DNA of 64,000 nt from Thermostichus lividus PCC 6715. Lineage in GTDB: Bacteria; Cyanobacteriota; Cyanobacteriia; Thermosynechococcales; Thermosynechococcaceae. The notes under the pieces were generated by a model, which was given only the letters and a program-made list of their open reading frames with translations, was not told where the DNA came from and searched no databases. The stretch spans positions 124,001-188,000 of the forward strand of contig NZ_CP018092.1 in assembly GCF_002754935.1 (NCBI RefSeq), in the 5' to 3' direction. Positions within the stretch are counted from its first letter, which is position 1. The number at the start of each line of letters is the position of its first letter. This document shows positions 1 to 64,000 of the stretch, one piece after another. Made by a program: the position numbers and the translations under genes.

Positions 1-183
1 ACGGTTGCGCACCAAGGGCACGTTCACTTCTACGTCAGTGGTGCTCCAGAGCAGTTTGCCCGACTTGCCTCCCAGTGGTTAGGGTACTACCCCCGCACTC
101 AACACCTACCCCTGAGTGTCCTCAGCCAGTCCTATAGTGTTGAGATCACCCTGCCCACGGTGCCTGCCGTTGTTGCCAGTTGA
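1..183 (+). CDS. murI: Glutamate racemase, C-terminal end (partial)
   Basis: Frame 1 is open from the first base to a TGA at 181-183 and gives 60 residues. The segment HFYVSGAPEQFARLASQWLG resembles the end of cyanobacterial glutamate racemases, which close with an S-G-x-P-x-x-F-x-x-L-x-x-x-W-L-G pattern. The family makes D-glutamate for peptidoglycan. The catalytic cysteines lie outside the window, so the call rests on the C-terminal pattern alone. Confidence 0.6.
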   Translation, partial: TVAHQGHVHFYVSGAPEQFARLASQWLGYYPRTQHLPLSVLSQSYSVEITLPTVPAVVAS

Positions 184-277
184 ACCTGCCTTGCTAGGGA
201 AATTTTGGCACAATAGAAGTTAGTTATCCCTGTGGGGATAGCCAGTGAATTCTATTGACTACCCTCGGAGGAACCTC

Positions 278-1003
278 GTGAGTAGTACCAGTAACTTTCA
301 GGATGCCATTCGCCAAGCCCAAAGTAGCGCCCTAGTGGGGCCTAACGTCATCCGCAATGCACTTCCCTTTGTGGGGGGTGGCCTTCTTCTCACTGCCGTG
401 GGTAGCTGGGGTGGCTTGGGCGTTATCAGTACCGCACCACAACTGTTTATGCCCACCTTTATTGTGGCAATTATTGCTGAAATTGCTCTCTTTTTCATTG
501 CCCAAGGTGTGGCGGCCAAAGGTAATAATGGAGCAGCCGTCCCCCTACTTGCCACCTATAGCTTGCTGTCGGGCTATACCCTTGCGGGTCTGATCTATGT
601 TGCCCTGAGCACCGTCGGCATTATGGGGATTGTGATTGCAGCAGGGGGGTGCGGCATCACATTTATGGCAGCTAGCCCCATTGGTTCGAATTTGTCAGAG
701 CGCGATGGCTTTGCCCTTGCCAAAACGGTGCAACTGGGAATCATTGCCCTATTGGTGGTGCTGGTTGCCCAACTACTGTTTAGCTTCTTTGGCGTCTTTA
801 CCCCCACCTTTTTGGAAATTGCCATCTCTGGTGTTGGGGTAGTGCTCTTTGTCGGCGCTGCGGTGGTGGACTTTTTTATCTTGCCTCGCACCTACCGCGA
901 TGACCAGTACCTCGCGGCGGCGCTTTCGATGTACTTGACCTACATCAACCTGTTTATTTTTATTCTCCGCTTATTGATCGCGTTTAATCGCCGCCAGGGG
1001 TGA
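278..1003 (+). CDS. Bax inhibitor-1 / YccA family integral membrane protein
   Basis: The product is a very hydrophobic protein of about 241 residues with roughly seven membrane segments, as expected for the BI-1 family (UPF0005). Members are thought to be membrane channels or stress proteins; the bacterial role is poorly defined. The frame is open from a GTG at 245, but GGAGGA at 267-272 sits 5 bases before the GTG at 278, so I chose 278. The gene converges with aroC, and the two reading frames overlap by about 33 bases at their ends. The charged segment [20 protein letters not shown] before the last helix is typical of the family. Confidence 0.85.
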
Positions 1004-2097
1004 CTCACTCCGAAGTAAGTGACATTGGGCATGATCTCTGAGCAGATGATCGCACAGGACTAAGGCCACCATGGCCTCTACCATGGGCACCGCTCGAGGT
1101 AAGACACAGGGATCATGCCGCCCTTTTGCCGCTAGGATAGTTTCTTCTCCCGCTTGATTCACGGTTTTTTGGCGTTGGCCAATGGTTGCGGTGGGCTTAA
1201 AGGCCACTCGCAAAATAATATTTTCACCGTTGGAAATCCCCCTTGAATGCCGCCAGAACGGTTGGTGCGGGTGCGAATACGGCCTGCTTGGTCGGCATAG
1301 AATTCATCGTTGTGCTCCAGACCTGTGAGGAGGGTGCCCGCAAACCCAGAGCCAATTTCAAACCCTTTGCTGGCGGGCAAGGACATGAGTGCCTTAGCGA
1401 GGTCTGCCTCTAGCTTGTCGAACACTGGGGAGCCTAGCCCTACGGGCACATTGCGAGCCACACATTCAATGACACCGCCAATGGAGTTGGCCTGCCGCCG
1501 GATCGCATCCACAAGGGCAATCATCTGCTCGGCGGTGGTGGGGTCGGGGCAGCGCATGATGTTGGCCTCCACTGCGGTGGCGGTGACGGTGTCGGGATCG
1601 ACCGTGGCTTCAATGTCTTTAACTCGCTTAACGTAGGCAATGATTTCAATCCCGGCCACCTGGGTTAAAATTTTGCGGGCGATCGCCCCTGCGGCCACCC
1701 GCCCAATGGTTTCACGAGCGGAGGAACGACCTCCTCCCTGCCAGTTGCGAATGCCGTACTTACCGTCATAGGTGGCATCGGCGTGGGAGGGACGATAGAC
1801 CTGTGCCATATCGGCGTAGTCAGCGGGACGGGGATCCTGATTGCGCACCAAAATGGCAATGGGAGTGCCGAGGGTTTTGCCCTGAAAGACTCCGGAGATA
1901 ATTTCGCAGCGATCGCCCTCTTGGCGTGGTGTTGTCAGGCGGCTTTGACCGGGGCGACGGCGATCCAACTCTTTTTGAATATCTGCTTCACAAAGGTCAA
2001 GTTGCGGCGGGCAGCCATCCACCACGACCCCCACCCCTCCCCCGTGGGACTCCCCAAAAGTTGTGACCCGAAACAAATGCCCAAAGGTATTCCCCAT
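971..2097 (-). CDS. aroC: Chorismate synthase, with a one-base frameshift near the 3' end
   Basis: Converts 5-enolpyruvylshikimate-3-phosphate to chorismate, the last step of the shikimate pathway, using reduced FMN. The start at 2097 gives [19 protein letters not shown], the normal N-terminus; a longer in-frame start at 2115 is unlikely. The motifs [20 protein letters not shown] and [12 protein letters not shown] are present. After GGIQGG the frame breaks: the C-run at 1238-1242 has five bases where six would restore the frame. Translation would otherwise stop at 1159 after a nonsense tail. The next frame down to 971 supplies the rest of the enzyme ([18 protein letters not shown]... [17 protein letters not shown]). 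The restored protein is about 375 residues, near the usual 360. aroC is a core gene, so a sequencing error is more likely than a real pseudogene. Confidence 0.9.
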
Positions 2098-2135
2098 GCT
2101 CGACTCAACCAACAATGGATTTCATTACGTTTGTT

Positions 2136-2477
2136 TTAGCCCTCTTTCGGCAGACTAAAGGCCATGCCACAGCCACAGGTTTGAGCAGCATTGGGGTTGT
2201 GAAAGCGAAACGCACCCCCCATCAAATCTTCGACATAGTCCACCCGTAGTCCCTTGAGCAACGGCACGTGTTGTGCTGCGAGGGCGATCGTCCACCCTTG
2301 GGATTGAGTCACCACATCGGTAGCTTCGGGTTCCCTCACTAACGCTAGATGATAGCTCCAGTCGCCACAGGTACTTGGCTCCACACAAATGCGAAAGACA
2401 CTGCCAGCCTGCTGCTTGCCTTGGTGTGCCTGTAATCGCTCCAGTTCTTGAACCGCTGCTGTGGTTAGTTCCACCAT
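2136..2477 (-). CDS. HesB/IscA-family iron-sulfur cluster assembly protein
   Basis: A 113-residue A-type carrier of the IscA/SufA/ErpA family, which holds or delivers Fe-S clusters. Three conserved cysteines are visible: one in EPSTCGDW and two in the C-terminal CGCG motif (AAQTCGCGMAF). The MVELT start at 2477 matches the normal N-terminus, MxxLTxxAxxEL; the frame stays open upstream to 2561 but has no family similarity there. Transposon remnants begin about 80 bases upstream, so part of its native promoter region may have been replaced. Which of the two or three cyanobacterial IscA paralogues this is cannot be told. Confidence 0.85.
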   Translation of the reverse strand: MVELTTAAVQELERLQAHQGKQQAGSVFRICVEPSTCGDWSYHLALVREPEATDVVTQSQGWTIALAAQHVPLLKGLRVDYVEDLMGGAFRFHNPNAAQTCGCGMAFSLPKEG

Positions 2478-2557
2478 AGTGACGATAAAATCAGCGCAAA
2501 CCAGTATATCGTGCTTTGAGCAATCCCTGAGCGCATCTTGCGATTGATGCTTCGCAT

Positions 2558-2806
2558 TCAATCGTCAGTTCGCGAAGGGCGTGGATCGTCTGGGGACGCT
2601 TGATCTTCAATGTACGCCAACAGTGTTTGAATGCTGGCGTGTCCTCCCACACTGATACAGCTATAAGCCCTGCTCCAGAAATAGGGTTTCCAAAAGAATT
2701 GCTTCAAGTAGTCAGAATACTCTTGCCGCATTCGTCTAGAGGACACAGATTTTAGGTTTTTTACTAGATTGGCAGGCTGAATCATGGGATGGGCATCAAT
2801 CAGCAA
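2558..2806 (-). pseudogene. IS200/IS605 TnpA (Y1 HUH transposase), 3' fragment
   Basis: Eighty-two residues match the C-terminal half of a Y1 transposase: LLIDAHPMIQPANLVKNLKS, then FWKPYFWSRAYSC and ISVGGHASIQTLLAYIEDQ, where the tyrosine of AYIEDQ is the likely catalytic residue. The N-terminal half, including the HUH motif, is missing. The homology begins exactly at the right-end sequence of the neighbouring TnpB element (2807-2830), as if that element's insertion or a rearrangement cut the gene. It cannot be functional. Confidence 0.8.
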
Positions 2807-2821
2807 GTAAACTTCCCCGTC

Positions 2822-3526
2822 CTAGAAGGGCGAGGCTTTCTGTAGCCCTCCGGCTATCTCGCAAGCCAGCCAGGAGCCTCCAGGCAGCGTTACGGACTGC
2901 CCCAAAAGCGCAATATTGATTGCTCCATTTAGGTCTGCATCACCAATCCATCCGCAATGCCCACACTTGAACTTTTTTTCAGTTCTCAACCCAATATGCA
3001 AGCAACAATGGCAGGTTTGACTGGTATAGGCAGGTGGTACAGCAACCACCTCAACTCCTTCCTTGATACCCTTGTATTCCAAGAATTGTCGCAACTGATA
3101 GAATGCCCAACTGTTAGACCGTCTCCGCTCGGTCGTGTTTCTCGGTTGCTGGTTGATTCTATCTCGAATGCCTGTCAAATCCTCGATAGCAACCATGGCA
3201 TGGAGTTGTTTTGCTTCACGAATGATGGATGCACTGATGGAATGATTGAGCCATCGCTGAAAACGTCTCTCCCTCCCCGACAGCCGTTGCAGGACTTGTC
3301 GGCATCTACGCCGACTCGACCGTGTGCCCTTCGAGGCTTTTTGCTGGAGCGATGCTCTCACTTTGGCGAAATGATCTCGGACTTGATTCAACTGCTTAGC
3401 ATCCCAACCTTTATCGGTACTAGTTTTAGCGATTTCACATCGGGTAGGGCTGGAAGCCCCGTACTTCAGTGCGGGGAGGAAAGCTCCTTTAGCAACTTCA
3501 GTTGCCATATTACCATTTAGGCGCAT
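2822..3526 (-). pseudogene. RNA-guided endonuclease TnpB, N-terminally truncated
   Basis: The C-terminal two thirds of a TnpB are kept: AIEDLTG with the RuvC-II glutamate, the zinc ribbon with cysteines in TCHCC and CGHC, and the last RuvC aspartate in DADLNGA. The first RuvC aspartate (the GVDFG region of the intact neighbour at 3538) is missing. In its place the frame runs through unrelated sequence containing a hairpin at about 3455-3480 (CCCCGTACTTCAGTGCGGGG on the plus strand). It is clearly homologous to the intact TnpB at 3538-4707 (shared KASKGTRSSRRRCR and LSGRERRF). Loss of the first catalytic aspartate makes nuclease activity unlikely. Confidence 0.8.
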
Positions 3527-3537
3527 AAAATGAACTC

Positions 3538-4707
3538 ATGCCACAGCAAATACTGACCATTGTCTGTCAACTAAATCCCACTGCAGAGCAAATTGTCAAG
3601 CTAGACCAAGTTCTGCAGGGCTTCGCTGAGGCTTGCAGATACATCAACAGTACCATTTGCCCCAGCATTACTAACAAGAACCGTATTCAGAAAGAAGTTT
3701 ACAGAGCAGTACGACAGCAATTCGGCTTAACCGCTAACTTGGCTGTCAGGGCTTGTGCCAGAGTTGCCGCTAACCGCAAGGTGGGAAAGGTTAAGGGATT
3801 CAGGGCTACTTCTGTGGATTATGATGCTCGCCTGTTTGACTACAGAGCGAAAGAACAATGCGTTAGCCTCTCCACCCTAAACGGACGGGAACGCATTCCC
3901 TTAGTGGTGGGTAACTACCAGATAGAAAAACTCAAGGGCAAGAAGCCTACTTCTGCCACTCTCTGCAAACGCAAAGATGGTAAGTTTTATATCCACATCC
4001 AAGTAAAGGAAGAAGTGCCAGAACCTCAGACTGGACATGGGGTTTTGGGCGTTGACTTTGGTAGGACAGACATTGCACATACATCGGAAGGAGACAACTG
4101 GCATGGACAGCAGTTAACTAAGGTACGAGACCACTACTCCAAACTGAGGGCGGTACTCCAGCACAAGGCTAGTAAAGGCACACGCAGTTCTAGGCGTAGA
4201 TGTCGGGAACTGGTGAAACGGCTATCTGGCAGGGAGAGACGCTTTCAGGCATGGGTAAACCACTGCATTTCTAAGACCATTGTGGCAAGGGCAAAAGCAA
4301 CGGGCAGTGTTATTGCTTTGGAAGACCTGACAGGGATACGGGAGCGCACTAATCAAGTACCTCGTTCTAAAACAGAGCGTAGGCGTGCCAACAGTTGGGC
4401 GTTTTACCAACTGCGTAGCTTCATTAGCTACAAGGCACTCAAAGCAGGTGTGGGACTAGTGCTAGTTAATCCTCGCTACAGTAGTCAAACTTGCCACAGC
4501 TGCCTGCATATTTACCCCGACCCAAAGCAGTCCTATCGCACTGGGAAGCAGTTTAAGTGCGGGCATTGTGGCTGGACAGGAGACGCAGATTTCAATGGTG
4601 CTAGTGTAATTGCGCTTTTGGGGGCTGTTGTAAACCAGCCTAGAGGTTCGGGCTTGTCTTGTTCTCTTGCAGAACATAACAGGCTCAGGGCTACTGAAAG
4701 CCCCTGA
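3538..4707 (+). CDS. RNA-guided endonuclease TnpB, canonical type
   Basis: An intact 389-residue TnpB, the ancestor-type relative of Cas12 that cleaves DNA using an omega-RNA from the transposon right end. All parts are present: RuvC-I Asp173 in GVDFGR, RuvC-II Glu262 in ALEDLTG, zinc ribbon Cys319/Cys322 and Cys341/Cys344, and RuvC-III Asp351 in DADFNGA. The right-end hairpin overlaps its 3' end (4701-4720). If active, its guide would come from the flank after 4728. No tnpA partner is adjacent, so it would need a transposase in trans or acts as a stand-alone gene. The frame is clean, which argues for recent arrival or selection. Confidence 0.88.
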   Translation: MPQQILTIVCQLNPTAEQIVKLDQVLQGFAEACRYINSTICPSITNKNRIQKEVYRAVRQQFGLTANLAVRACARVAANRKVGKVKGFRATSVDYDARLFDYRAKEQCVSLSTLNGRERIPLVVGNYQIEKLKGKKPTSATLCKRKDGKFYIHIQVKEEVPEPQTGHGVLGVDFGRTDIAHTSEGDNWHGQQLTKVRDHYSKLRAVLQHKASKGTRSSRRRCRELVKRLSGRERRFQAWVNHCISKTIVARAKATGSVIALEDLTGIRERTNQVPRSKTERRRANSWAFYQLRSFISYKALKAGVGLVLVNPRYSSQTCHSCLHIYPDPKQSYRTGKQFKCGHCGWTGDADFNGASVIALLGAVVNQPRGSGLSCSLAEHNRLRATESP

Positions 4708-4728
4708 CTTCAGTCAGGGGAAGTTTAC
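4701..4728 (+). repeat. Right-end hairpin of the TnpB element
   Basis: The perfect palindrome CCCCTGACTTCAGTCAGGGG is followed by AAGTTTAC. The same GGGGAAGTTTAC tail ends the truncated element at 2807 on the other strand. This is the expected form of an IS200/IS605 right end: a subterminal hairpin just before the cleavage site. It probably also forms the 3' part of the omega-RNA. Confidence 0.7.
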
Positions 4729-4731
4729 AAT

Positions 4732-4887
4732 TTGGTGCAACTTACTGAGAACAAGGTTGTCGAAGTTGGTGGAGGTGTTGCTTTGGTCTATCCCAGAGGA
4801 ACTTCATCATGGGCGTTTGACGGTTCTGGGCAGGTAACACGAAGCCAGCACAACTATGCTTTGGCAACGTTCCAGACGGGCAAGTAG
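4732..4887 (+). pseudogene. Orphan coding fragment beside the TnpB right end
   Basis: An open frame of 51 codons (VQLTENKVVEVGGGVALVY, then RGTSSWAFDGSGQV and HNYALATFQTGK) runs from the TnpB right end to a TAG at 4885-4887. It has no start codon or ribosome site of its own, but its composition looks protein-like. It may be the 3' end of a host gene cut by the transposon. I do not recognise the family. The sugar kinase gene starts 38 bases later. Confidence 0.35.
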
Positions 4888-4924
4888 TTTAAGAAAGACC
4901 CCAGCGCTTAGAAGACAAATCATC

Positions 4925-5949
4925 ATGTTAGAAACAGCACTCCGGGAGCAATTACTAGCGGCACAACCGCGTTTGTTGCACTTGCTGGATCAATTTACAC
5001 GGGCACAACTACTGGTGGTGGGGGATCTCACCCTCGATGAATTCCTCACCGGCCAAGTGGAGCGGCTCTCGCGGGAAGCACCGGTCTTAATTTTGCGCCA
5101 TGAAACCACCCGCCAAGTTCCGGGGGGGGTGCCAATGCCATCTATAACTTGGCTAAGTTGGGGGCAACGGTACAGGCGGTGGGAGTCGTTGGCGACGATA
5201 GCCAAGGACAAGCCCTTTGCAATATTTTTCAGGCAGCGGGGATTGCCACCGAGGGTATTCTCAGGGATGCGGCTCGACCCACAGTGACCAAAACTCGCAT
5301 CTCAGGTCATGCGCGCCAGTCGGTCACTCAGCAGATTGTGCGGGTCGATCGCAAGTCTGATGAGCTACCCCATCCACGCCTGCAAGAGGAATTAGCAGCC
5401 TTTATTCGCCACCATGCTGCCAGTGCTGATGCGATCGTCTGCTCCGACTATGGTGATGGTGTCTTCACGCCACCGGTGATCCAAGCTGCCCTACAGCACC
5501 ACTGCACAATTGTGGATACGCAGCGGGATCTACCCCGATACCACGGCGCCTTTTTGTTTACGCCCAACCTCCCGGAAGCCGAAGCGGCGGTGGGATATGC
5601 CATTCGCAGTCCCGATGATGTGCTGAGGGCTGGCCAAGACTTACTGGAGCTGACTGCGGCCAAGCACATCCTCATTACCCGAGGGGATGCTGGGATGAGC
5701 CTATTTAGCCATGGCGAACCGCCCAGTCATTTACCGGCATTTAACCGCACCGATGTGTTTGATGTCACGGGGGCAGGAGATACTGTCGTGGCGGCCTTGA
5801 CCTTAGCGCTGGTTGCGGGGGCAAGCCTCTGGGAAGCGGCAGTTCTGGGTAACTTGGCTGCTAGTATTGTTGTGCGTCGGTTTGGAACGGCTACCACCAC
5901 CACAGCGGAAATGGCGGCGGCACTTCATCATTTGCTAGAAACAGACTAA
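4925..5949 (+). CDS. PfkB-family sugar kinase, HldE (RfaE) kinase-domain type, frameshifted
   Basis: The first part (MLETALREQLLAAQ... LVVGDLTLDEFLTGQVERLS... HETTRQVPGG) matches the heptose-7-phosphate kinase domain of HldE. The frame then breaks at a run of eight G at 5122-5129 and resumes one frame over with ANAIYNLAKLGATVQAVGVV down to a TAA at 5947-5949. Nine G (or six) would restore one continuous protein of about 340 residues. The ATP and anion-hole motif DVTGAGDTVVAAL is intact near the C-terminus. Likely role: phosphorylation of a sugar phosphate for outer-membrane or cell-surface sugars; the exact substrate is inferred. No nucleotidyltransferase domain follows. The start at 4925 was chosen because the family similarity begins there. 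Confidence 0.8.
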
Positions 5950-5954
5950 CTGGC

Positions 5955-7702
5955 TTAATCGGCGATCGCCTGCACCAGCCATTGGCGAACTCCCTGCGCC
6001 AAGGTACGGGCAAGCTGCTGCTGCGCTTGGGGGTTCACAATCCACTCAAATTCTTCAGGATGGATCATAAAACCCAACTCCAACAGAACAGCGGGGGCAA
6101 CGGTTGGGCGGGTGAGGGCTAAGTTGTTCCAAAAGACCCCGTACTGCTGCCGTCCTAAATTGCGGCTGAGGTACTCTGCGAGGAATACGGCTAAGTCATG
6201 GCTTTGGGGATGGTACCAAAAGGCACCCATCCCTTGGGTGTTGCGGGCATCGCCAGCATCCGGCAGAGCATTGTAGTGCAAGCTCAGGGCAAGGGTTGGC
6301 TGGGCTGCCTCAATGGCGAGAATCCGATCTGGCAAATCCAGATCCATATCCTCAGTACGGGTGAGCACCACAGTAGCGCCTAGGGCTTCAAGTTCCGGTG
6401 CCAGTTTCTGGGCGACGGCCAGCGTTACCACTTTTTCTGGGGTGCCATCCGGCCCCCGCGCTCCCAGATCATCGGGACCCCCATGGCCGGGATCGAGCAA
6501 GATCGTGAGACCTGCCAAGGGTCGAGACCCCCGTTGAATGCGGGGCGGATGACGCAGTTGCAGGACAAGGCGAGTTTCCTCGTAGGCAACGCGGTACCCC
6601 CACTGTTGGCGGTGGTGCAGGTTAAAGCGGTATTGCACTTTATCTGAGCCTATGGCCTGCCAGTCAAGGCGTTGAATGACGGGATCTGCATCAAGGCGAA
6701 TAATGTCGGTTTGGGGAATGGTGTTGTACAGGGTGAGGGTCAGGTGGCGATCGCCTTGGTCAATGGCGATGGGCACTGGCACATCGAGCGGGAAGATCAC
6801 CTCTGTCCAGCCCAATCGTTGGCGACTAGTAATACTGCGAATGGTTGCAGTTGTGGGCACGGCACTGGCGAGAAAGCGGACGTCGTTGGCGCGAATCCAG
6901 CCACCGTAGTCGAGTTGCAGCCAATCCCCAGTTTGCCGCTGCACCCGGGCACGGGTTCCCACGGGTAGAGGAGTTAAGCGGGAATAGTCGGTGCCAGCTC
7001 CGGTACGAGCCACACCCCCAAGCTCGCGAGTGACTTCAACCACCGGTCGCTGAGCCGGATCCGCCACTTGAATCCGCGCACCTGCCAAGGTGATAGGAGG
7101 ATTCCCCCCCATCTGCCATTGCACAGTGCCATAGTCACCCGGTGCTCTGAGTTGGCGGCAGTTGCGGTAGAGGGGCGCAGTGGTGCTAGTGACCGCAGCT
7201 TGGTCAATGAGTGCCGCTAAGTTCGAGGGTAACTGGATCATTGCTGGCAAGGGCGCTAGGGCGAGGCGATCGCCACCCAGTTGAATCGCTACGGAACGAT
7301 TGGGCGGGGCGGTTGCTGTGAAGCAAACAATATCGTTGGGGAGGCGCACCAGATCCAGCGTTGGCTCCAGCGGCTTGAGGGTCGTGGGGGGGCTGCCACT
7401 GCGCGTGTAATTGTAAATGCCAAAACTTGCTTGCCTGCCGTCACGGTGATCCGGTTCACCCCGGGCTGAAGGGGCACGCTGGGGGCAAAGTGTCCGGCGG
7501 GGGAGCGATCGCCCACCGGAACCCCATTAATCGTCACCGGCATCTCGGGCGGGGCGGTACCAATAAAAAAAATCTGCGGCGCGGTGGTTGTATGCTGTGG
7601 TGGCGGATAAACCACCCGCAACTGTGGTGCAGCCATAACCCCAGCAACCGGCATAAGTAGGAGTGTACTAACGCCGCAGCTCAATAACGAGAGGGAATTC
7701 AC
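5955..7702 (-). CDS. N-acetylmuramoyl-L-alanine amidase (AmiC type), frameshifted
   Basis: A periplasmic zinc amidase that cuts the peptide from muramic acid during septum splitting. Starting at a GTG at 7702 it has a signal peptide (LLSCGVSTLLLMPVAGVMAA), a beta-rich N-terminal region, an SH3-like segment (PLPVGTRARVQRQTGDWLQL) and a C-terminal Amidase_3 domain. Zinc and catalytic residues are visible in LDPGHGGPDDLGARG, the glutamate of GTPEKVVT, SLHYNA and LLELGFM. The frame breaks at a G-run at 7386-7392 (seven bases; eight restore it). The second frame then reads TLKPLEPTLDLVRLPNDIV into the rest of the enzyme. The restored length is about 582 residues. It ends 5 bases from the convergent sugar kinase. 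Confidence 0.85.
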
Positions 7703-8121
7703 TCAGCCTTGTAACCTCTTTTAACACTATTGAGCCTCTATTAAGCCTCTCTACTCACCTAAGGGAGCGTTCTAGGGGCAGAGGCATAGTGTTGACAATT
7801 GTTGCATAGTTTGTGATCCCCGTTAGATCTAAGTTGAATTTTGAACGAAAGACACATTCGATTTTCTCAGAAGATTTTTAATGCTGCCCCAAATCATTTG
7901 GTGAATTCGTTGATCCCCAGCACGTAAATATATTTTTTAACATTGGGATCATTGTCAGCGCCTTGAATTCACCGCATAATTAAATATGTTCCTAATCATA
8001 AATTTCCTTAATGTTGCGTAATGGTTATTTGCTTCGTATGTCCGCTCTAATTCATTTCCATACGCAGCATTGCTTATCACACTTTCAACCCCTAGTAAAA
8101 GAATTTAAGGATCATTTAATT
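7703..8121. other. AT-rich intergenic region
   Basis: About 420 bases between two divergent genes, clearly richer in A and T than the surroundings from about 7840 onward. It must hold the promoters for the amidase (minus strand) and the small zinc-ribbon protein (plus strand). A TTGACA lies at 7792-7797, but I see no well-spaced -10 box after it. I see no RNA gene or repeat. Confidence 0.4.
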
Positions 8122-8346
8122 ATGGTGACGATGCAAACGATTCACTGCCCTCACTGTGGTAAATTAGCACTGCGACAGCGCTATGGCTCTGTTACTCATA
8201 CCCAGTGTCCTCACTGTGACTATTTGATGACCATGTGCGATCGCACCGGCCGAGTGTTGGAGGCCTACACCCCCGAAATAACCCATGTTGGCTGCTATGG
8301 CGCAAACCTGACCTGCACCCTTGAACGCACCACTGCTCTGTGCTAG
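8122..8346 (+). CDS. Small zinc-ribbon protein (often mislabelled PriA in cyanobacteria)
   Basis: A protein of about 74 residues with two CPHC pairs (TIHCPHCGKLALRQR and HTQCPHCDYLM) that would bind one zinc ion. From memory, similar cyanobacterial proteins start MQT(I/V)xCPxCG and are often annotated as 'replication restart helicase PriA', although they contain no helicase domain. Function unknown. The start could be ATG 8122 or ATG 8131; a frame open to 8011 upstream has no family character. Confidence 0.65.
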   Translation: MVTMQTIHCPHCGKLALRQRYGSVTHTQCPHCDYLMTMCDRTGRVLEAYTPEITHVGCYGANLTCTLERTTALC

Positions 8347-8416
8347 CCAAGAAATTTCTTAGAAGAATCTAAAGATTAATGAGGAAAATCCTGAGAGTTG
8401 TTAAGATAGTTTACAT

Positions 8417-8731
8417 ATGGCTATCTTACTTCTACTGGTTTTAGCATTAGTGCTCTGGTCTGTGCGGCTGCTGCACGGTGCCTATCGCCTACAGGATTTT
8501 TCTCTGCTGCTGGCCAGTGGGTTAGTGGCAGTCTCAGCAGGCGGCGTCATCTTTGTGTACAGCCTCATGAATGATTGCGTGGGGTACCTGAGCCAAGGGT
8601 CGCCGATGATTGAGGCAGAGTCACCGCTGACGATGTCGGATGTTGCCTACTTCAACAGTGGCTCCGATCGCAAGTTCTGGGATGCCAGCCCCGTCCGCCA
8701 GGATAACGCGGCTCCCATCACTACTCCTTAA
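8417..8731 (+). CDS. Hypothetical membrane protein
   Basis: 104 residues with two hydrophobic stretches: LLLLVLALVLWSVRLL at the N-terminus and LLLASGLVAVSAGGVIFVYS in the middle. The C-terminal half is polar (GSDRKFWDASPVRQDN). I do not recognise the family. It lies between the zinc-ribbon gene and another small unknown gene on the same strand, with only about 30 bases before the next start, so the two may be co-transcribed. Confidence 0.55.
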   Translation: MAILLLLVLALVLWSVRLLHGAYRLQDFSLLLASGLVAVSAGGVIFVYSLMNDCVGYLSQGSPMIEAESPLTMSDVAYFNSGSDRKFWDASPVRQDNAAPITTP

Positions 8732-8763
8732 GCCACCAAATCTCTCCCTAGGGATCAATCACC

Positions 8764-9102
8764 ATGGGGATCCGCTATTTTACTGAGGTGAGTTTCCGGG
8801 ATGACGATAACGATGTCTGGGATGCCCTCACGCGCGCTTTGGGGTTCGTAGAAAGTGAAACCCTAGAGCAGGCGATCGCCCTGCACCATTTTTTTGAGAT
8901 GCATCCCCTTGTGTGCGGCGTTGAAACCTTTATCCAGTCCAGCGAGAGTTGCCCCTACCTGCTATTGACCACCGATGCCAAACGGATGAGTCAGGCCAAT
9001 GTGCAGCGCAGCCGCCTAGAAGAGGCGATCGCCCTGCTGGGTGCAAACAGCGCCGGTCTGGATGAATGGCTATTTATGGAAACAACCGCAGACAAGTCCT
9101 AG
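8764..9102 (+). CDS. Hypothetical cytosolic protein, 112 residues
   Basis: No signal or membrane segment. The sequence is acidic with predicted helices (DNDVWDALTRALGFVESETL, SRLEEAIALLGANSAGLDEW). I do not recognise the family. Codon use and the internal HIP1-like GGCGATCGCC sites match the genome, so it looks native. It converges with the secreted protein gene at 9099, with a 4-base overlap of ends. Confidence 0.5.
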   Translation: MGIRYFTEVSFRDDDNDVWDALTRALGFVESETLEQAIALHHFFEMHPLVCGVETFIQSSESCPYLLLTTDAKRMSQANVQRSRLEEAIALLGANSAGLDEWLFMETTADKS

Positions 9103-9533
9103 GGAAACTCTTGCATTTGGGGATGGGAGCGATAGTCGCGATCGCCACTGAGCCATTCTACCAAGGTAATTTTGACCCGACCCGCCGCATTGGGAATAAT
9201 TAAAAACTCTGCCTCTGCTTGGCTGTTCACCACACGAGACTTAAGGGTTGTAGAACCAGCATCAACAATTCGATTGCTATTGGGCGCATAGATTTCGTAA
9301 TAGATTTGAATGTTGCGAGCGGGCTGATCGGTCTCATTGATCAATCGCCCCGTCAGGCGGTGATACCACACCCCGGCAATGTTTTCACTTTCGAGGGTAA
9401 CCGCAGTCACCTTCACCACTTTAGGGGCTTCCCGCCGCCGTGCCAGCGCCGCTGGAGTGACTACCGGTAACGCCACACCAATGCTTCCCAGCAGCACACT
9501 GCACAGCCAAACGGTTCTCAAGAACTGCATCAT
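9099..9533 (-). CDS. Hypothetical secreted protein, FxLYD-like
   Basis: 144 residues with a signal peptide (FLRTVWLCSVLLGSIGVALP ending near ALA) and a mature beta-sandwich-like domain. The pattern W-Y-H-R-L-T-G-R-L-I-N-E-T ... N-I-Q-I-Y-Y-E-I-Y recalls the FxLYD and immunoglobulin-like domains of secreted bacterial proteins. Probably periplasmic. No specific function can be given. Confidence 0.55.
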   Translation of the reverse strand: MMQFLRTVWLCSVLLGSIGVALPVVTPAALARRREAPKVVKVTAVTLESENIAGVWYHRLTGRLINETDQPARNIQIYYEIYAPNSNRIVDAGSTTLKSRVVNSQAEAEFLIIPNAAGRVKITLVEWLSGDRDYRSHPQMQEFP

Positions 9534-9706
9534 AAAATCTTTCAGCCACGAGAATGGTAAAGTGTAAGACGTAAAACCTTGTGTTGGCGATCGCTCTTTA
9601 GCCTAGCATTTCGCTGTTCGCGGTCATACTGACAGTTGCTACAACCTCGGCAAAGCATCCTCAACGTCAGGTCTCCATACTTCGGTTTTTGTCAACTGTA
9701 GTCACT

Positions 9707-11071
9707 ATGCCAACCGTTCATGTTATTGGTTTGGGGCGCTCCGGTATCGCTGCGGCTCGCTTACTCAAGCGTCAAGGCTGGCAAGTGGAGGTGAGTGATG
9801 CCCGTCAAACCCCCGCCCTCCAGTCACAGCAACAGCTACTCGAAGCCGAAGGAATTCGGGTCTGTCTGAATTACCGCTTCGACTTAGACACCCTGACCAC
9901 CCTAGGTCTGCAGCGCCCTAGCGAAATTGTGATTAGCCCCGGCGTGCCATGGCACAGTCCTAGTTTGGTTGCCGCGCGCCAAGCCGGTATTCCCGTGCGG
10001 GGAGAAGTGGAAATTGCTTGGAATACCCTTGCTCATCTACCGTGGGTGTGTATTACGGGCACCAACGGCAAAACCACCACAACAGCCCTCACCGCCGCGA
10101 TTTTTCAAGCCGCAGGCTACAACGCACCCGCCTGTGGCAACATCGGCAATAGTATCTGTGAAGTTGCCCTCACCGGCAGTGACCTCGACTGGGTCATTGC
10201 CGAAATTAGTAGCTATCAGTTAGAGTCATTGCCGCCGCTAGCCCCTAAATTTGCCCTTTGGACGACCCTGACCCCAGATCACCTCGAGCGCCATGGTACC
10301 CTTGATGCCTACGTTGAAGCAAAAGCCCACCTAATCAATAGTGCTCACCAACCCATTCTTAACGGGGATGACCCCTACCTGCGCACCCACCTCCGCGATC
10401 GCTGGCCGCAGGCATGGTGGACCAGTATCCACGGGGCAGCAGCACTCCCTAAAGGAATTGAGCAAGGGATTTACATCGAAGCCGGACAAGTATGGGTCAA
10501 AGAGCAGCCCCTAGTACCTGTGAGCCTCTTAAAAATGCCCGGTCAGCATAACCAGCAAAACTTTCTTTTAGCGGTTGCCGCAGCCTATCTTGCTGGCATT
10601 CCTGCCCTCACCATTGCCAACGCTGTTGCCAACTTCTCAGGCGTGCCCCACCGCCTTGAACCCATTTGTACTTGGCGACACGTGCAATGGATTAACGACA
10701 GCAAGGCCACCAACTACGACGCAGCAGCGATTGGCCTAACATCAGTCACCGCCCCAGTGGTCTTGATTGCCGGGGGCCAACCCAAAGCGGGCGATGATCA
10801 AGAATGGCTCAGCCTCATTCAACAAAAAGCCGCATGGGTGCTACTCATTGGCGAAGCGGCTCCTCAGTTTGCTAACCGCCTTGAGGCCATTGGTTTTACC
10901 AACTATGAGATTATGGAAACCCTCGATCGCGCCGTGGCAGTTGCTGCAGATCTCGTTACTGAATATCCCATCAAAACAGTTCTGTTCTCCCCCGCCTGTG
11001 CCAGTTTTGACCAGTATCAGAATTTTGAAGAGCGCGGTGAGCACTTTCGTCAACTATGTCTAGAATTGTAG
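9707..11071 (+). CDS. murD: UDP-N-acetylmuramoylalanine--D-glutamate ligase
   Basis: Adds D-glutamate to UDP-MurNAc-L-Ala in cytoplasmic peptidoglycan synthesis. The product is 454 residues, close to the family length. The N-terminal nucleotide-binding segment [19 protein letters not shown], the Mur-ligase P-loop [15 protein letters not shown], the central ISSYQLESL and the C-terminal [12 protein letters not shown] and [12 protein letters not shown] are all present. I prefer ATG 9707 (MPTVHVIG) over a TTG at 9689. Other wall genes in the window (murI end, amidase, PBP) are not adjacent to it. Confidence 0.95.
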
Positions 11072-11075
11072 CCCT

Positions 11076-12236
11076 ATGAGCCAGTCTCCAGCGCCTATCC
11101 ACTGGTGGAGCCGCCTATCCGTTGGGAGTCGCCTGCTGATCATTGCATTAGCCGCCCCTCTCTTGACCCTAAACTTTTGGGCGTTTGCCTCAATTCTCAG
11201 CTTTTTTGGCCCCTTGGTGGCGGTGTTAATTTTAGCCTCCCTGTTTGCCTTTCTCTTGAATTACCCCGTGCGTTGGATCGAAGAGCAAGGCAATCCCCGC
11301 GGACCGGCAGCAGTCGTAGTCTTCTTGCTGGCGCTAGTGCTTATTGCCATTGTTGGCATTGTTTTAGTACCCAATGTCTTAAATCAGGCGCAGCAACTCA
11401 TCGCCCGCTTACCCGACTGGTTTAGCTCAAGCCAACGACGGCTCTTAGAGTTTGGCCAGTGGATTGATACCTTGAACTTACCCGTCACCATTGATATTGA
11501 TGCCCTTGCCAACCAATTGCTGGAAAAGCTCAAAGATCAACTACAGGCCGTTGCCCGTGAAGCCCTGAACTTGATTTTAGGGACTGTCAGCAGTGTGGTG
11601 GATGTCATTATCAACGTGATCTTGACGGTGGTCTTGACCTTTTACCTTCTACAGCACGGCGATGAGATTTGGGACGGTTTAATTAGCTGGCTACCAGACA
11701 CCTTACGCCCCACCGCCTCAGAGACCATTCGCAAGAGCTTTGAGAGTTATTTTATTGGCCAGTTAATTCTTGCGTTGTGTATGGGGGTTGGTCTCACCAC
11801 AATTTTTGTGTTCCTGAAAGTGCCCTACGGTTTATTGTTTGGGGTGATTATCGGCGTGATGGCGCTGGTTCCCTTTGGCGGCACGGTGGGCATTATTTCC
11901 GTCAGTTTGTTAGTGACCCTGCAAGATGGCTGGCTTGCTCTGAAGGTGTGCGGGTTTTCCTTTCTGTTTCAACAACTTCTCGAAAATATTGTGGCACCGC
12001 GAATCATTGGCAGCTTCACTGGTCTCAACCCGGTTTGGGTCTTTTTAGCCATTTTGACTGGGGCGCGGGTGTCTGGTCTAGTAGGGGTGGTGATTGCGGT
12101 CCCCATTGCCGTAGTGATTAAAACCTTTCTCGTGAGTGTGCGATCGCGCCTGAACCTCGAAGACTCTTCACAGCTAGAATTATCCGCACCCCCTACCCCA
12201 ACAACCACGTTTTCCTCCAAAATGAATCCATCCTAG
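11076..12236 (+). CDS. AI-2E family transporter (UPF0118) membrane protein
   Basis: 386 residues with about eight membrane helices and the family hallmarks: a long amphipathic central region (LIARLPDWFSSSQRRLLEFG) and the conserved C-terminal part LMALVPFGGTVG... LENIVAPRIIGSFTGLNPVW. Members include TqsA-type exporters and Na+/H+ antiporter-like proteins; the substrate cannot be told. It starts 4 bases after murD, so the two are probably co-transcribed, and the next gene follows within 12 bases. Confidence 0.85.
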   Translation: MSQSPAPIHWWSRLSVGSRLLIIALAAPLLTLNFWAFASILSFFGPLVAVLILASLFAFLLNYPVRWIEEQGNPRGPAAVVVFLLALVLIAIVGIVLVPNVLNQAQQLIARLPDWFSSSQRRLLEFGQWIDTLNLPVTIDIDALANQLLEKLKDQLQAVAREALNLILGTVSSVVDVIINVILTVVLTFYLLQHGDEIWDGLISWLPDTLRPTASETIRKSFESYFIGQLILALCMGVGLTTIFVFLKVPYGLLFGVIIGVMALVPFGGTVGIISVSLLVTLQDGWLALKVCGFSFLFQQLLENIVAPRIIGSFTGLNPVWVFLAILTGARVSGLVGVVIAVPIAVVIKTFLVSVRSRLNLEDSSQLELSAPPTPTTTFSSKMNPS

Positions 12237-12248
12237 GAGATAGTGGCG

Positions 12249-12920
12249 ATGCTGCGTGTAATTCATCCCGGTCTTCTCACCTCATTGGTACTGATTGCCT
12301 TGACGGGAGTCATTACCACAGTAACGGCTTTTATCGGCTATTACGTGGGGCGGGACTCGTTGCGGGGGGTCTCGCAACCCGTGGTCAATCCAATTCTTGG
12401 CAATGCCCTCAGCCACAGTGGTCAAGAGCGCCCCACCATTCTTGATGAGGCTGAAATTATTGCCCGCACCCAAGCCACCATTGCCGACATGAGTAACACC
12501 TCAACGGAGCGAGACATTGTGCCCGCCCCTACTCATCCCGCAGCCCCTGAGCCACAGGCCAGTGAGCAGAGTAGCCTGCCGATTGTGGCAGAGGATAAAG
12601 GGGTGCGATTAGAAGTTCGCTCAGTCCAGTCTATTGGCCAAGACCTGCTTTTGAACGTTACCCTCAAAAATGACAGTAGCCAAGGGATTCAGTTTATTTA
12701 TACGTTTCTGGAAGTGAAAGATGATCACGGGAACCTTCTCAGTGCCTTGACGGAGGGGCTACCCACCGAGCTTCCCGCGGGTAGTGATCTAGCAACCGGT
12801 GTCATTACTATTCCTAAAAGTTTGCTTGCGGACACAACAACCGTTACCCTGCGCTTAGCCAGTTACCCCAACCAAGATGTGCAGCTACAGGCGGCCAATA
12901 TTCCAGTGCGGGGTGAGTAA
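12249..12920 (+). CDS. Hypothetical membrane-anchored protein
   Basis: About 223 residues: an N-terminal membrane anchor (LLTSLVLIALTGVITTVTAF), a Pro/Ala-rich linker (APTHPAAPEPQASEQ) and a C-terminal beta domain (LLLNVTLKNDSSQGIQF ... VTLRLASYPNQDVQLQA). It is probably exported with the domain in the periplasm. I do not recognise the family. AGGAG at 12235-12239 favours ATG 12249 over GTG 12243. It is part of a run murD - AI-2E transporter - this gene - DUF1838 with gaps of 12 bases or less. Confidence 0.55.
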   Translation: MLRVIHPGLLTSLVLIALTGVITTVTAFIGYYVGRDSLRGVSQPVVNPILGNALSHSGQERPTILDEAEIIARTQATIADMSNTSTERDIVPAPTHPAAPEPQASEQSSLPIVAEDKGVRLEVRSVQSIGQDLLLNVTLKNDSSQGIQFIYTFLEVKDDHGNLLSALTEGLPTELPAGSDLATGVITIPKSLLADTTTVTLRLASYPNQDVQLQAANIPVRGE

Positions 12921-12922
12921 CA

Positions 12923-13729
12923 ATGGAGACAGCTACAGCAGAATCCTATCAAGAGTGGGTTGCTGCCCGGGATTGGGTGCGGGTACGGGCAGATTTGGCC
13001 GGGGACACTACGTTTATGGTGTGGCAAGGGGCAGTGTATAGTTTTGTGCCGCAGGAACCGCGCCGCCACCTCTTTAACATTGTCGGCATGAGTGCTGCCC
13101 GCTGTGTGCCTCATCCAGAATCGGGTTGGTATTTTTTATCCCGCGAGCTAACGTTTTACCTTGACCCAGAGACAAATACCGTGGGCGATCGCTGGCGCAA
13201 TCCTTGGACACAGGAGGTGTTAACCGTGATTCCTGTGGCTAATGATCCGGTACAGGGGCTGTTTCGCCGCGAGGTGCCCGCCCAGGTGAGGGCAACCACA
13301 ACTACGTTTCAGTTTGATCTGTTTCCCTACTATGCCAATCCCCTTGCCAGCGACCCCCGGTTTGGTGAGTATAGCCCGCAGCCGCTGTACCAAGCCGTCG
13401 AGCTATTTAAGCTGACGGTGGCAACGGCTGATCTGAAGGAGCAGGAGAGTTCAACAATTCGCGATGTCCAGCTCTACTGGAGCCGCATTGGCCCGTGGTT
13501 GCCGTGGATGAAAATGGGCGATCGCCCCGGTTACCTGATCTACAGTGCCAGTGGCCAAAAAGCCTTTGAGGTTGCTGCGCTGCCGCGGTTACTGCAAGAG
13601 CAACTGCAACGATTGCCCCACTATTGCGAAGCCCCCACTACCTACCGCGACGGGGCGGATATGACCTCATGGCTCTATTTTCAAGAGCATTTTGAGGCCT
13701 ATTTAGCCGGAGAAACCTTTCCGCTGTGA
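12923..13729 (+). CDS. DUF1838 family protein
   Basis: 268 residues. The blocks RVRADLAGDTTFMVWQGAVY, WYFLSRELTFYLDPETN, NPWTQEVLTVIPVANDPVQG and YLIYSASGQKAFEVAALP match what I recall of the DUF1838 family, found in cyanobacteria and proteobacteria. No activity is established. There is no signal peptide, although some family members are secreted. It begins 2 bases after the preceding gene, which argues for co-transcription. Confidence 0.75.
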   Translation: METATAESYQEWVAARDWVRVRADLAGDTTFMVWQGAVYSFVPQEPRRHLFNIVGMSAARCVPHPESGWYFLSRELTFYLDPETNTVGDRWRNPWTQEVLTVIPVANDPVQGLFRREVPAQVRATTTTFQFDLFPYYANPLASDPRFGEYSPQPLYQAVELFKLTVATADLKEQESSTIRDVQLYWSRIGPWLPWMKMGDRPGYLIYSASGQKAFEVAALPRLLQEQLQRLPHYCEAPTTYRDGADMTSWLYFQEHFEAYLAGETFPL

Positions 13730-13784
13730 TCCAATAGAGAATCCTGTGGCACACTGCAAACAGTGACCTTGAAAGGAGTTGCGG

Positions 13785-14747
13785 ATGCCGACGGTTAGTT
13801 TATTGCGGGCTGCTACCTACGATGTGGCGGTGTTGAGCCAGTCTTTGGAGGCACTGTTGGCGCCCCTTGGCGGCATGGCCGCCATTGTTCAACCCGGCGA
13901 TCGCGTCCTCCTGAAGCCCAACTTGCTCACAGGGGCACGCCCAAAGCACGAATGCGTCACCCGTCCTGAGCTAGTGTACTGTGTGGCCAAAATGGTGCAG
14001 GCGGTTGGGGGGCAGCCTTTTTTGGGGGATGGCCCTGCCTTTGGCTCTGCCTTGGGGGTAGCGCGCAACAATGGCTATCTCCCCTTTATTGAGGCGCTGA
14101 ACTTGCCCGTGATTGAATTCCATGGCGATCGCTACAGTACCAGCAATCCTGAGTTTCAGCATCTGCGCCTCAGTAAGGAGGCCATGGCCGCCGACGTGGT
14201 CATTAATTTGCCGAAAGTCAAATCCCACGTCCAACTCACGCTTACCCTTGGTGTGAAAAATCTCTTTGGCTGCGTGCCGGGCAAAATGAAAGCATGGTGG
14301 CACATGGAAGCCGGTAAAGATAGTGATCGCTTCGGGCGGATGCTGGTGGAAACGGCTCGCGCCATCAGCCCCGATCTGACGATTATGGACGGCATTATCG
14401 GCCATGAAGGCAATGGCCCCAGCGGTGGCACCCCCCGCCCCTTGAATATATTAGCGGCCAGCCAGAATGTCTTTGCCCTTGACCGCGCCATGGTGGCCAT
14501 TCTCAATGTTGATCCAGAGCGCATCCCCACCCAGCGCGCAGCGACGGCTCTCGGCTTAAACTACACCCTCGAGGAGCTACACTTTCCCTTGGCGCAACCA
14601 GAAGAACTACAGGTTCCAGACTGGAAACTGCCCAGCCAGATGATGCCCATCGATTTTGGTGCCCCCCGCGTCCTGAAATCTACCTTCAAGCATCTGTATA
14701 TCCGCTGGATTAAAGAACCCTTAGCCACCTATACCCACCAGTCTTAG
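13785..14747 (+). CDS. DUF362 domain protein
   Basis: 320 residues covering one DUF362 domain: VLLKPNLLTGARPKHECVTR, the GDGPAFG loop, VVINLPKVKSHVQLTLTLGV and GIIGHEGNGPSGGTPRPLN. Related proteins are often fused to ferredoxin domains; here there is none and no cysteine cluster, so any redox role is unproven. AAAGGAG at 13772-13778 lies 6 bases before ATG 13785, which I prefer to the TTG at 13779. Confidence 0.85.
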   Translation: MPTVSLLRAATYDVAVLSQSLEALLAPLGGMAAIVQPGDRVLLKPNLLTGARPKHECVTRPELVYCVAKMVQAVGGQPFLGDGPAFGSALGVARNNGYLPFIEALNLPVIEFHGDRYSTSNPEFQHLRLSKEAMAADVVINLPKVKSHVQLTLTLGVKNLFGCVPGKMKAWWHMEAGKDSDRFGRMLVETARAISPDLTIMDGIIGHEGNGPSGGTPRPLNILAASQNVFALDRAMVAILNVDPERIPTQRAATALGLNYTLEELHFPLAQPEELQVPDWKLPSQMMPIDFGAPRVLKSTFKHLYIRWIKEPLATYTHQS

Positions 14748-14980
14748 GAGAAGTACGGTTTTCAGAACCTTGTAAAATTTGTTAACATTAAGAGCATGGG
14801 CGTTTGTACCAGTAGCTAACGATCACACCTGAGCGACTCACCTGATCTGATGGGCTGGGCAGCTACTGACGAAGATACGCGGTAAGTTCACTCTTCGTGT
14901 GCTGTTGATGGCCTAGATGTCTGGAGCATCGGGCAGCCTATCCTTAAGTTCCGTTTTGGCCAGCATTAAGGAGTTGGGGT
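14748..14980. other. Intergenic region, nothing recognised
   Basis: 233 bases between the DUF362 gene and the MITE. A short AT-rich stretch lies at 14770-14790 (TTGTAAAATTTGTTAACATT). The rest has mixed composition, with no open frame and no recognised RNA. It may contain the original promoter of the adenosine-deaminase-like gene, now separated from it by the MITE. Confidence 0.35.
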
Positions 14981-15131
14981 GTTCCTGAACAGAAGTATGA
15001 TTTTCGGGTTTGAGTCTTTTACCGCCCTCACCCTAGCACTCTCCTTTGGGAGAGGGAACAAGACTCTTAGCTCCCCTCTCCCTAGGGAGAAGGGTTGGAG
15101 ATGAGAGCAATTCATGGCCAGATTCAGCAAC
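14981..15131. mobile_element. 151-bp MITE-like repeat, copy 1
   Basis: Nearly the same 151-bp sequence occurs again at 58370-58520. The ends are imperfect inverted repeats: GTTCCTGAA at 14981 and TTCAGCAAC ending at 15131. Inside lie CCGCCCTCACCCTAG and GAGAAGGGTTGGAGATGAG, segments that resemble repeats common in cyanobacterial genomes. It has no coding capacity. It ends 3 bases before the AGGAG ribosome site of the adenosine-deaminase-like gene. Confidence 0.7.
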
Positions 15132-15144
15132 AGCAGGAGTTGGT

Positions 15145-16209
15145 ATGGCACTTTACGCAGAACTGCATCGGCATTTAGGTGGCTCGGTTGTGCCGCGTAT
15201 CCTCTGGCGTTACTTCCAGCGCAACGATCCGTCGCGTGCGGCTCGCTTCCCGGACTATAGCGAATTTGAAACGTTTTACACCAAGCCCCGCCAATCCCTT
15301 GACGAGTATTTAGAGTTACACACCTTAGTAGAGAGTGTGCAAACCCTCCAAACACTACCCTACTTTATTTTTCGGTTGATTCGCGGTGCCTACATTTTTG
15401 AAAACTTGGCGTATCTAGAGCTACGCTATACGCCTTACCTGCGCACCGATCCCCACCTCAGCGAGGCCAGTCGCATTGAGCAAATGGCGGATGTCGTGAA
15501 AACCGTCGGCTTAGCCTGCCAAGTGCCTGAGTATCCGATAGTCACCAGCCAAATTCTCTGTATGCACACGCGGCTACCCTACGCTGTGAATCGAGCCATT
15601 GTCGATTTGGCGGCTCATTTCCCTCAGTTTGTCTGCGGCATTGATTTAGCTGGGGGAGACTCAGTTTATGGCGATCGCCTTGGAGAATTCATCCAACTCT
15701 ATGCCTATGCCCGCGATCGCGGCTTAAAGACCACGGGTCACCTTTACGAAACCGCCAACGGGTGCTACCCCCAACTCCTGCCGTACCTACAACGTATTGG
15801 TCATGGTATTCAAATTCCGTTGCGCTATCCTGAGTTGCTGCCAGAGGTAGCAGCGGCAGGGCAATGCCTTGAGGTGTGTCCCACCACCTATTTTCAAACC
15901 GGCACCCTCGAACGCTACGACCAGTTGCGTTTAGTGTTTAGCCGCTGTTTTGAAGCGGGGGTTGATGTCGCTATCTGTACCGATAATGCTGGCTTGCACA
16001 ACGTGCGCCTGCCCTTCGAGTACGAAAACTTACTCACCCACGACATCCTTAACTTTAAGGAACTGCAAGCCTGCCAAGAAGCGGCCTTTCGCCATGCCTT
16101 TGCCTGGCCCCACGATCACCCTCCCGCCCTACTGTTGAGTCACTTGCTCCAGAACACATTGGGGGTGCTTGGTAGCTCCGTACTTGAGTGCGGGGCGGAA
16201 AAACCATAA
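15145..16209 (+). CDS. Adenosine deaminase-like metal hydrolase
   Basis: 354 residues of the adenosine/AMP deaminase superfamily. The metal and catalytic positions are recognisable: ELHRHLGGS (H-x-H), TGHLYE (His and Glu), RIGHGIQ and the ICTDNAG aspartate. The classic HAGE and STDDP motifs are altered, so the substrate may not be adenosine. AGGAG at 15135-15139 fixes the ATG at 15145. The last 15 or so codons (LGVLGSSVLECGAEKP) run into hairpin-bearing sequence like that at 3455-3480 and directly into IS debris, so the native C-terminus has probably been replaced. A 151-bp MITE ends just upstream. Confidence 0.8.
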   Translation: MALYAELHRHLGGSVVPRILWRYFQRNDPSRAARFPDYSEFETFYTKPRQSLDEYLELHTLVESVQTLQTLPYFIFRLIRGAYIFENLAYLELRYTPYLRTDPHLSEASRIEQMADVVKTVGLACQVPEYPIVTSQILCMHTRLPYAVNRAIVDLAAHFPQFVCGIDLAGGDSVYGDRLGEFIQLYAYARDRGLKTTGHLYETANGCYPQLLPYLQRIGHGIQIPLRYPELLPEVAAAGQCLEVCPTTYFQTGTLERYDQLRLVFSRCFEAGVDVAICTDNAGLHNVRLPFEYENLLTHDILNFKELQACQEAAFRHAFAWPHDHPPALLLSHLLQNTLGVLGSSVLECGAEKP

Positions 16210-16232
16210 AGCGGCGTTAGTCGCCAATTTAT

Positions 16233-16670
16233 AGGAGTGATGTGGGCGGGCTAAAACCCCTCCGCTTTAGCGAGGGGATACAGCCAACTCAGGGGGCTTT
16301 AGCCCTCTCTATGTGTTAAACTAGAGACGTGGAAAGTAGGCGTATCAACTACGCGAAGAAACATCCTAGTACGGAGAAATCCCGGCACGTAAGTCACTAC
16401 CGCTTTGGCGGCAAGCCTAAACCACTGCAAGCAATGGCAGGATGTTGAGCGTATCGAATTGGCTAGTGTTGAAAAGCGCGAAACCACGAACCGAAACATA
16501 AACGTAGTCCCAATAGCAGAAATGCTTGAGGTGAGTAGGGGGTCTTTGACTGCCCCCACCCGCATTAAGTTGTGGGTGACAGCTCAAGGGAAAAGCGAAG
16601 CAACGCGGCTTCAGCCCGTTGCGTAGCATCCTTTGGGAATCCCCTCTCTTTCAAGGAGGAGAGAAGTCAA
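16233..16670 (+). mobile_element. Non-autonomous IS605 derivative (438 bp), copy C
   Basis: Both ends match the larger copies at 32374-34035 and 41835-43702. The left end AGGAGTGATGTGGGCGGG follows a TTAT at 16229-16232, and the right end GAGAGAAGTCAA finishes at 16670. Kept parts are the left-end hairpins (to about 16300) and the last ~140 bases of tnpB plus the right end. tnpA and most of tnpB are gone; an unrelated stretch of about 220 bases lies between. The retained right part covers the region expected to encode the 3' end of the omega-RNA. Confidence 0.8.
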
Positions 16671-16692
16671 GTCTAGTCTAGAGGGGCTTACT

Positions 16693-17856
16693 CTAAGCTG
16701 GCGATCGCGATGTTCCTACGGGATGCGCATAGGAATGCACAACCTCTTGATAGCACACCTCAAGGCGATCCAGATTGCGACTCAGGCTATAGCTTTCGAG
16801 CACTCGTTTCCGTGCTTTTTCCCCCAGTAGCCGGATCATCTCTGGATGGTGGTAAAACATGGGTAGTAAGGTTTGGAGTTGGGTCTTAACATACTGTGGA
16901 TTCAGCACAATCCCTGCTCCCGTCAGGACTTCGCCATCAGCGCCTACATCCGTGGCCAAGCAAGCTAAACCACAGGCCATTGCCTCCAACAGCGACAGAG
17001 ATAGCCCTTCAATTTGCGAAGGCAAAATAAAGACATCACAGCCGCGCAGGATCTCCAACCGTCGCTGATCGTCCACTACCGAGCCTAACCAGAGAATATT
17101 GTGTTCAGGACCATAATGTGCCATTAAGGATGGCATGAGGGAACCGCCACCTACCATCAGGAGTTTGCAATCCTCCGGCATATCTGCGGCGCACCACGAT
17201 CGCAGGAGCGCCTCAACATTTTTTTCAATGGCGATTCTGCCCTGATAGACGTATAAATAGCGCGCCTTAAACTCGTCCTTGGCACCTGAATGTCCAGGGG
17301 TGTACTTGCAAGTATCCACGCCATTGGGAATGATCAGCAGCGTCTGCGCACCAACCCCAAGACGCATTAACAACTCTTTCTGTGCCTGCGAAAAAACGAT
17401 TACACGGTCGTAATTAGCAAGAAACGGGGCATAGAGTTGATAGGTCATTAAGGCGGTGCCTGCCGAGAGGGTGCGATACTTTTCGCTATAGGCAGGGTGA
17501 AACGTTGCCACCAAAGGGATTTTTAACTCAGCACAAATATCCGGCAGAAAAAAGTCAAGGGGCGAGAGCGTTAACGAGGCATGGACAACATCCGGTTTGA
17601 GCTTTTTTAGGGATTCTACCAATACCTTATTCGCCCGCAGAGACGGGAGCGTATAAACCTGTGACTTGTAGAGGCATGGCAGTGGAACATCGGGGCACTC
17701 GCCGTCTTGCTCCACTTCATTTTCATCCTCTTGGGCAAAGTGCAAAAAGCTGACCTGATATCCCCGGTCTAGCAGGCCGTTGGTAATTTCCCGACTGTAG
17801 GTAACGTTACCGCAGGGGGGAGATTTTTTGCCTAACCATGCAATATGAAGAGTCAC
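16693..17856 (-). CDS. Glycosyltransferase family 4 (GT-B fold)
   Basis: 387 residues starting at a GTG. The N-terminal domain has LGKKSPPCGNVTYSREITNG and the nucleotide-side segment DVVHASLTLSPLDFFLPDIC. The C-terminal domain carries the donor-binding pattern IPNGVDTCKYTPG, VYQGRIAIEKNVEALLRSW and FILPSQIEGLSLSLLEAMAC, with the family E-x7-E glutamates. Members use nucleotide sugars to build glycolipids or polysaccharides; the acceptor here is unknown. Its stop lies 22 bases from IS605 copy C, so the downstream flank has been rearranged. Confidence 0.85.
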   Translation of the reverse strand: MTLHIAWLGKKSPPCGNVTYSREITNGLLDRGYQVSFLHFAQEDENEVEQDGECPDVPLPCLYKSQVYTLPSLRANKVLVESLKKLKPDVVHASLTLSPLDFFLPDICAELKIPLVATFHPAYSEKYRTLSAGTALMTYQLYAPFLANYDRVIVFSQAQKELLMRLGVGAQTLLIIPNGVDTCKYTPGHSGAKDEFKARYLYVYQGRIAIEKNVEALLRSWCAADMPEDCKLLMVGGGSLMPSLMAHYGPEHNILWLGSVVDDQRRLEILRGCDVFILPSQIEGLSLSLLEAMACGLACLATDVGADGEVLTGAGIVLNPQYVKTQLQTLLPMFYHHPEMIRLLGEKARKRVLESYSLSRNLDRLEVCYQEVVHSYAHPVGTSRSPA

Positions 17857-18104
17857 ACATTATTCCTTTTAGCTTATTCGGCGGGTAACCCCACACCTTT
17901 CCTTTACCCTATAGGAGTGCTGGACAATAGGCCACAGCGGAGATGGCATATTCTCAAGGCACCGTATGATTATGATAATGGCAGGGAACACCAGCCTTCT
18001 CAGGCCAGACGGAGAATGATAACTACAGTGGTGCTCAAGGATAACCGGTGAATATCGGTGGTGCGAATGGATACATGGTGCAGGGTCATCGCGTTTTCCC
18101 TTGG

Positions 18105-19397
18105 TTAGTTGGTCTCCTGCTTGGGACGCAGCTGATCTGGGAAATCTGTGAACACGCGCTCGCCAGCGGTGACACCCGTGATGATTTGGGTTTGATCTTG
18201 CCAGCTACTGCCGATGGTGACGGGGCGAAACTCCGGTTTGTTATCCGCACCCACGACGTAAACGCCGGTCTTGCCCTTTTCGACAGCGATCGCCACTGTT
18301 GGCACTAGGAGGGCATTCGCCACTTTTTGACCAAGGAAATCCAAATCGACATTCATCCCGGAGCGCAGTTCCGCTAGCCCCGACAGGAGGGACACCCGCA
18401 CCTGAAAGAAGGTAACATTTTGCTCCACCACAGCTTCGGGAGCGATCAAGCGCACCCGCCCCTGAAACGTTCGCCCGGGGTAGGCATCGGCGCGAATTTC
18501 CACGGGCTGCCCCAATTGTACCTGGCCAATATCAACCTCTGGCACTTCTGCTAAAATTTCTAGCCCTTTAGCGATCGCCACAATTGAGGTAGAAGTAGCC
18601 GATGTTGTTGTTGAGGCAGAGGTGGTTGGAGTCACAAAAGCCCCCGGAACAGCATATTTCTGGGTAATAATTCCATCGAAGGGGGCGCGGATCACGGTAT
18701 CTTCCAAGGCCACCCGTGCAGCTTGGACTTGGGCTTGCGCTGCGGTTACTGCCGCCTCTGCTTGGCGGATATCTTCACTACGAGAGCCTCGCTGCAACAG
18801 TTGCAGACGCTTTTGGGCTTCGTTTAAGGTCGCGATCGCATTGTCGCGGTTGGCAATAAGTTCATCTAGGGTATCCCGCGGAATCACCCCTTCGGCAGCT
18901 AAGGCTTCATTCCGGTTCAGCCGTTCTTGGGCTAATTTGGCGCGGGAGGCGGCAGCACGGACTTGAGCTTGGGCTTGAGCAATTTCCTCGGCTCGGTTGC
19001 CAGCAACGGTGCGATCGCGCCGGGCAATGGCATCAGCTAAGTTGGCTTGGGCTTGGGCAAGCTGTGCCCGCTCATCGCGGTTGTCCATGCGGGCAATCAC
19101 CTGACCTGCCCTCACGGCATCTCCCTGCTCCACGTAGAGGTCTGTGAGTAACCCTGAGCGCTTAGGGCTGATGTTGACCGTTTGCACCGGTACCACCTTC
19201 CCAGTGGCAGCAACCCGGGCAACCAAATCACGGCTATCCATCACCGGCACCGTGTAGCGATCTACGTCAAGGGGGCTGTGGCGCGATCGCCACACAATCA
19301 GACTACCGCTGGCAATGAGGCCAGCCACAATGCCCCCAATCAGCAGCGATCGCCACCGTTGCAAGGGTTTACCAACAAAGGGGATAAAGGCCGCCAT
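18105..19397 (-). CDS. Membrane-fusion (HlyD/AcrA-type) periplasmic adaptor
   Basis: 430 residues: a single N-terminal membrane anchor (LLIGGIVAGLIASGSLIVW), a lipoyl half-motif (LYVEQGDAVRAGQVIARMDN), a long alanine/glutamine-rich coiled-coil hairpin (about residues 105-225) and the second lipoyl half (VIRAPFDGIITQKYAVPGAF). The beta-barrel domain follows with VEIRADAYPGRTFQGRV. Such proteins link an inner-membrane pump (RND or MacB-type ABC) to an outer-membrane channel. No pump gene is adjacent, so the partner is elsewhere. Confidence 0.88.
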   Translation of the reverse strand: MAAFIPFVGKPLQRWRSLLIGGIVAGLIASGSLIVWRSRHSPLDVDRYTVPVMDSRDLVARVAATGKVVPVQTVNISPKRSGLLTDLYVEQGDAVRAGQVIARMDNRDERAQLAQAQANLADAIARRDRTVAGNRAEEIAQAQAQVRAAASRAKLAQERLNRNEALAAEGVIPRDTLDELIANRDNAIATLNEAQKRLQLLQRGSRSEDIRQAEAAVTAAQAQVQAARVALEDTVIRAPFDGIITQKYAVPGAFVTPTTSASTTTSATSTSIVAIAKGLEILAEVPEVDIGQVQLGQPVEIRADAYPGRTFQGRVRLIAPEAVVEQNVTFFQVRVSLLSGLAELRSGMNVDLDFLGQKVANALLVPTVAIAVEKGKTGVYVVGADNKPEFRPVTIGSSWQDQTQIITGVTAGERVFTDFPDQLRPKQETN

Positions 19398-19536
19398 GGA
19401 TATTTTTGCAATGTTTTACCCATTCTAACGTTATGTTACGGGTTTGCCGCAGTTCCCCCACCCTTAGCAGTTTAGAGAGTAGGGGCATTCAAGTGCTGGT
19501 AAGTGCTGGGTAGTCATGGTATAGTAATTAATCCAA

Positions 19537-19610
19537 GGACGCATAGCTCAGTTGGTTAGAGCACCACGTTGACATCGTGGGGGTCACTGGTTCGAGTCCA
19601 GTTGTGTCCA
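19537..19610 (+). tRNA. tRNA-Val (GAC)
   Basis: 74 bases fold as a standard tRNA. The acceptor GGACGCA pairs with TGTGTCC (one G-U pair) and is followed by discriminator A. The D arm is GCTC-AGTTGGTTA-GAGC, the anticodon arm CCACG-TTGACAT-CGTGG with anticodon GAC, and the T arm CTGG-TTCGAGT-CCAG. CCA is not encoded (ATC follows). TATAGT at 19520-19525 is a plausible -10 box. Confidence 0.95.
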
Positions 19611-19931
19611 TCAAGGTTCAGAGGCTACAGCCCAGTTCTCAGCAGCACTTATGGGATAGTTCCCTTAGATATTTCTAGCCGCTATTAGCTATCTTTAGGG
19701 ACGCCCGCCGCTATGCCTTCGGCACGCTACGCAAACACCACCCCCCAAGCCTCAACGGTTATGGGCGGAGCATTGCGGCGGATCTTTAGTAGGGAGTTCT
19801 TTGCTAGAATAGGAGCTGCGGCAAAAACTTGCCTAAAGTGAAAATGGCGAGATAGAAACTACTCTAAACTGCCAGCCAGCACAAGCTATTAGGCTCCTTG
19901 CTCTCAAAAAAAATTTTTCAGGAGAACACGA
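19611..19931. other. Intergenic leader of the ferredoxin gene with a short interspersed repeat
   Basis: About 320 bases. Around 19709-19733 lies CGCTATGCCTTCGGCACGCT followed by ACGC, a short partly palindromic sequence that, as I recall, is scattered through many cyanobacterial genomes. TAGAAT at 19805-19810 could be the -10 box for the ferredoxin gene, leaving a leader of about 120 bases. No other gene is seen. Confidence 0.4.
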
Positions 19932-20258
19932 ATGACAAAGCGTGATCATAGCAAAGTATATAACGTCACCTTAGTCAATGAACAAAAGGGTCTCAACAAA
20001 ACCATTCGGGTTCATGCCGATGAATACATCCTCGATGCCGCCGAGGCTCAAGGTATTCCACTGCCCTACTCCTGTCGTGCTGGAGCCTGCGTCAACTGTG
20101 CAGGTCGCATCCTCAAGGGCACCGTTGACCAGTCTGATCACTCGTTCCTAAAAGAAAAGGAACTAAAAGCTGGTTTTGTACTGTTGTGTGCTGCTTACCC
20201 TACGTCTGATTGCGTCATTTCTACTCACGAAGAAGATAATTTACTTAACTTAACTTAA
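19932..20258 (+). CDS. Plant-type [2Fe-2S] ferredoxin
   Basis: 108 residues. The cluster-binding cysteines are in [13 protein letters not shown] (three Cys in the C-x4-C-x2-C spacing) plus a fourth in VLLCAAYP. It also has the family's [17 protein letters not shown] and C-terminal [10 protein letters not shown]. It is a little longer at the N-terminus than the main photosynthetic ferredoxin and differs from the sequence I recall for Thermosynechococcus PetF, so it is probably a secondary paralogue. Such proteins carry electrons from photosystem I to reductases or to stress enzymes. AGGAGAA at 19920-19926 is a good ribosome site. Confidence 0.88.
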
Positions 20259-20561
20259 GTTTAATCAAATTAATCTTGAGTTGGTTTGTTGAGTTTTGTT
20301 GATGGTTTGAATTAGAAAGTTGTTGGCTATTTGTTCATTTTTTTCAAGTCATTAACTTTTCTGAAGTTTTCTTTCATAATTAGGTCGTCAAACCTTAATA
20401 TAATCATCACATCACATCATTCTTGTAGTGGTGCAGGATATTTGCAGCCGTGTGGAGCCTTGTCGCCACAGCAGGCCAGCAAGGTGATGTCTTAACTTAC
20501 GTGCTGGCGATCCTTGGGGTTCTGCGGATCTTGGGGCAAAGGCGGCAGTTTGGAGGTCGGT
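20259..20561. promoter_or_regulatory. AT-rich region with the probable pix operon promoter
   Basis: About 300 bases. The first 150 are strongly AT-rich, beginning with the palindromic TTAACTTAAGTTTAA just after the ferredoxin stop. A perfect TATAAT at 20399-20404 is a candidate -10 box for the pix operon; no clear -35 box is visible, which is common for activator-dependent cyanobacterial promoters. GGAGG at 20552-20556 is the pixG ribosome site. Confidence 0.45.
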
Positions 20562-21797
20562 ATGATGACATCAGATCGGGGGTTGAGCAGTAGCACGGAG
20601 CCGCAGTTTGTAGATGCGGTGCAGCCGGAGCGTCTTTTGCAACAACTGGCAACGTCGGGGGGGACAGGGTGCTTCAAGCTAACGGTACAGCAGCAGCAGT
20701 GGTTTTTGTATCTGCATCAAGGCAGTCTTATTTATGCCACCCATAGTATTGATCCGGGCGATCGCTTCGAGCGACACCTGCGGCGTTTGAGTCAGCAGGT
20801 GCCAAGACTAGATCGCGATTTACGAGCACAGGTACGACAGCAGTGGGAGTTGGCGAATACCCCCACCCCCATTTACGAATACGAAAGTCTGCGCTGGCTC
20901 CTCAAGGAAGGTATCATCACCCCTGAGCAGTTTCGCCAAGTGGTAGAGGGACTCATTCTAGAAGTCCTCGAATCATTTTTGCACCTGACGAAAGGGCAGC
21001 ACCAGCTTGTCTCCTACTTTGATGTTCCCATCGCTACTCATTTTGATACAGCGCGTTTAGTCGCTGCTTGTAAAGCTCAGATTCAGCAGTGGTTAAGCTT
21101 AGGGCACAAAATTACATCCCCGTTTCAGCGGCCCTACTTTTTTAGCAGTGCCCAAGTCAATCTGACGCCGGAACAACAGCAACGGTTAGGGTCAATGCTG
21201 CGGGGGTTTAGCTTCCGTCATTTGGCGGTACTGATGAATCAGGATGAAATTTCTCTGGTGCGCAGTCTCCTGCCCTTGATTGAAAAGGGGGCTGTTGTGG
21301 TGCGTGAACCCCAGCGTCCCTTTGATCTTCTCCCTAACTTTGATGCCAGTCTATTGCAGGAACTGGTGACCACAGAGGATGCTGACAGCCAAGATCTAAC
21401 CAGTGGCTTTTTCACCTCCCAAGTTCCCAACCGTACCTTTACCATTGTCTGCATTGACGACAGCCCTACCATGCTCAATGAAATCAAGCGGTTTTTGGCA
21501 GACGATGCGTTTCAGGTCATTGCCCTGAGTGATTCGGTTAAAGCATTAATGGAGGTGATGCGGCTCAAGCCTGATTTGATTCTGCTCGATGTGGGAATGC
21601 CTAACATTGATGGCTATAAGTTTTGTAAGGTCATTCGCAATCATCAACACTTTAAGTCTCTACCTATCATCATGGTTACGGGGAACACAGGGTTGATTGA
21701 CCGGGCAAAGGCACGCCTTGTGGGGGCAACAGACTACATGACCAAGCCCTTTACCCAAGCAGAGCTACTAAAAATGGTTTTTCAGTACCTAACGTAG
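20562..21797 (+). CDS. pixG: PatA/PixG-type response regulator
   Basis: 411 residues from ATG 20562 (GGAGG at 20552-20556). The N-terminal 100 or so residues form a DUF4388/PATAN-like domain (FKLTVQQQQWFLYLHQGSLI), the middle is helical, and the C-terminal receiver (about residues 290-411) has the acidic pair in IVCIDDSP, phospho-Asp343 in LILLDVGMPNIDGY, and the lysine in YMTKPF. In Synechocystis, PixG is the first regulator of the phototaxis operon. Here it heads the same gene order (G-H-I-J-L), which supports the name. It should receive phosphate from the CheA-like kinase at 25582. Confidence 0.85.
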   Translation: MMTSDRGLSSSTEPQFVDAVQPERLLQQLATSGGTGCFKLTVQQQQWFLYLHQGSLIYATHSIDPGDRFERHLRRLSQQVPRLDRDLRAQVRQQWELANTPTPIYEYESLRWLLKEGIITPEQFRQVVEGLILEVLESFLHLTKGQHQLVSYFDVPIATHFDTARLVAACKAQIQQWLSLGHKITSPFQRPYFFSSAQVNLTPEQQQRLGSMLRGFSFRHLAVLMNQDEISLVRSLLPLIEKGAVVVREPQRPFDLLPNFDASLLQELVTTEDADSQDLTSGFFTSQVPNRTFTIVCIDDSPTMLNEIKRFLADDAFQVIALSDSVKALMEVMRLKPDLILLDVGMPNIDGYKFCKVIRNHQHFKSLPIIMVTGNTGLIDRAKARLVGATDYMTKPFTQAELLKMVFQYLT

Positions 21798-21864
21798 TGG
21801 TGGATTGCCTGACCACTGTATATTGACATTTACTGATGGTTTTTATTGATTTTTGGGAGGCGGC

Positions 21865-22227
21865 ATGAGTACGGTCTTGGTTGTGGAAGATACCCCCTCA
21901 GAAATGGCTTTGATTGCCTCGTTTTTGAAGGACAGCGGCTATACGGTCATTTCAGCAACAGATGCCAAGGAGGCACTACAAAAAGTGACGCAGTACAAGC
22001 CGGATGTTGTGGTCACCGATGTGGTTATGCCGGGGATGAGTGGCTTTGAACTCTGCCGTAGTCTCAAGAAAAATCCGGAGACTGAAAAGTTGCCGATTAT
22101 TGTGTGTACGTCCAAAAATCAGGAGTTGGATCGTCTCTGGGCAATGAAGCAGGGAGCAGATGCCTACATCACGAAGCCCTTTAGTCGCGAGGATTTGTTG
22201 CGGGCGTTGAAATCAGTGGTGGTTTAG
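21865..22227 (+). CDS. pixH: CheY-like response regulator, PixH type
   Basis: 120 residues, a single receiver domain. The acidic pair is in VVEDTPSE, phospho-Asp52 in VVTDVVMPGMSGF, the Thr/Ser in IIVCTSK and the lysine in YITKPFSRED. No output domain. GGGAGG ends 5 bases before ATG 21865. In the Synechocystis phototaxis system PixH is the CheY-like protein counterpart to PixG. The gene is 67 bases after pixG and 2 bases before pixI. Confidence 0.88.
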   Translation: MSTVLVVEDTPSEMALIASFLKDSGYTVISATDAKEALQKVTQYKPDVVVTDVVMPGMSGFELCRSLKKNPETEKLPIIVCTSKNQELDRLWAMKQGADAYITKPFSREDLLRALKSVVV

Positions 22228-22229
22228 CT

Positions 22230-22737
22230 ATGACCCAAGCAGTTGCTGATGTTCATGTTAAGGGTCTGAGCGGGAGCGATGCCTATCTACGGCTCATCGT
22301 GAACGATCGCCTCACCGCATTAGTTCCCATGGTGGATGCCCAACAGGTGATGGTCGTTGCCCCTGACCAATTGACCGTGATGCCCAATATGCCGGGGCTA
22401 GTGATGGGCTTGCTGAACTACCGCAACCGCGTGGTTTGGGTTATTGATCTGGGTCAGTTATTGGGGCTAGACCCCCTCAGCAGCGATTGCCCCTACTATA
22501 CCGTTGCCCTCATACGGTTATCGGAAAAAACGGCTAGGTGTTGCCGTTAGCGATGTCCGTGGCATTTTACGTCTAGCTCCCGGAACGATTCAGTCGCCGG
22601 TGGGTACCGTGAGTGCGGCTTTGGTGCCCTATCTGAAAGGGTGCTGTCTGGTGGACGGCCAGATGTGTTTCGTGCTCGATGCTCAGGCGATCGCCAGTGC
22701 GCCCCTCGGGGCGATGACTCCTGTTGATGCTGGATAG
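22230..22737 (+). CDS. pixI: CheW-like adaptor PixI, with a one-base frameshift
   Basis: CheW-type scaffold that couples the photoreceptor to the CheA-like kinase. The first 97 or so codons (DAYLRLIVNDRLTALVPMVD, GLVMGLLNYRNRVVWVIDLG, YYTVALIRLSEK) are a normal CheW N-terminal half. The frame then runs out at a TAG at 22548-22550. The next frame continues with RLGVAVSDVRGILRLAPG and PYLKGCCLVDGQMCFVLDAQ to 22737. The break lies at the A-run 22525-22530: six A are present and five give a continuous protein of about 168 residues. The downstream half keeps full CheW character. Confidence 0.85.
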
Positions 22738-22768
22738 TTGACTATTTTGCCGTTAGGATGTGTGAACC

Positions 22769-25579
22769 ATGACCACTGCTAAACCGCCCGTAGAGGTGCC
22801 TGAACTGCCCCCCTCGGTGATGAACTACCAGTTACCACCGCTGCCAGAGCAGCCAGCGTCAACACCGCAGGAGCACTTCAGCAAAGAACCAGTACCGCCC
22901 CCTAAGCCCAAGCAGTGGGGACTGCGGCCAAAGTTGATTACAACTGCCGTGGCTCTGGCAACCCTACCCATGGCGGTGGTGGGCTTCACGGCCAATGAAG
23001 TGACGCGCCAGCAACTCAGCCAGCAAGTGTTACAGCTACAGCAGCAGGGCACTAGAAGTGCCGCAATCCAGTTTGAGGCGTTTTTGCGCGATCGCCGTGG
23101 CGATATTCGGGTGCTGTCGTCTCTATTCAGCACTCGCTACGGCAGCGAACTACAGGCCGGGCAGCGGCAACCCCTACAGCAGGTGCTCAACCAGTTTTTA
23201 GATGCCTACCCCGCCTACGACAGTGCCGCAATTATTGCCAATGATGGCCGTGGCACAGTGATGGCACAATCCGCAGCGGGGAATAGATTAGCAAATAACA
23301 TCCTACAGAATCACGAGTACTTTAAGCTCGCCATTCAAACCCGTGGGCCGGTGATCACCGTTGAGCCAACCCTTTCGTTGCCGGATCGTCCCTTAGGGAT
23401 GTTTGTAGCGGCACCGCTGATCAACCCTCAGACCAATCAAATCACTGCGGTTCTGCGCTTACGGGTACCCCAAAGCAGTATTGATCAGTTTTTGAAAACC
23501 TATGGCCAAGGCGATCATCACGGATTTTACCTCGTGGAGCCAGGCGGGACAATCTTTGCGTCCTCGCTACCGGAATTACAGGGTCAGTCGCTGCAGAGCG
23601 TATTTCCCAAACTGGCTGAGCGACAGGCTACGGAAGCTGCCAATACCCTCACTGAAAAACGGCAGTCTGACGGGCGATCGCAAATGGTTAGCTCTACAAG
23701 CATCTCACAGCCCTTTGCCAGCATTGTTCTGAGTACCGATGAAGCCTACGCCCTCAGGCCACTGCAAAACCTGACGTGGTCGCTACTTTTGGGGATGGGG
23801 GGCACTGCCCTAGTAGCAGGGGCGATCGCCATCTACCTGAGCAACCGCGCCCTCAAGCCCCTACTGCAAGCGACCAAAGCAGTGACCCAAATTGGCCAAG
23901 GGGCACTGGACACCCGCATCCCAGTGCAGGGCGATGACGAACTTGCAACCTTGGGGCGCACCATTAACCAAATGGCTGAGCAGCTACAGGACTCCCTTGA
24001 ACAAGCAACGGCTAACGCTCGGCGAGCGCAGCAACTGCGGGATATTTCCTTGCGGCTTGCCCAGCAGCAGGATCGTCCCGCCATTCTCCAGACCCTTGTG
24101 GACGATGCCCGCGAAAGCTTGCAGTGTGATCGGGTGATTGTCTATGAGTTTGATGACAATTACATCGGCACAGTCGTTGCAGAGTCGGTTGGTCGCGAGT
24201 GGCCCAAAGCCCTTAATCAGGTGATTGATGATCCGTGCTTCCGGCAAAATTGGGTCAAAGCCTATGCCAATGGCCGTATTCAAGCCACCGCGGATATTCT
24301 CAAGGCCAACTTAACAGAGTGCCACCTCAAGCAACTTGCCCCCCTCAAGGTTCGTGCCAACCTAGTGGTGCCCCTACGGGTAGAGCAGAAGTTAATTGCC
24401 CTCCTGATTGCCCATCAGTGCAGCGAACCGCGCTCTTGGCAGCAAGTAGAAATTGACTTTTTCCAGCAGCTTGCCACCCAAGCAGGTCTGGTGTTGGAGC
24501 GGGCTAACTTTCTGGCTCAAACCATCGCTGCCCAGCAAAATGCTGAACGCCTTGCCCAAGAGCAGCGTGCACTCACCGAACGGATTCAATCGCAGCTCAT
24601 CAACTTGCTGAGCGAGGTGGAGGCCGCCTCCCAAGGGGATTTGACGGTACGGGCAGACATCACCGCCGATGAAATTGGCACCGTTGCCGATATTTTTAAC
24701 TCCCTGATTGAGAGCCTGCGGGACGTGGTGGTGCAAGTGAAGGCCACCACCGCAAAGGTGAACGCTCAGCTCATGGATGATGAGGCTGCCATGAAGCAGT
24801 TGGCCGAGGAGTCGTTGCGCCAAGCCAAGAAAGTGAAACGGATGCTAGAGGCGGTGGAGCAAATGTCCACTTCGATCCAATTGGTGGCCGACAGTGCCAA
24901 CCAAGCAGCGGATGTGGCGCGGCAAGCCTCAGAGCGCGCCCTCAGCAGTGGGGAAACCATGGATGAAACGGTGCAGAGTATTCTGCATCTGCGCGAAACT
25001 GTCGCCGAGACCGCCAAAAAAGTCAAACGGCTCGGGGAATCCTCGCAACAGATTTCCAAGGTGATCTCCCTGATCAACCAAATTGCGCTGCAAACGAACC
25101 TTTTGGCCATCAACGCCAGTATTGAGGCGGCGCGGGCGGGCGAAGAAGGCCGTGGGTTTGCGGTGGTTGCGGAAGAGGTGGGGGAACTGGCAGCGCGATC
25201 GGCGGCGGCAACCCGCGAAATTGAGCAAATTGTGGAAACGATTCAGCAGGAAACAAACGAGGTGGTACGCGCCATGGAAACCGGCACCGCTCAGGTGGTG
25301 GAAGGCACCCGTTTAGTGGAAGTGACCAAGGAAAACCTTGAGCAGATTGTGCAGGTGTCGCAGCACATTGATGAGTTGGTGCAGTCGATTTCCCAAGCTA
25401 CTATCTCCCAGTCGCGCACCTCGAATACGGTGAATACCCTGATGCACGATATTGCCAAGGTGTCGGAGGGGATGTCCGCCACATCGAAACATATTTCCGA
25501 ATCCTTGCAAGATACGGTGGCTGCTGCGCAGGAGTTACAAACCTCAGTCAACATCTTTAAGGTCAGCTCTGAGGTGTAG
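22769..25579 (+). CDS. pixJ: Cyanobacteriochrome phototaxis receptor PixJ (methyl-accepting)
   Basis: 936 residues: a cytoplasmic Pro-rich N-terminus, membrane segment 1 (about 53-70, [16 protein letters not shown]), a periplasmic Cache-like sensor, membrane segment 2 (about 338-358), HAMP, a GAF domain (about 420-590), a second HAMP-like segment, and a C-terminal MCP signalling hairpin with the tip [30 protein letters not shown]. The GAF domain has Cys518 in the ECHLKQL motif (bilin attachment) and Cys490 in DPCF, a DXCF motif. The 28-residue spacing equals that of Cys494 and Cys522 in Thermosynechococcus PixJ, which forms phycoviolobilin and switches between blue- and green-absorbing states. 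The same photochemistry is therefore expected here. It directs twitching phototaxis through the adjacent kinase. Confidence 0.93.
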
Positions 25580-25581
25580 CA

Positions 25582-28389
25582 ATGCTGGAACTCGGCCCTG
25601 ACGAAGCCGTTCGCTTGCAGTTTTTAGAGGAGGCACAAGACTACCTACAAACCATTGAGGCAGGAGTTCTAGAACTGGGCGCCACACCTAGCACTCAAGT
25701 CATTGATGGGGTGTTGCGCGCAGCCCACTCGATTAAGGGTGGCGCAGCCATGATGGGCTTTACGCTCCTCAGTGACTTGGCGCATCGCCTTGAGGATTTT
25801 TTTAAGGTGCTGCGATCGCGCCCCTGTGACGATGCTGAGACCCAGCACCTGCTGCTGCGGGCAGTGGATCAATTGCAATCGGTGATTGTCCTCAATCGGC
25901 AAGGACTGGAGCCAAATGCCGCATGGCTGCATACCCAAGCTGAGCCAATTTTTAACCAGCTTCATGAGCGACTGGGCGATCCGAAGGCAGAGGATGAACT
26001 GTCACTGCTGAGTGGTGATGATGGCCATGCCATGCGGGTGGTTCTCTTTGAAACTGAAGTCGAGGCGTGCCTGCAACGCTTAGAGGCGGTGATTCAAGAC
26101 CCCCAGCAGCCCTGTCTCAAGGAAGAGATGGCGATCGCCAGCCAAGAGCTAGAAGGCCTAGGGCAGATGCTAGAGATCCCTCAGTTTGCCCAGTTCTGTG
26201 CCACCGTTAGCGACTATTTGGCTCAGCCTGAGTGCGATATTTCTGCCATGGCTGCCAGCATTATCCAACAGTGGCGACGGTGCCAAGCCCTTGTGCTCAC
26301 CGGGCAACTAGAGGCATTACCAACAGCCTTGACCCTAGACCTGCCCGAGGAGGCTGAGGAGCAAACGGTGTTTGATCTGGGTCTAGACGACCTCAACCAA
26401 GAACTTGGGGTCGAGGACTTTGCCAGTGCCGAGGTCAACGGCTTCTCCTTGGACGATGTGCTACCCTCACTAGAGCCACCTGTTCCCTCCACTGCCCCAG
26501 CTCCCACTGTCGTGAGTGCCCCACCTAAGCCGGACACCCAAGAGCCGAGGGAAATGACGGTGCGCGTGGCGGGGCATCACCTTGATGTGATCAGCGACCT
26601 GCTGGGGGAATTGTTGATTGAGTGCAATGGCCTAGACCTCCAGCGTACCCGTCTGCACCGATTACTCGATACCTTAAAGCAAAAGGTGCGCCTCCTTGAG
26701 CAGGCAAATTTTCGTTTGCGCACTGAGTACGATCGCGTCAGTGGGACGGTTGGTGCCACCCATCCGATTAGTGCTCAGGCTCAGCATGGGTTTGACAGCC
26801 TTGAATTTGATCGCTATACCGATGTGCATCTTCTCTCCCAAGAGGTGATGGAAACCATTGTTCAAATTCAGGAGATTACCAGCGATCTTGATCTTGGCCT
26901 TGAGGATACCGAGCGCACGAGCCGTGATCTCAATCGCACCGCCAAGCAACTGCAAGTGCGCTTTACCCAAGTACGGATGCGCCCCTTTGCGGATCTGGCC
27001 AATCGCTATCCCCGCGTTATTCGCGAGTTGAGTCAAGAGCATGGCAAAACAGTTGATCTTGTCATTGAAGGCAGTCACATCCTAATTGATCGCACGGTGC
27101 TGAGCGTGCTTGCGGATCCGCTGATGCACCTTGTGCGCAATGCCTTTGACCATGGCATTGAACCCGCACCGGAGCGCGAGGCGCTTGGCAAGCCGCCGAC
27201 AGGTACAATTTTGCTCAAGGCCGCCTATCGCGGCAACCAAACCGTGATTACAGTGGCCGATGATGGCCGCGGCCTTAACCCTGAGAAAATTCGCCAAACT
27301 GCCAGTCGTCTTGGGGTGCCCGCAGGATGGCTGGCTACCGCCAGCGATCGCGATCTGTTCGAGCTGATTTTTGAGCCGGGCTTTTCCACCGCAACTCAGG
27401 TGTCGAATTTATCGGGGCGGGGGGTTGGGATGGATGTGGTGCGTACCAACCTCAAGCAGATTCGGGGCGACATTCACATCAACAGTACACCCAATCAAGG
27501 GACGACCTTTACGATTACAATTCCCTACACCCTTTCCGTTGTACGGGTGCTGCTGGTGGAGGCTGCCCATATGTTGCTGGCTGTACCAACAGAAGCCGTG
27601 GCCGAGATGGTCTTAGCGGATCAGTATTCACCAGTTGAAACCCTTGGCCACCCCCTCATTGACTGGGAAGGCTATATGACCCCAGTGGTGGCGCTTGATG
27701 AGTACTTTCAGTTTTCCCGTCCCTATCGTCCTGTTGAGGCAGAAGGCACCCCAATCATTAACGACCCCACCCTGATGATTCTTGCCCAAGGAGACATGGC
27801 TCTTGCGGTCAAGGTGGATCGCTATTGGGGCGAGCAGGAGGTGACAATCCGGCACGTCGATAGTGACTTGGCGTTACCCCACGGCTTTAGTGGCTGCACG
27901 ATTTTAGGAAATGGTCGCATTGTGCCCTTGATCGACCCGCTGGCTCTCCTCGATGGGTTTGAGAAGGGGCGCGATCGCCCCTTACGCACCACCGACGCGT
28001 TGCCCCTCTCGACCCAAGACACAATTCTAGTTGTTGATGACTCGGTAAATGTGCGGCGTTTCTTGGCCACTACCTTAGAAAAAGCAGGCTACCACGTTGA
28101 GCAAGCCAAGGATGGCCAAGATGCCATTGATAAACTAGAGGCGGGCTTACAGGTGAATGCCTTGGTCAGCGACATTGAAATGCCGCGGCTGGATGGCTTT
28201 GGCGTGCTGGCGCACATTAAACGCATTCCCCATTGCCACAACGTGCCGGTGGTGATCCTCACCTCCCGCACCGGACAAAAACACCGCCAGTTAGCGCAGC
28301 ATCTGGGGGCAGCGGCCTACTTCAGTAAACCCTTCCGCGAGGCAGAACTCCTAGAAACCCTTGCCCAGTTGATTCGCCATGGTACTTAA
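25582..28389 (+). CDS. pixL: CheA-like hybrid histidine kinase PixL
   Basis: 935 residues. The Hpt domain carries His49 in AAHSIKGGAAMMGF. A long acidic linker leads to a dimerisation region, a CheA ATPase domain (PLMHLVRNAFDHGIEPAPER; VADDGRGLNPEKI; NLSGRGVGMDVVRTN), a CheW-like regulatory domain, and a C-terminal receiver with phospho-Asp864 in LVSDIEMPRLDGFG and the lysine in YFSKPFREAE. It should be controlled by PixJ through the CheW-like proteins and pass phosphate to PixG and PixH, steering type IV pili. It starts 2 bases after pixJ. Confidence 0.92.
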   Translation: MLELGPDEAVRLQFLEEAQDYLQTIEAGVLELGATPSTQVIDGVLRAAHSIKGGAAMMGFTLLSDLAHRLEDFFKVLRSRPCDDAETQHLLLRAVDQLQSVIVLNRQGLEPNAAWLHTQAEPIFNQLHERLGDPKAEDELSLLSGDDGHAMRVVLFETEVEACLQRLEAVIQDPQQPCLKEEMAIASQELEGLGQMLEIPQFAQFCATVSDYLAQPECDISAMAASIIQQWRRCQALVLTGQLEALPTALTLDLPEEAEEQTVFDLGLDDLNQELGVEDFASAEVNGFSLDDVLPSLEPPVPSTAPAPTVVSAPPKPDTQEPREMTVRVAGHHLDVISDLLGELLIECNGLDLQRTRLHRLLDTLKQKVRLLEQANFRLRTEYDRVSGTVGATHPISAQAQHGFDSLEFDRYTDVHLLSQEVMETIVQIQEITSDLDLGLEDTERTSRDLNRTAKQLQVRFTQVRMRPFADLANRYPRVIRELSQEHGKTVDLVIEGSHILIDRTVLSVLADPLMHLVRNAFDHGIEPAPEREALGKPPTGTILLKAAYRGNQTVITVADDGRGLNPEKIRQTASRLGVPAGWLATASDRDLFELIFEPGFSTATQVSNLSGRGVGMDVVRTNLKQIRGDIHINSTPNQGTTFTITIPYTLSVVRVLLVEAAHMLLAVPTEAVAEMVLADQYSPVETLGHPLIDWEGYMTPVVALDEYFQFSRPYRPVEAEGTPIINDPTLMILAQGDMALAVKVDRYWGEQEVTIRHVDSDLALPHGFSGCTILGNGRIVPLIDPLALLDGFEKGRDRPLRTTDALPLSTQDTILVVDDSVNVRRFLATTLEKAGYHVEQAKDGQDAIDKLEAGLQVNALVSDIEMPRLDGFGVLAHIKRIPHCHNVPVVILTSRTGQKHRQLAQHLGAAAYFSKPFREAELLETLAQLIRHGT

Positions 28390-28879
28390 AACCCGTCGCC
28401 GTCGCCAACCTCAGCCCGTTGTCATGGAGCAGTTCTTGACGTTTTTGATCCGTCAGGAACAGTTTGCCGTGCCCATGGCACAAGCCAATCGCGTCATTCC
28501 CCTGCCTCCCATCTACGGCGATCGCTCTCGCCGGGGGGTGGGTCTGGTCAATCATGGCGATCGCGAAATTTTAGTGATTGAGATTGGCCGCTGCCTCTTT
28601 GCCGAGCCGTTGTCTGCGGCTGAAACCGAGAAACTCAAGTTCTTGCTGATTTTGCAGCCAGACCTTGCAGGCGAGTGGCTAGGCTTTCCGCTCGTGGATC
28701 CGCCAATTATTGAGCGGGTTCCCCAAGACCACATCCATCCCATTCCCAAAAACTATCTGCATTGGGGCAATATTCACCACGTCAGCTCCCTAATGGTCAG
28801 CAGCACTAATGACCCCAATCTGCCCCCCATCTTTATTGTGGATGTGCCCCAGGTGCTAGCCTCTCTCAAGACCCTGTAA
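28379..28879 (+). CDS. Second CheW-like protein at the end of the pix operon
   Basis: 166 residues overlapping the end of pixL by 11 bases, so translationally coupled. The CheW pattern is recognisable: EQFLTFLIRQEQFAVPMAQA, then a loop with GVGLVNHGDREILVIEIGR, then FLLILQPDLAGEWLGFPLVD. It diverges from the PixI protein and is probably an additional adaptor or a phosphatase-like relative. If the first methionine is not used, ATG 28424 (MEQFLTF) is the likely alternative. Confidence 0.75.
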   Translation: MVLKTRRRRQPQPVVMEQFLTFLIRQEQFAVPMAQANRVIPLPPIYGDRSRRGVGLVNHGDREILVIEIGRCLFAEPLSAAETEKLKFLLILQPDLAGEWLGFPLVDPPIIERVPQDHIHPIPKNYLHWGNIHHVSSLMVSSTNDPNLPPIFIVDVPQVLASLKTL

Positions 28880-28896
28880 CGTGCCAAAACTAAGGC

Positions 28897-29778
28897 TTAA
28901 TCAAGACAGCTTGCGGGGTTCAACTGTACCAGAATCGACTCTAAAACCTGCTCCCAGTGTGGTAAGGGCGCCCCTAACACCGCTGTGACTTTCTCGCAGT
29001 TAAGGGTGGAGAACGCTGGGCGCTGTGCCGCGGTCGGATAGTCACGACTGGGAATGGCTTCCAGTGTGGCAGTGGCATAGCCCTGAGCTTTGAGGTAGTC
29101 AAAAATTTTGCGGGCAAAGCCGTACCAACTGGTACTGCCTTGGGGGGTGAGGTGATACAGTCCCCTTGCCTGCAGCAGCAGCAGTTGATAGGTGAGGCGG
29201 GCAATGAAGCTGGCGGCGGTGGGCGTTCCAACTTGATCCGCCACAACCCGCACTAGCGGACGAGTTTGCGCAAGCCGTACCATGGTACGCAGGAAATTTT
29301 TGCCGCGGACATCATAGACCCAACTGGTGCGCAAAATTAGATAGTTAGCATTGACGGTGGCGATCGCCTGCTCCCCCAACCACTTGCTGTAGCCGTAGGC
29401 ATTAATAGGAGCCGTAGCATCCGTTTCCCGATAGGGTACCGCTTGCTGGCCATCGAACACATAGTCTGTGGAGTAGTGAACGAGTACTCCCCCCAGTTCA
29501 GCCATGGTCTGTGCCAATATCTTCACTGCCGTGCCATTAATTCGCTGAGCCTGCTCAGGTTCCTGCTCCGCTTGATCCACTGCGGTGTAGGCCGCTGCAT
29601 TGATCAGCACATCGGGGCAATGAGCGCGCAGGAAGCTCGGAATTGCCTCTAGATCCGCCAGATCGAACGTCACCGCAGTTCCTTGGCGAGCGACGGGGAT
29701 GACATTTATCTGAGGCGGAGCCTGCTGCACCAACTGCCAGCCCACCTGCCCCATCGCCCCCAAAATCATGATCCGCAT
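28897..29778 (-). CDS. rfbD: dTDP-4-dehydrorhamnose reductase
   Basis: Last step of dTDP-L-rhamnose synthesis (NADPH reduction). 293 residues from ATG 29778, which has AGGAGG just upstream; the frame stays open to 29808. The N-terminal nucleotide site ILGAMGQVGWQL, VLINAAAYTAVDQAEQEPEQ and the catalytic Y-x3-K in YGYSKWLGE are present, with YSTDYVFDG before it. It is the last gene of rfbBACD and begins 9 bases after the rfbC stop. Confidence 0.93.
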   Translation of the reverse strand: MRIMILGAMGQVGWQLVQQAPPQINVIPVARQGTAVTFDLADLEAIPSFLRAHCPDVLINAAAYTAVDQAEQEPEQAQRINGTAVKILAQTMAELGGVLVHYSTDYVFDGQQAVPYRETDATAPINAYGYSKWLGEQAIATVNANYLILRTSWVYDVRGKNFLRTMVRLAQTRPLVRVVADQVGTPTAASFIARLTYQLLLLQARGLYHLTPQGSTSWYGFARKIFDYLKAQGYATATLEAIPSRDYPTAAQRPAFSTLNCEKVTAVLGAPLPHWEQVLESILVQLNPASCLD

Positions 29779-29786
29779 AGTGCCTC

Positions 29787-30335
29787 CTAGGCAAAGTGTG
29801 GCACGCACCCAAAGGGTTTCCCCTGCTGATCCTTAGCCGAGAGGAGCGGCTCACCGCTCAGGGGCCAGTCAACTGCCACGGTCGGATCGTTCCACAGCAG
29901 GGTATGCTCATCTCCTGGGTTGTAGTAATCTGTTGCTTTGTAGAGCACCTGAGCCGTTGCCGACTTCACCCAAAAACCATGGGCAAACCCGGCAGGAATC
30001 CACAGTTGATGATGGGTTTCGGCGTTTAGCCAAACCCCCACCCACTGGCCATAGGTTGGGGAGGATTGCCGCAGATCCACCGCCACATCAAAAATTTCTC
30101 CCTCAATCACCCGGATGAGCTTGCCTTGAGGTTGTTGGTGTTGATAGTGCAGCCCGCGCAATACCCCCTGCTGAGATGCAGAATGATTATCTTGGACAAA
30201 ATTGACCTCTAATCCTGTTGCCGCCATAAACGCCCGCTGATTAAAACTCTCAAAGAAGAAGCCGCGCTGATCGCGAAAGATCTGCGGTTCTAGCAATAGC
30301 ACCTCTGGAATGGCAAGGGGCTGTACCTTAAGCAT
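29787..30335 (-). CDS. rfbC: dTDP-4-dehydrorhamnose 3,5-epimerase
   Basis: 182 residues, the usual length. Hallmarks are [38 protein letters not shown] (catalytic His), [17 protein letters not shown] and IPAGFAHGF. Acts third to convert dTDP-4-keto-6-deoxyglucose to the L-rhamnose configuration. The ATG at 30335 ([12 protein letters not shown]) overlaps the end of rfbA by 8 bases, so translation is probably coupled. The longer open frame upstream lies inside rfbA. Confidence 0.95.
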
Positions 30336-31215
30336 AGGTGTCTCCTGTGACCTCGGCCCACACCTGTAGCAGGTATTGGCCATAGCTACTGTTGCGCAGC
30401 GGTTGCGCCAATTCGTAAAGCTGCTCAGGGCTAATATAGCCCTGCAAGAGGGCAATTTCCTCTAAGCAGGCAATTTTTACCCCTTGGCGTTCTTCGAGGG
30501 TGCGGATAAAACTACTGGCCTGCTGTAACAGGTCATGGGTACCCGTATCTAGCCATGCATAGCCCCGCCCCAACATCTCTACCCTGAGATCGCCTTGTTT
30601 AAGGTACAGACGGTTCAAATCTGTAATTTCCAATTCGCCACGGGCAGAGGGTTGAAGTTGTGCCGCCAAATCACAGACGCGAGCATCGTAAAAATAAATT
30701 CCGGGTACCGCGTAGTTGGACTTGGGCACTGCTGGCTTTTCTTCGATATCTAGCACGCGCCCCATCCTATCAAACTCAATGACGCCGTACTGTTGTGGGT
30801 TGGCAACCCGATACCCAAAAATCAAGGCACCGTGGTTCAGTTGCGCAGCCCGCTGTAATTTTTGCGGCAGATCATGGCCGTAGAGGAGGTTATCACCCAA
30901 GGTGAGACAGACAGGCGATCCCTGCAGAAAGTCACGCCCCAGCAAAAAGGCTTCGGCTAAGCCATTGGGGCTTGGCTGCACACAATAGCTCAGGGACAGC
31001 CCCCACTGAGACCCTGTTCCCAGTAATTTCTCAAAGAGGTACAGGTGTTCCGGGGTGGAAATAATGAGAATGTCACGGATCCCCGCCAGCATCAAGATAG
31101 AGAGGGGATAGTAAATCATGGGTTTGTCGTAGATGGGCATCAATTGCTTGCTGACCACCTGCGTGAGGGGATACAGCCGTGTCCCAGAACCGCCCGCAAG
31201 AATAATACCTTTCAT
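30328..31215 (-). CDS. rfbA: Glucose-1-phosphate thymidylyltransferase
   Basis: 295 residues. The N-terminal nucleotide-binding signature [20 protein letters not shown], the [11 protein letters not shown] loop, LGDNLLYG and [12 protein letters not shown] identify it. It makes dTDP-glucose from dTTP and glucose-1-phosphate, the first committed step of rhamnose synthesis. GGAGG at 31222-31226 is spaced for ATG 31215 rather than GTG 31218. It is second in rfbBACD. Confidence 0.95.
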
Positions 31216-31257
31216 CACTACCTCCGAGAGACGCTTTCCACTGGGCAGCAGCAGATG

Positions 31258-32337
31258 TTAATGGGGCGCGCTCAAGGTGCTGCCGTAGTGGCTGGCCAGC
31301 CAAGCGCTATAGTCGGCGGTGCGCACTGCCTGTACCCAGTCTTGGTGGCTGAGGTACCATTCCACCGTTTTGGTGAGGCCACTGGTAAAGGTTTCCTGCG
31401 GTTGCCAGCCGAGTTCTTGCTGAATCTTACTGGCATCAATGGCGTAGCGACGATCATGGCCGGGGCGATCGCCAACAAAGGTAATTAAACTGTGATAGTT
31501 GACATTGGGCTGGGGGTACCGAGTTTGTAGCAGGTCACAGAGGGTCTGCACCACTTCAAGGTTGGTTTTTTCGCAGTTGCCGCCAATGTTGTAGGTTTGC
31601 CCCGGTTGCCCCTTTTGCCACACCCTGTAAACCGCACGGCAGTGATCTTCAACGTAGAGCCAGTCCCGCACATTTTGGCCATCGCCGTAGATAGGCAGAG
31701 GCTGCTGCGCCAAGGCTTGGCAGATCATTAGGGGGATGAGTTTCTCGGGAAATTGGTAGGGGCCGTAGTTATTGGAGCAGTTGGTGGTCAACGTGGGGAG
31801 ACCATAGGTGTGGTGGTAGGCGCGTACAAGGTGATCTGAGGCAGCTTTCGAGGCGGCGTAGGGGCTGTTAGGGGCATAGGGGGTGTTTTCCCGAAACGGC
31901 GGATCTGTGGGGCCAAGGCTGCCATAGACCTCATCGGTAGAAATATGAATAAAGCGGAAGGTGTCTTGCTCCCTGCTCGGTCGCTGCTGCCAGTAAGCCT
32001 TAACTTCTTCTAGGAGGTTGGCGGTGCCTACGACATTGGTTTGAATAAAATCTTGAGGACTGTTGATAGAGCGATCCACATGGCTTTCTGCGGCAAAATG
32101 GATTACGGCATCGGGTTGAATGGTCTGTAACAGGTCGGCCACAAGGGCACGATCGCCCACATCCCCATGCACAAACTGGTAGTTGGGGTACCGCCGCAGC
32201 ATGGCCAGCGTGCCAGGATGGCAGGCATAGGTCATCTTGTCGAGGTTCAGCACCGCTCCCCAGCCTTCCGTGAGGGCTAGCCGCACAAAGTTTGCCCCGA
32301 TAAACCCACCACCACCCGTCACGAGGAATTTGATCAT
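31258..32337 (-). CDS. rfbB: dTDP-glucose 4,6-dehydratase
   Basis: 359 residues, the family length, starting at MIKFLVTGGGGFIGANFVRL (NAD-binding GxxGxxG). The active-site blocks are HISTDEVYGSLG and the catalytic YAASKAASDHLVRAYHHTYG. First gene of rfbBACD. IS605 copy A ends only 36 bases upstream of its ATG, so the native promoter has probably been displaced and expression may depend on the insertion. The open frame runs upstream into the IS, but the family start is clear. Confidence 0.95.
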   Translation of the reverse strand: MIKFLVTGGGGFIGANFVRLALTEGWGAVLNLDKMTYACHPGTLAMLRRYPNYQFVHGDVGDRALVADLLQTIQPDAVIHFAAESHVDRSINSPQDFIQTNVVGTANLLEEVKAYWQQRPSREQDTFRFIHISTDEVYGSLGPTDPPFRENTPYAPNSPYAASKAASDHLVRAYHHTYGLPTLTTNCSNNYGPYQFPEKLIPLMICQALAQQPLPIYGDGQNVRDWLYVEDHCRAVYRVWQKGQPGQTYNIGGNCEKTNLEVVQTLCDLLQTRYPQPNVNYHSLITFVGDRPGHDRRYAIDASKIQQELGWQPQETFTSGLTKTVEWYLSHQDWVQAVRTADYSAWLASHYGSTLSAPH

Positions 32338-32416
32338 CTGCCTGTTGAGAAATGCATTAGGTTCTGGCTTGCTTGACTTCTCTCCTCCTTGAAAGAGAGG
32401 GGATTCCCAAAGGATG

Positions 32417-33706
32417 CTACGCAACGGGCTGAAGCCGCGTTGCTTCCCTTTTCCCTTGAGCTGTCACCCACAACTTAATGCGGGTGGGGGCAGTCAAAGA
32501 CCCCCTACCAACTCCGCTCAGACTCAATCCAAGCATCGTCGCTACTTTACGCAGGATGTTGGCAGCGCCATTACAATCCGCGTTGATGTACCAATTCTGA
32601 GCAGTCCTGAACAAGCCTCGCTTCGTCCGCTTCCCCGATGACTTCCAGCTATCAGGTTTTTCACCGAATGTCGGCAAAAAGTCACCATCCACAAACGATG
32701 CTTGAGAGGTATACGACTCCTCAGTTTCAACAAACTCTATCCCGTACTGCTCCGCTAACTGAGCAATCCGCTCTTTCAGTCTCGCAGTTGGGATCTGCAC
32801 AAACTTCTGATTGGTCTTCTTGCCTAGGTTGGAACCGTCCTTTTGCTGCTGGTTCCAGCCAAATACAATCCGACCAATCCGGTTACGGGTGCAATGGTCA
32901 ATCACAATCCTAGCCGCTTTGTTCACTGCATCACGTATCTGCCGATTGCGCTTCTCAGTGAGTTGTGCCAGTCGCTTTGACCAAAAGCCTTGAGGCTTAC
33001 CTTCTTTCAGCTTGGCAATTTGCTTGTTGTACCAGCGGTTCAATGATTTCAGGTGCAGTCCATCCACAATGAAGCTGGTTCCCACATTGCTGACGCAGGT
33101 GAGCCAGTTGTTTAATCCCGAATCGATGCCCAGCACCCGCATCGGGTCTACATCAATCTGAACGGGGTTCAGACGATAGACAAACTCAGCGTAGAAACAC
33201 CCATTGCGCGGCAGAATCCGCAGTTCCTTGATGTCCTCAAATTTGAGATTGGAGGGCATGGGGACAGTGAACGAATCAATCTGAAACCACACTTTCACTA
33301 ACTGCCCCAGCGGAACCCGGATCATCCCATCAACCAACTTCAGCGCTTGTTTGGGATAGCTGACTACTGCCAACCCTCCCTTCTTGCGGTAATTTGGCAT
33401 CCTGGGTTTCTCTGCCAGTTCTCCACCTCGCCACAGTTTCAACAATGCTCGGTAGGACTTAAACGACTCGTAGACCGAAATCAAGGTTTGCTGTGCAGCC
33501 TGGGAGTAAAGAGCTTGGAAGTGCTTACTGGTCTTGTATTCGTAACTCAGGCTATGCTTGCCAATCCACTGCCCGGTCTTAAAGTGCAGTTGACGAGCAT
33601 AGTAGATGCCCTGATTGGTTAGCTTGTTTGCCTCAGAGCAGACAAATTCCATCACCCCCTTAAGTTCGTTATTGGGGTTGAGCAAAACTTGCTGACATCC
33701 AAACAT
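32417..33706 (-). CDS. TnpB with altered RuvC-II site and no zinc ribbon (copy A)
   Basis: 429 residues from MFGCQQVLLNPNNELKGVM; an upstream extension of the frame exists only because of the tnpA deletion. RuvC-I Asp195 is in GIDSGLNN and RuvC-III Asp377 in INADCNGAANI. At the usual RuvC-II position the sequence reads RIVFGWNQ, with Gly283 where glutamate is expected. Glutamates 327, 329 and 330 stand just before the SYTSQ motif (FVETEESYTSQASF). The four zinc-ribbon cysteines are absent; that segment is FVDGDFLPTFGEKPDSWKSS. This layout fits TnpB groups in which the catalytic glutamate has moved. The gene is intact. Confidence 0.88.
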   Translation of the reverse strand: MFGCQQVLLNPNNELKGVMEFVCSEANKLTNQGIYYARQLHFKTGQWIGKHSLSYEYKTSKHFQALYSQAAQQTLISVYESFKSYRALLKLWRGGELAEKPRMPNYRKKGGLAVVSYPKQALKLVDGMIRVPLGQLVKVWFQIDSFTVPMPSNLKFEDIKELRILPRNGCFYAEFVYRLNPVQIDVDPMRVLGIDSGLNNWLTCVSNVGTSFIVDGLHLKSLNRWYNKQIAKLKEGKPQGFWSKRLAQLTEKRNRQIRDAVNKAARIVIDHCTRNRIGRIVFGWNQQQKDGSNLGKKTNQKFVQIPTARLKERIAQLAEQYGIEFVETEESYTSQASFVDGDFLPTFGEKPDSWKSSGKRTKRGLFRTAQNWYINADCNGAANILRKVATMLGLSLSGVGRGSLTAPTRIKLWVTAQGKREATRLQPVA

Positions 33707-33763
33707 GGTGAGTTTATGCAACAATTGTCTACAGCGTAGCACAGATAGACAAACAGGTAAACT

Positions 33764-33953
33764 ATGGACTACCAGAAAAGCCGCAGTGCATCGAATTAAG
33801 GGGCGAACTGCACAGTTCCTCAGACAGGAATTCCCTAATCCATTAATGAAACTGCCGTCCATGTGGACATCCAGTTACTTTGTCTCAACGGCTGGCAATG
33901 TTAGCAGCGAAACAATTCAGCGCTACATTGAAGCTCAGGGCAAGAGTAATTGA
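33764..33953 (+). pseudogene. TnpA (Y1 transposase) with a 206-bp internal deletion
   Basis: Compared with the intact copy at 43225-43620, the start (MDYQKSR) and the 3' part (RIKGRTAQFLRQEFPNPLMK ... TIQRYIEAQGK) remain, but 206 bases between them are lost. The junction falls in the GTGCATCG at about 33784-33791. The HUH motif is deleted and the frame is shifted, so no transposase can be made. Copy A can move only with help in trans. Confidence 0.88.
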
Positions 33954-34101
33954 CCTTACTAGGGGCTAAAGCCCCCTGAGTTGGCTGTATCCCCTCGCTA
34001 AAGCGGAGGGGTTTTAGCCCGCCCACATCACTCCTATAACTCACCACTGTTCTGGTAGAAGGGCTTTGCTAGACTCAGAAGAGGTGGTGGAGCAGAGTCC
34101 T

Positions 34102-34536
34102 ATGGATGACTTTATGCAGGCGGCGATCGCCGAGGCCAAACAAGGGCTGCAAGAGGGCGGCATTCCCATTGGCTCGGTGCTGGTGCAGCAGGGAAAAATT
34201 ATTGGCCGGGGTCATAACCAGCGGGTGCAGCAGGGCAACCCCATCCTCCACGCCGAAATTGACTGCCTCTCTAATGCAGGGCGTATTGGCAGCTACGCTG
34301 ACACCGTACTCTACTCAACCCTCATGCCCTGCTATTTATGTGCTGGCGCAGTGGTTCAGTTTGGCATCAAAAAAGTGATTGCGGGCGAATCCCAAACCTT
34401 TGCGGGTGCCCGAGCCTTCATGGAGAGCCATGGGGTTGAGGTCATTGATCTCAATCTAGAGGTGTGTCAGCAGATGATGGCAGACTTTATTACGCAGCAT
34501 CCCCGCCTCTGGTTTGAAGATATTGGGAAACTGTAA
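34102..34536 (+). CDS. Nucleoside/cytosine deaminase (CDA fold)
   Basis: 144 residues from ATG 34102 (GGAG at 34089-34092); the frame is open to a TTG at 34066. The zinc site is complete: HAEID (His and catalytic Glu) and STLMPCYLCAGAVV (two Cys). The pattern GIPIGSVLV ... RGHNQRVQQGNPILHAE resembles fungal-type cytosine deaminases and related bacterial nucleoside deaminases more than tRNA deaminase TadA, so pyrimidine salvage is the likely role. The left end of IS605 copy A lies about 65 bases upstream, so its promoter is probably new. Confidence 0.85.
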   Translation: MDDFMQAAIAEAKQGLQEGGIPIGSVLVQQGKIIGRGHNQRVQQGNPILHAEIDCLSNAGRIGSYADTVLYSTLMPCYLCAGAVVQFGIKKVIAGESQTFAGARAFMESHGVEVIDLNLEVCQQMMADFITQHPRLWFEDIGKL

Positions 34537-34545
34537 ACTTCCCCG

Positions 34546-35277
34546 CTAAAGTCGAATTGCCAAGGAAATAACCCCAAAGGCAATCAATAGCACGCCACTG
34601 AGGGTCGTAATCCAACTCGACCACTGCCGCAGTGACAGAAGCGTTTGCAGGGTGCTACTAAAGGTGCCCACCAAGATGAGGGGCACGACATAGCCGCTAG
34701 TATAGGCCAACAGCAGCCCTGCCCCGACCACCAGTTTTTGGGTGCTGGCCACCCATGCTAGGAGGGTTGCCAATACGGGGGTGCTACAGGGGGCAGCTAC
34801 CAAGCCAAAGGTTGCCCCTAGGGTGTAAGCTTGCAGGCTGGCAGGAACGCGATCGGGAAGCTCTTCGAGAAACCGGCTGCGGGGAAAGCTGAGGGGGAGT
34901 GCATTTAAGAGGTTTAAGCCCATGAGAATAGCAATTAAACTGACCACAATCGTCAGTCCTAAACCCACTTGTCCGTAGATACGCCCAGCGATCGCCGCGA
35001 CCATCCCTAGCCCTGCTAAGGTGGTGGCCAAGCCCAAGGCAAACCAGATAGATTGCCGTGCGGCTGATCCCTTTTGTTTGGTTTGTCTGGCAGCGTAGCC
35101 TGCAATATAGCCCACAGTAATGGGCAACATTGAGAGGGTGCAGGGGGTGAGGCTGGTCAACAGTCCCGCCAGAAAGACAACGCCAAGGCTGAGCAGGGTT
35201 AACTCACCAAGTTGGCCGATCACCCACTGATTTACCCATTGCTCAAGCTGGTAGATGTACACACTGAAATCACTCAT
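34546..35277 (-). CDS. ccdA: Cytochrome c biogenesis protein CcdA
   Basis: 243 residues with six membrane helices. The two redox cysteines are in LTSLTPCTLSMLPI (helix 1) and VAAPCSTPVLATLL (helix 4), the CcdA/DsbD signature. It carries reducing power across the thylakoid or plasma membrane for apocytochrome c and other thiol proteins (system II maturation with Ccs1/CcsA, not in this window). Start ATG 35277 (MSDFSVYIYQ) lies 4 bases after the stop of the upstream peptidase, suggesting one transcript. Confidence 0.92.
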   Translation of the reverse strand: MSDFSVYIYQLEQWVNQWVIGQLGELTLLSLGVVFLAGLLTSLTPCTLSMLPITVGYIAGYAARQTKQKGSAARQSIWFALGLATTLAGLGMVAAIAGRIYGQVGLGLTIVVSLIAILMGLNLLNALPLSFPRSRFLEELPDRVPASLQAYTLGATFGLVAAPCSTPVLATLLAWVASTQKLVVGAGLLLAYTSGYVVPLILVGTFSSTLQTLLSLRQWSSWITTLSGVLLIAFGVISLAIRL

Positions 35278-35281
35278 GCGG

Positions 35282-37987
35282 TTATGGCTGAAAGGCAACA
35301 GGTGGGCCAGCAGTGACGATTACGAGCCGATCGGGATCGATGATCTCCCGTAGCACGTGGTTCACGTCCTCAAGGGTGACAGCAGCTAGGCGATCGCCAA
35401 ACTGCTGCAATTCCTCTGGCGGTAAATCGACGCTGGCATTTCCCAGTACGGTTCGCGCTAGAACATCGACATTTGCCAGCTCCACCACATAGCTATTCAT
35501 TAAACTACGCTTGGCAGTGGCAAGCTCGGCGGCAGTAAACCCATGGGTGCGGGCATCACGCAACAGTTTCAGGGTGGCTTGAATGGCTTGGGCAGTGTCT
35601 TCCGGTGCGGTTTGCAGTTGAATGAGGAACGGCCCCGCTTGGCTACTGGCGGTAAAAAAGCTGTAGATGCCGTAGGTTAACCCTTGGCGATCGCGAATTT
35701 CGGTACCGAGGCGACTGGCTAAGGTATCGCCCCCTAGGATATGGTTCATCACCATGGCAGCATAAAACTGCGGATCGCGGCGATCCAGCCCCGGTGCCCC
35801 GATGTAAGTAATGGCCTGGGCTTTACCGGGGATGACGGCGTTCTTAAAAAGGGTTTGCGGCGGCGGACTCACGGGGGGAACGGTTAAGTTTAGGGGGGCT
35901 ATCTCAGGCTGCCACTGGCCAAAGAGTTCATTGAGGAGCGATCGCACTCTTGTGGGGTCAAAATCCCCCACAAGGGTGAGAATCGTCTGATCAGGGGCAT
36001 AGGCGGCACGGTAAAAATCCACTAACTGCTGCCGTTGAATTCCCTGCACCGAGGCTGGCGTGGCAAAGTGATGTAGCGGATGATCACTGGGGTAGAGAGT
36101 TTCTTGGAAGACGCGGCGACCCAATCGTACCGGGTCATCGGCTTCTAGACTCAGCGCTGTCAGATAGCGTTGTTGGCTGAGGTTAAAATCTGCTTCAGGA
36201 AAGGTGGCGTTTTGCAACACGTCCGCAAGGGTGCGCAGGAGGGTAGGTACTTCGCTGGCGAGGGCATAGCCTTCAACATCCACGCCATCGCGAAAGGCAC
36301 TAAATTCAAGGCTAATGCCGCGATCTTCTAGGGTTTGGGCAAGGGCTAAGGCATCCTTATCGCGGGTGCCGTTCAGCAGATTTGCTGCTGTCAAGTTTGC
36401 CACCCCGGGTTGGGTGAGCACATCGTAAGCAGTACCCGCATTGATGCGCCCAGCAAGAGTCACTGTGGGGGTACTGCGATCGACCAGTAGCAGCACTCGC
36501 AAGCCATTTTTGAGGGTAAAGGTTTCTACGGCAGTTGCGGGGGCGATCGCCCCTTGGGAACGTGTTGTTTTAGGCAGGTAGGTGGCAACAAGTGCAGGAT
36601 CGACTGGATCCCCGACTAAATGATGCTCTGTGGTTTGGGTACCCCCCCGCCCAGACAACTCGACGTCGGCAAATTCACTGGGGATAAATTCCCCCACAAC
36701 CCAGCGATCGCCCCCTAGGTAGGTTTGCACCACCCGCTGCACATCCGCCGCCGTTACCCGGTCAATGGCAGCGAGCAGGCGATCGCTAAACCGATAATCC
36801 CCCGCAACAGTTTCATCATTGGCCAATTGTGCCGCTTGGGCATCGATATCGCGGTTGCGCAGCACAAAATTGGCCTTTAGTTGTTGTTTGGCACGGGCTA
36901 GGGCTGGGGCGCTGAGGGGCTGCTGTGCCAATTGGTCTAAAATCTTGGTGATAGTGGTCTCGATGGTTGCTAAAGACTGATCGGGAGCAGCGATCGCCCC
37001 GATCTCAAACCACCCCCCCACTTGCAGCGCCGCACTATAGGAGTAGGCGGAACTGGCCTGTCCCGTCTCCATAAGAGACTGATAGAGCAGGGAACTGCGC
37101 CCCCCACTCAAGAGCATATCCAACACTTCAAGGGCAGGAATATCGGCATGGGTGAGGGCAGGAATCGGTGCCACCATCTGCAGTAAAGGAGCACTACCCG
37201 GCTCGCGCAGCGTAACCCGCTGTGAGGTAAATGAAGCGCCCGCCGCTCTGGCATTGACGGGCAGCGGCTCTGGGGGAGTGGGAACTTGACCGAAGGTTCT
37301 TTTCACTAGGGCAAGTGCCTCAGAGGGTCGCACATCGCCAGCAATGACCAACACCGCATTATCAGGACGATAGTACTGGCGGTAAAACGCCTTAACCTCA
37401 CCAAGGCTAAATTGCTCAACATCGGTGGCGGTGCCGCCAACCGGCAAGCCGTAGGGATGGTTGGCATAGAGCGCACCCATCACCGCACGACTGAGGCGAT
37501 ATTCGGGACTGTTTTCGTAACCCTGTAGCTCAGAAATCACCACCCGCTTTTCACTCTCAAGGGCGGTAGGGGTAATGGCCGTATTCCGTAGGCGATCGGC
37601 TTCAAGGATCAGCAATGCCTCTAACTGATCAGCGCGCACCGTGTGATGGTAGGCAGTCATATCGTAACTGGTAAAGGCATTTGAGACACTGCCCAAGGCA
37701 TTAAACAACTGGCCAAACTGCACAGGACGGGTGTCGGTTCCCTTAAACATCAGGTGTTCAAGCTGGTGGGCAATGCCGTTTTGTCCTTGGGGTTCATGGC
37801 GAGAGCCAACGCGGTACCACACCTGAAGGCTAACCACCGGTGCGGTCGGAATCTCCTTAATCAGAACCGTTAGGCCATTGTCGAGAACTGTTTTTGTCAC
37901 ACCACTACCCAGTCCTTGTACTGCATTAAGGGACATGATGACGGCCAAGCCAATACTCACCACCAGCAAAAAAAACTCGCGAGACAC
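35282..37987 (-). CDS. M16 family zinc peptidase, two-domain type
   Basis: 901 residues from a GTG, with an N-terminal membrane/signal segment (FFLLVVSIGLAVIMSLNAV). The first half has the inverted zinc motif HQLEHLMFKGT (H-x-x-E-H) with a downstream ESEKRVVISELQGYENSPEY glutamate block. The second half is a related inactive domain (VANLTAANLLNGTRDKDALA). This is the pitrilysin/processing-peptidase layout; cyanobacterial members are probably periplasmic or membrane-bound. Substrate unknown. It is transcribed with ccdA. Confidence 0.9.
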   Translation of the reverse strand: MSREFFLLVVSIGLAVIMSLNAVQGLGSGVTKTVLDNGLTVLIKEIPTAPVVSLQVWYRVGSRHEPQGQNGIAHQLEHLMFKGTDTRPVQFGQLFNALGSVSNAFTSYDMTAYHHTVRADQLEALLILEADRLRNTAITPTALESEKRVVISELQGYENSPEYRLSRAVMGALYANHPYGLPVGGTATDVEQFSLGEVKAFYRQYYRPDNAVLVIAGDVRPSEALALVKRTFGQVPTPPEPLPVNARAAGASFTSQRVTLREPGSAPLLQMVAPIPALTHADIPALEVLDMLLSGGRSSLLYQSLMETGQASSAYSYSAALQVGGWFEIGAIAAPDQSLATIETTITKILDQLAQQPLSAPALARAKQQLKANFVLRNRDIDAQAAQLANDETVAGDYRFSDRLLAAIDRVTAADVQRVVQTYLGGDRWVVGEFIPSEFADVELSGRGGTQTTEHHLVGDPVDPALVATYLPKTTRSQGAIAPATAVETFTLKNGLRVLLLVDRSTPTVTLAGRINAGTAYDVLTQPGVANLTAANLLNGTRDKDALALAQTLEDRGISLEFSAFRDGVDVEGYALASEVPTLLRTLADVLQNATFPEADFNLSQQRYLTALSLEADDPVRLGRRVFQETLYPSDHPLHHFATPASVQGIQRQQLVDFYRAAYAPDQTILTLVGDFDPTRVRSLLNELFGQWQPEIAPLNLTVPPVSPPPQTLFKNAVIPGKAQAITYIGAPGLDRRDPQFYAAMVMNHILGGDTLASRLGTEIRDRQGLTYGIYSFFTASSQAGPFLIQLQTAPEDTAQAIQATLKLLRDARTHGFTAAELATAKRSLMNSYVVELANVDVLARTVLGNASVDLPPEELQQFGDRLAAVTLEDVNHVLREIIDPDRLVIVTAGPPVAFQP

Positions 37988-38045
37988 TCTTAAGCCACTG
38001 CCGGTTTCCGGCTAGAACGCGGAGCACAGCCATCTCTGGAACGCC

Positions 38046-38363
38046 TTAGCTGCCTTGGTGGGCGATCGCGCTCACCAACGCTGTAATCGCCGGTGAAAGA
38101 CTTGAAAGCACCACCACTGCAGCCGCAGGAATAATGATTGTCGTTGCCATGCGCACCATCGCTTTAGACCCTCGCTGATCCACTTCAAACTTGTAGTCTT
38201 GGGCTTTAACGTAGTTACTGAGGCCGCTGACATCAAGTTGCAGCTTTTCGACATCGGTTTGCAGCTTGTGGACATTCGTCTGTAGCTTCTCTACGTCTGT
38301 GCGTAGTCCCTGTAGCTGACTGAGTACCTTGGTTTGAAACTCCTGCTCACCCATAGGATACAT
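38046..38363 (-). CDS. Small coiled-coil protein with a C-terminal membrane segment
   Basis: 105 residues. The middle is built of heptads (LRTDVEK, LQTNVHK, LQTDVEK, LQLDVSG) that should form a coiled coil. It ends in a hydrophobic helix, MATTIIIPAAAVVVLSSLSP. Such proteins are often tail-anchored, but I do not recognise a family with known function. It lies between the M16 peptidase and tyrS, on the same strand. Confidence 0.6.
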   Translation of the reverse strand: MYPMGEQEFQTKVLSQLQGLRTDVEKLQTNVHKLQTDVEKLQLDVSGLSNYVKAQDYKFEVDQRGSKAMVRMATTIIIPAAAVVVLSSLSPAITALVSAIAHQGS

Positions 38364-38399
38364 GCCTACTGCTGTGTCCCTTCTATCCTGACACAGGAC

Positions 38400-39629
38400 T
38401 TAGGCCACAAAGCGCAGGAACTTTTTCTTGCCCACCTGTAACACTTGGTTAACGTAGGTCTCTGGGCTGTTCAGGGTAAACTCCACATCACTAATTTTTT
38501 CACTGTTGAGGCGCACCCCGCCTCCTTGAATCTGCCGTCGTGCTTCACTACTGCTGGGGCACAGTCCCGTCTGACTCAGAACGTAGGTGAGTTTCACAGG
38601 AAAGCTAAATTGACTCAGGGAATACTCAGGAATGGAACTCGCCTGCGCGGTTTGCCCTTGGGTGACAATGGCGGCCAGTTCTGCTTGGGTTTGCTGGGCT
38701 AGCTCGCGGCCATGGTACTGGCTGACAACCTCGAGAGCAAGGGCTTTTTGGCGCTCGCGCGGATTCGTGGGCAAGGCCTCAAGGGGTAGATCCGTCAACA
38801 GTTCGATGTACTGATTGACCAAGGCATCAGGGACTTTCTCGAGTTTGGAGTACATACTGGCAGCGGACTCTGTGAGCGCTACGTAATTCCCTAAGGATTT
38901 TGACATTTTCTGCACGCCATCAGTGCCAATTAAAATTGGCATCAACAGGCCGAACTGCAATGTTGGTCGCTGAAAGTGACGCTGCAGATCCCGCCCCACG
39001 GCAATATTAAATTTCTGGTCAGTGCCTCCTAGCTCCACATCGGCATCGACCGCCACGGAGTCGTAGCCCTGCATCAGCGGATAGAGAAATTCGTGCAGAA
39101 AAATGGGGCTTTCCTTGGCATAGCGTTCGGCAAAGCCTTCCTTGGCCAGCATTTGACCAACGGTCATTGTGCCCAATAGTTCGAGAATCTGCCGCAGGTC
39201 TAGGGTAGCCAGCCACTCTGAATTATAGCGGATTTCCAGCCGTCCGGGTGTCTCAAAGTCTAGAATGGGTCGCACCTGATCAAGATAGGTTTGCACATTC
39301 TGGGCGATCGCTGCAGGGGTTAATTGCTGGCGCACCTCCGATTTACCGGTGGGATCGCCAATTTGAGCCGTAAAGTCCCCAATAATGAGCACAGCACAAT
39401 GCCCCGCATCCTGAAACTGGCGTAATTTACGCAGGACAATACTGTGGCCGAGGTGAATGTCGCTGCCGGTGGGATCAATCCCTAGCTTGATGCGCAAGGG
39501 GCGATCGCCCAAGGCAACCCAGAGATTTTCTTGGGGGTTATTGGAATCGGGGACATGGGGAAACGTTTCCACAACCCCCCGTTGTAATCGGGCAATGGTT
39601 GCTTCAAAGTCTGCTGCACACATCTTCAT
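38400..39629 (-). CDS. tyrS: Tyrosyl-tRNA synthetase
   Basis: 409 residues, class I synthetase that charges tRNA-Tyr. The HIGH-type motif is in [24 protein letters not shown] in [12 protein letters not shown], and a C-terminal S4 RNA-binding domain is visible ([19 protein letters not shown]). The layout fits the TyrZ-like bacterial branch. Confidence 0.95.
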
Positions 39630-39782
39630 AGATCACATCGATCACGGTAGATCACATTGGCTGGAACATTTCTGGCCTAGGATGGCTATGATAACAATCA
39701 ATGGCGATCGCTGGGCATAGTACTGCCGTATTCTTCGATCCCCTCTGCCAGCCCCTCAGTTAGGAGTGAGGACGTTACTGCC

Positions 39783-41717
39783 GTGTCAACCACTACCCTT
39801 GGCAAGCAGCGCCCCCAAACGCGCCCACAGGATGACAACTTTTGGCGTGGCGTTCTGCGAATTGCCAATCGCACATTTTTAGTGGGGATGACCCTCGGTT
39901 CAGCAGCGTTGGGAGGCAGCCTCCTTGGCTTGGCCGTCAGCTTTCGTAATCTCCCCGATGTGCGATCGCTGCGGGGCTATATTCCCAGTGAAACCACACA
40001 TATCTATGATGCTAAGGGCACCTTACTGGTGAGCCTGCACGATGAAGAGAATCGTGAGGTTGTTCCCCTTGACAAAATTTCCCCAAACCTCAAGTTAGCC
40101 GTGATGGCGATTGAAGATAGCAATTTCTACCAACATCGCGGCATTAACCCCATTGGTATTTCCCGTGCCTTGGTGGTCAACCTAACCTCTGGCCGCACAG
40201 CCCAAGGCGGATCCACCTTGACTATGCAACTGGTGAAAAACCTGTTTCTCTCGCCAGATCGCTCCTTAAGTCGCAAAGTGGCCGAAGCCGTTTTAGCCAT
40301 GCGCCTAGAGCAAATTTTTACCAAAGATCAGATTCTGGAAATGTACCTCAACCAAGTTTATTGGGGGCACAACACCTATGGGGTACAGACCGCAGCCCAA
40401 AGCTACTTCAAAAAATCAGCGGCGGATCTCACCCTTGCAGAAGCCGCCATGATGGCCGGTATTATTCAGGCACCTGAGGCCTTTAGCCCCTTTGTAGATC
40501 TGGAGACCGCCAAACAGCGACAACAGCTTGTGTTAGATCGCATGGTTGAACTGGAGTGGATCACCCCTCAAGAGGCTGCTGCCGCTGCCCAACAATCCCT
40601 GACACTCGGCGAAATCACCTCCTTTCAGCGCAGTCGCAGTCCGTGGATTACCGATGCTGTACTCCAAGAGCTAACGCAGCAATTTGGGCGTGAAGCTGTC
40701 ATTCGCGGCGGGATGCGCGTGCAAAGTAGCTTGGATGCAGATCTGCAAAAAATGGCAGAGGCAGCAGTGCAGCGGGGGTTTGCTACCCTGCAAGCAAGCG
40801 GCATCCGCGCTGATCAGCTCGCTTTGGCCGCTGTTGATCCTCGCACCCACTATGTCAAAGCCTTAGTGGGGGGGATGGACTACAATCGCAGTCAATTTAA
40901 CCGTGCCACCCAAGCGATGCGCCAGCCCGGATCCGCGTTTAAGCCCTTTGTGTTCTATGCCGCTTACGCCAGTGGCAACTACACTCCGGACTCTGGGATT
41001 AACGATTCACCCGTAAGCTATCGCGATGGCATGGGGCGGTATGTTCCCCAAAACTACGATCGCTCCTTTATGGGACCGATGTCAATGCGGATGGCCTTAG
41101 CCACCTCCCGTAACATTCCGGCCATTGTTTTGGGGCAGGAGGTGGGGATTGACCGCGTGATTGAAATTTGCCGTACCCTTGGCATTACCAGCCCCATGCT
41201 ACCGGTGGTCTCTTTGCCCTTGGGTGCAGTGGACTTAACCCCCCTAGAAATGGCGGCTGCCTACGCTACTTTTGCCAACAATGGCTGGCAGTCTCCCACA
41301 ACAACCATTATTCAGGTCACCGATAACAGCGGTCATTTGTTACTGGATCATACACCGCGACCAAAGCTGGTTCTAGACCCTTGGGCAGCCGCAGCAATCA
41401 ATAATACGATGCAAAGTGTCATCACTAGCGGTACCGGCACCGGAGCCAGTATTGGCCGTCCCGCAGCGGGTAAAACCGGCACCACCTCCTCGGAGCGGGA
41501 TATTTGGTTTGTGGGCTATGTGCCCCAATTGTCAGCAGCGGTTTGGGCAGGAAATGATAACTATGCACCCTTGGGCCAGGGTGCCACCGGTGGAGGCTTC
41601 ATGGCACCCATCTGGCGAGATTTTATGACCCAAGCCCTCAAAGATGTTCCTGTCCAAGACTTTACGCCAATGTCGAAGTTTCAGCGACCGAAGCCTCAAC
41701 GGCGTGATAGCAACTAG
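39783..41717 (+). CDS. Class A penicillin-binding protein (PBP1A type)
   Basis: 644 residues from a GTG. One N-terminal membrane anchor (about 36-55) is followed by a GT51 transglycosylase domain with catalytic Glu in MAIEDSNFYQHRGINP and GGSTLTMQLVKNLFL, then a transpeptidase domain with Ser in QPGSAFKPFVFY, the SRN-like TSRNIPAIV, and KTGTTSSERDIWFVGY. It polymerises and cross-links peptidoglycan. A hairpin terminator follows directly. Confidence 0.92.
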   Translation: MSTTTLGKQRPQTRPQDDNFWRGVLRIANRTFLVGMTLGSAALGGSLLGLAVSFRNLPDVRSLRGYIPSETTHIYDAKGTLLVSLHDEENREVVPLDKISPNLKLAVMAIEDSNFYQHRGINPIGISRALVVNLTSGRTAQGGSTLTMQLVKNLFLSPDRSLSRKVAEAVLAMRLEQIFTKDQILEMYLNQVYWGHNTYGVQTAAQSYFKKSAADLTLAEAAMMAGIIQAPEAFSPFVDLETAKQRQQLVLDRMVELEWITPQEAAAAAQQSLTLGEITSFQRSRSPWITDAVLQELTQQFGREAVIRGGMRVQSSLDADLQKMAEAAVQRGFATLQASGIRADQLALAAVDPRTHYVKALVGGMDYNRSQFNRATQAMRQPGSAFKPFVFYAAYASGNYTPDSGINDSPVSYRDGMGRYVPQNYDRSFMGPMSMRMALATSRNIPAIVLGQEVGIDRVIEICRTLGITSPMLPVVSLPLGAVDLTPLEMAAAYATFANNGWQSPTTTIIQVTDNSGHLLLDHTPRPKLVLDPWAAAAINNTMQSVITSGTGTGASIGRPAAGKTGTTSSERDIWFVGYVPQLSAAVWAGNDNYAPLGQGATGGGFMAPIWRDFMTQALKDVPVQDFTPMSKFQRPKPQRRDSN

Positions 41718-41742
41718 GGAGCCGTCTGAGGCTCCCCTTTTG
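41717..41742 (+). terminator. Rho-independent terminator of the PBP gene
   Basis: GGGAGCC-GTCTGA-GGCTCCC forms a 7-bp G/C stem with a 6-base loop, followed by CTTTT. It starts at the stop codon of the PBP gene and lies about 90 bases before IS605 copy B. Confidence 0.75.
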
Positions 41743-41877
41743 TGCCTTAAATTTGCTGCACACAAAGGAAGATGTTATTGCCTAACCGCCCATGTCTGGA
41801 GTCTGCAAAATCGATATCGCTGAATCGATTGATTTGACTTCTCTCCTCCTTGAAAGAGAGGGGATTCCCAAAGGATG

Positions 41878-43167
41878 CTACGCAACGGGCTGAAGCCGCG
41901 TTGTTTCGCTTTTCCCTTGAGCTGTCACCCACAACTTAATGCGGGTGGGGGCAGTCAAAGACCCCCTACCAACTCCGCTCAGACTCAATCCAAGCATCGT
42001 CGCTACTTTACGCAGGATGTTGGCAGCGCCATTACAATCCGCGTTGATGTACCAATTCTGAGCAGTCCTGAACAAGCCTCGCTTCGTCCGCTTCCCCGAT
42101 GACTTCCAGCTATCAGGTTTTTCACCGAATGTCGGCAAAAAGTCACCATCCACAAACGATGCTTGAGAGGTATACGACTCCTCAGTTTCAACAAACTCTA
42201 TCCCGTACTGCTCCGCTAACTGAGCAATCCGCTCTTTCAGTCTCGCAGTTGGGATCTGCACAAACTTCTGATTGGTCTTCTTGCCCAGGTTGGAACCGTC
42301 CTTTTGCCGCTGGTTCCAGCCAAATACAATCCGACCAATCCGGTTACGGGTGCAATGGTCAATCACAATCCTAGCCGCTTTGTTCACTGCATCACGTATC
42401 TGCCGATTGCGCTTCTCAGTGAGTTGTGCCAGTCGCTTTGACCAAAAGCCTTGAGGCTTACCTTCTTTCAGCTTGGCAATTTGCTTGTTGTACCAGCGGT
42501 TCAACGATTTCAGGTGCAGTCCATCCACAATGAAGCTGGTTCCCACATTGCTGACGCAGGTGAGCCAGTTGTTTAATCCCGAATCGATGCCCAGCACCCG
42601 CATCGGGTCTACATCAATCTGAACGGGGTTCAGACGATAGACAAACTCAGTGTAGAAACACCCATTGCGCGGCAGAATCCGCAGTTCCTTGATGTCCTCA
42701 AATTTGAGATTGGAGGGCATGGGGACAGTGAACGAATCAATCTGAAACCACACTTTCACTAACTGCCCCAGCGGAACCCGGATCATCCCATCAACCAACT
42801 TCAGCGCTTGTTTGGGATAGCTGACTACTGCCAACCCTCCCTTCTTGCGGTAATTTGGCATCCTGGGTTTCTCTGCCAGTTCTCCACCTCGCCACAGTTT
42901 CAACAATGCTCGGTAGGACTTAAACGACTCGTAGACCGAAATCAAGGTTTGCTGTGCAGCCTGGGAGTAAAGAGCTTGGAAGTGCTTACTGGTCTTGTAT
43001 TCGTAACTCAGGCTATGCTTGCCAATCCACTGCCCGGTCTTAAAGTGCAGTTGACGAGCATAGTAGATGCCCTGATTGGTTAGCTTGTTTGCCTCAGAGC
43101 AGACAAATTCCATCACCCCCTTAAGTTCGTTATTGGGGTTGAGCAAAACTTGCTGACATCCAAACAT
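41878..43167 (-). CDS. TnpB with altered RuvC-II site and no zinc ribbon (copy B)
   Basis: 429 residues, differing from copy A (32417-33706) at only a few positions. The catalytic-site features are the same: Asp195 in GIDSGLNN, Gly283 in RIVFGWNQ where Glu is usual, ETEESYTSQ (Glu327, 329, 330), Asp377 in INADCNGAANI, and no zinc-ribbon cysteines. The start at 43167 (MFGCQQVLLN) is preferred over the open extension to 43272, which overlaps tnpA on the other strand. TnpB nucleases use an omega-RNA from the transposon right end; here that would overlap the 3' end of the gene and end at 41835. Confidence 0.88.
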   Translation of the reverse strand: MFGCQQVLLNPNNELKGVMEFVCSEANKLTNQGIYYARQLHFKTGQWIGKHSLSYEYKTSKHFQALYSQAAQQTLISVYESFKSYRALLKLWRGGELAEKPRMPNYRKKGGLAVVSYPKQALKLVDGMIRVPLGQLVKVWFQIDSFTVPMPSNLKFEDIKELRILPRNGCFYTEFVYRLNPVQIDVDPMRVLGIDSGLNNWLTCVSNVGTSFIVDGLHLKSLNRWYNKQIAKLKEGKPQGFWSKRLAQLTEKRNRQIRDAVNKAARIVIDHCTRNRIGRIVFGWNQRQKDGSNLGKKTNQKFVQIPTARLKERIAQLAEQYGIEFVETEESYTSQASFVDGDFLPTFGEKPDSWKSSGKRTKRGLFRTAQNWYINADCNGAANILRKVATMLGLSLSGVGRGSLTAPTRIKLWVTAQGKSETTRLQPVA

Positions 43168-43224
43168 GGTGAGTTTATGCAACAATTGTCTGCAGCGTAG
43201 CACAGATAGACAAACAGGTGAACT

Positions 43225-43620
43225 ATGGACTACCAGAAAAGCCGCAATGCAACGTATTTGCTGAACTATCACTTTGTCTGGATTCCTCGGCGGCGTAGAC
43301 CTGTTTTACGGGGAGAAATAGCAAATCGGTGCAGGCAGTTGATATGGGAAGCAGCAGAGGAGATTGATTGTCAAGTTGTGTCGTTGGCAATTGAACCGGA
43401 TCATGTCCACCTCTTTGTTAATTGCCCTCCAACAATTGCACCCTATCAAATCATTCATCGAATTAAGGGGCGAACTGCACGGTTCCTCAGACAGGAATTC
43501 CCTAATCCATTAATGAAACTGCCGTCCATGTGGACATCCAGTTACTTTGTCTCAACGGCTGGCAATGTTAGCAGCGAAACAATTCAGCGCTACATTGAAG
43601 CTCAGGGCAAGAGTAATTGA
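43225..43620 (+). CDS. TnpA, Y1 HUH transposase of IS200/IS605 (intact)
   Basis: 131 residues. The HUH motif is in EPDHVHLFVN and the catalytic tyrosine in TIQRYIEAQGK. Helpful family blocks are NYHFVWIPRRRRPVLRGEIA and IHRIKGRTARFLRQEFPNP. It moves single-stranded DNA between hairpin ends. As the only complete TnpA in the window it could mobilise all three copies of this family. Confidence 0.92.
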   Translation: MDYQKSRNATYLLNYHFVWIPRRRRPVLRGEIANRCRQLIWEAAEEIDCQVVSLAIEPDHVHLFVNCPPTIAPYQIIHRIKGRTARFLRQEFPNPLMKLPSMWTSSYFVSTAGNVSSETIQRYIEAQGKSN

Positions 43621-43811
43621 CCTTACTAGGGGCTAAAGCCCCCTGAGTTGGCTGTATCCCCTCGCTAAAGCGGAGGGGTTTTAGCCCGCCCACATCACTC
43701 CTATAACGCCTGATGCACTAGCAGCAGTCACTGAGAAGCCCGCACGCTATACGTCAGCATGAGTGTCCGGAGTATGTCACTGAGAGCAGATCCGCTACCT
43801 TCTAGTTACGA

Positions 43812-44732
43812 CTAGTTACGATGATTATTGTGGTATGGAATCCGTGCGCCTGCCCACGCTAATTTTTCCCGCAGGGTTTGATAAAACGAATAATGATCGC
43901 GCAGCAGAATAAAGCGGGCTTGGCAATCAGCCATCGACACCTGCACTCGCTGCCCCGGCCAAATGGAGGTAGCCATGACCCCATCCATCCATAGTTTGGT
44001 ATTAAGGCTATGATCCTCCAGCGGCCAAATACTCACGAGAGAGCGCGACGGTAAGACAATGGGACGACTAGAGAGACTCAGGGGGCAAATGGGGGTGACC
44101 ACCAAGGCTTCCATGCCGGGGTGCACGATGGGACCGTTGGCCGCTACGGTGTAGCAGGTGGATCCGGTGGGAGTGGCCACCAGAAGGCCATCTCCTTGGT
44201 ACTGATCGACCACATCGCCATCAATTTCCATTTCCAGAATGGCGGTAATCATGCGATCCGCTGAGGCGGGCTTGATGCACATTTCATTGAGGGCATAGTA
44301 GCGATCGCCCACGGGTTCGGCGTTGGGTTTTGGGCCTTCAAACACTTGCGCTTGCAGCATCATCCGTTGCTGCATCGCGTACTCATCCCGCTCTAGGCGA
44401 TCCCAAACGGTTTCCAACTCCGCAAACAGATCAAAAGGTTCGGTTAAGAATCCCAAATGCCCACCAACATTGACCGCAAGAATCGGAACTCCTGGAGCGG
44501 CCAAGTGCCGTGCTGCGGCTAGGGAGGTGCCATCTCCGCCTAAGACAATGGCCAGATCAATAGGGTCTGTGACGGAGGCCATAAAAACGGGATAGGGATT
44601 ATCTCGCGGACCGCTTGGTCCCACGAGCACCCGTGCCCCTCGCTGTTGCAGTTGTCGCACCACCCGATCGGCCCAGTCTTTACTTTGGCGATCGCCCGCC
44701 TTGTGTACTACGATCACTTGGTTTAACTGCAT
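43812..44732 (-). CDS. nadK: NAD kinase
   Basis: 306 residues. The diagnostic GGDGT is in LAIVLGGDGTSLAAARHLA, with NVGGHLGFLTEPF and the C-terminal TPTGSTCYTVAANGPIVHPG block. It phosphorylates NAD+ to NADP+. Cyanobacteria usually have two NAD kinases; which one this is cannot be told. It lies 10 bases downstream of kaiC on the same strand and may share its transcript. Confidence 0.93.
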   Translation of the reverse strand: MQLNQVIVVHKAGDRQSKDWADRVVRQLQQRGARVLVGPSGPRDNPYPVFMASVTDPIDLAIVLGGDGTSLAAARHLAAPGVPILAVNVGGHLGFLTEPFDLFAELETVWDRLERDEYAMQQRMMLQAQVFEGPKPNAEPVGDRYYALNEMCIKPASADRMITAILEMEIDGDVVDQYQGDGLLVATPTGSTCYTVAANGPIVHPGMEALVVTPICPLSLSSRPIVLPSRSLVSIWPLEDHSLNTKLWMDGVMATSIWPGQRVQVSMADCQARFILLRDHYSFYQTLREKLAWAGARIPYHNNHRN

Positions 44733-44742
44733 CCAGCTTGGC

Positions 44743-46302
44743 CTACTCCTCGCCTAGATTTTTCACCTCTTTGACAATACGCGCTAGCTCAGTCTTTTCA
44801 TCCACAGAAATACGGGTGGGGGTACCGCTGATAATCCCTTCAAAATTGCGGAAGGAGTCGCGAATTTCTGCGCCTTTCTCTGTAATCACATACTCACGAA
44901 TCCCTTTGTCATGCCAAGAACCACGCATCTTAAAGACATTAATAGCTCGCGACATTTCACCGCGAATTTCTACGTACTGCAATAGCAAAATCGTATCCGT
45001 AATCGTAGAAATATGGGACTCAGTAATGGAGTTAGACCCCATGAACTGGTCAGTGGTGTTTGTAAAGAACCCCGTGATCTCTTCCTGCTTGGCAAACCCT
45101 GTGACCCCAATCACAAACTGGCGGAAGGCATTATTACTGACACCGCGATCTAAGGCCGAAAGGGAGTCAATCGCCACCCGCGAGGGCTTAAAGTCAGCGA
45201 TTTCCGACTTGATAATTTGCAAGTGATCCTCTAAGCCGGCGGATTCAGGATAGGCACAGACAATACGCAGTAACCCTCGCTCCTCGAGTTCCTCAAAGTC
45301 AATCCCCCACGAAGAGGCATTGCGCGACAGCTGCGCCCGCGATTCTTCGTAGGCAAACAGGAGCGCACGCTCGCCCTGTTGGCACCCTGTCTCTAAAAAC
45401 TTACTGACCAAGAGGGTTTTGCCTGTACCCGTGGCTCCTGTTGCCAGAATAATCGAATCTTTGAAGAAGCCGCCCCCACACATTTCATCGAGGGTCTTGA
45501 CCCCAGAGGACACCCGGGCATTAGAGGATCGCTGTGTCAAGCGCATGGCTCCTAAGGGAAAGATATTAATGCCATTGTTAATGGTGAAGGGATATTCCCC
45601 CTTCATGTGGGTGGTACCCCGCAACTTCAGGATTTCTGCGGTTCGCCGCCGTCGCTCTCCCTCTAGGACATTGCGCAAAATCACCACATTATCAGAAACA
45701 AATTCTTCGACCCCAAAGCGGGCAACCGGACCATACTCATCAATCCGCTCCGTGGTCATGATGGTCGTTACGCCCAACTGCTTTAAGCGAAAGGCTAAAC
45801 GAAAAATTTCTCGACGTACAACCGAGGCGGCATCGTACTGTTGAAAGACTGCGGTCACCGAGTCAATTGAAACCCGGGTGGCTTTGTACTTACGGATGGC
45901 ATACTGAATGCGTTCAATCAGCGCCGATAGGTCAAAATCGCCGGCAACATCTTGGCCATCGGGATCGGGGGAAGCATCGAGAATGAAGAGTTTGCCCTGA
46001 TCAATTAACCCCTGTAGATCCCAGCCAAAGCTCAGGGCATTCTTGATGATGTCGTTAGGAGACTCTTCAAAGGTGACGAAAACACCCGGCTCATTAAAGA
46101 TCGTAATGCCATTGTAGAGAAACTGCACTGCAAAAAGCGTTTTGCCTGTGCCAGAGGTACCGCTGACTAAGGTTGTGCGCCCTTGAGGTAAGCCACCATG
46201 GCTAATGTCATCAAATCCCTCCACCATTGTGCGAATCTTCTTGACTTCGGTGGCGATCGCTGGTTTTGAACTGATCTGATTTTCAGGGGTATCTGTGCTC
46301 AT
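44743..46302 (-). CDS. kaiC: Circadian clock ATPase/kinase KaiC
   Basis: 519 residues, two tandem RecA-like domains. CI has the P-loop GTSGTGKT (Lys54) and FEES glutamate pair; CII has GATGTGKT and AYEES. The autophosphorylation pair is Ser432-Thr433 in SHISTITDT, one position later than the Ser431-Thr432 of the well-studied 518/519-residue proteins. The A-loop/tail region is present at the C-terminus. KaiC cycles through phosphorylation states under KaiA and KaiB control and times gene expression. It is 61 bases after kaiB. Confidence 0.97.
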   Translation of the reverse strand: MSTDTPENQISSKPAIATEVKKIRTMVEGFDDISHGGLPQGRTTLVSGTSGTGKTLFAVQFLYNGITIFNEPGVFVTFEESPNDIIKNALSFGWDLQGLIDQGKLFILDASPDPDGQDVAGDFDLSALIERIQYAIRKYKATRVSIDSVTAVFQQYDAASVVRREIFRLAFRLKQLGVTTIMTTERIDEYGPVARFGVEEFVSDNVVILRNVLEGERRRRTAEILKLRGTTHMKGEYPFTINNGINIFPLGAMRLTQRSSNARVSSGVKTLDEMCGGGFFKDSIILATGATGTGKTLLVSKFLETGCQQGERALLFAYEESRAQLSRNASSWGIDFEELEERGLLRIVCAYPESAGLEDHLQIIKSEIADFKPSRVAIDSLSALDRGVSNNAFRQFVIGVTGFAKQEEITGFFTNTTDQFMGSNSITESHISTITDTILLLQYVEIRGEMSRAINVFKMRGSWHDKGIREYVITEKGAEIRDSFRNFEGIISGTPTRISVDEKTELARIVKEVKNLGEE

Positions 46303-46363
46303 AGAGGTTTAGGTACGCACTCGCTAAATAAATTCCAACAAACAGAACAGAGGGCGATCGGGA

Positions 46364-46681
46364 TCAGGTGAGATCATCAGCTTGATCACTGATCTCTTCG
46401 TATAGTAAATCAAGGCCAATGAGAACTTTTTCTCGATCCGAGAGATCGCCAATAATGCGCCGCACGGGTGGCGGAAACACCTTTGCCAAGGTGGGGGTTG
46501 CCAGAATTTTATCTTCCTCCGCAAGCTGGGGGTTTTTCAGCACGTCAATAACTTTCAGGGCATAGACTCCCTTAAATTCTTTTTCAAGAATATTATTCAA
46601 GGTTTTCAGTGCACGTACCGAATTAGGGGTATTACCGGCAACGTAAAGTTTTAGCACATAGGTTTTCCGCAGTGGTGTCAT
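46364..46681 (-). CDS. kaiB: Circadian clock protein KaiB
   Basis: 105 residues. [40 protein letters not shown] and [20 protein letters not shown] are the KaiB core. In its fold-switched, thioredoxin-like form it binds KaiC CI and sequesters KaiA. The C-terminal acidic tail (SDQADDLT) is slightly short compared with some orthologues. Its start is only 5 bases after the kaiA stop, so kaiA and kaiB are probably one transcript here. Confidence 0.97.
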
Positions 46682-46686
46682 CAGGG

Positions 46687-47538
46687 TTATACCTCACGCG
46701 GAATTGAGCGACGGTACATTTCACATAGATGGGCAATGACATCAATTAACGTTAGACGATAATCCAGCAGAATATCCTCACTACGGCCTTCAAGCTTGAG
46801 TTGCTTGGCAAAACTGTCCATGAGTTCAACGTGGAGTTCTATCACTTGGGAGACTGAAATATCAGCAAAGAATGCTTTACTAACAAACTCGTCGATATGT
46901 TCATTCGTCTTGGCTTCAGCGCTAAAGTACTCCAGAATAATCGTACGATAAATCGCACGCAGTTCATCTAGGAGCCTGCGTTTCTCGGTGCTGGACATCC
47001 GCCGAAAAAAGAACTGCGTGTCTCGCTTGTAATACACGCCCAAGTATCCCAGCCGCTCCTTGAGCTTCTGCGACAGGCGGTGCTGTGGATCTTGGCCGCT
47101 GCTGTCTTGCAAAGCAGGCATACGAAACATGACGTGGGGGGGCACCGCACAACCCGGACAGAGCTTGACAAAGGCAGTAATGGCCTCCTCGATCACCTGA
47201 TTGAGTCGATGCAGTTCTACTGCCGACAAGAGAATTTCTGCAACATGATAGTGCGGGCCAACGGGTAACGATGCACCCTGCTCTGGGAAGACAATAACTG
47301 CTGGCAATAAGGTTGCGCTGTGGTGCAGATACTTAATAATTTGCGCTGTGGTCTCTGCCCATTCTAGAATTAAACAGGCAACACTGTGGCGGTGCTGCTC
47401 TAAATACGTACAGAACTCCGCATCGTTGGCAAAATAAACCAGCTCATCAATTCCAGAGTTATGGAAGCGGACTAACTCTTGAGCGATGGTGGGCGAGTAA
47501 ACTAAGCCACAAATTGTGAGTGCGGTTGACTGCGCCAC
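46687..47538 (-). CDS. kaiA: Circadian clock protein KaiA
   Basis: 283 residues, the full two-domain form: an N-terminal pseudo-receiver ([20 protein letters not shown] ... [14 protein letters not shown]) and a C-terminal helical KaiC-binding domain ([20 protein letters not shown] ... [17 protein letters not shown]). KaiA binds the KaiC A-loop and stimulates phosphorylation. It heads kaiABC. The 112-base gap to the divergent gene at 47651 must hold promoters in both directions. Confidence 0.95.
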
Positions 47539-47650
47539 GACGATTTAAGAGTTGAGTGTACACTTAGTAGCATCCTATCATTTTCCCGTTGACGATAGCA
47601 GGCTGCCCTAAAGCCTAGTCAAGATTTCCTTGCAGCGGTCAGAATAACCT
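47539..47650. promoter_or_regulatory. Divergent promoter region between kaiA and a kinase-like gene
   Basis: 112 bases that must serve kaiA (minus strand) and the 47651 gene (plus strand). I see no strong consensus -35/-10 pair on either side; on the plus strand TTGACG occurs at about 47589-47594 without a good -10. On the minus side, TACACT (reverse of AGTGTA) lies about 20 bases upstream of the kaiA start region. These are weak matches. Confidence 0.4.
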
Positions 47651-49801
47651 ATGGATCACCTGTATCTTCAGACGTTTGGTGAGGTCGCTGTAACTGTAGC
47701 GATGGGGCTACCGCTGGCAGAGGTGCACCGTCTGTGGCAAGAAACATTACCAGAAATCATGATCATTGTTGACAACGCCTCAGTGCCTATCGGTGTCGTC
47801 CACGGCTGGCGCTTAGCGTTGAGTTTAAGCTACGACGGCACAGTAGCGACTCTACCGGTCGGTCGGGTGAGTGGATCTTGGCGATCGCCGTTAACCACAT
47901 TGCCTGCAACTTGGTCACTGCGGCAGTTTCAGCATTGGGTCTCTCAGCAAGCCCAGATACCTGCCTATATTGCCCTCGTGGATGAGCAGCAGCGGTTTGT
48001 TAGCCTCCTTGATCAGCAACGACTCCTCCACTACTGGGCGGGACAACCACACTTACCTTGGGTTGAGGTACTGGCACAATTACCCCTGCCCTTGCAAATT
48101 CAAGCCTCAAATGGCTCAGTTCTTTGGCAAAATACGGCGTGGCTCACGCACTTGGGAACTACTCCTGCGGCTCAGCAACAATTGACAGGGATGAGTTGCC
48201 AACAGGTGGGGGAGCGATCGCCTTGGCAACTGTGCTCTGTCCCCCTTTACTTGAGCCAGCCAGAGGTTGCCACCCTCAACGGTGAGACAGCTCCCGCCAT
48301 CGCAACCGTTGCATCTGCTGTAGAGCCGTACTGGCTCTTTTTTGCCCAAGCTGCCAGCCACCTCACGACTACACCGCCAAACCGTATTAATGAACTGCGT
48401 CTTTTGCAGCAGAAACGCTTTTTACTCAGCCTTGGCCATGAACTTAAAAACCCCCTCACCGCCGTGCTGAGTTTAACCCAGTTACTCTGGCAAACGTCTC
48501 AGCCCCAGCAACAGGATTACGTTGCTCTGATTCAGCGCAGTGGCTGGCAAATGAATCGGCTCATTCAGGCATGGCAGGACTATACCCGCGCTCTTTGGCG
48601 GGAGATGGAATTGCAATGGGAGGCGGTGGAGCTGGCGAACCTATGGTTTCGCGCCCATGAGTTAGCAGGACATCTTTATGAAGCACAGTTCCCCGACCTC
48701 TCCTTACAGTGGCAGATAGACATCTCCTTGGCTGACATTTACCTGTATGGGGATGCACTACGGCTGCGCTATATCTTTGCCCATCTCATTGGTTGGGTGG
48801 CACTCAGCCGGGGCGATCGCCGTGGGGTACGTCTATGCCAATGGCAAGAGTGGCTCGTTGTGCAATTGTGGGAAGAAGGCGGTGGCATTCCCCTCACTTA
48901 CCATGAACGCCTATTGCACCAATGCCTTGAAGACTACGCAGAAGTCACCATGGGGCTAATGCTCGCCCATCAACTGACTCGCCTACATAATGGCGAACTC
49001 TCCTTTATTGCTCAACCTGATCAGTACAGCGAATGGAGTGTGCTGCTGCCCTTGGCCAGTGATCTCAGTATTCCTGTACCCAGCGCCCGACATATCATCC
49101 TGCTTGTGAGTAACGATGCCGAGTGGCTGATGACCGTTGTCAAGGCTCTTAAGCAGCAAGATTATGGCTATGTTGTGGCTCGCCAGCCTCTAGAAGCCCT
49201 CGATAAACGAGAGCAACTGCATCCCAGCGCTATTGTTATCCGCGCCGCCACCGGTTTGGTCTTAGCAGAGGTGACCGAAGTGCTCACGAGCGCCGACCAT
49301 AGCGAAACGATTCCCATGATGATCATTGCTGATGAGTCGCCTCCCTTTGCTCTTCCGGGGGTGGTGCAGCAACTACCAACTCAGAGTTCAACGGCTCTAC
49401 TAATGGAGGTTTTGGAGCGGTGGTGCTATCCACGGCTAAATCCAGTGGCGGCAAATCCCCCAAGTCACGAGCCAGCAAGAACTCAAACAGTACTAGGGCT
49501 GGGGCTATCGCGAGAATTACCCCTCCCCTATGTACGGCTCCTCGAAGCCGATGATCTGGAACAGGCAGACCTAGTCGCCGACATTTGGCAACCCGACGTT
49601 CTGATCTGGGACTTACCCCTTATCCAAGTCCCCCGCCTAGGCGATCACCCCAAGCTCATGCGCTTGCCGATTATCACCCTAGATGAGGAGATCAGCCGTG
49701 CCTTACATAGCCTTGGCAATACATTGGTCTTTCCGTGTTTAGACCTCGCTGACCTTGTGGCGGTCGTTAGCCTCGCGGCAACGGTAAAACCTTACAGTTG
49801 A
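47651..49801 (+). CDS. Histidine-kinase-like protein with degenerate ATPase and receiver-like domains
   Basis: 716 residues. The N-terminal 250 or so residues contain a CBS/PAS-like region ([39 protein letters not shown]). The HisKA segment is clear, with His263 in [19 protein letters not shown]. The ATPase domain that follows looks degenerate: the N-box position reads [13 protein letters not shown] without the usual asparagines, and the G1 position reads EEGGGIP. After it come two receiver-like stretches ([29 protein letters not shown]) lacking a typical acidic pair. It may bind or sense rather than phosphorylate. It is divergent from kaiABC, so a clock link is possible but unproven. Its end overlaps hemL by 10 bases. 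Confidence 0.7.
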
Positions 49802-51090
49802 CTGAGCACTGTCCGCGCTGCAGCAATAGTGCGCTCAATATCAGCTTCTGTGTGGGCAAGGGAGGTAAAGCCTGCCTCAAACTGGGATGGCGCAAGATAA
49901 ATGCCCTGTTCCAACATACCGCGGTGAAAGGCGGCAAATTTCTTGAGGTCTGCTGTTTTGGCTTGCTCGTAGTTTGTAACCGGCCCCGCCGTGAAAAACA
50001 GACCAAACATACCGCTAATGTGGCCGCCACAAACGGCGTGGCCAAATTCTTGAGCCGCCTCCAGTAGCCCGCTGATCAATTTACCCGTGAGGTGATCCAA
50101 CTGCGCATAGGTACCTGGACGACTCAGCAGTTCAAGGGTTTTGATACCGGCGGTCATGGCTAAGGGGTTGCCTGAGAGGGTTCCCGCTTGATAAACCGGC
50201 CCCGCTGGGGCAACCATTTTCATAATGTCGGCACGGCCCCCATAGGCACCCACGGGTAGCCCCCCGCCAATGACTTTACCAAGGGTAGTGAGATCTGGGA
50301 TGATGCCGAATTTCTCTTGGGCACCACCGTAGGCAATCCGGAACCCGGTCATCACTTCATCAAACACTAACAGGGCACCGTACTGCGTTGTGAGTTCCCG
50401 CAGCCCTTCTAAAAAGCCCGCATCCGGAGGGATAAACCCCGCATTGCCTACAACGGGTTCTAAAATCACACCGGCAATATCCTCAGGATACTCTTGGAAG
50501 AGACGGCTGACGGCCTCTAAGTCATTGTAGGGGGCAGTCAGCGTTGCGGCGGTTACCGCTTTCGGCACGCCCGGAGAGTCAGGAAGACCAAGGGTGGCAA
50601 CTCCAGATCCTGCCTTGACAAGGAACATGTCCGCATGACCGTGGTAGCAGCCTTCAAACTTAATCACTTTTTCGCGCTGAGTATAGGCACGCATCAAGCG
50701 CAGTACGGCCATACAGGCTTCGGTTCCAGAATTGACAAAGCGTACCATTTCAACGCTGGGAACTGCCGAGATGACCATTTCGGCCAAAATATTTTCTAAA
50801 ATGCAGGGGGCACCAAAACTGGTGCCTTTTTCAAGGGCGGCATGAAGTGCATTAATCACCTCAGGGTGAGCATGACCCACAATGGCAGGTCCCCATGTGC
50901 CAACGTAATCGATGTACTGGTTGCCATCCACATCCCAAATGTGGGCACCTTTAACGTGGTCAAAGACAATGGGCTGACCGCCAACCGATTTGAAGGCGCG
51001 AACCGGAGAGCTGACACCGCCGGGCATTAATTTCTGGGCAGCGGCAAAAATCTCTTGTGATTTAGTGGTTTGCAAAGCAGTGGTGGTCAA
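49792..51090 (-). CDS. hemL: Glutamate-1-semialdehyde 2,1-aminomutase
   Basis: 432 residues, the family length, starting at a TTG (GGGAG upstream). The PLP lysine is in [19 protein letters not shown]. Other blocks are [39 protein letters not shown] and [12 protein letters not shown]. It forms 5-aminolevulinate, the precursor of haem, chlorophyll and bilins. Confidence 0.96.
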
Positions 51091-51225
51091 CGTTAACTCC
51101 CTTCACGCATTGGGTTGCTCGAATTATTATAAGCAATCACCTGTCCCCCACTCTAGGCGGAATCCTGTTGCATTTGTTTACAATTTGCTGCTCTATTTTG
51201 GGTGCTCTTGGGCGGGGCAAAGACC

Positions 51226-51831
51226 TCAGAAGCGGGTCAAAATATACAGCAGGGTAAACAGAATAATCCAAATAACATCTACGAAGTGCCAGTAGATTTC
51301 TGCCATGGCCACCCCAGTGTGTTGATGGGCACTGTAATGGCCGGGGCGGCGCGATCGCCACAGTACCCCTAAAATGAGCAATACGCCAATCAGGACATGG
51401 AGACCGTGAAACCCAGTCATGACGTAGAAGCAATTAGAAAATATGTTGGTGCGGAGGCCATAGCCAAGGTTGAGGTACTCATAGACTTGGCCAGCTAAAA
51501 AGACCAGTCCCATAGCGGCTGTGATCCAGTACCACTTGCGCATCCCCTGAACATCATCCTTTTTAATGGCAACGTCGCCGTAGTGGATGACAAAACTACT
51601 AGAGATGAGGATGATGGTGTTAATTGTTGGCACCAGTAGTTCTACCTCTGTGCCTTCTGGCGGCCACTGCTCATTTAAGCCCCGCAGCAGTAAGTAGGCA
51701 GCAAACAAGCCGCCAAACATCAAAGACTCAGAAATTAGAAATACCAACAAGCCCAATACCCGAAAATCGGGATGCTCGTGGTGATGGTCAATAACACCCC
51801 GTGTCTCTTGGGACTCAACAGTACCTTGCAT
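51226..51831 (-). CDS. ctaE: Cytochrome c oxidase subunit III
   Basis: 201 residues with five membrane helices (LGLLVFLISESLMFGGLFAA ... VMTGFHGLHVLIGVLLILGV), the short form typical of cyanobacteria. Family marks are GFHGLHV and the terminal YWHFVDVIWIILF. It is the last gene of ctaCDE, 45 bases after ctaD. A structural subunit next to the catalytic core of the respiratory oxidase. Confidence 0.95.
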   Translation of the reverse strand: MQGTVESQETRGVIDHHHEHPDFRVLGLLVFLISESLMFGGLFAAYLLLRGLNEQWPPEGTEVELLVPTINTIILISSSFVIHYGDVAIKKDDVQGMRKWYWITAAMGLVFLAGQVYEYLNLGYGLRTNIFSNCFYVMTGFHGLHVLIGVLLILGVLWRSRRPGHYSAHQHTGVAMAEIYWHFVDVIWIILFTLLYILTRF

Positions 51832-51876
51832 GGCGATCGCTCCTAGGGTCTAAACCATCCGATGGTGGAACTCGAC

Positions 51877-53535
51877 TTACTCGTCCTCATCGTCATCCTC
51901 ATCCATGACTGGACGATGCACAATGCCGCCAAAATCGTAGGGCCCCTTGGTTACCACCGGTAACACCTCCCAGTTCTCAATTAACGGTGGTGAACTGGTG
52001 GTCCACTCAAGGCTGAGGCCGCCCCAAGGGTTATCCCCTGCAACTTTCCCCTTATTCCAACTCCAAATGACGTTGATTAGGAACGGGATAACCGAAAAGG
52101 CTAAAACAAACGCACCAATGGTGCAAATAACGTTGATGGGTTCAAACTGAGGGTCGTACATCGCCACCCGCCGCGGCATTCCCTTCAGCCCCAACTCATG
52201 CATCGGCAAAAAGGTGAGGTTGGTGCCAACTAAGGTGAGCACAAAATGGGCAATACCAAGGGGTTCATTCAATAATCGCCCCGTCATTTTCGGAAACCAG
52301 TGATAAATTCCGGCGTACAGGCCAAAGACCGACCCACCAAACAGAACATAGTGGAAGTGAGCCACCACATAGTAGGTATCGTGGACATGAATATCCACGG
52401 GAGCCGTTCCTAGGGTTACCCCACTTAAGCCTCCCAACACAAACATTGACAGCAGGCCAATGGCAAAGAGCATGGCACTATTGAGGCGAATTTTGCCGCC
52501 CCACAGTGTTGCTACCCAGCTAAAAATTTTCACCCCTGTGGGTACCGCCACAATGAGGGTGGAAATGGTAAAGAACATCCGCATCCACGGTGGGGTACCA
52601 CTGGTAAACATGTGGTGAACCCAAACAAACAGACCTACACAGCAGATAGCTAAGCTGGAGTAGGCGATCGCCCAATAGCCAAAAATCGGCTTGCGGGCGT
52701 GGACAGGAATCACCTCCGACATAATCCCAAAAATGGGCAAGATCATTAGATACACTGCGGGGTGGGAATAGAACCAAAATAGATGCTGGTAAATCACCAC
52801 ATTGCCGCCAGCATCTGGTTTGAAGAAGGAGGTGCCAAAATTAATGTCAAACAGCAGTAAAATCAGACCAGCCGCCAGTACCGGTGTTGAAACTAAGGCT
52901 AACAACGAGGTTGCTAAGATTGCCCAGCAAAATAACGGCAGTTGATCCCAGCGCATACTGGGCACCTTCATCTTCCAGATGGTGACGATAAAGTTCACCG
53001 ACCCCATGATTGACGAAGTACCCACCAAAACAATGGCCAAAATCCACATGCTCTGCGCCGTAGTGGCCGTAATCGTACTCAAGGGCGGATACGATGTCCA
53101 ACCCGCTTGGGCACCCCCAAACAGGAAGCTTGCGAGCAGCAGCGCCCCCGCGGGTGGATTTAGCCAAAAGGCCAAGGCATTGAGTCGGGGAAACGCCATA
53201 TCCCGTGCCCCTACCATTAGTGGCACAAGGTAGTTGCCAAAGCCACCAATGGCCGCTGGCACAATCCAGAGAAAGATCATGATTGTGCCGTGGTTTGTCA
53301 AGAAGGCGTTGTAGAGATTGGGGTCGATGAAGTCAGAATTGGCCGTCGCTAGTTCTGTGCGCATGGCCACCGCCATTAAGCCCCCGATGAGGTAGAAAAT
53401 AAACGCAGTGACAAGGTACTGAATGCCAATAACTTTGTGATCTACATTGAACGTGAAGTAGTCGTACCACTTCCATGCCTTGGGATGTTCCGGTAAGGAC
53501 AGGGGAGTATCTAGCGGGAGTTGTGCTTGCGCCAT
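51877..53535 (-). CDS. ctaD: Cytochrome c oxidase subunit I
   Basis: 552 residues with twelve membrane helices. Haem and CuB ligands are in FLTNHGTIMIFLW, LFWFYSHPAVYLMILP, WVHHMF and VDIHVHDTYYVVAHFHYVLF. This is the aa3-type catalytic core that reduces O2 to water and pumps protons. The C-terminal acidic tail (RPVMDEDDDEDE) is unusual-looking but in frame. Middle gene of ctaCDE. Confidence 0.97.
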   Translation of the reverse strand: MAQAQLPLDTPLSLPEHPKAWKWYDYFTFNVDHKVIGIQYLVTAFIFYLIGGLMAVAMRTELATANSDFIDPNLYNAFLTNHGTIMIFLWIVPAAIGGFGNYLVPLMVGARDMAFPRLNALAFWLNPPAGALLLASFLFGGAQAGWTSYPPLSTITATTAQSMWILAIVLVGTSSIMGSVNFIVTIWKMKVPSMRWDQLPLFCWAILATSLLALVSTPVLAAGLILLLFDINFGTSFFKPDAGGNVVIYQHLFWFYSHPAVYLMILPIFGIMSEVIPVHARKPIFGYWAIAYSSLAICCVGLFVWVHHMFTSGTPPWMRMFFTISTLIVAVPTGVKIFSWVATLWGGKIRLNSAMLFAIGLLSMFVLGGLSGVTLGTAPVDIHVHDTYYVVAHFHYVLFGGSVFGLYAGIYHWFPKMTGRLLNEPLGIAHFVLTLVGTNLTFLPMHELGLKGMPRRVAMYDPQFEPINVICTIGAFVLAFSVIPFLINVIWSWNKGKVAGDNPWGGLSLEWTTSSPPLIENWEVLPVVTKGPYDFGGIVHRPVMDEDDDEDE

Positions 53536-53576
53536 AGCTCTCTCAAGAATGCAACAGTCTAGTCAAATCAAATAAA

Positions 53577-54578
53577 TCAAATGTGGTCGCTGGAAGGCAC
53601 TGGTTGGGGCGATTGTGCCGCCGCTGCAACCTGGGCGAGGAGTTGGGGCGTGACCCCTAGCGCTGCTGTATGACTGGCCACTAATGAGGGGGAGGGAATG
53701 GCTGCCATCGTTTGGTTTTGGCTCAGCCATGTCTCAAACTCCTCTGGGGTATGGACAATGACTTGGGTGCGCATGGCACCATGGTAGCCACCGCAAAGTT
53801 CCGCACAAACGACAGGGTACGTGCCCGGCTTCGTGGCCTTAAAACGCAGCTCGGTGGGAACCCCCGGAATGGCATCCTGCTTGAGCCGGAACTGGGGCAC
53901 CCAAAAGGAATGAATGACATCCCGGGCAGATAGGTTCAGCTGCACATCCTTGCCGACGGGAATGTGTAACTCTCCGCTGACAATACCTTGGCTAGGATAG
54001 GTGAAAATCCAAGCGTACTGCATCCCCGCCACATCCACAACCAGATCAGGCATTTTACCTTGAACATCCGGACTGGCACCAATGCCAACTTCCGGAACGC
54101 TATTAGTCTTGGTGGCTAGGAGGGGTGGGGCATCGGTAGCGGTCGTTTGGGGGGCTGCGGCAACAACGGCCACAGCAGGATTGTGATCTCCCATGGTGTG
54201 CATGGCATGATCTCCGGGGTTCAGCCCCCCCATGCGTTGGAAAATATCCACGCTATAGATGCCAAGGAAGATGACAATCAATGCCGGAATAGCTGTCCAG
54301 AAGGCTTCAAGAGGTAGATTACCCTCCACGGGAACCCCATCACCATCATCCCCAGCGCGGCGGCGGTAGCGAATCACAAATAAAATAATGGCGCCTTGCA
54401 CGACCAGAAATAGGGCAGTGCCAATGGTGAGCATGATGTCGAAGAAGTCATCGACTAGGGGAGCTTGTTCCGAGGCTTGCTCTGGCAAAAGGTTGTGGTT
54501 ATGCCCCACCCAAAAACTGATAAGGGTGATGACAACCCCAGCGGTCAGCGTCCAAATTGAAGCTGGTATTTGTTCCAT
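53577..54578 (-). CDS. ctaC: Cytochrome c oxidase subunit II
   Basis: 333 residues with two membrane helices (ASIWTLTAGVVITLISFWVG; LFLVVQGAIILFVIRYRRRA). The periplasmic cupredoxin domain has the CuA site: His in VIHSFWVPQ and the C-A-E-L-C-G-G-Y-H-G-A-M block. It takes electrons from cytochrome c6 or plastocyanin. An insertion of about 60 residues rich in Ala/Thr/Pro (about 140-175) separates the helices from the CuA domain. First gene of the oxidase operon. Confidence 0.96.
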   Translation of the reverse strand: MEQIPASIWTLTAGVVITLISFWVGHNHNLLPEQASEQAPLVDDFFDIMLTIGTALFLVVQGAIILFVIRYRRRAGDDGDGVPVEGNLPLEAFWTAIPALIVIFLGIYSVDIFQRMGGLNPGDHAMHTMGDHNPAVAVVAAAPQTTATDAPPLLATKTNSVPEVGIGASPDVQGKMPDLVVDVAGMQYAWIFTYPSQGIVSGELHIPVGKDVQLNLSARDVIHSFWVPQFRLKQDAIPGVPTELRFKATKPGTYPVVCAELCGGYHGAMRTQVIVHTPEEFETWLSQNQTMAAIPSPSLVASHTAALGVTPQLLAQVAAAAQSPQPVPSSDHI

Positions 54579-55032
54579 AGTGCTTGCCTAGGCCATCAGA
54601 GACAATCCCATCCCGATCCTAGGCAGATTCCTCAGCAATGGGGGTTAAAATAATCTAAAGATTCGTTAAGCTGCTTTTGCGTCGTCATTTTAGTCGTTAG
54701 TCAGCGCGGCCTCAACGCAAAAAAATTGCTGGAATTCTAGCGTTCCTTGCATAAAGCGTGATACCCTAGATGAGGGCGAATAGAGCATTCAGTGCCCCAA
54801 CCCTAGTAGGTTACTATTAGTGAGTTGGCAGTTTTAGCTGTATTCGATCCACGGCGGTTCCATTTAGCAACAGTAGCTGTGAACCAAACAAGCGAGCATT
54901 TTACTATGTCAATGTTAGCGGGGTTAGTGCGTAGAACTCATCTGCGCCCTTTTTACCGTGATGCGGTTTGTCGTGCGTGATTGGCCGGTGTTTATTGTTG
55001 CTCTTTTTAATCTGCTTAAGGGAGGTTTTTTT
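54579..55032. other. Intergenic region with two divergent promoters and a long rbp leader
   Basis: 454 bases between ctaC (minus) and the RNA-binding protein (plus). It is moderately AT-rich. Plus-strand TTGCTG at 54726-54731 with CATAAA about 18 bases later is a weak promoter candidate. A long leader before a cold-responsive RRM gene would be usual in cyanobacteria, but no defined RNA structure was recognised. AGGGAGG at about 55019-55025 is the rbp ribosome site. Confidence 0.4.
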
Positions 55033-55503
55033 ATGTCTATCCGCCTGTATGTGGGCAACTTGCCGCGTGAACTCAACCGTGAGGAGCTAGAAGCTCTCTT
55101 TAATAGAGAAGTGGGGGAAGTTGGCACTACTAAGCTAATTACCGATCGCAAAACTGGCAAGTGCCGAGGGTTTGGTTTTCTAACCGTGGAGTCAGAGGAG
55201 TTGGCGGATCAAGTGATCGAAAAACTCAATGGCTATACCTTCAAAGACAACCCTCTCAAAATTGAGAAAGCCAACGACAAGCCCAAAGCTGAGACAAAGG
55301 ACGAGCAAGTCGTGGAAAAACCTAGCGTTAGCAGTCGCAGCAATCCTCGTAAAGCTAGCAAGGGGGGAAATCGTCGCCCGCAAACGCCAGCGACAATTGG
55401 GTCTAGCTCTATAGATACAGAAGCGGCTCAACCGGATCCTCGCTGGGCTGATGCGTTGGCGCAGTTAAAAGAGCGACTGCTGGCGCAGAGCACAAATCCC
55501 TAG
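55033..55503 (+). CDS. RRM-type RNA-binding protein (cyanobacterial Rbp)
   Basis: 156 residues. One RRM with RNP2 (IRLYVGNL) and RNP1 (KCRGFGFLTV), then a basic Ser/Pro-rich linker and a C-terminal segment (DPRWADALAQLKERLLAQ). Cyanobacterial Rbps bind RNA, often respond to cold, and some help localise photosystem mRNAs. The C-terminal extension is longer than in the glycine-rich short forms. The ATG at 55033, 7-8 bases after AGGGAGG, is the start; the frame is open further upstream. Confidence 0.9.
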   Translation: MSIRLYVGNLPRELNREELEALFNREVGEVGTTKLITDRKTGKCRGFGFLTVESEELADQVIEKLNGYTFKDNPLKIEKANDKPKAETKDEQVVEKPSVSSRSNPRKASKGGNRRPQTPATIGSSSIDTEAAQPDPRWADALAQLKERLLAQSTNP

Positions 55504-55532
55504 CGCCTTGCCCTATATTGTTGGGGGCTTCT

Positions 55533-56135
55533 ATGCCAACAGATCCGTGGCCGTTTGTTACCCCCGGTATTCCCGATAGTCTCTTTGAACGCCTTCCCGG
55601 TATTCCCTTAACGCAGCGGGAAACACGTTTGCTGATGCTATCGTACCTGCGGCTTGAGCCGGAGTCGTGTCTTTGGGATGTGGGTGCAGGCACGGGCACC
55701 ATTGCGGTGGAGGCAGCACGTTTGGCTCATCGCGGGCAGGTGATTGCTGTCGAGCGGGATGAGGAGGTGGTGGATCTGATCCAGCGGAATTGCGATCGCT
55801 TTGGGGTGAACAATGTTCAGATTGTGGCAGGTTCGGCACCAGAGTGTTTTCCACAATTAGAACCCCCGCCGCAGCGCATTTGTCTTGAAGGGGGTCGCCC
55901 CATTAAAGAGGTGCTGTTGCAGGCGTGGGAGTATTTAGCCCCTGGTGGGCGTTTGGTGGCGATCGCCGGCAGTCTTGAAAATCTTTATGCCCTTTCGGAA
56001 GGCTTTGCTACGGTGCAGGCGCGCAGCTTAGAGGTGGTGCAGTCGGTGATCAATCGCTTGGAAACCCGTGGCGGACACCGACTCTTTACGGCGGTTGAAC
56101 CTATTTTTATCCTCAGTGGCGAAAAAATTTCCTGA
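55533..56135 (+). CDS. cbiT: Precorrin-6B C15-methyltransferase, CbiT type
   Basis: 200 residues from ATG 55533. The SAM site is LWDVGAGTGTIAVEAARLAH and VIAVERDEEVVDLIQRNCDR, after the typical N-terminal GIPDSLFERLPGIPLTQRET. It methylates and decarboxylates the (cobalt-)precorrin ring at C12/C15 in the corrinoid (pseudo-B12) pathway. No other cobalamin gene is nearby. The stop codon overlaps the rsmI start by one base. Confidence 0.9.
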   Translation: MPTDPWPFVTPGIPDSLFERLPGIPLTQRETRLLMLSYLRLEPESCLWDVGAGTGTIAVEAARLAHRGQVIAVERDEEVVDLIQRNCDRFGVNNVQIVAGSAPECFPQLEPPPQRICLEGGRPIKEVLLQAWEYLAPGGRLVAIAGSLENLYALSEGFATVQARSLEVVQSVINRLETRGGHRLFTAVEPIFILSGEKIS

Positions 56136-56980
56136 TGGGGATCGGGCAGTTGTGGGTGGTGGGCACCCCCATTGGCAACCTAGAAGACATCACGGCTCGT
56201 GCTTTACGGGTGCTGCGGGAGGTGGATCTCATTGCGGCAGAAGATACCCGCCATACTGGCCGGCTGCTACAGTACTTTGGCATCACCACGCCCCAGATTA
56301 GCCTTCATGCCCATAATACCCAACAACGCCTGCCCCACCTCCTTGCCAAACTACACGCTGGCCAACAGGTTGCCTTGGTGAGTGATGCGGGGCTGCCGGG
56401 GGTGGCGGATCCGGGGTACGAGCTGATTGCCGCTTGTATTGCCGCCGCTGTGCCAGTCATCCCTATCCCGGGTGCCAATGCGGCCTTGACGGCGTTGATG
56501 GCGGCGGGGTTACCGATGGCGCGGTTTTGTTTTGAAGGGTTTTTACCTCCGAAGGGTCGCGATCGCCAGCAGCGTCTTGACCAGCTACGCCAGGAATTGC
56601 GCACAATGATTTTCTACGAAGCGCCCCATCGCCTTCGCGCAACCTTGCAGGATTTTGTGGACACCTTTGGGGGCGATCGCCCCATTGTCCTAGCTCGTGA
56701 GCTAACCAAACGCTACGAAGATTTTTGGCGGGGGTGCCTTGCAGCAGCCAGTGAGTGGGTTACCCAAACCCCTCCCCGAGGCGAATATACCCTTGTGGTG
56801 GCCGGCAGTGCGCCCACAGCCTCCCCTATTTCCTGGGAGCAACTCCAAACCGAACTACAACTCTTGCAGTCTCAAGGGCTGTCTCTTGCCGAAGCCAGTC
56901 GCCAACTAGCGGCTCTGACGGGTGTGTCTCGTCGTCAGCTTTACCAAATGGGCTTAAGGGGAACCCATAGCAATCGATAG
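56135..56980 (+). CDS. rsmI: 16S rRNA (cytidine-1402-2'-O)-methyltransferase
   Basis: 281 residues of the tetrapyrrole-methylase fold. Blocks include LWVVGTPIGNLEDITARALR, DTRHTGRL, ALVSDAGLPGVADPGYEL, PIPGANAALTALMAAGLP and FYEAPHRL, which define RsmI. It modifies 16S rRNA position 1402 and aids decoding fidelity. It is coupled to cbiT by a 1-base stop/start overlap (TGATG). Confidence 0.95.
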   Translation: MGIGQLWVVGTPIGNLEDITARALRVLREVDLIAAEDTRHTGRLLQYFGITTPQISLHAHNTQQRLPHLLAKLHAGQQVALVSDAGLPGVADPGYELIAACIAAAVPVIPIPGANAALTALMAAGLPMARFCFEGFLPPKGRDRQQRLDQLRQELRTMIFYEAPHRLRATLQDFVDTFGGDRPIVLARELTKRYEDFWRGCLAAASEWVTQTPPRGEYTLVVAGSAPTASPISWEQLQTELQLLQSQGLSLAEASRQLAALTGVSRRQLYQMGLRGTHSNR

Positions 56981-57027
56981 AATAAAGGGATAGCAACATT
57001 CTTGGGCGCGGTTGCGATCGCCCCACA

Positions 57028-58287
57028 ATGGCTAGGAGTACACCAGCATTGGCAAGTATCAATTTTTGGACTCTGCTGATTCCCCCCGTCGCCGGAGGGA
57101 TTATCGGCTATTTTACAAACGATCTTGCCATTACAATGCTCTTTCGCCCCTATACCCCCCGCTACATTGGCGGCAAGCAGCTTCCCTTTACGCCGGGGTT
57201 AATTCCCCGCAATCAAGAGCGGTTGGCGCGCCGTATTGCCGATGCCATTCTGGGGTCTCTGCTCACCCCTGAAGAACTGCAAAACCTTGCTCGTCGCCTC
57301 TTGCAGGTGCAGCGGGTGAAAGCAGTGATCTACTGGCTCCTTGAAACCAGCATTACCCAAATTAAAGAGCAAAGTGAACAGCGATCGGCGCAAGTGCTGG
57401 CCAACATTCTGCGCGACTTTTTTGGCGGTGCCCTCCCCCGCCTGATCAAAGTGTGGTCGCGGCGGGAAGACTTTTTGGAGCCACAACTTAACCAGTTATT
57501 TGATCAAGTGCTGGTTGAGCTACAACTCAGCGATGAACAGGCAGAAAAACTAGCGAATTGGCTACTGGCGGTGATGCTGCCTCCAGATCGTCTGCGCTTA
57601 GCCATTATTGATTTTTTAACCGATCGCACCATCAACATTTTGGATCAAGAACTGCGGCAACATACCAGTGGCACCTACTGGGTGATGGCCAATTTAGTGG
57701 GGGTACGCAACACGCTGATCCGGCTGCGGGAGTACTGCCTCAATGAACGGGAGGCTTGCAACCGCCGCCTTAACGACCTGATTCAAGCCCTTGCCCTGCG
57801 CCAACGCTTAGTAGAAGCCTTGCAAAATATCAGTTTACAAAGTTTGCCCCTTGGCACCGTGCGCGAACTGCGACAGCTCTTTCGCCAAACCGTGCGGACT
57901 TATATTCAAGAACAGGGATTTGGGGTGATTGAAGCGGTCAGTCAAACCGTAGATTGGGAGGGAATTTCCCTGAGCATTTTGCGGCGACTGCGAGAATCCG
58001 CCAGTTTAGCGGCGTCCCTTGAGGTGGTGAGTGATGAATTGGCGCTCGTGCTAGATCGCTACCTAGAGCGGGATCTCGAATTGATGATTGAGCGAGCCAT
58101 TCCCATCCTTGATTTAGATCGAGTGATTGTGGATCGGGTCAAGGCCACTTCTCCAGAAAACCTTGAACTGGCGATTCAGGGCATTGTCCGTAGTGAATTG
58201 CAGGCGATCGTCCGCTTGGGGGGAATTTTGGGGTTCTTAATTGGTCTGGTGCAAGCTGGATTTTTGTACTGGCAAGCTAGGCCATAA
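57028..58287 (+). CDS. DUF445 family membrane-associated protein
   Basis: 419 residues. It opens with a membrane segment and the family motif [20 protein letters not shown], then [20 protein letters not shown], and ends with a second hydrophobic stretch ([20 protein letters not shown]). Between these it is long, helical and charged. DUF445/YheB-like proteins have no firm function. HIP1 and codon use look native. Confidence 0.8.
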
Positions 58288-58369
58288 CCCCAGCTAGTCC
58301 CTAGGAATCCTCTGCAGTGAGGAGCATCTTACATCTTGGAGTCAGCAACGGGGGCAAAGTATTTTTGGC

Positions 58370-58520
58370 GTTGCTGAATAGGAGTGTGACTGTCAGGTTT
58401 GAGTCTTTTGCCGCCCTCACCCTAGCCCTCTCCCAAAGGAGAGGGAACAAGACTCTTAGCTCCCTTCTCCTTGGGGAGAAGGGTTGGGGATGAGGGCAAT
58501 TCATAGCCACATTCAGCAAC
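58370..58520. mobile_element. 151-bp MITE-like repeat, copy 2
   Basis: The same length as copy 1 at 14981-15131. Here the terminal inverted repeats are perfect over 10 bases: GTTGCTGAAT at 58370 and ATTCAGCAAC ending at 58520. The inside has CCGCCCTCACCCTAG ... GAACAAGACTCTTAGCTCCC ... GAGAAGGGTTGGGGATGAG, nearly as in copy 1. There is no target duplication I can be sure of, and it has no coding capacity. It lies between DUF445 and the DUF1269 gene. Confidence 0.75.
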
Positions 58521-58623
58521 ACCGTATTTTTTAAGGATGCCTCCTCCGCCAATCAGGTGATTCTGGGGAAGATAATGCTAGGGTGGGTACGGTTCCATGA
58601 CCAACTATTGATGGAGACAGTGC

Positions 58624-59136
58624 ATGAGTACACTGGTTGTAATTGCCTTCGATGATGAGTACAAAGCAAACGAAGTTCTCATCCAGCTCCTAAAGTTACA
58701 GCGGGAGCATCTCCTAGACCTTGAGGATGCGGCAGTTGTTGTCCGCACGAAAGATGGGAAAGTAAAAATTAACCAAACCCAAGATTTGACCTTGGCAGGT
58801 GCGCTGGGCGGTGGCTTCTGGGGGCTGCTGATTGGGTTGTTGTTCTTTAACCCATTGTTGGGTTGGGCAGCCGGGATCGTCGCCGGAGCCATTTCCGGCA
58901 AATTTACCGACATTGGCATCGACGATAATTTCATTAAGGAATTAGGGCAAACGATCTCCCCGGGCACGTCCGCGATTTTTACTCTCGTGCGGCAAGCCAC
59001 TCCAGACAAAGTGATCGAGGAAATTGCACCGTTTGGCGGTAAGGTGCTGCGCACATCGCTGTCGAAGGAAGATGAAGCAAAATTGCAGGAAGCCCTCAAT
59101 CGTGGTACCTCCACTGGTGAATCTAGCGAGGGCTAA
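58624..59136 (+). CDS. DUF1269 family membrane protein
   Basis: 170 residues. An N-terminal ferredoxin-like fold (TLVVIAFDDEYKANEVLIQL) is followed by a glycine-rich hydrophobic hairpin (LAGALGGGFWGLLIGLLFFN; GWAAGIVAGAISGKFTDIGI) and a soluble C-terminal half (GTSAIFTLVRQATPDKVIEE). This is the DUF1269 layout. Function unknown. GGAG lies about 9 bases before the ATG at 58624. Confidence 0.8.
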   Translation: MSTLVVIAFDDEYKANEVLIQLLKLQREHLLDLEDAAVVVRTKDGKVKINQTQDLTLAGALGGGFWGLLIGLLFFNPLLGWAAGIVAGAISGKFTDIGIDDNFIKELGQTISPGTSAIFTLVRQATPDKVIEEIAPFGGKVLRTSLSKEDEAKLQEALNRGTSTGESSEG

Positions 59137-59484
59137 GCATCCTTAAGACCCAGCAACTGTTAAAAGGCTCGACCATTCTGAGAATGGCTGAGCTTTTTTT
59201 ACAACTGGTGCCGTAAAGCCCACGCGCTTTAGCCGTGGGAGTATGTCAATCTCTGCCCTAGTCATGTTCCGTCCACCGCAGGCGCATAGTCTAGTCCTGA
59301 AAAGGCCAGTGATCTCGTTGATCTATAGTGTCGATCTATAGTACAGAGTAGAGAAAGCACGACCAAGCGGTTTCTAGGGTGAGGGTACTGATCGAAAAAA
59401 GATTATGCTAGGTTAAAAGTAGCTCTGGTCAGCTATGGTTAAAAAACCAAGGCCATTCTCTATAGCGATACAGTAGGAATATCA
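59137..59484. other. Intergenic region with terminator, right-end-like hairpin and short repeat
   Basis: 348 bases. After the terminator (59166-59201) comes a hairpin CCCACGCGCTTTAGCCGTGGG at about 59219-59239, followed by AGTATGTCAAT, which resembles an IS200/IS605 right end including a TCAA. GATCTATAGT occurs twice, about 16 bases apart, near 59320-59345. It may also contain the promoter for the small protein at 59485. Confidence 0.45.
59166..59201 (+). terminator. Rho-independent terminator of the DUF1269 gene
   Basis: GGCTCGACCATTC and GAATGGCTGAGC form a stem with a short loop (TGA), followed by seven T. It lies 30 bases after the DUF1269 stop. Confidence 0.75.
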
Positions 59485-59613
59485 ATGGATTATCTAGAGA
59501 ACCTGCTCGATAGCCTCAAATCGTGGTTGAAGAAGCTTCTCGAATTGTTGGGGGGGGCGGAGCCAACCCCTGAACTAGAACCAATTCCAATTCCTGTACG
59601 CGATCGCCGCTAG
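59485..59613 (+). CDS. Small protein, 42 residues, upstream of aroQ
   Basis: Starts ATG 59485. The N-terminal half is an amphipathic helix ([20 protein letters not shown]) and the C-terminal half is Pro/Glu-rich with a basic end ([16 protein letters not shown]). A frame containing an 8-G run is still in phase. It has the look of a real small protein, perhaps membrane-associated. I do not recognise a named family. It ends 28 bases before aroQ, so the two may be co-transcribed. Confidence 0.5.
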
Positions 59614-59641
59614 ATTAATTCGTGATTTTGCGGGGATTGCT

Positions 59642-60094
59642 TTGGCGTTTAAGGTGCTAGTGCTCCACGGCCCCAACTTAAACCTCTTGGGTCAGCGCGA
59701 ACCTAGGGTTTATGGCCAAGTGACCCTAGAGACGATTAACCAGTCTCTGCATAACCTTGCTGAGAGTCTAGGAGTTACGTTAGAGTGCCTGCAATCTAAT
59801 CATGAAGGGGTGCTGGTGGATGCGATCCAAGATGCACCATCCCATGCGCAAGGTATTCTGATCAATCCTGCGGCCTATACCCATACCAGTGTGGCGATTC
59901 GGGATGCGATCGCCGCGGTGGCCTTACCAACGGTCGAGGTGCACCTCAGCAATATTCACCAGCGTGAATCCTTTCGCCATCATTCCTATATTGCCCCGGT
60001 GGCTTTAGGGCAAATTGCTGGTTTTGGTGCTGAGAGTTATTTGCTGGGGTTGCGAGCACTGGTGGCGCACTTGCAGAAGGTGGCTAGCGCTTAG
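59642..60094 (+). CDS. aroQ: 3-dehydroquinate dehydratase, type II
   Basis: 150 residues. Catalytic and substrate blocks are [18 protein letters not shown] (Tyr at YGQVTL), [16 protein letters not shown], and [15 protein letters not shown] with the second His. Third step of the shikimate pathway. The first codon appears to be TTG at 59642 (GGGG shortly upstream); GTG 59654 is an unlikely alternative because it would remove the first strand. It converges with the YqeG gene. Confidence 0.95.
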
Positions 60095-60645
60095 GGAACT
60101 TCGCTGTGGGGTTGGCGTGGGTCATCGGTGAGAATGGGGGCGCCCAGTTGGTGTGCCAGCCAAAATTCTAAGTTACGAACCCACGACTTGCCATCTAGGC
60201 GGTTTACAAGGATAGGGTTGACCAAAATTGTAAACATCCCTAGGCGGTTACCCGCCAAAATATCCGTGAAGAGGCGATCGCCCACCATGGCTACTTCAGC
60301 AAATGGTAAGTTCATGGCATGAACGGCTTGGCAGATTTTCCGGCGAGAGGGTTTACCCGCGCCCATTAAAAACGGCAGATCGACCTGTTGAGCAATCCGT
60401 TCAATGCGGCGATGGTTCAGATTGTTGCTTACCAGCCAAACCTGCATCTGCACTTTGATGTCCAGCAGCCATGCGCGTACCGCTGGTGATAGGTCTGTGT
60501 TCCATGTGGGTAGTAGCGTATCGTCCACATCTAAGATCATCCCCCGCAGTTGCTGTTCGTGTAAAACTGCCGGGTGTAGATGTTCAATCGTCCCCTGTAA
60601 CACCAGGTTGGGTTGGAGCAATTTTGCCAGCGCGCCTTTTGCCAT
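60091..60645 (-). CDS. YqeG-family HAD phosphatase
   Basis: 184 residues of the HAD IIIA type. The nucleophile is in [19 protein letters not shown] (D-x-D), with [12 protein letters not shown] and [20 protein letters not shown] carrying the other catalytic residues. The plant and cyanobacterial relatives act on phosphatidylglycerophosphate (PGP phosphatase), so a role in phosphatidylglycerol synthesis is plausible but inferred. It overlaps the aroQ end by 4 bases. Confidence 0.85.
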
Positions 60646-60804
60646 TGGGGGTCAACATGAAAAAAAGGGCTTTTGTCACACTATCACACTCCTTTTACCG
60701 AGGAAATGCTCTGAGGTTAGCCCTGATACGATGAGTTTAAGGTGAAAGCTGGATAATTGACCCCCTGCCGGTGTATAACTAGCGGCACTCATTTGCACCC
60801 TCCT

Positions 60805-61956
60805 ATGCAAAAACACGGTTGCTGGCTGTACCTCCTGCTAGCTATCTTTGCCCTCGTTCTAGGGGGTGCGGTTCCGACTGCGGCAACGAACGCACCACCG
60901 TTGGAGTATTGGCAGCGAGTGATGCAGGAGCACCAACAGCACCAGCAGACAGTGGGGCAACAACGTCAACAGTTAGAACGCCTTGAAGATGCGGCCAGCG
61001 ATCGCCTCGATCGCCTCGAAGCCAATGTAGAAACGACGACGAACCAGTTGGCTTCTGTCAGCGATCGCCTGACAGCAGCGGAAACCATTCTCAAGGATCT
61101 CCAAACCCAACAACAAGCGATGGCGAAACGCTACCACGCCAATATGGAGGTGATTAGCGATCGCCTGCGCCAGTTGCAACGCTACCGCCAAATTCCCCAC
61201 TGGGCAATGCTTTTTGAGGCCGAGACTCTAAACGATTGGTTGGCTCAGCAATATCGCCTCCGCCAAGTTTATGAGCGCGATCGCCAACAACTGGTTACCC
61301 TCCAGCGCGATCGCCACCGCCTTGAGCAGCAGGAGCGACACATCAAAACCCAACAGCGGTATATTCAAGCCCTGCGCCAGCAACTCACAAAACAACAGGA
61401 TATTTACACTCGCGAAGCCGCCAGTCAACGTCAACTGGTGCAACGCCTGCGCAGCGATCGCCGTGCCCTTGAATCCATCGAAGCCCAACTGGCTCGCGAT
61501 AGCATGGTAATTCAACAGTTTTTAGCTCAGCGCCTAGGTTATGTGCCCCAAGGCCCACCCCCCTTACCCCGCAGTGGTCGCCTTGCCTATCCCATCCGTG
61601 CCCCCATTACCAGTCACTTTGGCTGGCGCATCCACCCCATTTTAGGCACCCGTCGGTTTCACACCGGCACTGACTTTGGCGCCGACTTTGGCACCCTCAT
61701 CTATGCTGCCCAGAGCGGCACAGTGGTTTTAGCGGACTGGTCCGGTGGCTATGGCCAAACCGTCATCCTCGATCATGGCAGTGGCCTCACAACCCTTTAC
61801 GCCCATGCTCAACGCCTACTCGTGCGCGAGGGACAAACGGTACAGGAGGGGCAACCCATTGCTGAAGTTGGCTCTACCGGACTTTCTACGGGCCCTCACT
61901 TGCACTTTGAGGTTCGTGTCAACGGCGAGCCTACCGACCCCTTGGCCTATCTTTGA
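60805..61956 (+). CDS. M23 peptidase with coiled coil (EnvC/NlpD type)
   Basis: 383 residues: a signal peptide (GCWLYLLLAIFALVLGGAVP), a long Gln/Arg-rich coiled coil (about residues 40-240), and a LytM/M23 domain near the C-terminus. Zinc ligands are in RFHTGTDFGADFG (H-x3-D) and GPHLHFEV (H-x-H), so it should be active, unlike E. coli EnvC. Probable role: peptidoglycan cutting or amidase control at division; the AmiC-type amidase at 5955 could be a functional partner. The ATG at 60805 follows an open frame from 60757. Confidence 0.9.
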   Translation: MQKHGCWLYLLLAIFALVLGGAVPTAATNAPPLEYWQRVMQEHQQHQQTVGQQRQQLERLEDAASDRLDRLEANVETTTNQLASVSDRLTAAETILKDLQTQQQAMAKRYHANMEVISDRLRQLQRYRQIPHWAMLFEAETLNDWLAQQYRLRQVYERDRQQLVTLQRDRHRLEQQERHIKTQQRYIQALRQQLTKQQDIYTREAASQRQLVQRLRSDRRALESIEAQLARDSMVIQQFLAQRLGYVPQGPPPLPRSGRLAYPIRAPITSHFGWRIHPILGTRRFHTGTDFGADFGTLIYAAQSGTVVLADWSGGYGQTVILDHGSGLTTLYAHAQRLLVREGQTVQEGQPIAEVGSTGLSTGPHLHFEVRVNGEPTDPLAYL

Positions 61957-61987
61957 TGCTCATAGGGGGATCCGACGCTCAACGTAT

Positions 61988-62827
61988 TCATCCGTCTTCA
62001 GCGGGGCGATCGCCCACACCCACTAGCCTAGCCAAGCCTATCCCTGTAAAGTAAAGCGCCATCAGTGCCCCCGCCAATAACCCTTGGGTCACTGGATCAA
62101 TCGAGGGAGTTAAGACCGCAGCCACGGCAACCGCAATAATCACCACATAGCGCCACTGGCTCAGCATCTGGGCAGTGGAGACAATCCCCAAAGAAATAAG
62201 CACTAACTGTAAGATAGGCACCTGAAATGCTAAACCGGTGGCAAACAGGAGCAGCAAAATAAAATCTACATAGCGATCAATCGACCAGATTTGCTCGACC
62301 ACATCCGCACCATAGCTGATGAAAAATCCTAAGGCCGCAGGAGCAAGCAGCGTATAGGCAAAGGCTAAGCCCGCCACAAAAAGAATCGAGGAGCCAAAGA
62401 CAACGGGGGCGAGTAACCGCTGCTCGCGGCGGGTCAGCCCCGGTAAAACAAAGCGAATCCCTTGGTACAGAATCATCGGCGTAGCCAATAGCACCCCACT
62501 GTAGGCAGCAGCCTTACAGGAGACAAAAAAGTACTCCCCTGGGCTAAGTTGCAAAAACTGTGCCCCTTTAGCGGGTTTTTCGAGGAACTGAATGATCCAG
62601 CGTACCTGGGTAAAGCAGAATATAGTCGTCACGGCGACGGTGCCCAAGACCACAAACAGCCGTTGCCGTAGCTCCTCAAGGTGATCCCAAAGGGACATTT
62701 CCACCTCGTTAGGAAGCTCCAGATCAGGATCCTGCTCGGTATCTAGATCCCTATCATCAAGGTTACCTTCAGCAGGCGTCAGCTCTGAAAATTTAGCGGA
62801 AGGGCTATCGGTGTTGGGCGATGGCAT
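61988..62827 (-). CDS. tatC: Sec-independent protein translocase TatC
   Basis: 279 residues with six membrane helices. The N-terminal tail is acidic and longer than usual (DDRDLDTEQDPDLELPNEVE), followed by the family motif MSLWDHLEELRQRLF and the block FVLPGLTRREQRLLAP. It is the receptor of the twin-arginine pathway in the thylakoid or plasma membrane. It converges with the M23 gene. Confidence 0.95.
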   Translation of the reverse strand: MPSPNTDSPSAKFSELTPAEGNLDDRDLDTEQDPDLELPNEVEMSLWDHLEELRQRLFVVLGTVAVTTIFCFTQVRWIIQFLEKPAKGAQFLQLSPGEYFFVSCKAAAYSGVLLATPMILYQGIRFVLPGLTRREQRLLAPVVFGSSILFVAGLAFAYTLLAPAALGFFISYGADVVEQIWSIDRYVDFILLLLFATGLAFQVPILQLVLISLGIVSTAQMLSQWRYVVIIAVAVAAVLTPSIDPVTQGLLAGALMALYFTGIGLARLVGVGDRPAEDG

Positions 62828-63090
62828 CGTTCAAAAAACAACTCTCTACTGCAGGATCTATGACTCTATCATCCTACTAGTGAATCCCTCGCTCATGCGT
62901 TTGCTATACCTAGGGAGAGGCGATGCTCAGCGGGGTGCTTAAGAACTAAACAAACCTATGATCGTATAATGGCTCACGATAATTAACAGCATTGCAATTG
63001 TCCTATGCTTGCGGCAGGCGTTGCCAACTGAGCGATCAAGGATTGAAACATAGCCACAGGAGACCCCTTCATGGTGTATGAGCAACAGCA

Positions 63091-64000
63091 ATGGTAAGTT
63101 CTGGGCCTAAACCCCGTCCGGGTGGCTTTGCCGCCCTGATGCGAAACACGAATTTTTTGAAGCTGTGGGGGGGCAAATTATTTCCCAACTGGCGGACAAA
63201 ATTTTTCTGGTGCTCCTGATTACCTTAGCGGTGTCCTACGATGCCAGCTACGAGTTACCCGGCTCTAAAGCCTCGGCGGTGATGATCGCCAATACCCTAC
63301 CCGCCGTCTTCTTTGGATCAACAGCAGGTACCGTTGTCGATCGCTATCCCAAGCGAGAGGTGATGAGTATTACCAATGTCCTCCGGGGCCTATTAGTGCT
63401 TGCCTTAATTCTCATTCCCAAAAAATTTACCCTTTTGCTGCTGGTGGCCTTTTCTGAGTCCATTCTCACGCAGTTCTTTGCCCCTGCTGAGCAGGCAGCG
63501 ATTCCGCTCTTGGTGAAAGAAGAAAATCTGCTCTCGGCCAATGCTCTCTTTATCACCACGATGATGGGGTCGTTGGTGGTTGGCTTTGCGGTGGGAGAGC
63601 CTCTCCTCAGTGCTGCAGCAGCCATCGGGGGATCTACGCTCGCGAAATGGTAGTGGGTGGCCTCTACATTTTGGCGGGGCTGGTTTTAGCCCTGATTGCC
63701 CACCGCGAAGTGGTGCAGGAGCCTCCCCACGGGATGAATATCTGGCGCGATTTACAAGATGGGTTCCACTACCTGCGTAAGAATAAACTCTTGGGCAATG
63801 CCATGCTCCAGTTGACTATTTTGTACTGTGTGTTTGCGGCACTGACGGTGTTGGCGGTCAGCTTAGCCCAAGAGATTGGGTTGCGGCCTAATCAATTTGG
63901 GTTTCTGTTGGCTGCCGCAGGGGTGGGGCTGATTTTAGGCGCGGGTATTCTAGGGCAATGGGGAGAGCACCTGCATCACCGTCCCCTCCCCTTAATTGGT
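63091..64000 (+). CDS. Major facilitator superfamily transporter, two frameshifts, runs off the window
   Basis: The start is ATG 63091 (MVSSGPKPRPGGFAALMRNT). The frame breaks at a G-run at 63167-63173 (seven G; eight give LWGGQIISQLADKIF) and again at 63625-63629 (five G; six give AAAIGGIYAREMVVGGLY). With both repaired it reads as a continuous MFS protein of at least 300 residues. It includes the loop GTVVDRYPKREVMSITNVLR and segments to LGQWGEHLHHRPLPLIG at the window edge. Probable efflux pump of the MFS_3 (enterobactin-exporter-like) type; substrate unknown. Confidence 0.8.

Follow-up and report, generated by a model that had tools for sequence, protein, structure and literature searches.

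PixJ Encoded by Thermostichus lividus PCC 6715 Is Very Probably a TePixJ Orthologue

The pixJ gene present in the 64,000-nucleotide stretch of the PCC 6715 genome that we analyzed (referred to here as the window) very probably encodes an orthologue of TePixJ, the photoreceptor of Thermosynechococcus vestitus (elongatus) BP-1; it lies in the conserved pixG-H-I-J-L-cheW gene order, and its sequence leads us to expect a TePixJ-like mechanism. The reading frame starts with an ATG codon, comprises 936 codons without internal stop codons (Table 1), and stays in a single frame from end to end when aligned with its relatives. HAMP, GAF and MCPsignal matches in Pfam mark the deduced protein as an MCP-type receptor. 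Its cysteine residues are found at positions 453, 490 (DDPCF), 518 (ECHLKQL), and 551, and both the Cys518-His519 pair and the DPCF motif (residues 488-491) that characterize DXCF cyanobacteriochromes are present. The original prediction had singled out Cys490 and Cys518 as lying 28 residues apart, and both their coordinates and their residue numbers are correct in the translated sequence.

Table 1. Features of the pix gene cluster and of its photoreceptor gene in the window.
Feature	Position in the window	Strand	Remarks
pixG-type response regulator (DUF4388 + receiver)	20514..21797	+	ORF start set mechanically; translation may begin further downstream
pixH-type CheY-like receiver	21853..22227	+	ORF and Pfam
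pixI (CheW), first part	22230..22550	+	Stops prematurely behind six consecutive A; 106 codons
pixI (CheW), second part	22522..22737	+	Next frame, to the stop codon
pixJ	22769..25579	+	dCache-HAMP-GAF-MCP signalling photoreceptor, 936 aa
PixJ Pfam domains			dCache_1 83-311, HAMP 357-408, GAF 435-575, MCPsignal 714-898 (residues)
Putative bilin-binding GAF of PixJ (residues 435-575)	24071..24493	+	Pfam GAF
Cys490 codon, second cysteine, DXCF motif (DPCF)	24236..24238	+	Pairs with TePixJ Cys494
Cys518 codon, predicted canonical bilin-anchoring cysteine (CHL)	24320..24322	+	Pairs with TePixJ Cys522
pixL-type hybrid CheA (Hpt, HATPase, CheW, receiver)	25582..28389	+	ORF and Pfam
Second CheW-like gene after pixL	28379..28879	+	Same place in BP-1 and G026

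A phmmer search retrieved the GAF domain of TePixJ as the top PDB chains (3vv4, E 4.3e-67; 4fof/4glq, 1.2e-66; 2m7u, 2.4e-66). The alignment with a known PixJ that had been proposed as a check was run against the BP-1 protein; identity amounts to 634 of 934 aligned residues (68%), and the cysteines at BP-1 positions 494 and 522 pair with those at 490 and 518, so that the spacing is indeed that of TePixJ. Within the GAF domain, 99 of the 147 residues corresponding to TePixJ residues 437-583 are identical (67%), while the remaining 48 positions differ. The TePixJ residues D492, C494, C522, H523, Q526, and N535 are linked or adjacent to the bilin (PMC6955287), and all six are kept in the PCC 6715 protein as D488, C490, C518, H519, Q522, and N531. 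In a GAF tree with 20 rows, the window sequence falls among the PixJ rows and is separated from the SesA/B/C-like rows of its own genome (100/98). The view that we are dealing with an orthologue and not with the identical protein is thus borne out by the extent of identity, the placement in the GAF tree and the best PDB match; the sequence data support orthology to TePixJ, with a resemblance far beyond chance. Domain order, the DPCF/CHL cysteines 28 residues apart, the six pocket residues and the gene order are shared with TePixJ; the two proteins differ in about a third of their residues and in their numbering, which in BP-1 begins three codons upstream at a GTG.

Some part of PixJ was matched in each of the 29 genomes subjected to the family search, and near full-length matches extending from the N-terminus were obtained from every genome of the genus searched, 11 in total with that of PCC 6715. 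A single long match, from residue 23 almost to the end, was present in G016, a genome from another genus. The closest full-length relative found is the PixJ protein of G026, which is 80% identical; it shares the gene order, but comprises 927 instead of 936 residues, and the neighboring pixI gene is in one frame. Every one of the 11 genomes of the genus, that of PCC 6715 among them, retains the DXCF and CHL motif pair. DXCF was present in 13 of 14 aligned PixJ-like rows (11 from the genus, one from G016 and one from G018, the last with two such motifs); the remaining row, L021, carries DPCI in its place and was left out of the 20-row tree. The PixJ-like protein L020 from G018 possesses two DPCF GAF domains in tandem, and in each of them CYL takes the place of CHL.

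The gene order pixG-H-I-J-L-cheW is the same in the window, in BP-1, and in G026, with pixI split in the window record; the names PixG, PixH, PixI, and PixL follow the Synechocystis system. If the protein operates like TePixJ, its GAF domain would attach phycocyanobilin at Cys518 and isomerise the bilin to phycoviolobilin. In the dark state, Cys490 would add to C10 of the bilin to yield a blue-absorbing form; blue light would flip the 15,16 double bond and break the bond to Cys490, giving rise to a green-absorbing form in a reversible manner. The change would then be relayed by the linker to the signalling tip of the MCP domain; together with the CheW protein PixI, this tip would control the PixL kinase and the receivers PixG and PixH and thereby bias the type IV pili. 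Bilin attachment, isomerisation, colors and kinase coupling are in this scheme extrapolated from TePixJ and from other pix systems. One match to the bilin reductase family PF05996, three to the T2SSE family (PilB/PilT-type ATPase) that are devoid of internal stop codons, and two to the PilC-type platform family, both within one and the same frame and likewise without internal stops, were found in the genome and make bilin supply and pilus machinery plausible in PCC 6715.

Two further observations concern other loci. An MCP-like match with an internal TAA codon (L007; G000:C1:1704221-1705075) has another group of chemosensory loci (L008, L039, L040, L046) in its vicinity. An IS605 OrfB/TnpB-like protein with OrfB_IS605 and Cas12f1-like TNB domains is encoded at 32417-33862 of the window on the minus strand, and the genes next to it resemble, by eye, those for sugar-nucleotide enzymes.

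The Translational Start of PixJ

The original prediction had noted that the protein is four residues shorter before Cys490 than its BP-1 counterpart. This count is correct when the BP-1 protein is read as 940 codons from a GTG codon, the start with which the Cys494 numbering agrees. However, three of the four extra residues are the M-P-T that precede an ATG shared by both genes and hence reflect the choice of the start codon; insertions and deletions before Cys490 account for a net difference of one residue. The four-residue difference is therefore mostly a matter of numbering.

In the window and in G026, the upstream GTG is immediately followed by an in-frame TGA, so that it is unusable as a start codon in PCC 6715, and L014 and L019 possess no upstream GTG but an in-frame TAA. 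The ATG start is common to all 11 members of the genus, while the GTG start is unavailable in four of them. Furthermore, an AGGA motif lies upstream in both the window and BP-1 (L017/L098), at a distance of 10 bases from the ATG and of a single base from the GTG. Taken together, the position of this motif and the unavailability of the GTG codon suggest that the ATG is perhaps the true start of PixJ in BP-1 as well.

Frame Breaks in the PCC 6715 Genome Record

Directly upstream of pixJ, the pixI gene is represented by two separate pieces among the 11 CheW-family matches present in the genome. When pixI was compared in 11 relatives (L009-L019; G018 and G010 were left out), 10 of them proved to have it in one frame; in the exception, L019, which stems from a 220-contig draft, it is also broken, but at a different place. 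The pixI gene of G026 carries five A at the site of the break and is in one frame.

As a control, we compared 1,006 BP-1 ORFs (1.2 Mb) with 400 kb of the 2.66-Mb PCC 6715 genome (G000 bases 1-400000; L050-L069) and with 380 kb of G026, requiring at least 55% identity and at least 70% coverage of the best match. Frame changes affected 10 of 160 testable genes in the PCC 6715 record versus none of 119 in G026; pixI is not among the ten listed breaks. Seven of these are located at or near a run of at least five equal bases, q523 has such a run at a distance of about 36 bases, and q287 and q994 show no run of this length in the context of the break. Four of the ten were tested with NCBIfam and proved to concern chorismate synthase, shikimate dehydrogenase, GlmU, and citramalate synthase. 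The aroC gene (window 1040-2073, minus strand) occupies two overlapping frames, the break falling between a T6 run and a C5 run, and the family search of the genome detected no second chorismate synthase, matching the split aroC copy only. A photoautotroph needs these biosynthetic enzymes, and most of the frame breaks in the record are for this reason likely to be sequence errors; the split in aroC probably is one.

We regard the frame break in pixI as probably an error of the same kind. A competing explanation, although an unlikely one, is that the frameshift is real and that the pathway is genuinely broken, in which case PixJ would be a sensor with a damaged output, a scenario compatible with its identification as a TePixJ orthologue. 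This explanation can draw on the split at six A in a gene that has five A and one frame in the closest relative, on the match of the CheW family to pixI in two pieces, and on the 196 (PMC9403480) or 321 (PMC7005997) pseudogenes reported for PCC 6715, numbers that fit sequence errors but could also reflect real decay. The record was moreover established with PacBio plus Illumina correction (PMC9120777), which argues against simple sequence errors. Against a genuine break speaks the excess of frame-broken genes over G026, and so does the finding that four of the ten breaks, all situated at or close to homopolymers, affect aroC, aroE, glmU, and the citramalate synthase gene; a photoautotroph lacking chorismate synthase, a family with no other match in this genome, is implausible. 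In addition, the record has a lower BUSCO score and a higher fragmented share than the strain described in PMC11450739 itself. Nine further CheW-family matches are present in the genome; one of them immediately follows pixL, but some form part of CheA-type proteins. The frame-break control led us to abandon, as the leading view, the reading of the pixI break as proof that the pathway is dead. Programmed slippage at the six A in pixI deserves little weight given the five A and single frame of G026.

Cysteine Spacing and the Predicted Photocycle

The spacing of the two cysteines had originally been taken as a mark of a blue/green receptor. Yet, 19 of 20 DXCF rows have a C[HY] pair at a distance of exactly 28 residues; the one row that does not is a DGCF sequence without a partner cysteine in a BP-1 protein (q45, position 386), which we took as a chance occurrence. 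Three other cyanobacteriochromes of PCC 6715 (L004, L005, L006), in which the GAF domain is combined with GGDEF and/or EAL domains, have the same spacing. Judged from their domain order, L004, L005, and L006 look like SesC, SesB, and SesA, respectively. The spacing is thus shared with proteins of which one resembles SesB, a protein that becomes more active in teal light (PMC9090330), and it does not hold as a mark of blue/green photoconversion. The blue/green prediction follows instead from orthology and from the conservation of the pocket, on which grounds we consider a phycoviolobilin-type blue/green photocycle likely for the window PixJ.

TePixJg binds phycocyanobilin, and both isomerisation and reversible ligation of the second cysteine have been shown for it (PMC11284453). 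Another DXCF protein isomerises its bilin without a need for the second cysteine (PMC11284453), so that the DXCF motif and isomerisation are not strictly tied. Conceivably, an orthologous DXCF receptor could have acquired a shifted photocycle through substitutions in the pocket (e.g., blue/teal, or a phycocyanobilin/phycoviolobilin mixture with longer-wavelength photoproducts), given the number of GAF positions that differ from TePixJ and colors that are indistinguishable by cysteine spacing alone; the conservation of the six checked pocket residues and the position of the window row inside the PixJ clade render this quite improbable. With a blue/green photocycle retained as the likely one, the absorbance maxima and the reversion rate may still differ from those of TePixJ in view of these substitutions. 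That the protein is a SesA/B/C-type c-di-GMP cyanobacteriochrome instead of PixJ, as the shared DXCF GAF domain and 28-residue spacing might suggest, is practically excluded by its domain order, since it ends in MCPsignal with no GGDEF or EAL match in Pfam, unlike the c-di-GMP outputs of the Ses proteins, and separate SesA/B/C-like proteins exist as L006, L005, and L004.

PixJ and Phototaxis

The original prediction had gone on to expect blue/green-controlled phototaxis in PCC 6715, a step that does not follow from the presence of the gene. The congeneric strains TA-1 and CL-1 carry the pixJ system and are nevertheless non-motile; truncation affects a pilL homologue in the former and pilC in the latter (PMC9403480). 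Conversely, T. vulcanus, whose wild type has pixJ deleted, still moves towards green light; its reversal under added blue light is mediated by SesA, SesB, and SesC, while the receptor for positive phototaxis was left open in that report (PMC9090330). In this group, pixJ accordingly neither guarantees blue/green-controlled phototaxis nor is it required for it. The role of PixJ elsewhere is varied: it is cited as the direction sensor in a Synechococcus elongatus isolate and as not responsible in Nostoc punctiforme (PMC9090330), pixJ knockouts reverse or lose phototaxis in other cyanobacteria, and PixJ dampens photophobotaxis in Phormidium lacuna (PMC13383048). Within the literature searched, which covers few subscription journals, we found no description of the phototactic behavior of PCC 6715 and no published account of its PixJ; the main text of PMC9953108 contains no word beginning with PixJ, while its reference list cites a TePixJ structure paper.

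Implications

The PixJ protein of PCC 6715 is an ordinary version of a well-studied blue/green receptor; with pixJ found in all 11 genomes searched of the genus and structures of the TePixJ GAF domain solved, its presence matters little by itself. What can be taken from our analysis concerns how such genes are read. The spacing of the DXCF cysteines should not serve as a color code, and frame breaks in the PCC 6715 record call for a check of the reads before lost function is deduced from them. It is highly doubtful that PixI is truly truncated and that an intact PixJ signals to PixL via the second, downstream CheW protein or not at all; if this were true, a blue/green receptor would be naturally uncoupled from its pilus output in PCC 6715. 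Among congeners, the presence of pixJ and phototaxis are separable.
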